Shown here: positions 1-33,862 of the stretch, piece by piece
How the letters are laid out: the number at the start of each line of letters is the position of its first letter
How positions within the stretch are numbered: the stretch's first letter is position 1
Source of the DNA: Verrucomicrobium sp. BvORR106
GTDB taxonomy: Bacteria > Verrucomicrobiota > Verrucomicrobiia > Verrucomicrobiales > Verrucomicrobiaceae
Length of the DNA: 33,862 nucleotides
Reading direction: 5' to 3'
Assembly (NCBI RefSeq): GCF_000739655.1
Contig: NZ_BATR01000156.1
Coordinates: forward strand, 1-33,862
Made by a program: the position numbers and the translations under genes
The notes under the pieces: model-generated
Told to the model about the DNA's origin: nothing
What the model saw: the letters and a program-made list of their open reading frames with translations, nothing else
Databases searched by the model: none

Positions 1-2
1 CC

Positions 3-857
3 CTGGCAGAGGCCATGGATCAGACGATCCGCATCAACGAGGCCTATCAGCTTCTGCTCCGCCCTGCCGGGAAGCAAAAGCCGACTTCCGTGACTTCCCC
101 GAAGCTGACTTTGCCGGCAGCCCCCGTCCTCGCCGAGCCCAAAGTGGAGCAGGTCCCGCCGCGCATCCTTGGGCCCCGGCTCCGCTTGCCGCCGGCTCCC
201 GTGATCGCTGCCAGCCCCACCTTCACCCCTGTGGGACAGAGTCGGACCGGCTCTTCCTCGTCAGGCGTGTTATCCCCTCGCACCCCGGTCAGGACATCGT
301 CAGAGTTCGTCCCGTCCCCGCCGCCCACCACCGTGCGGACCGCGTCGTCGTCAGTTTCGGGACAGCCGTTCCGCCTGACGGTCCCCTGGATGGTCGGCAT
401 CGGTGGCGTGATCGCGCTAATGATCATCTGGAGCTTCACCCAGGCGGGAATCAGGAGCCGGATGCAGCGCAGCTTTTTCGGATCTGGCTCTTCCTCGTCG
501 GGTGACAGCCCATCCTTCTCCTCCACTCTGCCCCCCCGTCCCGCCCGTCTGCCCGCGCAATTCGAGGGGCTTTATCAGCAGGCGACGGTGGAAAACGACC
601 CCGTGGCGCAGCGCAAACTCGGTGACAACCTCCGGTACAGCGCCGCCTACGAGGAATCTGACCGCTCCCAATCCACGGCTTGGTACCGCATGGCAGCCAG
701 TCAGGGTGACACGGAAGCTCAACGACAGTTGGGAGATGCTTACCGATTCGGACTGGGCGTGGTGCCCGACATGGGGCAAGCCATCGCCTGGTATCAGAAA
801 GCTGCCTCCAACGGCGACTCAAAGGCCCGGGAGACGCTGAAGAAACTGACTCAATAG
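3..857 (+). CDS. J-domain (DnaJ-like) / Sel1-repeat membrane protein, 5' end outside window
   Basis: This is the 3' part of a gene, since the frame is open to the left edge and the first Met (position 15) is probably internal. The first visible residues, including IRINEAYQLL, match the end of a J domain, where an INEAY-type motif closes the fold; the HPD motif would lie upstream of the window. Then comes a Pro/Ser-rich linker (residues 20-120 counted from Met15), one hydrophobic segment (about 121-143) and two Sel1-like (TPR-type) repeats at the C-terminus with AWYRMAASQGDTEAQRQLG and AWYQKAASNGD. The likely role is a membrane-anchored co-chaperone or scaffold with Sel1 repeats for protein contacts. 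The J-domain call rests on a short stretch; the transmembrane and Sel1 calls are firmer. Confidence 0.72.
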   Translation: MAEAMDQTIRINEAYQLLLRPAGKQKPTSVTSPKLTLPAAPVLAEPKVEQVPPRILGPRLRLPPAPVIAASPTFTPVGQSRTGSSSSGVLSPRTPVRTSSEFVPSPPPTTVRTASSSVSGQPFRLTVPWMVGIGGVIALMIIWSFTQAGIRSRMQRSFFGSGSSSSGDSPSFSSTLPPRPARLPAQFEGLYQQATVENDPVAQRKLGDNLRYSAAYEESDRSQSTAWYRMAASQGDTEAQRQLGDAYRFGLGVVPDMGQAIAWYQKAASNGDSKARETLKKLTQ

Positions 858-898
858 GACCGGTGCCGTTGGCTTGACGGGAGTGCTAGCGTGGCCCG

Positions 899-1345
899 AT
901 GCGTTCCCGCCACGTTTTGAGCCGCTGTTTGGCCCGTCTACTCCCCGCCTTTGCCAGCCTGGCTATTCTGGCTGGCTGCGCGTCAAAGAAGGCGTGGCAG
1001 GCAGAAGGCGTCACGGAATTCCGGGTGCTGAACACCAATTCTGAAAAATGCGGCACCGTGAGTGATCCCGGGACGGTACGGGAGCTACTGGAGTGTTTTT
1101 CCCGGGCCACCCCCTCCCTGGATCCCAACGGCCTCAGCCGCCCCTGGACTCACAAGGTGGACATCGTGGGCACGAGCCCAGAGTGTGATCGGTGGCTCTA
1201 CTCCGACCGCACGGGCGAGTACGTCCTGCTCTCTGTGTACGGCACCACGGTGAAGAAGCTCACGCCGCCAGATCGCGAGCGGGTGAACGAATTGCTGCCG
1301 CGCAAAGTAGAAGATCCCTTCGCAGCCCTGCGCGCGGGCCAATAA
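899..1345 (+). CDS. Hypothetical lipoprotein
   Basis: A 148-residue protein with a basic N-terminus, a hydrophobic core and a lipobox ending LAGC (Cys at about residue 26), so it is probably exported and lipid-anchored. The mature part is about 120 residues and contains pairs such as FRVLNTNS and YVLLSVYGTTVKKL, typical of a small alpha/beta domain. I do not recognise the family. It begins 41 bp after the J-domain gene and ends 65 bp before the FAD oxidoreductase, so it could be cotranscribed with either. No Shine-Dalgarno sequence is evident, as for most genes here. Confidence 0.7.
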   Translation: MRSRHVLSRCLARLLPAFASLAILAGCASKKAWQAEGVTEFRVLNTNSEKCGTVSDPGTVRELLECFSRATPSLDPNGLSRPWTHKVDIVGTSPECDRWLYSDRTGEYVLLSVYGTTVKKLTPPDRERVNELLPRKVEDPFAALRAGQ

Positions 1346-1410
1346 TTCTTCCTTCCCCAGGTGTCCAAAAGCGGTGTGGAATGCCTTTATTCCTGCATTC
1401 ACGCCGCATC

Positions 1411-3051
1411 ATGAAACTCCTGCCGCTTCTATTGCTCGCACTGACCGTCCCTGGGGCGGTGCTCCCCACCCTTCACGCTGCTGCCGCCACCACGGAGGCG
1501 GACGTCATTGTTTACGGGGCCACCCCCGGCGGCTTCTGCGCCGCCATCGGGGCCGCCCGCGAAGGTGCCAAGGTGATACTCCTAGAACCGACCGCCCATG
1601 TCGGCGGGGTGAACACCGGGGGACTCAGCTTCAGTGACTCCAACCAGACTGTGCGCAGCACGCTGAAGGGTCTCTTTGAAGAATGGCACCTCCGGGTGGA
1701 AAAGGACTACAAAGACCGCGGCATCACCCTCAAGTACGATGTGATGGTGAAGGACCAGTCCGTTTGGACTTATGAACCCAGCGTCGCCGCCCGGGTCACC
1801 AACCAAATGCTGAAAGAGGCCGGGGTGCAGGTGCTGACCAAACGGCAGCTCGAGAAGGTCCATAAAGACGGGGCCGCCATCAGCGAGCTCGCCACCTCCG
1901 ACGGCACGTTCAAAGGCAAGACCTACATCGATGCCACCTACGAGGGCGACCTCATGGCAGCCGCAGGCGTGGCCTGGACCATTGGCCGCGAGGGCCGCAA
2001 GGCCTATGGCGAAAGCCTCGCCGGCAAACAGTACCCGAAGGCCAAGATGCCCATCTCCGGGCTCAACGACCAGGGCAAGCCCCTGCCTCTCATCACCACC
2101 ACCGATGCCGGCCCTGAGGACGAGGGCGACAACAATGTGATGGTGTACAGCTTCCGCCTCTGCCTTACCGGGAACCCCGCCAACCGGACGCCGTTTCCTG
2201 AACCGGCCAACTATGACCCCGCCCGGTTCGAGGTCGCACGACGCTACTTCCAGGCCACGAAGAATGCGCCCCTCCTCTGGGACCTGTATCCCCTGCCAGG
2301 TGAGAAGTTCGATGCCAACAACGGCATCGGCAAACAGCTCTCCATGGGCCTCGTCGGCGCCTGCAATGGCTGGAGCGAAGCCAGCCCGGCCGAGCGCGAG
2401 AAGATCTGGAAGGCCCACAAGCAGTACACGCTGGAGCTGTACAAATTCCTCACCACGGATCCCGCCGTGCCGGAGGCGCATCGCCGCCAACTGGCAGAGC
2501 TTGGACTTTGCAAAGACGAGTTCGCCGACTACGGCCACTGGTCACCCCAGCTCTATGTTCGTGAAGGCCGCCGCATGAAAGGGATCTACTTCCTCACCCA
2601 GGTCGACATCCAGGAGAAGCCCGGCAAGGAGGACGCCATCGCCGTATCTTCCTTCCCCATCGACTCCCATGACTGCCAGCGCGTGGCCCTGCCGGATGGT
2701 GGCGTCATCAATGAGGGCACCATTTTCCCGGTGCGTCTGGAAGGCCGTCGCCATGGCCCCGCCTTCCACATCCCCTACCGCAGCATCCTGCCGCAGAAGG
2801 CGGAGTGCACAAACCTCCTTGTGCCTGTGGCGCTGTCCTGCACCCACGTCGCGATTTCCTCGATCCGCGTGGAACCCACCTGGATGGCGATCGGCCATAG
2901 CGCCGGGGTGGCTGCCGCCCTGGTCGCCAAAAGCAACGCTTCGGCCCAGGATCTGCCATACGCCCAGCTGAAGGAACGCCTCGTGGCTCAGGGACAAGCA
3001 CTGGAACTTCCGGTGCTCCCCCCCTGCCTCCCAAGCCAGTACTTCCAGTGA
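1411..3051 (+). CDS. Secreted FAD-dependent oxidoreductase, catalytic part
   Basis: The chosen start gives a classic signal peptide (MKLLPLLLLALTVPGA, cleavage near AAA-T); an in-frame ATG at 1381 is the alternative. After it comes an FAD-binding Rossmann motif in the variant form VIVYGATPGGFCAAIGAA, then an acidic residue after VILLEP, and the family-typical HVGGVNTGGLS and IDATYEGDLMAAAG. This fits the FAD_oxidored (PF12831) group common in Planctomycetes and Verrucomicrobia, often annotated as xanthan lyase-like. Substrate is unknown; a role in polysaccharide breakdown is inferred from the family only. The frame ends in TGA at 3049-3051, just where the usual C-terminal domain should begin. 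That domain lies in the -1 frame (3048-3494), so the gene is split: see that entry and the findings. Confidence 0.88.
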   Translation: MKLLPLLLLALTVPGAVLPTLHAAAATTEADVIVYGATPGGFCAAIGAAREGAKVILLEPTAHVGGVNTGGLSFSDSNQTVRSTLKGLFEEWHLRVEKDYKDRGITLKYDVMVKDQSVWTYEPSVAARVTNQMLKEAGVQVLTKRQLEKVHKDGAAISELATSDGTFKGKTYIDATYEGDLMAAAGVAWTIGREGRKAYGESLAGKQYPKAKMPISGLNDQGKPLPLITTTDAGPEDEGDNNVMVYSFRLCLTGNPANRTPFPEPANYDPARFEVARRYFQATKNAPLLWDLYPLPGEKFDANNGIGKQLSMGLVGACNGWSEASPAEREKIWKAHKQYTLELYKFLTTDPAVPEAHRRQLAELGLCKDEFADYGHWSPQLYVREGRRMKGIYFLTQVDIQEKPGKEDAIAVSSFPIDSHDCQRVALPDGGVINEGTIFPVRLEGRRHGPAFHIPYRSILPQKAECTNLLVPVALSCTHVAISSIRVEPTWMAIGHSAGVAAALVAKSNASAQDLPYAQLKERLVAQGQALELPVLPPCLPSQYFQ

Positions 3052-3494
3052 GCCTCGATCCCGCGTCTCTGCCGGGCATCGTTCTTGATGATTCCCAGGC
3101 GCAGGTGACAGGAAACTGGGACCGCTCCAGCAACTTCAAACCCCATGTGGGCCAGGGTTACCTGCACGACGGCAGCCGTGGTGACGGCCTGTCCACCGCC
3201 ACGTTCAAGGTGAAAGTGCCCAAGGCCGGACGTTATGACCTGCGCATGGCCTACTCCCCGCACGCCACCCGGGCGGCCAAAGTCCCGGTGGTCATCAAGT
3301 CCGGCGGCAAGGAAACCAGCCTCACCGTGGACCAGACCAAGCCGCTGGACAGCGGCACCGCCTTCCGCAGCGTGGGTCAGGTGGATCTGGCTGGCGATGG
3401 CACTCAGGAGACGACCATCACCGTCTCCAACTCCGGCACGGAAGGCTTCGTCATCCTCGATGCCTTCCAGCTGGTCGAGATCGCCAAGCCGTAG
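3048..3494 (+). CDS. Golvesin/xanthan-lyase-like C-terminal domain, split from the FAD oxidoreductase
   Basis: 148 residues with the usual motifs of the C-terminal beta domain of these oxidoreductases: LPGIVLDDSQAQVTGNW at the start, then GYLHDG, ATFKVKVPKAGRYDLRMAYS and, at the end, FVILDAFQLVE. It has no signal peptide of its own, so it would be useless alone outside the cell. The nominal start GTG (3048) overlaps the TGA of the upstream frame by 4 bp. The frame is actually open back to the C-run at 3018-3024, so a -1 shift there joins both parts into one protein of about 690 residues. Either the gene is truly one protein with a slippage site, or it is a frameshift mutation, or a one-base error in a homopolymer. 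Confidence 0.75.
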   Translation: MSLDPASLPGIVLDDSQAQVTGNWDRSSNFKPHVGQGYLHDGSRGDGLSTATFKVKVPKAGRYDLRMAYSPHATRAAKVPVVIKSGGKETSLTVDQTKPLDSGTAFRSVGQVDLAGDGTQETTITVSNSGTEGFVILDAFQLVEIAKP

Positions 3495-3514
3495 GTTGTT
3501 CCATTCATAGGACG

Positions 3515-3537
3515 GAGGGAGTCTTTCGAGCTCCCTC
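3515..3537. terminator. Hairpin between convergent genes
   Basis: A 7-bp perfect stem (GAGGGAG at 3515-3521, CTCCCTC at 3531-3537) lies between the end of the FAD oxidoreductase tail and the end of the leftward marR gene. It could stop transcription from both sides, although neither side has a long T-run. Confidence 0.45.
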
Positions 3538-3542
3538 TGCTC

Positions 3543-3974
3543 CTATTCATCACTCAAAAGACCGAGGATCCGGCGCAGTTCCGGACCGATGCGGCGAAGC
3601 TGCTCGCGATGGACCGAAGCGAGCTTCCCCAGCAACTCCTCTCCCCTTTCCGTCAGGCGAATGAAGACCTGACGACGATCTTCCTCGGAAGGCTCCCGCG
3701 AGACCATTCCCTCCGCCACGAGACGGTCCACCAGGCCCACGGCACTGTGGTGCTGCACCTGCAGGCGCTCCGCCAGCTCGCCGATTTTCACCTGCTCACG
3801 GGACGGATATCCCTTGATGGCGAGCAGGGCCAGATATTGCTGCGGCGAGGTCCCCTCTGACTTGGCCGCCTCCTCGCTAAACCGCAGGAACTGCCTCAGG
3901 GAGAACCGGAAAGCAGCCAGCGTTTCATATTCGCGCTTGGAGAGTTTGAACGATGCCATGGAGTCTTGCACCAT
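3543..3974 (-). CDS. MarR-family transcriptional regulator
   Basis: 143 residues with the winged helix-turn-helix of MarR proteins: helix segment SPQQYLALLAIKG, recognition region KIGELAERLQVQHHSAVGLV, and the wing motif REPSEEDRRQVFIRLTERGEE, where the D-R-R pattern is diagnostic. Such proteins bind palindromes as dimers and usually release DNA on binding a small ligand. The gene is divergent from the CLC transporter gene across about 70 bp holding a perfect 25-bp palindrome, so it probably controls itself and the CLC cluster. A second start (MASFKLS, ATG at 3959) is equally possible; both lie close to the palindrome. Confidence 0.93.
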   Translation of the reverse strand: MVQDSMASFKLSKREYETLAAFRFSLRQFLRFSEEAAKSEGTSPQQYLALLAIKGYPSREQVKIGELAERLQVQHHSAVGLVDRLVAEGMVSREPSEEDRRQVFIRLTERGEELLGKLASVHREQLRRIGPELRRILGLLSDE

Positions 3975-4005
3975 GCAGTGCGGGCAGCTTTCATGCCAGC
4001 GTTAG

Positions 4006-4034
4006 TTGACATATATCGCATTACGATATATGTA
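4006..4034 (+). promoter_or_regulatory. MarR-type operator palindrome overlapping the clc promoter
   Basis: ACATATATCG (4009-4018) and CGATATATGT (4024-4033) form a perfect 10-bp inverted repeat around a 5-base centre. A consensus -35 box TTGACA (4006-4011) overlaps the left arm, and TATATG/TATGTA at 4027-4034 can act as -10. The clc start at 4044 is so near that the transcript would be nearly leaderless. Binding of MarR here would block the promoter. The sequence is seen; the binding is inferred from position and symmetry. Confidence 0.65.
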
Positions 4035-4043
4035 CAGCGCCCC

Positions 4044-5861
4044 ATGCCGACTGCCAGTCCCGCGCCCTCAGTTCAAGCCGCTGCGCCTTCCACCGCGCCC
4101 CCGCCCTCTCACCATCTAGCGGACTACCGCATTTCTTACCGGGTGCTCGTGTTGAGCGGTCTCGCTGTGGTCGCCGCCTGTGCCAGCAGCGTGGTCGCGA
4201 AGATCCTGGTCTGGCTCATCAATGGGATCACGAATCTCTGCTTTCACCTCACCTGGTCCGCGAGCGATACCACCCCGATCGGGCACCCTTGGGGAGCCTG
4301 GGTCATCGCCATCCCCGTCATTGGAGCGCTTATCATCGGCCTCATGGCCCGCTATGGCTCGGAGAAGATCCGCGGCCACGGCATCCCGGAGGCGCTGGAA
4401 GCGATTCTTTTGGGCCGCAGTCGCATCCAGCCCAAGGTTGCGATCCTCAAGCCCATCTCGGCCGCAATTTCCATCGGCACGGGTGGCCCGTTCGGCGCAG
4501 AAGGTCCCATCATCATGACCGGAGGGGCTCTGGGCTCGATCATCGCCCAGCAATTTCATCTCAGCGCCGCAGAGCGCAAGACCCTGCTCGTGGCGGGCTC
4601 CGCTGCAGGCATGACCGCGATCTTCGGCACGCCGGTGGCGGCAGTCCTGCTGGCGGTGGAGCTGCTGCTCTTTGAGTGGAAGCCGCGCAGCCTCATTCCT
4701 GTGGCCGTGGCCGCCGTGGTCGCCACGGTCCTGCGCCCCTACTTTCTCGGAGCTGGCCCGGTCTTCCCCGTCCCGGCCCACGCGGCCCTGAGCGGTGAGC
4801 AGATCGGTTATGCGAGCCTGCTCGGCATCCTGGTAGGTCTGGGTTCGGCCCTGGCCACCTCCATCGTCTATGCTGCGGAAGACGCCTTCAAGAAAGTGCC
4901 CGTGCACTGGATGTGGTGGCCCGCGATCGGCGCTGTGTTTGTGGGCATCGGCGGGCTCATCGAACCCCGTGTGCTGGGTGTGGGTTACGGTACCATCCAT
5001 CAACTGCTCCTCGGGGAACTCTCCGGGCGCACCCTGATCGGCCTGGCGCTGCTCAAGGCCATCGTTTGGGCCATCGCCCTGGGTTCCGGCACCTCTGGAG
5101 GCGTGCTGGCCCCATTGCTGATCCTGGGAGGTGCCATAGGTGCCTTCTTTGGCCAGTGGATCCCTGGCGGGGACCTGGGCCTGTGGGCTCTGGTCGGTCT
5201 GGCCGCCATGATGGGCGGCACCATGCGGGCTCCGCTGACTGCAATGATCTTTGCCGTGGAACTCACGCACGATTTCAACGTTATGCCCGCCTTGCTGGCC
5301 TCCAGCGTGGTCGCCTTCGCCATCACCGCCCTTTGGCTGCGGAGATCCATCCTCACGGAAAAGCTGGCCCGCCGCGGCCAGCACATCACCTGTGAATACA
5401 GCATCGATCCCTTCGAGCTCGCCAGGGTTCAAGATGTCATGGATTCACAGGTGCCCCTCGTGGCAGGAGTCACCAAGCTCCAGGATCTGGCCAGCCGCAT
5501 TGCCTCAGGAGAGAGCGTCCTGGCCGGGCACCAGGCCACCTTCATCGTGGATGATGAGCAGCGCCTCACCGGCATCGTCACGCGGGGCGACCTGCTGCGG
5601 GCCCTTCCGGATGCTGCGGAAAACTCCTCCCTCACCGTGGCAGAGGCAGGCTCCCGCACCCTGGTGGTGACCTATCCGGATGAGCCTCTTGCCGATGCAT
5701 TGAACCGCATGCTGACCCAGAACATCGGCCGCATGCCTGTGGTGGAGCGCAGTTGCCCAGACCGGGCCATCGGCTACCTCGGACGGTCCGCCATCCTCTC
5801 AGCCCGTCTCCGTCTGCATGAGGAGGAGCATGACCGTTCCAGCCACCGATCTTCCCGCTGA
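4044..5861 (+). CDS. CLC-family chloride channel / anion transporter with two CBS domains
   Basis: 605 residues from ATG 4044; the in-frame region upstream is the operator and is not coding. The multi-span membrane part has the CLC selectivity motifs: GHGIPEALEA (about 111-120), GTGGPFGAEGPI with the gating glutamate E153, and GTSGGVLAPLLILGGAIG in the second half. The C-terminus holds two CBS domains, starting VQDVMDSQVPLVAGV and LTVAEAGSRTLVV, which usually bind adenosine nucleotides and gate transport. Two key positions differ from E. coli ClcA: the anion-binding Ser (GSGIP) is His here, and the internal proton glutamate (E203) aligns with a Leu in VAAVLLAVELLLFEW. It may therefore not be a standard Cl-/H+ exchanger. 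First gene of the rightward membrane cluster. Confidence 0.93.
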   Translation: MPTASPAPSVQAAAPSTAPPPSHHLADYRISYRVLVLSGLAVVAACASSVVAKILVWLINGITNLCFHLTWSASDTTPIGHPWGAWVIAIPVIGALIIGLMARYGSEKIRGHGIPEALEAILLGRSRIQPKVAILKPISAAISIGTGGPFGAEGPIIMTGGALGSIIAQQFHLSAAERKTLLVAGSAAGMTAIFGTPVAAVLLAVELLLFEWKPRSLIPVAVAAVVATVLRPYFLGAGPVFPVPAHAALSGEQIGYASLLGILVGLGSALATSIVYAAEDAFKKVPVHWMWWPAIGAVFVGIGGLIEPRVLGVGYGTIHQLLLGELSGRTLIGLALLKAIVWAIALGSGTSGGVLAPLLILGGAIGAFFGQWIPGGDLGLWALVGLAAMMGGTMRAPLTAMIFAVELTHDFNVMPALLASSVVAFAITALWLRRSILTEKLARRGQHITCEYSIDPFELARVQDVMDSQVPLVAGVTKLQDLASRIASGESVLAGHQATFIVDDEQRLTGIVTRGDLLRALPDAAENSSLTVAEAGSRTLVVTYPDEPLADALNRMLTQNIGRMPVVERSCPDRAIGYLGRSAILSARLRLHEEEHDRSSHRSSR

Positions 5862-5923
5862 CATGCTCCCGCCCAGCCCTGCATTTCCCCTGATATCCCC
5901 TCCATCAAAACCGACATCATCCC

Positions 5924-6001
5924 ATGCTCATCCTCAAAGCTCTGATCATCAAGCTCGTCATTGCCACCGCCGCAGGCTGGACCATGCTGGCCCTTCTGTG
6001 A
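5924..6001 (+). CDS. Putative 25-residue hydrophobic membrane peptide
   Basis: A short frame from ATG 5924 encodes 25 residues: MLILKALIIKLVIATAAGW, then TMLALL. It is a single membrane helix with two lysines near the N-terminal end. It fills most of the gap between clc and the next membrane gene, and its TGA overlaps the GTG start of that gene (GTGA), which suggests translational coupling. No Shine-Dalgarno sequence is seen. It resembles small accessory membrane peptides in general form only; I know no family for it. It could also be chance, since only 25 codons are available. Confidence 0.42.
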   Translation: MLILKALIIKLVIATAAGWTMLALL

Positions 6002-6417
6002 ACGAAGCGTCCCCGCCGCGGTTTAGATACTGCCTGGATCCGCTCTTCCTCGTGGGCTGCACGGCCTATGCGTTGAACCTTTGGTTCATCAAACCGAGGA
6101 TCGATTTCGAGTTCATCCAGTATCACTTCAACGACTTGTGGGTCATTCCGTGTGCGCTGCCTCCCGTGTTGTGGCTCCATCGTCTGCTGGCATTGCGTCC
6201 GGCCCAGGCGCTGCCAACTCCAGGGGAGATCACCTTCCATCTCGTCCTGTGGTCGGTGTTCTGTGAATACATTGGTCCCCGTTATTTTATGCCCCAAAGC
6301 GGGGCTGACTGGCGCGATGTCACAGCGTACACTTTCGGTGCCCTGGTCGCCGCCCTGTGGTGGCACCGCCATCGCTGGCTTCCCCACGCAAGACGGCTGA
6401 GACTCCATGAGCTTTGA
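5998..6417 (+). CDS. Small membrane protein, four predicted helices
   Basis: 139 residues from GTG 5998. The frame is open further left, but that stretch is Pro/His-rich, overlaps clc out of frame and looks non-coding, so the GTG coupled to the preceding stop is preferred. Hydrophobic segments begin at about LDPLFLVGCTAYALN, LWVIPCALPPVLWLH, FHLVLWSVFCEYIG and VTAYTFGALVAALWW. Acidic and aromatic residues next to helices (ND before LWVIP; DWRDVTAY) recall small VanZ-like or Bacteroidetes four-helix proteins, but I cannot assign a family. It overlaps the methyltransferase start by 11 bp, so it belongs to the clc cluster. Confidence 0.68.
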   Translation: MNEASPPRFRYCLDPLFLVGCTAYALNLWFIKPRIDFEFIQYHFNDLWVIPCALPPVLWLHRLLALRPAQALPTPGEITFHLVLWSVFCEYIGPRYFMPQSGADWRDVTAYTFGALVAALWWHRHRWLPHARRLRLHEL

Positions 6418-7075
6418 CATCCTTGCCCCGGTTTACCGCTGGATGGAACTCCTCCTGGCGGGCCGCAAGCTCCACCGCTGCCGGTGCGCCTTCTTGGAAG
6501 AGGTGCCCCCTCCCCGGCATGTCCTCATGCTGGGTGAAGGTCATGGCCGGTTTCTCGTGGAAGTCCTGAAAAAGTTTCCTGATACCCAAGTCACTTTTCT
6601 GGATGCCAGTGCCGGGATGATCACTCAGGCCCGAAAAGCGCTGCAACGCCATGGGCTGGTGCCGGACCGGGTCACCTTCATCCAGATGGATGTCCTGGCG
6701 TGGGAGCCGCCCCACCAGGTGTACGATCTGATCGTCACCCACTTTTTCCTGGACTGCTTCCGCCCGGAGCATCTCCAGCAACTCATCCCTGCCATCGCCT
6801 CCTCAGGCACGCCGTCAGCACGCTGGCTGGTGGCGGATTTTCAGGAAGCCCCCGCCGGCTGGCAGCGTCTCCGCAGCCGTCTCATCCTGCGCTTGATGTA
6901 CTGGTTCTTCCGCACCGTCACACGGCTCCCCGCCCGAAGCCTGACCTGTCCCGATCCGTTGCTCCGCCAAGCCGGCCTCCACCTTCAGGGTGAGCAGGTG
7001 TTTGAGTGGGGCCTGCTCCGCAGTGCCTGCTGGAGCCTGGCACCCGACTGCGGAACAAAATCATCCGCCGCCTGA
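6407..7075 (+). CDS. Class I SAM-dependent methyltransferase
   Basis: 222 residues with a Rossmann-type SAM-binding core: motif I VLMLGEGHGRFL (39-50), the acidic residue after strand 2 in VTFLDAS (D66), QMDVL (D95) and strand 4 YDLIVTHFFLDCF (106-118). The N-terminus, FDILAPVYRWME, is typical of the UbiE/ubiquinone-type branch (APVYD/R motif). A hydrophobic stretch, LRLMYWFFRTVTRL, near residue 165 may lie on the membrane. The methyl acceptor is unknown. It overlaps the gene before it and lies 58 bp before the HPP gene, so it is translated with the membrane cluster. Confidence 0.85.
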   Translation: MSFDILAPVYRWMELLLAGRKLHRCRCAFLEEVPPPRHVLMLGEGHGRFLVEVLKKFPDTQVTFLDASAGMITQARKALQRHGLVPDRVTFIQMDVLAWEPPHQVYDLIVTHFFLDCFRPEHLQQLIPAIASSGTPSARWLVADFQEAPAGWQRLRSRLILRLMYWFFRTVTRLPARSLTCPDPLLRQAGLHLQGEQVFEWGLLRSACWSLAPDCGTKSSAA

Positions 7076-7133
7076 GCCGCACGAACGGCCGCCCTCGCGC
7101 TCTCATTCAGCAGCCATCTCCCCCTCCCTTCTC

Positions 7134-7910
7134 ATGTCATCGTTCAAAGCATTCCTCGGTGTCGAGCTCAACCCCGTCAGTCCGCGTGAGAAAGCCGTCT
7201 CCGCCACGGGAGGGTTTATTTCCATTATCCTCCTGCTGATCATCACGGAATCCACGCTGCACCTGTCCGGAGCCGCTGCGGTCATCGCCTCCATGGGAGC
7301 CAGCGCCGTCCTCCTCTTCGCCGTGCCGCACGGCTCCCTCTCCCAGCCGTGGCCAGTCATCGCGGGACACGGATTCTCCGCCTTCTTCGGTGTCCTGTGC
7401 GCACGGTCGATTCCCAATCACTATGCGGCCGCTGCAGCGGCGGTGGCCCTTGCCATTCTGGCCATGCATGTCTTCAAGTGCATTCATCCACCCGGCGGTG
7501 CCACCGCTCTCACAGCAGTGCTGGGCGGTCCGGCCGTGCAGGCGCTGGGATACAAGTTTGTCTTCTTCCCCGTGCTGGCCAATGCCGTGACCATGGTCAT
7601 GATCGCCATCCTGTTCAATGCGCTCTTCGCCTGGAGACGCTACCCGGCGCTCTTCAACCGCCCGGCCGTAGCCATGCCCGCTCCCACAACTCTCTTGCGG
7701 GACGATACGGCCATCCTGACAGCAGCCCCCACCCACGAACAGATCGTGCAGGCCCTCCGGTCACTCGACTCCTTTGTGGACATCACTGAAGAGGATCTGA
7801 TCCGGCTGGTCCAGATCCTCCGTCAGGACATGTCCCCTGAACTGATGGCCACCGTCTCGGCTCAAAGCTCTGACGTGAACCTGGGATCCATGAGACGGAT
7901 GCGTGGCTGA
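7134..7910 (+). CDS. HPP-family membrane protein
   Basis: 258 residues from ATG 7134; the frame extends upstream into the methyltransferase but without sensible coding. Four to five membrane segments carry the family signature at IHPPGGATALTAV (H118-P-P). The N-terminal ELNPVSPREK and the GASAVLLFAVPHGSLSQPW stretch are also typical of HPP proteins. A cytoplasmic C-terminal tail of about 85 residues ends MRRMRG. Plant and cyanobacterial HPP proteins have been linked to nitrite transport; whether this one carries nitrite or another anion is not known. Its place behind a CLC anion transporter supports an anion-related role. Last gene of the cluster under the MarR-type operator. Confidence 0.88.
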   Translation: MSSFKAFLGVELNPVSPREKAVSATGGFISIILLLIITESTLHLSGAAAVIASMGASAVLLFAVPHGSLSQPWPVIAGHGFSAFFGVLCARSIPNHYAAAAAAVALAILAMHVFKCIHPPGGATALTAVLGGPAVQALGYKFVFFPVLANAVTMVMIAILFNALFAWRRYPALFNRPAVAMPAPTTLLRDDTAILTAAPTHEQIVQALRSLDSFVDITEEDLIRLVQILRQDMSPELMATVSAQSSDVNLGSMRRMRG

Positions 7911-8036
7911 CCTTTCCCATCGCCCGCCGACCTCCTTCCCCGCCCGCATGAAATCATTTCATCGCGGCAATGAAGGAGTCTTACTTGACTCTTCCGCGGG
8001 CACCAAGGTTCCTCCATCCCTATTCCTAAAAATGTA

Positions 8037-8063
8037 GAAGGCGGACCTCCAGGGCCCGCCTTC
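8037..8063 (-). terminator. Probable terminator of the Dabb gene
   Basis: GAAGGCGG (8037-8044) and CCGCCTTC (8056-8063) make a perfect 8-bp stem with an 11-base loop. Read leftward it follows the Dabb gene by 45 bp and is followed by TACATTTTTAG, a weak T-tract. It may also serve the rightward HPP gene. Confidence 0.55.
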
Positions 8064-8107
8064 AATGCATCATCGCTCAGGGGCAACCATGCCGCCGGAG
8101 TCGCAAA

Positions 8108-8476
8108 CTACTTTTGCGCGACGAAATCCACCACCAACACCTTGTCGATGAGGCCCTTCAACTTGCTGCCAAACTCCTTGTGCGCAGGATGAGGCAGATA
8201 GACTTCCAGGCCTGCTTTATCCTTGAAAGTCACGAAGAAACAATGGGTAAAGCCCTCGTCTTTCCCCTCCGGGCTCACGTTGGTGCCCCACTCAAAATCA
8301 GTGATGGTGTTCACCTGTTTCGGCAGTTCACGGAAGGCCTCTTCCACCGCCTTGATTTGCTCCTTGGAAGCAGTGTCTTTGAATTTGAAAAGGACTACGT
8401 GGCGGTAGGGAGCATCAGCGAAGGCAGACATGGTGGTCAGGGTGGTGAGAAGAAGCGCAAAGAAGAGTGCTTTCAT
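8108..8476 (-). CDS. Secreted Dabb (stress-responsive A/B barrel) domain protein
   Basis: 122 residues. A clean signal peptide ([20 protein letters not shown], cut before DAPY) is followed by one Dabb domain: [11 protein letters not shown] with the conserved His at the first strand, [19 protein letters not shown], the [11 protein letters not shown] strand and HPAHKEFG. Dabb domains form small dimeric barrels; most bacterial ones have no proven substrate. Export to the periplasm is inferred from the signal peptide, and it is a recurrent trait of Verrucomicrobia and Planctomycetes members. Divergent from the glucose-6-phosphate isomerase gene with 89 bp between starts. Confidence 0.88.
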
Positions 8477-8565
8477 GGCCCAATTCTCACCAGATGCCTT
8501 CCGGGGTCAAGCAGTGCTTCCATTCGCCCTTGCGCCCGGTTGCAATCCTGCTTACATCGGCCCCA

Positions 8566-10149
8566 ATGAGTCTCTGGCAGCGTTTTCAATCCAACTTCGT
8601 CCGCTATTCTGACCTGGGCATCACGCTCGACATCAGCCGAATGAACTTCGGTGATGACTTCTTCACCAAGATGGCCCCCCTCACGGAGCGTGCCATTTCC
8701 GACATGAAGAAGCTCGAGGCAGGCGAAATCGTCAACCCCGATGAAGGCCGCATGGTGGGGCACTACTGGCTCCGCAATGCCAAGCTCGCCCCGACGCCGG
8801 CTCTGCAAAAAGGCATCGAAGACGACATCGCCGAAAGCAAGGCCTTCGCCGCCAAGATCCACGCTGGCGAAATCACCACAGAAAAAGGCGGGAAATTCAC
8901 AAAGCTGCTCGTGATCGGCATCGGTGGCTCCGCCCTCGGCCCGCAGTTCATGCGTGACGCCCTGGTGGACTCCTGGACGGCCCCGCTCCAGACCTGGTTC
9001 TTTGACAACACCGATCCGGAAGGCATCCAGCGTGTGTTCAGCGAGATCGGTGCCGGCATTTCCGAGACGCTCACCGTGGTGATCTCCAAATCTGGCGGCA
9101 CGCCCGAGACCCGCAATGGCATGCTCGAAGCGCGGGCCGCCTATGAGCGCGCCGGGTTGAATTTCTCCAAGCACGCGGTCGCCGTCACTGGCACTGCCGC
9201 CAACAACATCAGCAGCAAGCTGGAAGCCTACGCCACAGAAAATGACTGGCTGAAGATCTTCCCGATGACGGACTGGGTGGGCGGCCGCACCTCCGTGATG
9301 CACACCGTGGGCCTGGTGCCCATGGCTCTGCAAGGTGTGGACATCGACTCCCTCCTGGCTGGCGCTGCCGCCATGGATGAGAAGACCCGCTCCCTGCCTG
9401 TGGCGCAGAACGTCTCCATGCTGCTGGCTCTGATGTGGCACCACGCCGGCGGTGGCAAGGGCAGCAAGGACATGGTCATCCTTCCTTACAAGGATCGTCT
9501 GGTGCTCCTGAGCAAGTACCTCCAGCAGCTCGTCATGGAGTCGCTGGGCAAGGAACTGGATCTGGATGGCAACAAGGTCAACCAGGGCATCGCAGTGTAC
9601 GGCAACAAGGGCTCCACCGACCAGCATGCCTATGTGCAGCAGCTTCGTGATGGCGTGAACAACTTCTTCGCCACCTTCATCGAAGTGCGCAAGGGCTCGG
9701 ATGCAGTGCAGGTCGAAGTGGAACCCGGCACTCGCTGCACGGACTTCCTGCAGGGCTTCCTGCGCGGCACCCGCAAAGCATTGTTCGAGAACGGCCGTGA
9801 GTCCGTGACCATCAGCATCCCTGAGGTGACCCCCTTCACCGTGGGGGCGATCATCGCCCTCTATGACCGTGCGGTGTCCTTCTATGCCAGCCTCGTCAAC
9901 ATCAACGCCTATCATCAGCCGGGCGTGGAGGCGGGCAAAAAGGCTGCTGGCGTTTTCCTCACCCTGCTTTCCCAGGTCCGCGAACAGCTGGTAAAAGCTG
10001 GCAACGGCACCGCTGCTGAGATCGCCTCCCCGCTGCAGGCCGATGTGGAGGACGTGTACCACTGCCTCACTCACCTGGCCGCGAATGACGCCAAGGTCTC
10101 CGTGACCCTGGGTGGCAGCCCGGATGAAGACCAATTTTCATCTCGTTGA
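8566..10149 (+). CDS. pgi: Glucose-6-phosphate isomerase
   Basis: 527 residues from ATG 8566 (MSLWQRF); the extra N-terminal codons of the open frame overlap the divergent promoter region. It interconverts glucose-6-phosphate and fructose-6-phosphate in the cytoplasm. SIS-fold phosphate-binding motifs are present: [11 protein letters not shown] (116-126) and [12 protein letters not shown] (171-182). Catalytic positions are all there: GGRTS (R241), VMESLGKE (E325), STDQHA (H354) and the signature [15 protein letters not shown] with the catalytic Lys. The sequence type is nearer the long cyanobacterial/chloroplast-like isomerases than the E. coli enzyme. Its last codons lie inside a large palindrome (10131-10195), which may have reshaped the C-terminus. 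Confidence 0.96.
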
Positions 10150-10195
10150 TAGAAAGTTCCTGCTGGAACTTTCTATCTGGTCGATTGAAAATTGG
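10131..10195. repeat. Compound palindrome across the pgi stop codon
   Basis: Outer arms CCAATTTTCA (10131-10140) and TGAAAATTGG (10186-10195) are perfectly complementary. Inside them is a second perfect 13-bp stem, GATAGAAAGTTCC (10148-10160) with GGAACTTTCTATC (10165-10177), closing a 4-base loop. The pgi TGA (10147-10149) lies at the base of the inner stem, and the next gene starts 3 bp after the outer arm. No T-run follows, so it is not a standard intrinsic terminator. It could be an mRNA-stabilising hairpin, a processing site or a small inserted element. Confidence 0.85.
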
Positions 10196-10197
10196 AA

Positions 10198-10560
10198 ATG
10201 TTGAACGAGGCGGTGCTGGCAGTAGTTCCGGGTGGCGAGGTGGAGAATTTCCCCCTCGCCTATCAACTTGCGTGCATAGTATTCACGGGGTTGTTCCTCT
10301 GGACCTTCAGCATCGCCCGCGATCCCCGGGGCTGGCGTCGGCTTTATCAATCGCGGTTCAGCCGGGCGGAGGAGATTTCCGTGAATCGCAACAAGCGCCT
10401 AGATGAAGTCATCAAGCGCTATGCCCTGATCATCGCCATGTTCTTCCTGGTGACGGACGTGGCCGTATTCGTTCTGGGTATCACTTTCCAGCACCGCCAC
10501 ACGCCGCATGAGATGACCAAGGAGGAGCTGTTCCGCGCCAAGGAACTGGACAAGTACTGA
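10198..10560 (+). CDS. Hypothetical small membrane protein
   Basis: 120 residues from ATG 10198 (a TTG at 10192 is also in frame but lies in the palindrome). Two membrane segments are visible, LACIVFTGLFLWTFSIA (about 25-41) and ALIIAMFFLVTDVAVFVLG (about 77-95), separated by a basic loop with RFSRAEEISVNRNKRLDE, and followed by a charged C-terminus with many Glu/Lys. No family recognised. It starts 48 bp after pgi in the same direction, so cotranscription is likely unless the palindrome stops RNA polymerase. Confidence 0.72.
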   Translation: MLNEAVLAVVPGGEVENFPLAYQLACIVFTGLFLWTFSIARDPRGWRRLYQSRFSRAEEISVNRNKRLDEVIKRYALIIAMFFLVTDVAVFVLGITFQHRHTPHEMTKEELFRAKELDKY

Positions 10561-10607
10561 GGCAGTGTGGCGGGACAGAAGCCCGCCCGCTCCAGGTTGC
10601 CGGGAAG

Positions 10608-11876
10608 TTACGGCGTACGGTCTTGCAGATGGGCCCGGAGCGCTCTTGCCAGAGCCGCCCCCACGTTGAGATATCCCTCCGTCGTGCTGCGGGCGGTGTT
10701 CCAGGGAGTCTCCAGACACAGGGCCACAGTCTTGGGATTGCCGTTGGCCTGCACCCAGTTGCCACTGATCTGCCGCCACAGGGGGTGGTAGGAGGAGGCC
10801 GTGATCTTCGGCTCTGCCAGCATCGGCATCACCGGTTCGATCTCTTTCCTCGCGAGTTTCAGGAAATCTGCCTGGAAGGCCTTGGCCTCCGGTTGGAGCA
10901 ACTCTACGGCAGGTGCGTAGAAGAAGGCTTTGAGATCCCCCGGTGCCGGATTGTGCAGATCCAGGAACACATCCAGCCGTCCCTCCGCCACCAGGCCACG
11001 CAGGATTTTCTGAGCGGCTGCCACCTCATTCCAGTTGGGCTTGTCACTCCAGTCACGATTGTGATCCTGCGGCAGGGCATCCTTGCCTCCGTTTCCTGTG
11101 GCTGCATTGTCCACATCCATCACCGGCACCACATAGATTTCAGCATTCTGTCTCAGCCAGGCGGCGTTCACGTCCGCACTCAGGATCCACTCCACGAACC
11201 CCTGGCAAACCCAGCTGGAGCCGGATTCCCAGGCATGCTGGCGGGCGTGCACCCACACGCCAAAGCGGCGCTCTGCCACCTTGTCCCCTTCACTGATCCG
11301 CAGCATTGACACGCGCCGTCCTTCGCGAGAACGGCAGAGCTCCATCTCCTCTGCCACCCGATGGTCTGCCCCTGTCTGCCGCACCCATTCCTCTGCCCTG
11401 GCCGGGGTGTACGGCGGCCCCCAGGCGACCAGGACCCGCCCCTTCGCTGAGGGGCCGGCTGCTGGCACTTGATACACCATCTGACCATCGGCCCCCTTCT
11501 TCCCAGGCTCAGTTTGCAACCAGGTCTTGCCATCGGTTGACCAGGCCGCCCGCTCCGGCATGGCCCACGAGGAGGAGAGTGGCTTCGTCAAGGGGCCGCC
11601 CAATCCCTTGCCCACCACGGCATCACTGCCAGACAACTTCAACGTCAGTGGCTGACCTGGATTGATCCCGGCAATTCGGAAGTACCACCAGCAGGGCCAG
11701 CCGCGTTCTGCCTGACCTCCCGGCATGAATCTCACTTCCTGAGCTCCAGCATCCACGCCCAAGACCCGGACGGAGGCTCCGTCGAAGTCTGTCTCCACCT
11801 CCAGCGCATGGATCGAAACCATGCTCATCCCCCAGAGCAACCCTGCCACTAGTCCACTTGCTGAAAGCGTCTTCAT
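10608..11876 (-). CDS. Secreted M14-family zinc carboxypeptidase, cytosolic-carboxypeptidase-like
   Basis: 422 residues from ATG 11876 (MKTLSASGLVAGLLWG), which gives a signal peptide; earlier in-frame Met codons would extend it. An N-terminal beta domain (about 25-155) precedes the peptidase fold, as in the CCP-like M14 subgroup. Zinc ligands are H214 and E217 in ARQHAWESGSSW and H308 in FLDLHNPAPGD; the catalytic glutamate is E389 in LCLETPWN. The substrate-binding segment reads DVDNAATGN..DHNRDW; in classic CCPs the first part is NPDG, so the start of this loop is altered. It probably trims peptides or cell-wall peptides outside the cytoplasm; specificity cannot be told from sequence. Convergent with the small membrane gene. 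Confidence 0.88.
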   Translation of the reverse strand: MKTLSASGLVAGLLWGMSMVSIHALEVETDFDGASVRVLGVDAGAQEVRFMPGGQAERGWPCWWYFRIAGINPGQPLTLKLSGSDAVVGKGLGGPLTKPLSSSWAMPERAAWSTDGKTWLQTEPGKKGADGQMVYQVPAAGPSAKGRVLVAWGPPYTPARAEEWVRQTGADHRVAEEMELCRSREGRRVSMLRISEGDKVAERRFGVWVHARQHAWESGSSWVCQGFVEWILSADVNAAWLRQNAEIYVVPVMDVDNAATGNGGKDALPQDHNRDWSDKPNWNEVAAAQKILRGLVAEGRLDVFLDLHNPAPGDLKAFFYAPAVELLQPEAKAFQADFLKLARKEIEPVMPMLAEPKITASSYHPLWRQISGNWVQANGNPKTVALCLETPWNTARSTTEGYLNVGAALARALRAHLQDRTP

Positions 11877-12031
11877 GCCCGCGAGCATAAGCCGTTCCTC
11901 CACCGCATGACAAGACCCGACCTTGCGATAGCGTGACGGTCGTTGGTGACAAAAATACCAGTACAGCCCTTTATCGCATGCAACTCTCCCCCGCCATCTC
12001 CGTAGGTACAGGCTCTCCTTTCATCCCACTC

Positions 12032-13489
12032 ATGAAGCAGCCGCGCACCATCCCCTTCTTTCGTGTTCTGATCACCAGCCTGGTCCTGCTGGCGGTCGCT
12101 CCCTTTACCTTGGCCCTGGCGGAAGGCGGCAAGACGGTGCGTGATTTCGGAGCGGTGGGAGACGGCAAGACCGACGACACGGCGGCCATTCAGAAGGCGG
12201 TGGACAGTGGGATCGGCTCCATCGTGCTGCCCAAAGGCAAATACCTTCTCACCAAGACCATCGTAGTGGATCTGGACAAGACGGGATTCACCTCGCTCAT
12301 CAGTGATGGCACCGGCAGCCTGGTCATGACGGCGGGCGGACCTGCACTCCACTTCACCGGCACTCATTTGACCGGGTCCGCAGATCCCAAGAGCTTCCAG
12401 GAGAATGTCTGGCAAAACCAGCGCATGCCCTTGGTAAGAGGAGTCGGCATCACGAGCACGCATCCTGAGGCCGATGGCATTCAAGCCACAGGAGTGATGC
12501 AGCTCACGGTGAGCGAGACCAACATCCACCGCGTGCGCCACGGCATCCGGCTCACCACGCGCAACCGCAACGTCTTAATCGCCAACTGTCACATCTACCA
12601 CAACACGGGCTGCGGGATCTTTTACGACCATGTGAACCTGCACCAATCCAACATCGTGGGCAGTCACATCAGCTACAACGCCCAGGGTGGCATCGTCTTC
12701 AAAGGCGGCGAAGTGCGCAACGTCCATATCGGCACCTGCGACATCGAGAGCAACATGAAGGCGGATACCGCCCCCACGGCCAACATCTTGATCGACTCCT
12801 CCGAAGGCAGCACGGACGAGGTGGCAATCACCGGCTGCACCATCCAGCACAACAGCAAGTCTCCGGGCAGCGCCAACATCCGGGTGCTGGGAAAGGGTGT
12901 CACCAGCATCAAGAACAACACGCCTACACAAGAGGGGCACATCACGATCACGGGCAACGTCTTCAGTGATGTGATGGTGAACATCCATCTGGACAACGCC
13001 CGCGGCGTGACCATCACGGGCAACACCTTCTGGGAAGGCTTTGAGCACGACCTCCTGGTGGAGAACAGCCAGGCCGTGGTGGTGGGGCCCAACGACTTCG
13101 ACCGCAACCCCCGCTACGTGGTGAATGGCAACTGGGCCAAGGACCTGAATGGTCTTGTCTTCCGCAACTCTGCCGACTGCAAGCTAAGCGGACTGCTGGT
13201 GAAGGGCGTGTGGCAAAAACCAGCCGCCGTGCTCCTGGAGAAGTGCGACCGCTTCACTGTCACGGACTGCAGCATCCTCGATTGCGACAACATCGGCCTC
13301 TGGTTGAAGGACTGCACCCGTACGCTGGTCTCGGGCTGTGTCATTCGTGATGATCGTGAGGGAGAGAGCAGGAAAGGCACGCTCTCCCTCCGCCTTGAGG
13401 GTGGCCGGGAGAACCGGGTGCGGGACAACATCGCTGCCAACGGCCTGAAAGCCGACGAAGGGGTCGGCGTGGTGCGCAACAACGATTGA
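12032..13489 (+). CDS. Secreted right-handed beta-helix protein (pectate-lyase superfamily type)
   Basis: 485 residues from ATG 12032, giving a signal peptide (VLITSLVLLAVAPFTLALA). Directly after it lies VRDFGAVGDGKTDDTAAIQKAVD, the start motif of the Pectate_lyase_3/GH28-like fold. The remainder is a regular series of strand repeats such as VLIANCHIYHNTGCGIFYD, VAITGCTIQHNS, ITITGNVFSD and VTITGNTFW, typical of parallel beta-helix (PbH1) repeats. Such proteins bind or cleave acidic polysaccharides. I cannot see a clear lyase or hydrolase active site, so the activity is open. The start is divergent from the M14 peptidase gene. Confidence 0.85.
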   Translation: MKQPRTIPFFRVLITSLVLLAVAPFTLALAEGGKTVRDFGAVGDGKTDDTAAIQKAVDSGIGSIVLPKGKYLLTKTIVVDLDKTGFTSLISDGTGSLVMTAGGPALHFTGTHLTGSADPKSFQENVWQNQRMPLVRGVGITSTHPEADGIQATGVMQLTVSETNIHRVRHGIRLTTRNRNVLIANCHIYHNTGCGIFYDHVNLHQSNIVGSHISYNAQGGIVFKGGEVRNVHIGTCDIESNMKADTAPTANILIDSSEGSTDEVAITGCTIQHNSKSPGSANIRVLGKGVTSIKNNTPTQEGHITITGNVFSDVMVNIHLDNARGVTITGNTFWEGFEHDLLVENSQAVVVGPNDFDRNPRYVVNGNWAKDLNGLVFRNSADCKLSGLLVKGVWQKPAAVLLEKCDRFTVTDCSILDCDNIGLWLKDCTRTLVSGCVIRDDREGESRKGTLSLRLEGGRENRVRDNIAANGLKADEGVGVVRNND

Positions 13490-13523
13490 CCGACCCCCCC
13501 CGGTTCACGGTAACAACGGCATT

Positions 13524-13544
13524 CCAACAATCGTCGGATGTTGG
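13524..13544 (+). terminator. Possible terminator hairpin after the beta-helix gene
   Basis: CCAACA (13524-13529) and TGTTGG (13539-13544) can pair around a 9-base loop, 35 bp past the beta-helix stop. There is only a short TTAGT after it, so the call is weak. The rest of the 218-bp gap before glpX shows nothing clear. Confidence 0.3.
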
Positions 13545-13707
13545 TTAGTCCTCCCATCTGGCGGAGGCGGCAGGATTCCCAGAGTCTCCTTCTGCGCCCC
13601 GAGACTGGCATCAGGCATCCCGCTTCCGCGTGACAAGAAAGCTGAGATTGGGCATCTGCGCCGGTCCACATCTGTGCTTTAATCAGCCGCAGCTTACCCT
13701 TTCACCC

Positions 13708-14778
13708 ATGCAGTCCACCGATCTTCCGCCTCTCCGCAGTTCACTTGACCTGGAACGGATCCTGGAGTTCGAGTTCGTGCGCGCGACGGAGAACGCGGCG
13801 CTCCAGGCCATCCACTGGCTGGGTCGTGGGGAGAAGGAAAAGGCGGACGCCGCAGCCTGCGCTGCCATCGCCGGTGTCTTCGACATTCTGGACATCCGGG
13901 GTGAAGTCGTGATTGGTGAGGGCATCAAGGACAATGCCCCCGGGATTTTCGTAGGGGAACAGCTCGGCACCTGGCGCAATGGCAGCCCGAGGTTCAACAT
14001 AGCGCTCGATCCCATCGACGGCACCACCAACATCGCCAAGGGGCTGCCCAACAGCATCTCCGTCATGGCTGCGGCCCAGGTGCCGGACGGAGCGCCCAAT
14101 GTGATGAAGAGCCTGCCCAGCTTCTACTGTCACAAGATCGCCTACGGACCCGCCGTGAAGAAAGCTCTCGCGGAGCAGGGCACCCTCAGCTTCCTGGACA
14201 TGCCATTGAAGCAGGTGCTGGCCTTTGTCGCCGAGGTGCTGGGGAAACGCGTCAGCGATCTGGTGGTGGTGACCATGGATCGCCCCCGCCACGGGGAGAT
14301 TTTCCGTGAGATCCGCGAGGCAGGTGCCGCCATGCGCATGATCTCTGATGGGGACATCACGGCAGCGGTCGCCCCTTCCCTCCCGGACTCGGGTGTAGAT
14401 CTCTACATCGGCATGGGCGGCTCACCAGAAGGCGTCCTCGCCGCAGCGGCCCTGAAGTGCCTGGGTGGCGACATGCAACTGCGCATGTGGTTTCACAATC
14501 CTGAGCACCAAGCCGAGGTGGCCGCGCTGGTGACGAAGGAGGAGCTGACGAAGGTCTTCTTCGTGGATGATCTGGTCATGGGAGAAAGTGCCCTCTTCTG
14601 CGCCACGGGCATCAGCGACAGTTCCCTCCTGCCTGGCGTGAAGCTCATCGGCCACCGGGCGGAGACTCACTCCATCCTCATGCGGGCCCGCAGTGGCACT
14701 GTGCGCCACATCCATGCCACGCACCAGTTGGACAAGAAGGTCGTGCCATTGCGAGAATCATTTATGAAACTTGCCTAA
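13708..14778 (+). CDS. glpX: Class II fructose-1,6-bisphosphatase
   Basis: 356 residues from ATG 13708; family members are usually about 320-340. Hydrolyses fructose-1,6-bisphosphate to fructose-6-phosphate in gluconeogenesis, so it supplies the substrate of the nearby pgi product. Metal and substrate residues of the GlpX/inositol-phosphatase fold are visible: KADAAACAAI (D48), VIGEGIKDNAPGIFVGE (E71), ALDPIDGTTNIAKG (D101, D104), and MGGSPEGVLAAAALKCLGG near residue 240. The usual GEGEIDEAP is GEGIKDNAP here, a local variation next to a metal ligand. Transcribed alone, with 342 bp without a gene after it. Confidence 0.95.
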   Translation: MQSTDLPPLRSSLDLERILEFEFVRATENAALQAIHWLGRGEKEKADAAACAAIAGVFDILDIRGEVVIGEGIKDNAPGIFVGEQLGTWRNGSPRFNIALDPIDGTTNIAKGLPNSISVMAAAQVPDGAPNVMKSLPSFYCHKIAYGPAVKKALAEQGTLSFLDMPLKQVLAFVAEVLGKRVSDLVVVTMDRPRHGEIFREIREAGAAMRMISDGDITAAVAPSLPDSGVDLYIGMGGSPEGVLAAAALKCLGGDMQLRMWFHNPEHQAEVAALVTKEELTKVFFVDDLVMGESALFCATGISDSSLLPGVKLIGHRAETHSILMRARSGTVRHIHATHQLDKKVVPLRESFMKLA

Positions 14779-15120
14779 GATTTGGCAGTCGCTTTCGCGA
14801 AAGTTTCTCTACAGATTACAATTCTTGGCCCCTTCCTGATGGGGAGAGACGAATGACGCCTTGGGCCATTAGCTCAAAGGTGGATCTATCGTCTCAACAA
14901 ACCCCAACATGTCGCTTCCTAGTGCTGGACTTTTGGCGATCTTCCCGCCATGATCGGGCGTCCCGAACGCACCTCTCGACACAGCTGCGCCCCCACGGCT
15001 GCTCCGCAAGTTCTCCGTGCCCCTTCCATCCACATTTTCCTCTGTCTCGTGAAATAATTTGCAAATCTAGCATAATTCACCGGATTGAGTCACGTCTGCC
15101 GCAGTTCCACCGATTCCGCC
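14779..15120. other. Intergenic gap between glpX and the FHA gene
   Basis: No credible frame is seen here. There is a 12-bp perfect palindrome CTTTCGCGAAAG at 14792-14803, just behind the glpX stop, and a weak CCCC/GGGG hairpin near 14830. GGGCCATTAGCTCAA at 14863 looks like the 5' end of a tRNA but nothing downstream completes one. The last 80 bp are AT-richer (near 15050-15080) and probably hold the promoter of the FHA gene, with CATAAT at 15071-15076 as a possible -10; I find no convincing -35. Confidence 0.4.
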
Positions 15121-18100
15121 ATGGCCACTCTCGTATTTGTCCTTGAAGATGAACGTGAAATAAATGTCCCTTTGGAGGGCCTTATCACCTTAGGTAGCTC
15201 GGAGGACAACGACGTTGTAGTAGATGACGCTACCATCTCCGCGAAGCACGCGGTCTTGGAGCCATCGCATCAAGGAAGCTACGTGCTCCGTGATCTACGA
15301 TCCGAAGCCGGCACGTACGTCAACGGTCAGCGTATCCAGTCGCAGATGCTCCATCATGGCGATGACCTCGCCTTTGGCCTGCTGCGCGGACGGTTCTTCA
15401 TGCCGCAGGGAGGAAACCCACCCACACAGCGGTCCAATACCCCACCCCCTCCGGTAAAAGAGACCGCCCCCGTCATCCCAGTAGGCGCCACACTCAGGGC
15501 GACCCAAAACGTCGCGCCGCAAGAACCCTTCCACCTGGAGATCCACTCCAAGCAGGAGCACGTGATCCAGCGCCTGAAGTCCCTTGAGGCACAGGAGCAG
15601 CAGAAGATCGGTCAGCTGGAGCAACTCCAGCGCCAAGGGGCCGAAGCCGCCGCCAGACTTAACGCGCTCCAGGTGCAGATGCGCGAACTGCAGGACCGTT
15701 CCGCCCGGGAGCTGCAAGAGAGCCACGCTGCTACGGCGCAAAAGCTGGAGGCCTCGCTCAATGAGCAGCGGGCCCAGCAGCAACGGCTGCAACTGGAGAT
15801 CAATGGCTTGGAGCAACAGCGCGAAGCCAAGGGGGCTGGTATCGCCGACGCAGAAAAGCGGCTTCAAGAGCTGAAGGACGCCGTCCAATCCCAGGAACAA
15901 CAGCAACAAGCTCTCTCCGATACCCAGATCGCCATCCGCGAAGGCCAGTCCCGGCTTGAGGGGCTTTTGGCAGAGATCACCTCCGCAGAGGGGCGCAAAA
16001 CGGAGATCCAGCAGACGCTCTCAGAACTGGATGCCCGTCAGGCCTCCCTTGCCGATCTCGAACAGAAAGCGCGCCATGCAGCGGAGAGCCTGACCGCCAC
16101 GCAGGATGAGGTCCATCATGCGCAGAACCGCCTGGCGGAACTGACCATCGCCCTGAGCACGCAGTCAGAGCAGGAAAGCGCTCTCAAAAAATCCCGTGAA
16201 GAACTGACCGAGGCCCAGGCAGAGCTGGAAATCGTGCGGGCAGAACTTGCTGGCTGGGAGACTCAACGTCAGGCCCTGCAGGAAAGCGTGACCAAGGTGG
16301 AAAGCCACCATCAGACGCTGCAACAGCAAGTCAGCGAGAAGGAGAGCGCCATCACCCGTGCTCAAGCAGATCTGGAAACGGTGGAGCAACGCCTCCAGGA
16401 ACTGCAAAGCACCACCCTTGGGGTCGAGGCCCAGCAGCAGAAGCTGATCGAGATTACCCAAGCCCTTCAGTCCGCCCAGAGCGACCTCGACTCCGTCCGC
16501 CAGGAGACCGCAGACCGTGAATCTCAGCGGCAGACCCTGCAGGAGACCATCAGCGGTGCTGAGGCCCGTCAAACTACCCTCGTGCAGGACATTCAGGAGA
16601 ATGAGGAGCGCCTGAATCGCACGCAAAGCGAACTGAAAAATGTAGAGTTGCGGTTGCAGGAGCTGCAAACCACCAGCCAGTCACTTGAGTCCCAACAGAA
16701 AAATCTGCAGGAAGTGACCGATGCCTTGCAAAAGGCCCAGAACGACCTGGAAACCGCCCACACCGAAGTGACAGGGTGGCAGACCAAGCTGGCAAACCTG
16801 GAGCAAGCAGTAGGTGGGTTCGAGCTTAAACACTCGGAGCTTTTGACGAGTGTGAAAGAGCGCGAAATGCAGATCACCGGCCTGCATGCCTTCTTCCAGG
16901 ACAGCGAAGCCCGCAAGATTCAACTCACAGCGGATGTGGCCGACCTGGAGGAGAAGCAACGACTTCTCGCCCAGACCAACCAGAGCCTCATGGAAAGCCA
17001 GGGCCGCCTGGAAGCCGTCCGGAAGGACCTCTCAGGCTGGGATAACCAGCGGACCGCCCTGCAGTCCCACATTCAGGAACTGGAGCAAAAGCAGACCTCA
17101 CTCCAGTCCCAGATCTCCCGGAACGATCAGCAGTTGACCGATACTCAGGCAGCCATCGAGGCGGCAGAGGGACATCTCGCGGAACTTCAGACCGCCGTGG
17201 CGGATTTTGATGAGCGCCAGCATCTGCTGCTCACGACGAACGACTCCATCACCCACGCCCAGGATCAGCTCTCCACGCTGACGATGGCGATTACGTCGTT
17301 CGAGACGCAGCGCCAGTCCCTCCAGCAGACTCTGGTGGGCTTTGAGCAGCAGAACCACACGGCCCAGTCGGAAGTTCAGCAGGCGAGGGCCGAGCTGGAA
17401 CGGCTGATGGAACAGAAACAGCAGCTGGTCCGAATCATCGCTGAGAACAAGGAGGCAGATTCAATCCGCGAAGAACTGCGAGGTGACGTGGCCAAGCTGC
17501 AAACACGCCGCGACCTCCTGCAGCAGGAAATGGAAGAGCTGGAAAACAGCCGGGTCGAAACGGAACTGCAGATCACACGTCTGCAGGCAGACGTGACCCG
17601 GGCCAGTGAAGAGCTGCACCAGACAGAATCCCTCAAGCTGGATGCCGAGAACAGCGTGACCCGCAGCCGGGATGAGGAAACCCGCCTCCAGCAGATGCTG
17701 GTCAACCTCCGGTCTGAGCACGATCTCGCCTTCAATTCCCTGACGGCACGTAGGGAAGACCACAATGCCATGGAATTGCGGGTGAGCGATCTCACCAGCG
17801 AGGCGCAGGAACTCGCTGCCACCATCACGAACCAAAAGGTGGAGCAGCAGCGTCTGGACCAGACCATTGCCAACCTGGACCGCCAGCGCGTCGAGAGCGA
17901 GGCAGTGCTCCAGGAGCAGGAAGAGGCTCTGCACCGCTCGATTTCCGCTCACAAGCTGATCGAAGCCAAGGTCAAGGAAGCAGAATCCACTGTGCAGCAC
18001 CTGCGTGAGCAGGAGGCAGCGCTGGCTGGCACCTCGGACTCTCTTACCAACGCCCAAAACCACCTGGCGGACCTCGATTCACAGATCGGTTCTTTGGAGA

Positions 18101-19671
18101 CCAAGCGCCAGGAGATGGAACACTCCATCGTGGGATTGGAGAAACAACAACGCGAGCTCCAGACCAGCATCACCCTGCGTGAGCAGGAGGTGGCGACGGC
18201 CATCCAGTCCCTCAACGAGACCCGGACCCACAACGAGAAACTCCGCCAGGAAGGCAAGGCTCTCGAGCAGAACAACGGGAAGCTCGAAGCTGAGGTCAAG
18301 GCACGCCAGGCCAGCCTGGCCGATCTGGACAAGCGGCACCAGGAAAGTGTGAACATGGTGCGCCAGCGCGAGAACAATCTCGCCATGGTGAGCAAGTCTC
18401 TGGAGCAGTCTGAGTCCCTCCAGCAGAATCTCAAGCTGGCCCTGCAGGCGCTGGCCGCCCAGCAGACAGATGCGCAGGTGGAGGTGCAGCGGCTCAATGC
18501 CACGCGTGACTCACGCATCAGCGAGATCGAATCCCTCAACGTCCAGCGTCAACAGCTGGATGGCCAGGTGCAAAGCCTCACTCATGAGGCCGCCACGGCC
18601 AAGGCCCGTGCCGCAGAACTTCAGGTGCTGGTGCAGGCCCGTGAAGACCAGATCAAGACTTCAGAAACGAAGTACACGAACGCCGAACTCCGCCGCAAGG
18701 ATCTGGAGCAGCGCATCGTGACCCTCTCTGGGACCGAGGAAAAACTTTCCCTGGCCCGCCAGCAGCTCAAGCAGGCGGAAGATGCTTACTCCGCACTGCA
18801 GACGCTGAACTCCAAGTTCGACGAGCGCAAGGCCGAATACAACACTCTGGAGAAGCGACTGGACATGCTGCGCCAGGATGAGAAAGGCACTGACGCCGCC
18901 CTCACCGCCCAGCAGAAGGCATTGCAGACGCTCATGCAGCAGTCGGAGGCAGCCAAGCAGCGCCAACGCGCCGAAGGACTGGCTCTGGACAAGCAGCTGC
19001 AAGCATCCCGCGATGCCCTTGCTTCCGCGAACAAGCAGCTTCACGAAATCACCGCCAAGCACGAAGAGCTGGTGCAGCACAACCGCCGACTGGAAGGCGC
19101 GGAAGTGAAACACGGCGAGATGCTCACCCGCATCAAGCAGTCTGAACAGCAGTCTAACGAAATGGTGGCCCGCCTACGCAAGCTGGAGCAAGAGACGGTG
19201 GACGCCCAGGCCCGCTTGAAGCAGACCCAGGCCATCGAACAGACCTCGCAAGAACGGCTCGACATGCTGCGCAAGCAGGAAGGCCCGCTCAAGCAGGCTC
19301 TGCAGGACCTCAGCTCTGCTCAGCAGGCGGAACGCCAACGGTTCGAGGAGATGCGCGTGATCAACCAGGACGCCGAGCGCCATGCCGCCCAGCACCGGGC
19401 CCAGCTCGAATCCGTTCAGGACGAAATGCGCCTGGAGATTGCCGACCTTGAAAACCGGCTTGCCACCCTGCACAGCTACAGAGAGGATCTGGACCATCGG
19501 TATGCGCGCCTCGCGGCCCTGCCGGAAAACTCCCCGGAAGCCCGCGAGCTCTGGAAGGACATCCAGCGCGCCAAGGAGGAGATCGCCGCCAAGATGCCCG
19601 CCAAAGGCGGCATCATGGCCCGTCCCCAGACCCGCAGTGTCGTGGTGCCTCGTGGAGGCCGTGTCGACTAG
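15121..19671 (+). CDS. FHA-domain protein with a very long coiled coil
   Basis: 1516 residues from ATG 15121 (MATLVFV). Residues 5-90 form an FHA domain: LGSSEDNDVVVDDATISAKH keeps the Ser and His of the phospho-threonine site, and TYVNGQRI keeps the Asn, but the usual GR before the first loop is GS, so phospho-binding may be altered. A Pro-rich linker (about 96-130) leads to about 1330 residues of almost unbroken coiled coil rich in Gln, Glu, Leu and Ala. Within it an about 87-residue block with cores such as LETQRQ and AQ..LE recurs at about residues 273, 360, 447, 534, 620 and 707. The C-terminus is basic and Gly/Arg-rich. No signal peptide, so it is cytoplasmic. A structural or scaffold role (cell shape, division, filament) is inferred from architecture only. 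Confidence 0.9.
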   Translation: MATLVFVLEDEREINVPLEGLITLGSSEDNDVVVDDATISAKHAVLEPSHQGSYVLRDLRSEAGTYVNGQRIQSQMLHHGDDLAFGLLRGRFFMPQGGNPPTQRSNTPPPPVKETAPVIPVGATLRATQNVAPQEPFHLEIHSKQEHVIQRLKSLEAQEQQKIGQLEQLQRQGAEAAARLNALQVQMRELQDRSARELQESHAATAQKLEASLNEQRAQQQRLQLEINGLEQQREAKGAGIADAEKRLQELKDAVQSQEQQQQALSDTQIAIREGQSRLEGLLAEITSAEGRKTEIQQTLSELDARQASLADLEQKARHAAESLTATQDEVHHAQNRLAELTIALSTQSEQESALKKSREELTEAQAELEIVRAELAGWETQRQALQESVTKVESHHQTLQQQVSEKESAITRAQADLETVEQRLQELQSTTLGVEAQQQKLIEITQALQSAQSDLDSVRQETADRESQRQTLQETISGAEARQTTLVQDIQENEERLNRTQSELKNVELRLQELQTTSQSLESQQKNLQEVTDALQKAQNDLETAHTEVTGWQTKLANLEQAVGGFELKHSELLTSVKEREMQITGLHAFFQDSEARKIQLTADVADLEEKQRLLAQTNQSLMESQGRLEAVRKDLSGWDNQRTALQSHIQELEQKQTSLQSQISRNDQQLTDTQAAIEAAEGHLAELQTAVADFDERQHLLLTTNDSITHAQDQLSTLTMAITSFETQRQSLQQTLVGFEQQNHTAQSEVQQARAELERLMEQKQQLVRIIAENKEADSIREELRGDVAKLQTRRDLLQQEMEELENSRVETELQITRLQADVTRASEELHQTESLKLDAENSVTRSRDEETRLQQMLVNLRSEHDLAFNSLTARREDHNAMELRVSDLTSEAQELAATITNQKVEQQRLDQTIANLDRQRVESEAVLQEQEEALHRSISAHKLIEAKVKEAESTVQHLREQEAALAGTSDSLTNAQNHLADLDSQIGSLETKRQEMEHSIVGLEKQQRELQTSITLREQEVATAIQSLNETRTHNEKLRQEGKALEQNNGKLEAEVKARQASLADLDKRHQESVNMVRQRENNLAMVSKSLEQSESLQQNLKLALQALAAQQTDAQVEVQRLNATRDSRISEIESLNVQRQQLDGQVQSLTHEAATAKARAAELQVLVQAREDQIKTSETKYTNAELRRKDLEQRIVTLSGTEEKLSLARQQLKQAEDAYSALQTLNSKFDERKAEYNTLEKRLDMLRQDEKGTDAALTAQQKALQTLMQQSEAAKQRQRAEGLALDKQLQASRDALASANKQLHEITAKHEELVQHNRRLEGAEVKHGEMLTRIKQSEQQSNEMVARLRKLEQETVDAQARLKQTQAIEQTSQERLDMLRKQEGPLKQALQDLSSAQQAERQRFEEMRVINQDAERHAAQHRAQLESVQDEMRLEIADLENRLATLHSYREDLDHRYARLAALPENSPEARELWKDIQRAKEEIAAKMPAKGGIMARPQTRSVVVPRGGRVD

Positions 19672-19704
19672 TCGACAAGAACCGCTCCGTCTCCCCCAAT
19701 CCCT

Positions 19705-19739
19705 CGACCGCGGCCACCTCGTGCTGCCGTGGTCGTTTT
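19705..19739 (+). terminator. Terminator of the FHA/coiled-coil gene
   Basis: CGACCGCGG (19705-19713) pairs with CCGTGGTCG (19727-19735), one G-U pair, around a 13-base loop, and is followed directly by TTTT. It lies 33 bp after the FHA stop. The palindrome GTCGACTAGTCGAC directly at the stop codon is a separate short symmetry. Confidence 0.7.
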
Positions 19740-19837
19740 GTGATGGCTTCCAAACATTGTGAATCTTCTCTCATGGAGTTCTGCGTCGCATCTGTCATCT
19801 GGCTGCAATCTCAGGGCATTTTCCGCGTAGAGTGAGC

Positions 19838-20878
19838 ATGCGTCCCAGGCTTCTCCCTACGTCCCCCACCCTCGCTCTTTCGCTCGCCATCGCGTTCTCG
19901 CTGGCTGGCGGGCTCTCTGCGGCTGACACCGCGTTCACCATCCAGAAGACCAGCTCCGGTGGCCTGGTCATCCAGCACGAGGGCAAGCCCTTTGCGGAGT
20001 ACGTGGTGGACCAGGGGAACAAGCCCTACCTCGCTCCGGTCTTTGGCCCCACGGGCAAGCAGATGACCCGCTCCTATCCGATGAAAACGGTGGACGGTGA
20101 GCAGCATGACCACCCCCACCACCGCGGTATCTGCTTCGGGCTGGAGGACACGGCGGGGTTCGACACGTGGGCAGAAAAAGCCACGTTTGAAGAACAGCTC
20201 AAGAATCCCAAGCAGGCAGACAAGGCCAAGGCCCGGCTCGCCGCCCTCGGTGCCATCAAGCACCGTGAGTACAAGGAAATCAAAGCGGGAGACAAGTCCG
20301 CCGTGGTCACGGCCGTGAGTGACATCCTGGATGTGAATGGCAAGAAGCTCATGGAAGAGCAGCATACCATCACCTTCACCGTCACGTCCGACACCCGCGT
20401 GATCGACTTTGACATCGATTTCATCGCCTCCGAGGGGCCGGTGAAACTGGGAGACAAGAAAGACTCCGGCTTCAGCATCCGCGTGCCCACCAGCATGGCG
20501 GTGAAGAGCGGCCTTGGCACCCCGGGCGGCACCATCATCAACAGCGATGGCATCAAAGACACCGACGCTTGGGCGAAGCGCGCTAAGTGGTGCGACTACT
20601 CCGGCCCTGTGGAAGGGGAAACTCTGGGCGTGGCCATGCTCAACCACCCCTCCAGCTTCCGCTACCCCACCCCGTGGCATGTGCGGGACTACGGTCTCTT
20701 TACCGCGAACCCCTTCGGGACCCAGAGCCTCGACAAGACCCAGCCGGACGGCACGGTGGAACTGAAGAAGGACGAGCACCTCAAGCTCCGTCACCGCCTG
20801 ATCTTCCACAAGGGTGACGCCAAATCCGCCGGGATTGAGTCCGCCTGGGAGGCTTACTCGAAAACGGATCGCAAGTAA
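19838..20878 (+). CDS. Secreted DUF6807 (PmoA-like) protein
   Basis: 346 residues from ATG 19838 (a GTG two codons earlier is possible), with signal peptide ALSLAIAFSLAGGLSAAD. The hallmark is the histidine cluster EQHDHPHHRGICFG (residues 89-101), together with PYLAPVFGPTGKQMTRSYP before it and HPSSFRYPTPWHVRDYGLFTANPFG near the C-terminus. These match the family often labelled methane oxygenase PmoA, renamed DUF6807; it is not related to methane oxidation in any proven way. The fold is expected to be a galactose-mutarotase-like beta sandwich, so a sugar ligand is a reasonable guess. The next gene follows in 36 bp. Confidence 0.9.
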   Translation: MRPRLLPTSPTLALSLAIAFSLAGGLSAADTAFTIQKTSSGGLVIQHEGKPFAEYVVDQGNKPYLAPVFGPTGKQMTRSYPMKTVDGEQHDHPHHRGICFGLEDTAGFDTWAEKATFEEQLKNPKQADKAKARLAALGAIKHREYKEIKAGDKSAVVTAVSDILDVNGKKLMEEQHTITFTVTSDTRVIDFDIDFIASEGPVKLGDKKDSGFSIRVPTSMAVKSGLGTPGGTIINSDGIKDTDAWAKRAKWCDYSGPVEGETLGVAMLNHPSSFRYPTPWHVRDYGLFTANPFGTQSLDKTQPDGTVELKKDEHLKLRHRLIFHKGDAKSAGIESAWEAYSKTDRK

Positions 20879-20914
20879 CCCACATCCGCGTCCCGCCTAC
20901 TTCTACCCTGCACC

Positions 20915-21781
20915 ATGCCCAGAACAGAAGCACTCACCCGGCGTTTCATTTACGTCCTGAAGGTCGGACTGATGGCATGGTGCAGCCAGGCACTGGCAGA
21001 AGGCGCGGGACAGACCCCGGCGCCGCCCCTCCCTGCCGCACCGTGGAAGTTTGAGGAAATACGCCGTCTCCCCGCTGCTGAGGCCAAACAAGGGGTGGCG
21101 GCGGATGACAGCCATGTCTACGTCATCGACAACCGGACCATCGGCAAATACCGGCTCGACAATGGTGAACGGGTCGCCCGCTGGGAGGGCCCCAAAGGAG
21201 GCCCCCTCACCCACCTGAATGCAGGCATCGTCCGTGAGGGGAAACTCTACTGCGCGCATTCGAACTTCCCCTCCGTCCCCACCGTCAGCTCCGTGGAGAT
21301 CTGGGACACCTCTACTCTGAAGCACGTGGGCAGCCACAGCTTTGGTCACTTTGTCGGCTCCCTCACCTGGGTGGATTTCAAGAACGGCTTCTGGTATGCC
21401 TGCTTTGCCCAGTACGCGAAGGCGGGCGCCGAACCGGGCAAAGACCCGTCCTTCACTGAGGTGATCAAGTTTGACGATCAGTGGCGTCGACTGGAGGGCT
21501 GGGTGTTCCCGGCCGCTCTGGTGGCGCAATTCGGTGGAAACAGCAGCTCTGGCGGCGGCTTTGGGCCGGATGGGCAACTCTTCATCACCGGGCATGATGC
21601 CAAGGAAATGTATCTGATTGAGTTTCCTGAGGCAGGATCGGAGCTCGTCTGGAAAGGCACTCTTCCCACCAGCTTCCCCGGACAGGCCTTTGCCTGGCAA
21701 CACGCCGATCAGGGGTTGATCTTTGCAATTGATCGCGGCAAGCGCGAGGTCTTGGCAGGCCGGGTGACCAGGCGGCCGTGA
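20915..21781 (+). CDS. Secreted protein of unknown function, propeller-like
   Basis: 288 residues with a probable signal peptide (VLKVGLMAWCSQALA). Repeated strand motifs such as GVAADDSHVYVIDNRTIGKYRLDNGERVARWEG, here described only by its parts VYVIDN and IGKYRLD, and later SVEIWDTSTLKHVGSH, LTWVDF and GFGPDGQLFITGHDAKEMYLIEFP resemble beta-propeller blades. Similar proteins are sometimes annotated as cycloisomerase or endonuclease in databases without evidence; I assign no activity. Same direction and 36 bp behind the DUF6807 gene, so the two are probably one transcript. Confidence 0.75.
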   Translation: MPRTEALTRRFIYVLKVGLMAWCSQALAEGAGQTPAPPLPAAPWKFEEIRRLPAAEAKQGVAADDSHVYVIDNRTIGKYRLDNGERVARWEGPKGGPLTHLNAGIVREGKLYCAHSNFPSVPTVSSVEIWDTSTLKHVGSHSFGHFVGSLTWVDFKNGFWYACFAQYAKAGAEPGKDPSFTEVIKFDDQWRRLEGWVFPAALVAQFGGNSSSGGGFGPDGQLFITGHDAKEMYLIEFPEAGSELVWKGTLPTSFPGQAFAWQHADQGLIFAIDRGKREVLAGRVTRRP

Positions 21782-21818
21782 GGATGGCGGGGCCAGGTTA
21801 TTTCATAAATCCCACAGA

Positions 21819-22136
21819 TCAAGCGCCGTGGTTCCAGTCATAGACCACCCCGGCCTCCAGTGCCTGCAACACCAGAAGGCCCGGACCGACGAAGTCGAGC
21901 GAGCTCCCGGGTTCGAGGACATAGTCACCCAGGTCCCCTTCCATGGTGACCCAGGCGTGCCCCTTCCAGCCGGTGAGCACCAGCGTCTGTCCGGCAGAGA
22001 GCCGCCAGGTACGGAGCTCCCCTTGCGGGAGGCCCGTGCAGATGGGCATCGGAGCAACCGGAGGCCGGGCAGGCACCCGGGTTGGCGACTCCGTTGTCGC
22101 CTTGTCAGCCAGTATGTCGGTCATGGTTAAGATCAT
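21819..22136 (-). CDS. DUF2917-family protein
   Basis: 105 residues; a second start is MTDIL at 22124. The C-terminal half has the DUF2917 pattern: TWRLSAGQTLVLTGWKGHAWVT, G-DYVLEPGSSLDF, then GLLVLQAL, i.e. a small cupin-like beta domain with a WVT-x-EGD element. Function is unknown. In other bacteria DUF2917 genes often sit beside a LysR-type regulator, as here, where the LysR gene ends only 11 bp upstream on the same strand. It may be a target or partner of that regulator. Confidence 0.8.
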   Translation of the reverse strand: MILTMTDILADKATTESPTRVPARPPVAPMPICTGLPQGELRTWRLSAGQTLVLTGWKGHAWVTMEGDLGDYVLEPGSSLDFVGPGLLVLQALEAGVVYDWNHGA

Positions 22137-22147
22137 AGCGAGTGCCG

Positions 22148-23134
22148 TTATGAACGCCTCCGGTTGGTATTGATGAGTCGGGGCCGGGTGGCAGTCCGTC
22201 GTGGTGTATTGGCCCCAGTGGGGACCTCAGCAAGGGGCGGCAAAGGTGCCTTGCGCGGCTTGCCCCAGACTTTGAGCACCGTATCTCTCACCGCCATCAC
22301 GGCCGGATCATCGGCCTTGGAGGACGGGTAACCGATGCAAAGGGGCACCGCCGCCCGGAAATGGGGCAGCGCCACGATGCGGTCTTTGAATCCCGCCGCC
22401 TCCACCTGGCTGCGGGAGGTGAGCGTAAGCCCTAGCCCATCCGCCACGAGATTGAGCACGGTCAGCTCTTCATTGACCCGGAACCGCGGGCTGACATTCA
22501 ACCCCTGCTCCCGACAGATGCTCTGGATTGCAAGAAAGTATGAGCACATCCGCGAGACGAAGATCCAAGGCTTGGCCTCCAGCTTCTTCCAGTCAGGTTG
22601 TGCCAGCTCCTCCGCCCAGGCCACGGGAGCCGCCAGACAGAGTTCAATGGTATCCAACTGATGCCAGATGATCTTGGGATTGTTGCACTCCCCTTCAAAG
22701 AACCCGATGGAGATACTGCCTTCATCCAGACCCTGCAGGATCACGCCGCTGCTGCCACAGAGCAGTTCATAGCGCAACTCGGGATGATTCGTGGTGAGAT
22801 CCCCCAGAATCTCCATGAGGCGCAAGATTTCCGGACGGTTGTTGAGGCCCAGCACCAGCTCACCAGAGATCGTGTCCCGGAGAGCATCCGCCTGGCATTT
22901 GAAATCCTTGGCCGCCTCCACAATGCGCTCCGCCTGCTCGCGCAGAGACCGTCCGGCCGAAGTAAGGACCATGCCCTTGGAAGTGCGCTCAAAGAGTTTC
23001 ATGCCCACCTCATCTTCAAGAGCACGGAGTTGGGCGCTGACCGCCGGTTGGCTGGTCATCAGCTTCTCAGCCGCCCGGGTGAGGTGTCCCTCTTCAGCGA
23101 CGGTGAGGAAAGTGCGGAGATGGTAAAATTCCAT
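22148..23134 (-). CDS. LysR-family transcriptional regulator
   Basis: 328 residues. The N-terminal winged helix-turn-helix is canonical: FYHLRTFLTVAEEGHLTRAA, then SQPAVSAQLRALEDEVGMKLFER and LTSAGRSL. The rest (about 90-300) is a periplasmic-binding-protein-like effector domain, with ISGELVLGLNNRPEI at its start and LVADGLGLTLTSRSQV later. The C-terminal 30 residues are basic, Pro/Arg-rich and probably disordered. It controls the DUF2917 gene behind it or genes elsewhere; the effector is unknown. Upstream of it (23220-23240) a perfect 7-bp inverted repeat AAAATGC/GCATTTT around 7 bases could be part of its own operator. Confidence 0.94.
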   Translation of the reverse strand: MEFYHLRTFLTVAEEGHLTRAAEKLMTSQPAVSAQLRALEDEVGMKLFERTSKGMVLTSAGRSLREQAERIVEAAKDFKCQADALRDTISGELVLGLNNRPEILRLMEILGDLTTNHPELRYELLCGSSGVILQGLDEGSISIGFFEGECNNPKIIWHQLDTIELCLAAPVAWAEELAQPDWKKLEAKPWIFVSRMCSYFLAIQSICREQGLNVSPRFRVNEELTVLNLVADGLGLTLTSRSQVEAAGFKDRIVALPHFRAAVPLCIGYPSSKADDPAVMAVRDTVLKVWGKPRKAPLPPLAEVPTGANTPRRTATRPRLINTNRRRS

Positions 23135-23219
23135 GGCTGGGATGGATGGTGTTGCGAGGCTTCAGAGGACATGCACAACCAAGTCAGTTGTCACACCACG
23201 CATAGTGCCGTTTTTTGGC

Positions 23220-23240
23220 AAAATGCTCCAATCGCATTTT
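23220..23240. promoter_or_regulatory. Inverted repeat upstream of the LysR gene
   Basis: AAAATGC (23220-23226) and GCATTTT (23234-23240) are a perfect inverted repeat with a 7-base centre, 86 bp before the LysR start. Size and symmetry suit a LysR-type binding site, though it is not the exact T-N11-A form. Confidence 0.35.
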
Positions 23241-23298
23241 CAGATGGTGGGCATCCGAAAAACCGATGAAGGGAAGTCAGGGGCGAGAGAATGCCTCT

Positions 23299-23405
23299 CG
23301 CGCCACTTTCAGGGCGCAATTACAAATATAATCGATGTACCCAGGCCCTGCGACCGCTTTGCGGCCTCCGTGCCTGGGCTGGGCTCTACCGACCCTTCGG
23401 GCCGG
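23299..23405 (+). repeat. REP-like three-hairpin module, copy F1
   Basis: Forward copy of the module linked to the RAYT gene. It has hairpin 1 GCGCC-ACTTTCAG-GGCGC, hairpin 2 with outer arms CCCAGGC and GCCTGGG around a CCGC/GCGG core, and hairpin 3 built on CCCTTCGGG. The same module stands right behind the transposase gene at 24745-24853, and in inverse orientation four times at 23511-24212. No transposase remnant is evident next to this copy. Confidence 0.85.
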
Positions 23406-23510
23406 GGCAACTGACGACAATAGGACATGCGAGCAATTGCTCACACTGCACCGGGGAACTCCTGAGCGCTCGAAGGTGACCACCTCGTGAAACTCCTCAG
23501 GATGGTGTTG

Positions 23511-24212
23511 GCGGCCCGAACGGCTTGCATACCTAAGCCCAGGTACGGAGGCCGCGAAGCGGTCGAAGGGCCTGGGTCCGGAACGTACTAAGCATTGCGC
23601 CCTGAAAGCGGCGCGAGAATCAAGCGTCAATCCCAGACGTACATCTCGCCATTCGGTCCCAAAAGCTTCGTTCCCCCCTCGGGAGCACACCCGATTGAAA
23701 CCTCCCCGCGGCCCGAAGGGCCTGCATAGCTCAGCCCAGGCACGAAGGCCGCGAAGCGGTCAAAGGGCCTGGGTCCGGAACGCACTAAGGATTGCGCTCT
23801 GAAGGCGGCGTGAGAATGAAGCCTCAATCCCAGACGTGTATCTCGCCATTCGGTCCCAAAAGCTTCAGGTCCCCACTTCGGGAACACACCCGATTGAAAC
23901 CTCCCGGCGGCCCGAAGGGCCTGCATAGCTCAGCCCAGGTACGCAGGCCGCGAAGCGGTCGAAGGGCCTGGGTTCGTGATGCACTGTGGATTGCGCCCTG
24001 AAAGCGGCGCGAGAGCTAGGCTTCTCTCCCAGACGTACTTCTCGCCACTCGGTCCCAAAAGCTTCAGGTCCCCAGCTCGGGAACGCACCCGATTGAAACC
24101 TCCCGGCGGCCCGAAGGGCTTGCATAACCCAGCCCAGGCACGAAGGCCGCGAAGCGGTCGAAGGGCCTGGGTATCGTTGCGCCTAATGCATTGCGCCCTG
24201 AAAGCGGCGCAC
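23511..24212 (-). repeat. Tandem array of four inverted REP-like modules (R1-R4)
   Basis: Four copies start at 23511, 23708, 23907 and 24106, i.e. with a period of 197-199 bp. Each has about 108 bp of module (GGCCC-GAA-GGGCC hairpin, CCCAGG/CCTGGG stem with GGCCGC-GAA-GCGGTC core, GGCGC-type hairpin). Between copies lie spacers of about 90 bp that are also repeated. On the minus strand each spacer ends in a sequence like GAATGGCGAGATACACGTC followed by TGGGATTGA, which aligns with the last codons and stop of the transposase gene (GAATGGGACGAGAAGTATGT, then CTGGGATTGA). So each unit equals a decayed gene 3' end plus module. All long minus-strand frames here come from the repeat and are not genes. 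Confidence 0.88.
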
Positions 24213-24282
24213 GAGGACGAACAACATCTCATGACGTGAAAACCACATGACAGACTTGGTTCCTGGAGCCAATAGTTTTTCG

Positions 24283-24735
24283 ATGCCACAGTCGTTGTCC
24301 AAGTTGTACATCCATTTGGTCTTCTCTACCAAAGGAAGGGAGAGAATCTTAAGCCGGAGTATCCAAGGGCCGCTGCATGCCTATCTTGGAGGCATCTTAC
24401 GAAATCACAATTGCGATCCCGTCGAGATCAATACCGAACCTGATCATGCCCACATTCTGCTTGTGCTGGCGAGAACCGAGGCTCTTAGCGATCTGGTAGC
24501 GAAGTTAAAGCAAGGTTCAACATTATGGCTCCGAGAGCAGCATCCATTGCTGCGGACGTTTCATTGGCAAAGCGGATACGGTGCGTTTTCCGTAAGTCAG
24601 TCAACTGTGCCCGACGTGGTCGCCTACATTCGCAATCAACAGGAGCACCACCGAGACAAGAGTTTTCAGGACGAATTCAGGGCGATGTTGAAGAAGTATG
24701 AGATCGAATGGGACGAGAAGTATGTCTGGGATTGA
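24283..24735 (+). CDS. REP-associated tyrosine transposase (RAYT, IS200/Y1_Tnp type)
   Basis: 150 residues from ATG 24283 (MPQSLSKLYIHLVFSTKGRE), the usual start of this family; an ATG at 24247 is in frame but adds unrelated residues. It is an HUH single-strand transposase: metal-binding H55-A-H57 in EPDHAHILL, the QSGYGAFSVSQS segment at 96-107, and the catalytic tyrosine Y114 with Q118 in VVAYIRNQQEHH. It ends YVWD, as many relatives do. It is expected to cut and join REP-type hairpins. Inverted copies of such a module flank it on both sides. Base composition is visibly less GC-rich than its neighbours, which suggests acquisition. The gene appears intact. Confidence 0.92.
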   Translation: MPQSLSKLYIHLVFSTKGRERILSRSIQGPLHAYLGGILRNHNCDPVEINTEPDHAHILLVLARTEALSDLVAKLKQGSTLWLREQHPLLRTFHWQSGYGAFSVSQSTVPDVVAYIRNQQEHHRDKSFQDEFRAMLKKYEIEWDEKYVWD

Positions 24736-24744
24736 TGATCGGTT

Positions 24745-24853
24745 CTCGCGCCACTTTCAGGGCGCAATCCAAAATGCACTCCAGTACCCAGGCCCTGCGA
24801 CCGCTTCGCGGCCTGCGTGCCTGGGCTGGGCTATGCAAACCCTTCGGGCCGCA
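24745..24853 (+). repeat. REP-like module copy F2, directly behind the RAYT gene
   Basis: Starts 9 bp after the transposase stop. It has hairpin 1 GCGCC/GGCGC, the CCCAGGC/GCCTGGG outer stem with CCGC-TTC-GCGG core, and the CCCTTCGGG hairpin. It is inverted with respect to R4 (24106-24212), so the gene is bracketed by inverted copies. Confidence 0.88.
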
Positions 24854-24922
24854 GACACAGTCCAGCATCGTCTATCTACGATAGTGGGTAATGCCCCCAG
24901 GTCATTTGGACCAAAACACTCG

Positions 24923-24942
24923 GATCAATGCTCACATTGATC
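24923..24942. repeat. Perfect hairpin downstream of the helicase gene
   Basis: GATCAATG (24923-24930), loop CTCA, CATTGATC (24935-24942): 8-bp perfect stem. It lies with the next hairpin between the RAYT island and the end of the leftward helicase gene. No T-run on either side. Confidence 0.5.
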
Positions 24943-24956
24943 TCTCCCTACCCAGT

Positions 24957-24987
24957 CATGATGGCGCATCACCGGTACGCCATCATG
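24957..24987 (-). terminator. Possible terminator hairpin of the helicase gene
   Basis: CATGATGGCG (24957-24966) and CGCCATCATG (24978-24987) form a perfect 10-bp stem with an 11-base loop, 33 bp past the helicase stop. It has no U-tract, so it may block exonucleases instead of terminating transcription. Confidence 0.4.
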
Positions 24988-25019
24988 CAAATCTATCGGA
25001 GGACGTTCACCTCTTCCCC

Positions 25020-26090
25020 TCACCGCCCACCACGTCGCGACTGGCCATCGCGCTGTCCCTGACCTTCACGTTGCCCTTGGCCCCCTTGCCCACGACCACG
25101 GCCTTGGCTACCACCACCAGCACTGCTGCCGCCGCCGCCGCTTCTTTGTCCACCGCGCTCACCACCGCCACCGCCACCGCCACCGCTGCGCTGACCACCG
25201 CCGCCTTGACGAGGGCCACGGCCTTCGCCGCCACGCCCCCGCTGACCGCCACCATCACTGCGGCGGTCCAGGTCCGGAGTTGCCGCGGAAGGAGCCTCGG
25301 CATAGTCGAAGCCCTCTGCGCGCTTCCGCACAATGCCACGCCCAATGAAGCGCTCGAGGCTCTTCAAGGGGCCATGGTCTTCTGGAGTGATGAAGCTGAG
25401 CGCGTCTCCCACGGCCTGGGCACGGCCAGTACGGCCGATGCGGTGGACATAGTCCTCCGCATGCATGGGGAAGTCGTAGTTCACCACATGGGAAATGCCA
25501 TCCACATCGATGCCGCGCGCCGCGATGTCTGTGGCCACCAGCACTCTGGCTGCACCTGACTTGAAATCCGCCAGGGCGCGCAGGCGCTGGTTCTGAGTGC
25601 GGTTGGAATGGAGCGTCACGGTCTTGATGCCATACCGGTCAAGATGGCGGGCGATGCGATCCGCTCCGTGCTTCATGCGACTGAAGACCAGCACCATGTT
25701 AAATGCCGGATCCTTGAGCAGGTGCACAAGCAGCCCAGGCTTGAGATGCTTCGGCACCTCGTACACAAACTGGGTCACGCTCTCTGCCGGGTTAGACCGT
25801 TTTCCGATCTGCACGGTCTTCGGGTGATGCAGGAACTCATGCGTGAGCGCCTCGATCTCCTTGGACAACGTGGCGGAGAACAGCAGCGTCTGCCGCTTCT
25901 TGGGCAGGGCTTTCACGATGCGCTTGATGGAAGGCAGGAAGCCCATGTCGAGCATGCGGTCCGCCTCATCGAGCACCAGGAATTCAAGGGAATTAAAATT
26001 GCCATGCCGCTGGCCCATCAGGTCAATCAGGCGGCCTGGAGTGGCAATAACGAGATCCGTGCCGGCGCGGAGGGCCTCGATCTGCGGCTT
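25020..26090 (-). pseudogene. DEAD-box RNA helicase, C-terminal part after an in-frame stop
   Basis: This is the continuation, in the same frame, of the N-terminal part at 26091-26435. It begins KPQIEALRAGTDLVIATPGR and carries motif II (VLDEADRMLDMGF), motif III (LLFSATL), VATDIAARGIDVDGI and motif VI (HRIGRTGRA), i.e. the rest of both RecA-like domains of a RhlE-type helicase. The tail (about 75 residues) is a Gly/Arg/Gln-rich RGG-like RNA-binding region. Motif I and the Q motif lie in the other part, so this part alone cannot hydrolyse ATP. The reading frame is otherwise intact, which suggests a young mutation, read-through or a sequence error. Leftward from a promoter near 26440-26590. 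Confidence 0.85.
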
Positions 26091-26435
26091 TTACCCCCCA
26101 GCCCCACCGAAAATCATCGCCACCTTCAGCGGCAGATGTTGGGCATAGGCACGCACGTTGTCGTAAATCTGAGCCACGAGTTCACGGGTGGGGGCGAGAA
26201 TGAGCGCCTTGATCCCCCGAAGTGGCCCTTGTCCATGAAGCTGCGCCAGAAGGTGCAGCATGGGCAGGGTGAAGGCAGCCGTCTTGCCAGTGCCCGTCTG
26301 GGCAATCCCGATCATGTCATGGCCCGCCATTACTTGTGGGATGGCGGCCGCTTGGATCGGCGTTGGCTCAGAATACCCCGCCTCCTGAATGGCTTTGAGG
26401 ATCTGTTCGTGGAGGCCGAGGGCGCGAAAAGGCAT
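26091..26435 (-). CDS. DEAD-box RNA helicase, N-terminal part ending at a TAA
   Basis: 114 codons from ATG 26435 (MPFRALGL); longer frames start upstream in intergenic DNA. It has the Q motif (GYSEPTPIQ), Walker A AQTGTGKT (45-52) and motif Ia APTREL, then stops at TAA (26091-26093) after IFGGAGG. Relatives have about six residues between FGG and the following PQ-IEALR; here there are seven codons including the stop, so an extra codon is present next to it. Without domain 2 and the DEAD motif the product should be inactive. With read-through or one base changed, the protein would be about 471 residues, a normal size for a RhlE-type helicase. Confidence 0.8.
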   Translation of the reverse strand: MPFRALGLHEQILKAIQEAGYSEPTPIQAAAIPQVMAGHDMIGIAQTGTGKTAAFTLPMLHLLAQLHGQGPLRGIKALILAPTRELVAQIYDNVRAYAQHLPLKVAMIFGGAGG

Positions 26436-26488
26436 AAGGGCGGGACTATCGGCGGGAATGTCCAGAGTGCACGATGGAAAACTCCATT

Positions 26489-26560
26489 CTTCGAAATTCA
26501 AACTTAAAAATCGCCCGCCCTCGCTCCCATTCGATGCACTTTGAGTTTTGAATTTTGAAG
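26489..26560. promoter_or_regulatory. Imperfect AT-rich inverted repeat between divergent genes
   Basis: CTTCGAAATTCAAACTTAAA (26489-26508) is nearly complementary to 26541-26560 (TTGAGTTTTGAATTTTGAAG), about 32 bp apart. It lies in the divergent region between the helicase and the Gfo/Idh/MocA gene, so it may hold operators or both promoters. Confidence 0.4.
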
Positions 26561-26589
26561 ATTCTTCCCCTGCCCGGCGTTTTTCCCTG

Positions 26590-27897
26590 ATGCTACCTCC
26601 CAATCCTCACGCTCTCTCCCGCCGCAGCATGATGGCCCGTACGGGTCTCGTCGGTGCCGCCGGGCTGCTCTCCAACTTCAACATCTTGCGCGCGCAGGCC
26701 ACGGACGACAAGGTCATCCGCGTCGGGCTCGTGGGGGCTGGCGGCCGAGGCTCTGGCGCGGCTGATCAGACGCTGAGCGTCGGAGGCTCCAATGTGAAAC
26801 TCACCGCCATCGGCGATGCCTTTGATGACCGGCTGCAGCGCAGCCTGAGCGGCTTGATGAACAAGCACAATGACAAGGTGGACGTGCCGGTGGAGCGTCA
26901 GTTCTCCGGTCTGGACGCCTACCAGAAGGTGCTTGAGCATTGCGACCTCGTGATTCTCGCCACGCCTCCAGGCTTCCGTCCTTTCCATTTCGAAGCGGCA
27001 GTGAAGGCGGGTAAACACGTCTTCATGGAGAAGCCCGTGTGTGTGGATGCCTACGGAGCCAAGAAGGTGCTCGAAGTAGCCAAGCAGGCGGATGACAAAA
27101 ACCTCAAAGTCGTCGTCGGTCTTCAGCGTCACTACCAGACCATGTACCACGAGACGCTCAAGCAGCTTCGCGATGGGGCGATTGGTGACGTCATCTCCGC
27201 CAATGTGTACTGGAACGGAGGCGCCATCTGGTACCGCGACCGCATGAAGGACATGACGGAGATGCAGTTCCAGGTGCACAACTGGTATCATTTCAACTGG
27301 CTGTGCGGAGACCACATTTGCGAGCAACACGTGCATAATCTGGACGTGGCCAACTGGTTCCTGGATGCCCTGCCCATCAGTGCCTCCGGCATGGGTGGAC
27401 GCGCCGTGCGCAAGCCCGACCATCAGTCTGAGATCTTTGACCACCATGCGGTCGAGTTCCGCTATCCCAACGGCATCGTGGTGAACAGCCAGTGCCGCCA
27501 GATCACCGGCTGCGCCAACAGCGTGACTGAAGAGTTTCACGGTACCAAAGGCATTCTCCGCCCCGGTTCGATCGTGGACTACAAGGGCAACACGATCTGG
27601 CGCTATCGCGGCAAGAACGATGCCAACCCCTACCAGGTGGAGCACGATGAACTGCATGCCGCGATTCGTGGCAACAAGCCACTCAACAACGCCTATTATG
27701 GCGCCACGAGCAGCTACACCGCCGTGCTGGGGCGCTACGCGACCTACACCGGCAAGGAACAAAAGTGGGAGGAGTCCCTCGCGACCAACCACCGCACCAT
27801 GCCGGAGAACCCGACCTGGGATAGCCAGCCCCCCACACTCCCCGGTCCGAACGGCAACTACCTGGCCCCGCAGCCGGGCAGCTACAAGATCGTTTGA
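26590..27897 (+). CDS. Tat-exported Gfo/Idh/MocA-family oxidoreductase
   Basis: 435 residues from ATG 26590 (MLPPNPHALSRRSMM). The SRRSMM followed by a hydrophobic stretch, TGLVGAAGLL, is a twin-arginine signal, so the protein is folded with its cofactor and exported. Rossmann motif VGLVGAGGRGSG (45-56) and FMEKPV (145-150), with the catalytic-type Lys of EKP, identify the family; the C-terminal half is the usual beta-sheet domain (WNGGAIWYRDR, HNWYHFNWLCGDHICEQHVHNLD). It should use NAD(P) or carry it tightly bound and act on a sugar or inositol-like substrate. Such exported members are abundant in Verrucomicrobia and Planctomycetes. A strong terminator follows. Confidence 0.93.
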   Translation: MLPPNPHALSRRSMMARTGLVGAAGLLSNFNILRAQATDDKVIRVGLVGAGGRGSGAADQTLSVGGSNVKLTAIGDAFDDRLQRSLSGLMNKHNDKVDVPVERQFSGLDAYQKVLEHCDLVILATPPGFRPFHFEAAVKAGKHVFMEKPVCVDAYGAKKVLEVAKQADDKNLKVVVGLQRHYQTMYHETLKQLRDGAIGDVISANVYWNGGAIWYRDRMKDMTEMQFQVHNWYHFNWLCGDHICEQHVHNLDVANWFLDALPISASGMGGRAVRKPDHQSEIFDHHAVEFRYPNGIVVNSQCRQITGCANSVTEEFHGTKGILRPGSIVDYKGNTIWRYRGKNDANPYQVEHDELHAAIRGNKPLNNAYYGATSSYTAVLGRYATYTGKEQKWEESLATNHRTMPENPTWDSQPPTLPGPNGNYLAPQPGSYKIV

Positions 27898-27953
27898 GAG
27901 TTTTGACGACACCTGGACGTTTAGATCCACGTCGTAGTTGTTAAGTTAATTCG

Positions 27954-27987
27954 AGGCGGGTGGCGCAAGCTGCCCGCCTTGTTTGTG
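27954..27987 (+). terminator. Terminator with GNRA tetraloop after the Gfo/Idh/MocA gene
   Basis: AGGCGGGTGGC (27954-27964), loop GCAA, GCTGCCCGCCT (27969-27979): 11 pairs including two G-U, capped by a GNRA-type loop and followed by TGTTTGTG. It lies 57 bp after the stop. Confidence 0.72.
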
Positions 27988-28066
27988 TCCGGCAGCATCG
28001 ACTCTGGCTCGCAAAAATTTTCCGCCAGACCCTTGCGAAAGCAAAATTTGTGGCGAAAGCCTCGGC

Positions 28067-28780
28067 ATGGCTCATCGATCCTCTCTCTCGTCGCTTTTTG
28101 CCATCACCCTGCTGTTCCTGGCCGCTGTGGCTGCGCCAGCAACTTCTCACGGACAGACCGTCGTGGATTTCTTCCACCTGCTCCCTGATGAAACCTTCAA
28201 GCCTTGGAACGAGATCCACGGCGAGCTCACCCCGGCACGAAGGAAGGCGCTGCTCAGCGAAGACGCCGCCGCGGTGGCGAAGGCCAAGGAAGAAACGCAT
28301 GTCCGGGAAATCAAGGTGGACACGAAGAATGGCTACCTCGACTTCACCTCCCCTGGCGACGGAGAAGGCATGAACGTGCACATGACCTACTGGCGGGAGA
28401 AGAAGAAGAAGGACGGTGCCTGTCTGATCGCGGTGGTCATCGATGGCTGGTCCGTGGCCAGTCATTCCACCGACCTGATCAAGTTCTATCGCTGGGATCC
28501 GGCAGCCCCGAAGAAGCTGGAAGACGTCAGCGCCCAACACATCCCTGCGCTGCATGCAGAGAACTTCTTCAAGACCACCAAGGAGATCGGCGCAGAAGCA
28601 GAAGCTGCTGGCCTGAAGTGGTGGTGGGTGCTCCCGCAAAAAGGCACCTCCATCCGCATTCAAGGGGCGGAAATCGGGGAAGACCAATTGGGCGATAAAC
28701 TCGGTCCGCCGCAATACGTGTACATCCTCGACTGGAACGGGATCGATTTCTCCATGAAGCGGGAAGCCGTGAAAGAGTAG
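28067..28780 (+). CDS. Secreted hypothetical protein
   Basis: 237 residues from ATG 28067 (MAHRSSLSSLFAITLLF), with a signal peptide cut near SHGQ; the open frame upstream overlaps the terminator and is not used. The mature part starts VVDFFHLLPDETF and has recognisable strands such as YLDFTSPGDGEGMNVHMTYW, ACLIAVVIDGWSV and YVYILDWNGIDFSM, so a compact alpha/beta or beta fold is likely. I know no named family; its size and signal suggest a periplasmic or outer-surface protein. Convergent with the lipoprotein gene behind it, with only 10 bp between stops. Confidence 0.72.
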   Translation: MAHRSSLSSLFAITLLFLAAVAAPATSHGQTVVDFFHLLPDETFKPWNEIHGELTPARRKALLSEDAAAVAKAKEETHVREIKVDTKNGYLDFTSPGDGEGMNVHMTYWREKKKKDGACLIAVVIDGWSVASHSTDLIKFYRWDPAAPKKLEDVSAQHIPALHAENFFKTTKEIGAEAEAAGLKWWWVLPQKGTSIRIQGAEIGEDQLGDKLGPPQYVYILDWNGIDFSMKREAVKE

Positions 28781-28790
28781 CGCGCAGGAG

Positions 28791-29285
28791 TTATCGAGGA
28801 GTCAACATCTCCATCAACGCGGGCAGATCCTCATCATTCACCATCTGGGGCGGCGTGCCCACCTTGACGACGAACCGCTGGGGCTTCGCAAACTTCTCCC
28901 CGTTGGCTTCCTTGAAGGGATGCGGAGCGACCAGCAATGGAGTGTCATGAGACGCTTCAGGAGGCGCATGGTAGATCCACTCCGCCCACTCCACCTTGGC
29001 CTCTGGATTGAGATAGTCCTGCTGACGCGTCAGCACATCCAGCTTGGGATACAACAGGGCTTTGGCGTCTTGAACGGCATGCGCATCCGCGAGTTCCGAG
29101 AGCGCGCGGGGCCACTTCTGCTTCTCGGAATGGAAAGTCTCCAGCGCAGTCGCCAGTTCCGCTCCACTGGCCTTGAGCGCATCATACGCACTCTGCGCCC
29201 GCCCTCCGGATTCACACCCGGTCAGAGCCCCGAGGAGAGTAGCCAGGAACAGGGTTCTGAGGAATGCGGGCAAAAGGATGGGCAT
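28791..29285 (-). CDS. Hypothetical lipoprotein
   Basis: 164 residues from ATG 29285 (MPILLPAFLRTLFLATLLGA), which gives a lipoprotein signal ending LTGC. The open frame extends upstream by 111 codons, but that part overlaps the BlaI promoter and gene on the other strand and has no coding character. The mature part has a helical segment (AYDALKASGAELATALETFH) with the feel of a pilin-type N-terminal region, then LTRQQDYLNPEAKVEWAEWIYH and a C-terminal beta region with APHPFKEANGEKF. No family recognised. Divergent from the BlaI-M56 pair, so it may share their regulatory region. Confidence 0.72.
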   Translation of the reverse strand: MPILLPAFLRTLFLATLLGALTGCESGGRAQSAYDALKASGAELATALETFHSEKQKWPRALSELADAHAVQDAKALLYPKLDVLTRQQDYLNPEAKVEWAEWIYHAPPEASHDTPLLVAPHPFKEANGEKFAKPQRFVVKVGTPPQMVNDEDLPALMEMLTPR

Positions 29286-29365
29286 GCCTGCCCATAGCTG
29301 CTTTCCAGCCCAACTCAACAAGGTGCCGAGTGACGAAGCGACCTCCAGGAAAACTGAACTCAAAA

Positions 29366-29422
29366 GCTGAAAATTCCGCTTTTTGTTTTGACAACCGGCA
29401 GGAAAAAGGCTGAAAATTCCGC
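29366..29422 (+). promoter_or_regulatory. blaI-type promoter bracketed by a 14-bp direct repeat
   Basis: GCTGAAAATTCCGC occurs at 29366-29379 and again at 29409-29422, 43 bp apart (about four helical turns). A consensus -35 TTGACA (29388-29393) sits between them, and the second repeat overlaps the expected -10 (TGAAAA, 29411-29416) and ends 3 bp before the ATG. This is a plausible operator for the BlaI-type repressor encoded just after, though BlaI sites described elsewhere are inverted repeats. Confidence 0.55.
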
Positions 29423-29424
29423 CT

Positions 29425-29862
29425 ATGGCAGAATTACCACCCCTGAGCAAGCGAGAGCGGGAGATCATGGACATCGTCTTCGCCCGCGGCAGCGTTACGG
29501 TCACCGATTTGCTCGCCGAGCTGAGCGATCCGCCTACCCGATCAGCACTTCGATCACTTTTGACCATTCTGGAAGACAAAGGGCATCTGAAGCACGGCAA
29601 ACAAGGTCGTGAGTTCACCTACCGCCCGACGGTCGCACGCCAGGAAGCCGGTCGGTCCGCATTGAGCCGGGCCATTCACACATTCTTCTCGGGTTCCTTG
29701 GGCAAGGCCCTGGCAGCCCACCTCTCGGATCCTGGCGCTACCTACAGTGAGGAGGAGCTTCGCTCCATTTCAGAATTCATCGAGAGCAAACGCAAGGAGC
29801 ACAACCGTACGACGCCCCCCTCCGCCACCCAGAACCCATCTTCCACCGACTCGAAATCATGA
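29425..29862 (+). CDS. BlaI/MecI/CopY-family repressor
   Basis: 145 residues. The winged helix-turn-helix is typical: LSKREREIMDIVFARGSVTV (7-26), then TRSALRSLLTILEDKGHLKH (recognition helix and beginning of the wing) and GREFTYRPTV. A dimerisation region follows (FSGSLGKALAAHL..YSEEELRSISEFIE), and the last 20 residues are Ser/Thr-rich. In known systems such repressors are cut or released after signalling by a BlaR1-type protease. Its stop overlaps the start of the M56 gene (ATGA), so the two are translated as a pair. No beta-lactamase gene is nearby. Confidence 0.93.
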   Translation: MAELPPLSKREREIMDIVFARGSVTVTDLLAELSDPPTRSALRSLLTILEDKGHLKHGKQGREFTYRPTVARQEAGRSALSRAIHTFFSGSLGKALAAHLSDPGATYSEEELRSISEFIESKRKEHNRTTPPSATQNPSSTDSKS

Positions 29863-32156
29863 ACCTGGTGCTGCTGAACCTTTCTGATCTGGCCCAATGG
29901 GCCCCGTTGCTCGTGACCTTTTCCCTGCAAGTCACCTTGTTGATTCTCACCAGCGCCCTGGTGCTGAAGTTATTCGGCCGCCAGTGGTCTGCCTCAAACC
30001 GGCACGCCCTGCTGGTGGCAACCGCCATGCTGATCCCCTGCCTCATCCCGGCATCGATTGCCCTGCAAAATCGGGGTGTGAGTTGGGCACTCCTGACCAC
30101 GCCGCCGGAAAACGCGATAACTCCATCCACCACGACAGGTTCATGGAAATTCGCGACTGCCTCATCGCCCGGGGACCGGCAGGATTCGCCCCCGTCGCCA
30201 GCATCGGGGGCCCTGTCAACTGAGGGCACTTTGGGCACTGCCGCTGATCCAGCCCCTGCTTGGGAAACCATTCACTACGTGGTCGCGATTTGGGCGATTG
30301 GGCTGGTGGCTGGAGCAGTCTGGGTCGTTCTCGGTCTGCTGCAGCTTGCCGGAGTAGCTCGAACGAGCGAGCGGATCAACAGTGCGCTGCAATCCACATT
30401 GGAACGGCAACTCGCTCGCTGGGCACCGGGCATTCCGGTAAGGCTTCTCTCTGGACGTTCTGGGGAGATCCCCATGACGTGGGGCGTTTTCCGACATGTC
30501 ATCACACTCCCTCCAGAGGCGGAGGGCTGGCCAGCTTACGCCCTCCGCACCGTCCTGCGGCACGAACTCGGCCACGTGGCCAGACGCGATTTCCTATGGC
30601 TCACCTGCTCACGAGTTTGCCTGCTTCTTTGCTGGTATCACCCCCTCGGATGGTGGTTGCTGAGAGAACTGGCGAGAAGCGCGGAGCATGCCAGCGATGA
30701 TCTTGCGACTCCCTCCCTTTCCGGACGCGCCGCCTATGCGCGCAATCTGGTGCAGGTCGTTTCCCGCTGCCAGACACCCGCCGGCTTTCGCCTGGCCTCA
30801 CCATTCCGTCTGGCACTGGCGATGGCTCGCACTTCAGCCCTACGCCGTCGTGTGGAGGCCCTCATGGAAGCACAGCGTGATCGCACGCCCTATCGCAGCA
30901 CCCGGTTGAAGTGGCAGGCCCCTGCATGCGCTTTGTTGGTTGGTATCCTTGGCAGCTTCACCGCATGCAAACAGGAACATCGCGCGGAGACCGCCAACGA
31001 GCCACCTCCCGTTGCAGACAGCGACGGCGCAAAGAGCAACGACACCAGCGTGACTCCTAAACCTGACGAAACCCGCATCTACCGCCTGTCAGACGACCTG
31101 CGGCGATTGCTGATCTCTTCCCCCAACGACAAGAACTCCCCGAGCGATCCTTTTGCCAGCCCCCCCTCCCCGGTCCCCCTCGACAAGGTGGCTGCGGACA
31201 AATTGGTGAAATCTGCCGCGGCTGCACGCTTTCACCTGATCAATAAAGCACACGTCTCCCATCGCGCCGACCATCCGCCTCAGGTGATCATGCCAGATGC
31301 GCGTACTTTGATTGTGACGGCAGACGAACCCACGCACAACGCCATCGCCACCTACTTTGCCCAACGGGATTCGGACGAGCAGGTTCTGATTCGCAGCTAC
31401 GTCCTGGAAGTGGAGCCGGAGTGGCTGCCTTGGAGAGAATACGGTCTGGAGGCACCCCGCGCAGATGGTCTTCAGGTGCAGGGCATCCTCAGCAAGGAAC
31501 AGGGTCAGAAGCTCCTGGCGCATGTGCAATCCGACAAGAGCGTCCAAGGCCTCACCGCCGCACCCGCGGTGACGACGCGTTCGGGCCAGCGCACGCATGT
31601 GGACATGGTGAGGGAGTTCATTTATCCCACCGAGTTTGACCCTCCTCAACTGGCGCAATCGCCCACCACCAAGGACGGCAAGCCCATCCCGGGTCTCGGC
31701 AACCCGCCCATCTTCCCCACCACACCCACGGCGTTTGAGATGCGCCCCGTGGGACTGAGGATGGAGTACGATCCGGTCGTTCAGCCAGACAAGTCGCACC
31801 GTATCGAGCTCTATTGGGAGATCACTGATTTCCTTGGGTTCATGAATTACGGCACTCCGATCAAGACAGTGACCAAGGACCGCGATGGCAAGGAGCAGGA
31901 ACTGCTGCTCTCCGAGAACAAGATTCAGCAACCCATCTTTGAAACCTTGAAGCTCACCACCAGCTTCTCCGCCCGTGATGGCGAGTACGTGGTGATCGGC
32001 GGGATCAGACCCAAGCGTCAGGCCCCCACGCAGGTGGACCCAAGCAACTTTTTTGTCCCCGCCATGCCCAAACCAAAACCCTCAGACAAGCCGCAAGCTT
32101 CGATGTACATCCTGATTCTACAGCCGACTTTGGTGAAGAATCCTGAGCACAAGTAA
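29859..32156 (+). CDS. M56 (BlaR1-type) membrane metalloprotease with a secretin-like C-terminal region
   Basis: 765 residues. Membrane helices at about 15-38, 48-68 and 140-165 and a fourth at about 352-369 frame the M56 protease core, with the zinc motif HELGH (235-239) in VLRHELGHVARRDF and the family's SAEHASDD (274-281). The last helix ends FTAC. In BlaR1 a penicillin-binding sensor follows. Here, residues about 475-757 instead recall secretins: DARTLIVTADEPTHNAIATY resembles a GspD N-domain, then PAVTTRSGQR, REFIYPTEFDPPQL, PTTPTAFEMRPVGLRMEYDP, GFMNYGTPI, QPIFETLKLTTSFSARDGEY and VVIGGI match the beta strands of verrucomicrobial pilus secretins (Amuc_1098 type). It could be a sensor derived from a secretin. 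No penicillin-binding motif is seen. Confidence 0.88.
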   Translation: MNLVLLNLSDLAQWAPLLVTFSLQVTLLILTSALVLKLFGRQWSASNRHALLVATAMLIPCLIPASIALQNRGVSWALLTTPPENAITPSTTTGSWKFATASSPGDRQDSPPSPASGALSTEGTLGTAADPAPAWETIHYVVAIWAIGLVAGAVWVVLGLLQLAGVARTSERINSALQSTLERQLARWAPGIPVRLLSGRSGEIPMTWGVFRHVITLPPEAEGWPAYALRTVLRHELGHVARRDFLWLTCSRVCLLLCWYHPLGWWLLRELARSAEHASDDLATPSLSGRAAYARNLVQVVSRCQTPAGFRLASPFRLALAMARTSALRRRVEALMEAQRDRTPYRSTRLKWQAPACALLVGILGSFTACKQEHRAETANEPPPVADSDGAKSNDTSVTPKPDETRIYRLSDDLRRLLISSPNDKNSPSDPFASPPSPVPLDKVAADKLVKSAAAARFHLINKAHVSHRADHPPQVIMPDARTLIVTADEPTHNAIATYFAQRDSDEQVLIRSYVLEVEPEWLPWREYGLEAPRADGLQVQGILSKEQGQKLLAHVQSDKSVQGLTAAPAVTTRSGQRTHVDMVREFIYPTEFDPPQLAQSPTTKDGKPIPGLGNPPIFPTTPTAFEMRPVGLRMEYDPVVQPDKSHRIELYWEITDFLGFMNYGTPIKTVTKDRDGKEQELLLSENKIQQPIFETLKLTTSFSARDGEYVVIGGIRPKRQAPTQVDPSNFFVPAMPKPKPSDKPQASMYILILQPTLVKNPEHK

Positions 32157-32235
32157 GGTTGGCGCGGATCTTGAAGGGGATGCAACGCTCCCTCGGGGAG
32201 CTTTCTCAGACAGGATGTGTGACTGGCCGCGAGTT

Positions 32236-32348
32236 TGCATGCCGGCGGCCCTCCGACACAGAGGCCGGCTGCATCCCCTCACGCCCAGCCCCCCCTCCAC
32301 CTGGATGCGAAGCATCTATGGAGTGCGCGCGGGAACCGCCGCTTTGGC
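32236..32348 (+). repeat. Second palindromic repeat family, copy C1
   Basis: Contains GGATGCGAAGCATC (5-bp stem), then TGGAGTGCGCGCGGGAACC and GCCGCTTTGG. Upstream homology to C2 covers the stretch with CTCCGACACAGAGGCCGG and a run of C. The long frames over this region on both strands are by-products of the repeat. Confidence 0.8.
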
Positions 32349-32472
32349 TACGCCTTGTGACGTTATAGAACCCTTCACCATCGCCGGAGTTAAGCAACTT
32401 GCCCATCAGCGTGCCTGCATCCCCATCTGCTCAATCCTCTCACCCTCTGCTATAGCACCCTCAAAGCAGGCC

Positions 32473-32652
32473 GTAGTTGTCGACGTGAGGAGGCACTAAC
32501 TGAAGCTTCTGCGGCATGATTCCGGTGCTAACCCCTCCGCTATACCCCCCCCCACTACCACCCGTCCCACCGGACACCTTGGCCTTTTGATCCTCTCCAC
32601 AGCCTTACCGCCAAAGACCGAGAAGTTTGTGCCTCCTTACGTCGACAACTAC
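32473..32652. repeat. 180-bp element with 24-bp terminal inverted repeats
   Basis: GTAGTTGTCGACGTGAGGAG plus GCAC (32473-32496) and its complement at 32629-32652 differ at one position. Just inside, AAGCTTCT-CGG and its partner near 32620 are also partly complementary. The 132-bp interior has no frame and a run of nine C at 32545. It looks like a MITE-type or long hairpin element. Confidence 0.6.
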
Positions 32653-32893
32653 ACCGGCATTGGGACTGGTAGGCAGAAGGTAGATGCCAGAGCTGTTGTT
32701 TGCTGAGGCAGCCTGGTCAAGCTTGGTCGTCGAAGGAGTTGAACAACCGTTTCGGAAGTTGTTCCCGCCTCAGCCAATGTACCCAAGAGGCGGGACGGCT
32801 CTTCTACCTTGCATGAAGCATCGCTTCCGCGAACCGTCTTCAAGCGCACCCGCTCCGCTCCTGTTCAACAGGGTTCTAGCCCTACACAGAACT

Positions 32894-33020
32894 CCCAAAA
32901 GCGGCGGTTCCCGCGCGCACTCCAAAGATGCTGCGCATCCAGGGGGAGGTCGTTCTTGGGTAGGATGGAGCATGCACCCGGCCTCCGATGTCGGAGGCCC
33001 GTCGGCATTCAGTCTCCTTT
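32894..33020 (-). repeat. Second palindromic repeat family, copy C2
   Basis: Inverse copy of C1: CCAAAAGCGGCGGTTCCCGC, then GCGCACTCCAAAGATGCTGC and GCATCCAGG. The outer part holds the perfect palindrome GGCCTCCGA-TG-TCGGAGGCC at 32980-32999, which matches a degenerate version in C1. Confidence 0.8.
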
Positions 33021-33196
33021 GCGCAGTCAGCATCTGGCGACGAAGTCGCTTTGGGACTGCGGTGAGCATCACCGCTTTGGGGAGACCTGTGTCTACCAAT
33101 CATTCCCATCCCATTTCCGGAGCCCCTGACTTGGCCTGGCTTGACGTTGCATCACCCTGTTGGATGTCCAATGGTTCCAGGCCATCACACCCGCCG

Positions 33197-33239
33197 CCAA
33201 AGCGGTGTCGAGCCACCGGCACTCCAAGACGCTGGCGCG
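33197..33239 (-). repeat. Second palindromic repeat family, copy C3
   Basis: A diverged copy: CCAAAGCGGTGTCGAGCC, then CACTCCAAGACGCTGGCGCG. It is the near-perfect inverse of C4 (33310-33353), so RNA across both could fold into one long hairpin. Confidence 0.65.
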
Positions 33240-33309
33240 AGGTTGGATGAACCAACGAGGAAGTGGCCAGCCTTCATGAAGCGGACATGGCTCCAGCGCT
33301 GGCTTCGTC

Positions 33310-33353
33310 GCGAAGCGTCTTGGAGTGCGTGCGGCTCGACGCCGCTTTCGCCG
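33310..33353 (+). repeat. Second palindromic repeat family, copy C4
   Basis: Starts CGCGAAGCGTCTTGGAGTGC and ends CGACGCCGCTTTCGCCG. Inverse of C3, with a 70-bp loop region between them. Confidence 0.65.
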
Positions 33354-33475
33354 GCGGTTGGCGGGGACAGCGAGCGTGATGGGTGGCCTGCTGATTGTGC
33401 GGCCAAGCGGGGCCATCACGGCGCATGATTCCCCCCCTGCTCCCATCTTCAGGTATGAGGAACTCACAAGCGCCG

Positions 33476-33522
33476 CCAAAGCGGCGGTTCCCGCCGCACT
33501 CCACAGATGCTTCGCATCCAGG
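33476..33522 (-). repeat. Second palindromic repeat family, copy C5
   Basis: CCAAAGCGGCGGTTCCCGCC, then GCACTCCACAGATGCTTCGC and ATCCAGG, the closest match to C1 in the short core. It lies 158 bp from the rRNA terminator. Confidence 0.8.
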
Positions 33523-33679
33523 TGTTGGCCGCCAGGGGTTGGTTGGAAGATCCACCAGCCTCCGATCTCACCTGCTCCAGCGCCAACTTCCGCCCCGCTC
33601 CTGACCTCAGGTCTGATGTCTGGTGTCTGGCAGTCTGGCGTCTCCGCCTCCTCTCCCGCCTCGCAGGTCGGTCGCACAC

Positions 33680-33720
33680 AAAAAAAAGTCCCCGCCCCTT
33701 GGATTACAAAGGGCGGGGAT
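33680..33720 (-). terminator. Strong terminator of the rRNA operon
   Basis: On the minus strand, TCCCCGCCC pairs with GGGCGGGGA (33690-33698 with 33711-33719) and is followed by C then a run of eight T (complement of 33680-33687). This is a textbook intrinsic terminator, 5 bp behind the 5S gene. Confidence 0.93.
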
Positions 33721-33724
33721 TAAC

Positions 33725-33840
33725 TCTGGCAACGATCTACTTTCACATGGCCTGTCGCCATACTATCATCGACGCTGAGGTGTTTCACTTCCGTGTTCGG
33801 GATGGGAACGGGTGGGGCCACCTCGCTGTGGTCACCAGAC
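33725..33840 (-). rRNA. rrf: 5S ribosomal RNA
   Basis: About 116 nt, read leftward from GTCTGGTGACCACAGCGAGG to GATCGTTGCCAGA. The 5' GTCTGG and 3' GCCAGA form the closing helix, and CCCGTTCCCATCCCGAACAC (loop B/C) and GTGAAACACCTCAGCG are conserved 5S segments. It is the last gene of an rRNA operon; the 23S gene should lie to the right outside the window, with the 22 bp at the edge as part of the 23S-5S spacer. Confidence 0.96.
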
Positions 33841-33862
33841 TTCTGTTTCGATTGGGAGCTCC

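Follow-up and report, generated by a model that had tools for sequence, protein, structure and literature searches.

Decayed copies of the tail of a transposase gene recur in three tandem repeat units beside that gene, and we confirm that they are real, local and rare. The gene lies in the window, a 33,862-nucleotide stretch of Verrucomicrobium sp. BvORR106 DNA that is one whole contig (C54) of an 8.69-Mb draft genome in 209 contigs. Taking the preferred explanation as a whole, we consider it reasonably probable that the island is a REPtron-like locus, with a Y1 transposase flanked by multi-hairpin modules of its own in inverted copies, that the tail-bearing units are by-products of a local rearrangement of the right end, and that dispersed copies arise separately.

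The island is built from a ~109-bp module of three hairpins, which occurs in inverted copies on both sides of the gene (Table 1); these inverted flanking modules are 87% complementary over 105 nt. Four minus-strand modules (u1 to u4) follow one another at spacings of 197, 199 and 199, and TRF reports a period of 199 with 3.5 copies and 87% matches at 23510-24210, in agreement with the initial annotation, which had described four tandem units with a period of 197-199 bp. Over the full 199 nt of a unit, identity to the reference unit is 77% and 86%. Every module in the tandem units has the same orientation, the inverted (left-end) module being absent inside them, and the spacers are homologous to each other. 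The three hairpins appear in the consensus fold of eight module copies (six from the island, one from congener G001 and one from contig C131), where both partners have changed in only 1 of 19 pairs. Folded as single-stranded DNA, the right-end (RE) module is only mildly better than its shuffles (z -1.84; 12 of 200 as good).

Table 1. Features of the repeat island, in window coordinates
Feature	Position	Strand	Remarks
Outer module	23295..23404	+	Position matches the solo module of congener G001
Module u1	23511..23620	-	Tandem array
Relic of gene 3' end before u1	23627..23673	-	Ends CTGGGATTGA
Module u2	23708..23817	-	Tandem array
Relic of gene 3' end before u2	23824..23866	-	Ends CTGGGATTGA
Module u3	23907..24016	-	Tandem array
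Relic of gene 3' end before u3	24023..24065	-	CTGGGAGAGA; stop lost
Module u4	24106..24212	-	Between array and gene start; convincing relic absent beside u4
Y1/HUH transposase gene	24247..24735	+	162 aa; C-terminus ...EWDEKYVWD (stop); signature DHAH / WQ / YIRNQQEHH
Right-end (RE) three-hairpin module	24744..24852	+	Starts 9 nt after the stop codon

The predicted product covers almost the full length of the Pfam Y1_Tnp profile (E 6e-25) and passes NCBIfam transpos_IS200 (63.8 bits; cut-off 55). Solved transposases, ISHp608 included, match it among PDB sequences at E 7e-5 to 5e-8, and the E. coli TnpA_REP 4ER8 is absent from the eight PDB sequences that match at E ≤ 1. Among named genomes, the closest transposase relative is that of Brevifollis gellanilyticus (61% identity). 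Quentin et al. 2018 (PMC6006769), in the available portion, characterize TnpA_Y1 subclass 1.2 by the tyrosine motif Y---Q--HH, low copy number and the absence of REPs, with Cyanobacteria and Bacteroidetes as hosts in the table, and give Y---NP motifs for most class 2 subclasses. The window protein has Y---Q--HH, as do 123 of 127 related genes; the canonical RAYT motif Y[IV]xxNP occurs in 0 of these 127, the window protein included. WQ is present, and the HUH motif is DHAH, with A where the DH[IV]H of subclass 1.2 has I or V. By these signature motifs the protein appears to be subclass 1.2-like and, judged in the same way, is not a canonical RAYT. Hence the initial annotation, which had placed a RAYT gene between inverted three-hairpin modules, was right about the modules and, by these motifs, not about the class of the enzyme.

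In a Blast alignment, the stretch that starts at -36 (counted from the stop) and ends at +117 or +123 is 80.5-83% identical to three copies upstream of the gene; the outer copy matches only from +9 and u4, beside the gene start, only from +13. We compared the three spacers (92, 92 and 90 nt) with the final 130 nt of the gene and the 8 nt that follow it, using 2000 dinucleotide shuffles per spacer. The alignment scores of 42, 42 and 51 lie above shuffle maxima of 32-37 (means 17.5-19.0), and 0 of 2000 shuffles reach the score of any spacer. What aligns is roughly the final 45 nt of the gene. The relics are in register with the module; 8 nt separate the stop from the first hairpin in each of the three relic spacers, as in the gene. 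Each of the three relics has a 2-bp deletion. That complete spacers end, directly before the module, in a decayed version of the last ~15 codons, and that a unit amounts to transposase 3' end plus module expanded in tandem, had been read from the sequence by the initial annotation, and both points are upheld by the alignments and the in-register relics. The ending it gave is that of two relics; the one before u3 departs from it.

Only one half of each spacer is relic, the one that adjoins the next module at its first hairpin. The remaining (5') half matches the gene at chance level (384 to 1390 of 2000 shuffles as good), and a reading by eye of the whole spacer as ~30 decayed codons was given up because this half scores like shuffles. 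The far side of u1 is a weak candidate for its origin (scores of 20, 21 and 16, which 216, 125 and 986 of 2000 single-base shuffles reach). A further candidate relic beside u4, ACGTCATGAGATG, is unconvincing (p 0.036 against the gene and 0.469 against the relic).

How common are such units? Loci similar to the window protein gave 152 tblastn segments and, after 19 duplicates and 6 short segments were dropped, 127 distinct genes. A tail-capture filter, which required a copy to cover 15 nt or more of the coding end and 15 nt or more beyond it, was passed by 3 of the 127 (the window, L075 and L084). L084 was dropped from the clean count, its predicted stop lying inside a repeat and its conserved C-terminus missing. 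L091 fails the filter, as the aligned stretch ends at +12, and its tail units were verified by reading. Clean tail-bearing units among the 127 genes are thus found only in the window (L031), at L075 (Prevotellaceae) and at L091 (another Bacteroidetes), in trials that are not independent because the loci are largely Verrucomicrobiota and interrelated. The conserved 5' coding end is captured in 2 of 127 when the count is anchored on conserved coding sequence; a first count of 5 of 127 was discarded for its uncertain start codons. Captures of the tail and of the 5' end are both rare, as accidental capture would predict.

Other candidates were set aside. The repeats at L035 start at +17 after the stop, and an odd match at L090 sits upstream of a truncated gene. 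L092, L079, L080, L081, L087 and L089 (8-12 nt past the stop) and L182, L164 and L123 (6-8 nt) were not taken as relics. Separately, a transposase copy on contig C46 of G000 (L037/L038) lies in two overlapping pieces, one with an internal TAG, and looks disrupted, and on contig C144 of the same genome a long 8-bp tandem repeat, GCGTCGGT/GCGTGGAG, lies beside another such transposase gene (L036, 1093-1276).

More novel than the relic is the association of subclass 1.2-like genes with REP-type repeats. Of 119 genes with enough flanking sequence, 96 have an inverted match between the region within 300 bp upstream and the region within 200 bp downstream, compared with 20 of 237 pairs in a swapped control; many of the 96 belong to the window's own family and order, and L091 is among the 23 misses. 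As a rule the repeat arm starts after the stop codon, at a median of 26.5 nt (96 loci). Two words are clearly enriched: CAGGG stands in 66 of 96 downstream flanks, where 19.0 would be expected, and GGGCT in 76 of 96, where 26.6 would be. Support is only weak for TAGCC/GGCTA as a foot shared by the modules, a motif first suspected by eye: GGCTA occurs in 26 of 96 downstream flanks and in 32 of 96 upstream flanks (11.8 expected upstream), and 4 of the 27 downstream copies come after a stem arm, compared with 662 of 11520 positions overall.

One sister transposase, on contig C123 (G000, L033), has at least 59 repeat matches, at least 53 of them outside its island, among the best 40 of 71 candidates. 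Outside the island they form at least 15 inverted pairs (30 of the at least 53 matches), 13 with an exact 23-nt gap; two of the pairs include a copy matched over 29 nt only. The 13 doublets fetched (dispersed copies L234-L246) have a similar middle, by eye. The architecture of this family is REPIN-like. On balance we lean, if only slightly, towards a joint reading in which subclass 1.2 transposases of Verrucomicrobiota, Planctomycetota, Bacteroidota and other phyla would be partners of their own multi-hairpin REP modules and REPIN-like doublets, and stub-bearing arrays would be rare local events, some of them internally deleted elements between full and miniature forms. In the titles and abstract openings of the open-access journal papers searched, no description of REPs with subclass 1.2 was found.

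Units with a tail are confined to their loci, and in the families tested the dispersed repeats are unlinked to transposase sequence. In the window's own genome, a 75-nt query that joins the relic to the first hairpin has 14 matches at E ≤ 10; of these, the gene and the three spacers alone extend across the relic, and three matches of 15-19 nt (E 2-7) touch part of it. A module search of this genome agrees, placing the relic at the window locus only among the best 40 of 77 candidates, which hold at least one full-length copy of the same type elsewhere (contig C131, 76%) and diverged relatives. The first-hairpin pattern was located in 6 of 9 own-genome loci (none in L007, L025 or L027). The relic is absent at seven first-hairpin copies in six other places of the genome, one copy of the window type and six of the sister type, as it is upstream of two congener copies and of the outer copy; sequences beside the congeners' solo modules resemble it by eye and are not significant.

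The C123 sister family was searched with a query that included the gene end, the stop ending at query position 74, and gave at least 58 matches with the gene included. Among the best 40 of 72 candidates, the 57 matches other than the gene all fall short of the coding region, with starts at position 83 or beyond. In the Prevotellaceae genome, the L075 tail occurs only in the gene and four adjoining units, and the three longest of the dispersed matches have their start 4 nt beyond the stop; the L091 genome has seven matches, every one at the L091 locus. As the tail is absent from the examined dispersed copies, the window array does not reveal how such repeats come about in general. The initial annotation had seen in the array a direct view of how REP-type repeats are born, and that claim is not borne out: wherever they were examined, module copies elsewhere are not linked to transposase sequence, an outcome that it had itself named as a refutation. 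The window's genome also contains a separate dispersed repeat of ~340 bp (L015-L030); many of its loci hold a REP-like core, CCCAGGGTCT...CCCCTGGGCTGGGCTC, preceded by an open-looking stretch, and no partner transposase was found for it.

How might the array have formed? The window enzyme is a Y1 transposase, of a kind that processes single-stranded DNA, and may have had a part in the amplification. A stretch comprising the last ~45 nt of the gene, the RE module and ~40 nt of flank would have been copied and this right-end stretch then amplified in tandem; the spacers are homologous to each other, which places amplification after capture. Because the array faces away from the gene's 3' end, a further step must be added: the gene may later have been inverted by recombination between inverted modules, or a second, opposite copy may have lost its gene body. 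The relics would have no function and be decaying, and dispersed REP and REPIN copies would have a separate origin, from modules alone. By eye, RE has some diagnostic bases in common with u1-u4 and others with the outer copy; exchange between modules thus makes the order of events harder to read. Two further points count against this explanation: the 5' half of the spacer matches no source convincingly, and L075 and L091 favour internal deletion of whole elements, so that one process might underlie all three loci.

Internal deletion was the origin proposed by the initial annotation, in which each unit is a whole element reduced to left end, gene stub and right end, then expanded in tandem as a source of REP-type repeats. 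At L091 (4277-6016), three units consist of left end, ~45-nt transposase stub and right end. The ~299-bp tandem units at L075 (3733-4752 and 5448-6002) hold a 27-nt stub of the transposase end, identical in four units and the gene (by reading), between left-end-like and right-end-like parts. These units fit an internally deleted element of miniature form. In the window, however, the modules are all in one orientation and the units have no left end, which fits a right-end duplication better. The repeat-birth part is contradicted for the tested families by the stub-free dispersed copies of the own and Prevotellaceae genomes and by the confinement of the L091-genome matches to their locus. Taken as a whole we regard this model as unlikely; L075 and L091 show that internal deletion of an element can also yield stub-bearing units, and for these two loci the idea is right in kind.

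Somewhat less likely again is gene conversion or template switching, in which RE recombined with the inverted upstream modules, the tract ran ~45 nt into the gene end and the tailed module was then amplified. The long, similar inverted modules around the gene and the mosaic look of RE are consistent with such exchange, but the tract would end in non-homologous DNA and the 5' half of the spacer would still require a separate source. In IS200/IS605 elements, a guide sequence is located 5' of the right-end hairpin, the position that a tail kept for function would take. Guide sequences are mentioned in the available text of PMC6006769. Retention of the tail as a functional part of the right end is nevertheless highly improbable, given that repeats of related genes as a rule start after the stop (median and loci as above), that the relics have the 2-bp deletion and one lost stop, and that the examined dispersed copies have no tail.

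A comparison of three genomes shows that the module at this site also occurs without the gene, which may have been lost in the congeners or gained in the window's genome. Two congeners (G001 and G003) have the same neighbours and lack the transposase gene. G001 has one full solo module (C126:371-479; 86% to RE) at the site of the outer module, and in G003 the module at the orthologous site (C1:5006650-5006760) is truncated. Tandem repeats beside inverted repeats, in a window that is a whole contig of a 209-contig draft, carry a risk of misassembly, but the 199-nt units are divergent enough to be placeable and both flanks are syntenic with the single-contig congener genome G003, so an artefactual order of the island has very little probability.

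Known systems share parts of this arrangement. Like REPtrons (RAYT-REP, class 2 TnpA_REP), the island has one small Y1 transposase gene framed by palindromic modules in inverted orientation, and the related C123 family of the same genome is dispersed in inverted pairs as REPINs are. It differs in the tyrosine motif of the window-group transposases and in its ~109-bp, three-hairpin modules, for which a constant GTAG-like foot was not established. Tandem arrays that include flanking sequence are known, according to the accessible part of PMC3116915. With TnpA_Y1 subclass 1.2 the window protein shares the Y---Q--HH, WQ and DHxH motifs and a length near 150 aa, whereas the portion of PMC6006769 at hand lists no REP for the subclass and most of the 1.2-like genes here have inverted repeats on both sides.

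TIRtrons (TIRYT), as presented in the available part of PMC3733652, are likewise tyrosine transposase genes with long inverted repeats, some of them self-complementary and some forming a repeated family. Figures of that paper mark flanking sequences that overlap the 5' or 3' end of the gene, which is prior art near the relic. Unlike the window protein, 20 of 26 TIRYT examples are assigned to subclass 2.1, with HTH domains, in the same portion of PMC6006769. IS200/IS605 elements and their miniature derivatives belong to the same HUH/Y1 superfamily, with ISHp608 among the structure matches, and the L075 and L091 units of left end, stub and right end look like miniature elements. The window differs from IS200/IS605 in that its ends are inverted copies of one module and in that other transposase genes of the same kind in its genome are at most 52% identical to the window gene, rather than near-identical IS copies.

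A repeat that carries a gene tail preserves, with its orientation, a record of how arrays build up next to these genes. The absence of the tail from the examined dispersed copies suggests two separate processes, one of spread and one of local amplification. If the wider association is true, a group of transposases distinct in sequence, from outside the studied class, would join the REP/REPIN systems. For tests, an amplified family (C123) and a confined one (that of the window) are available in the same genome.
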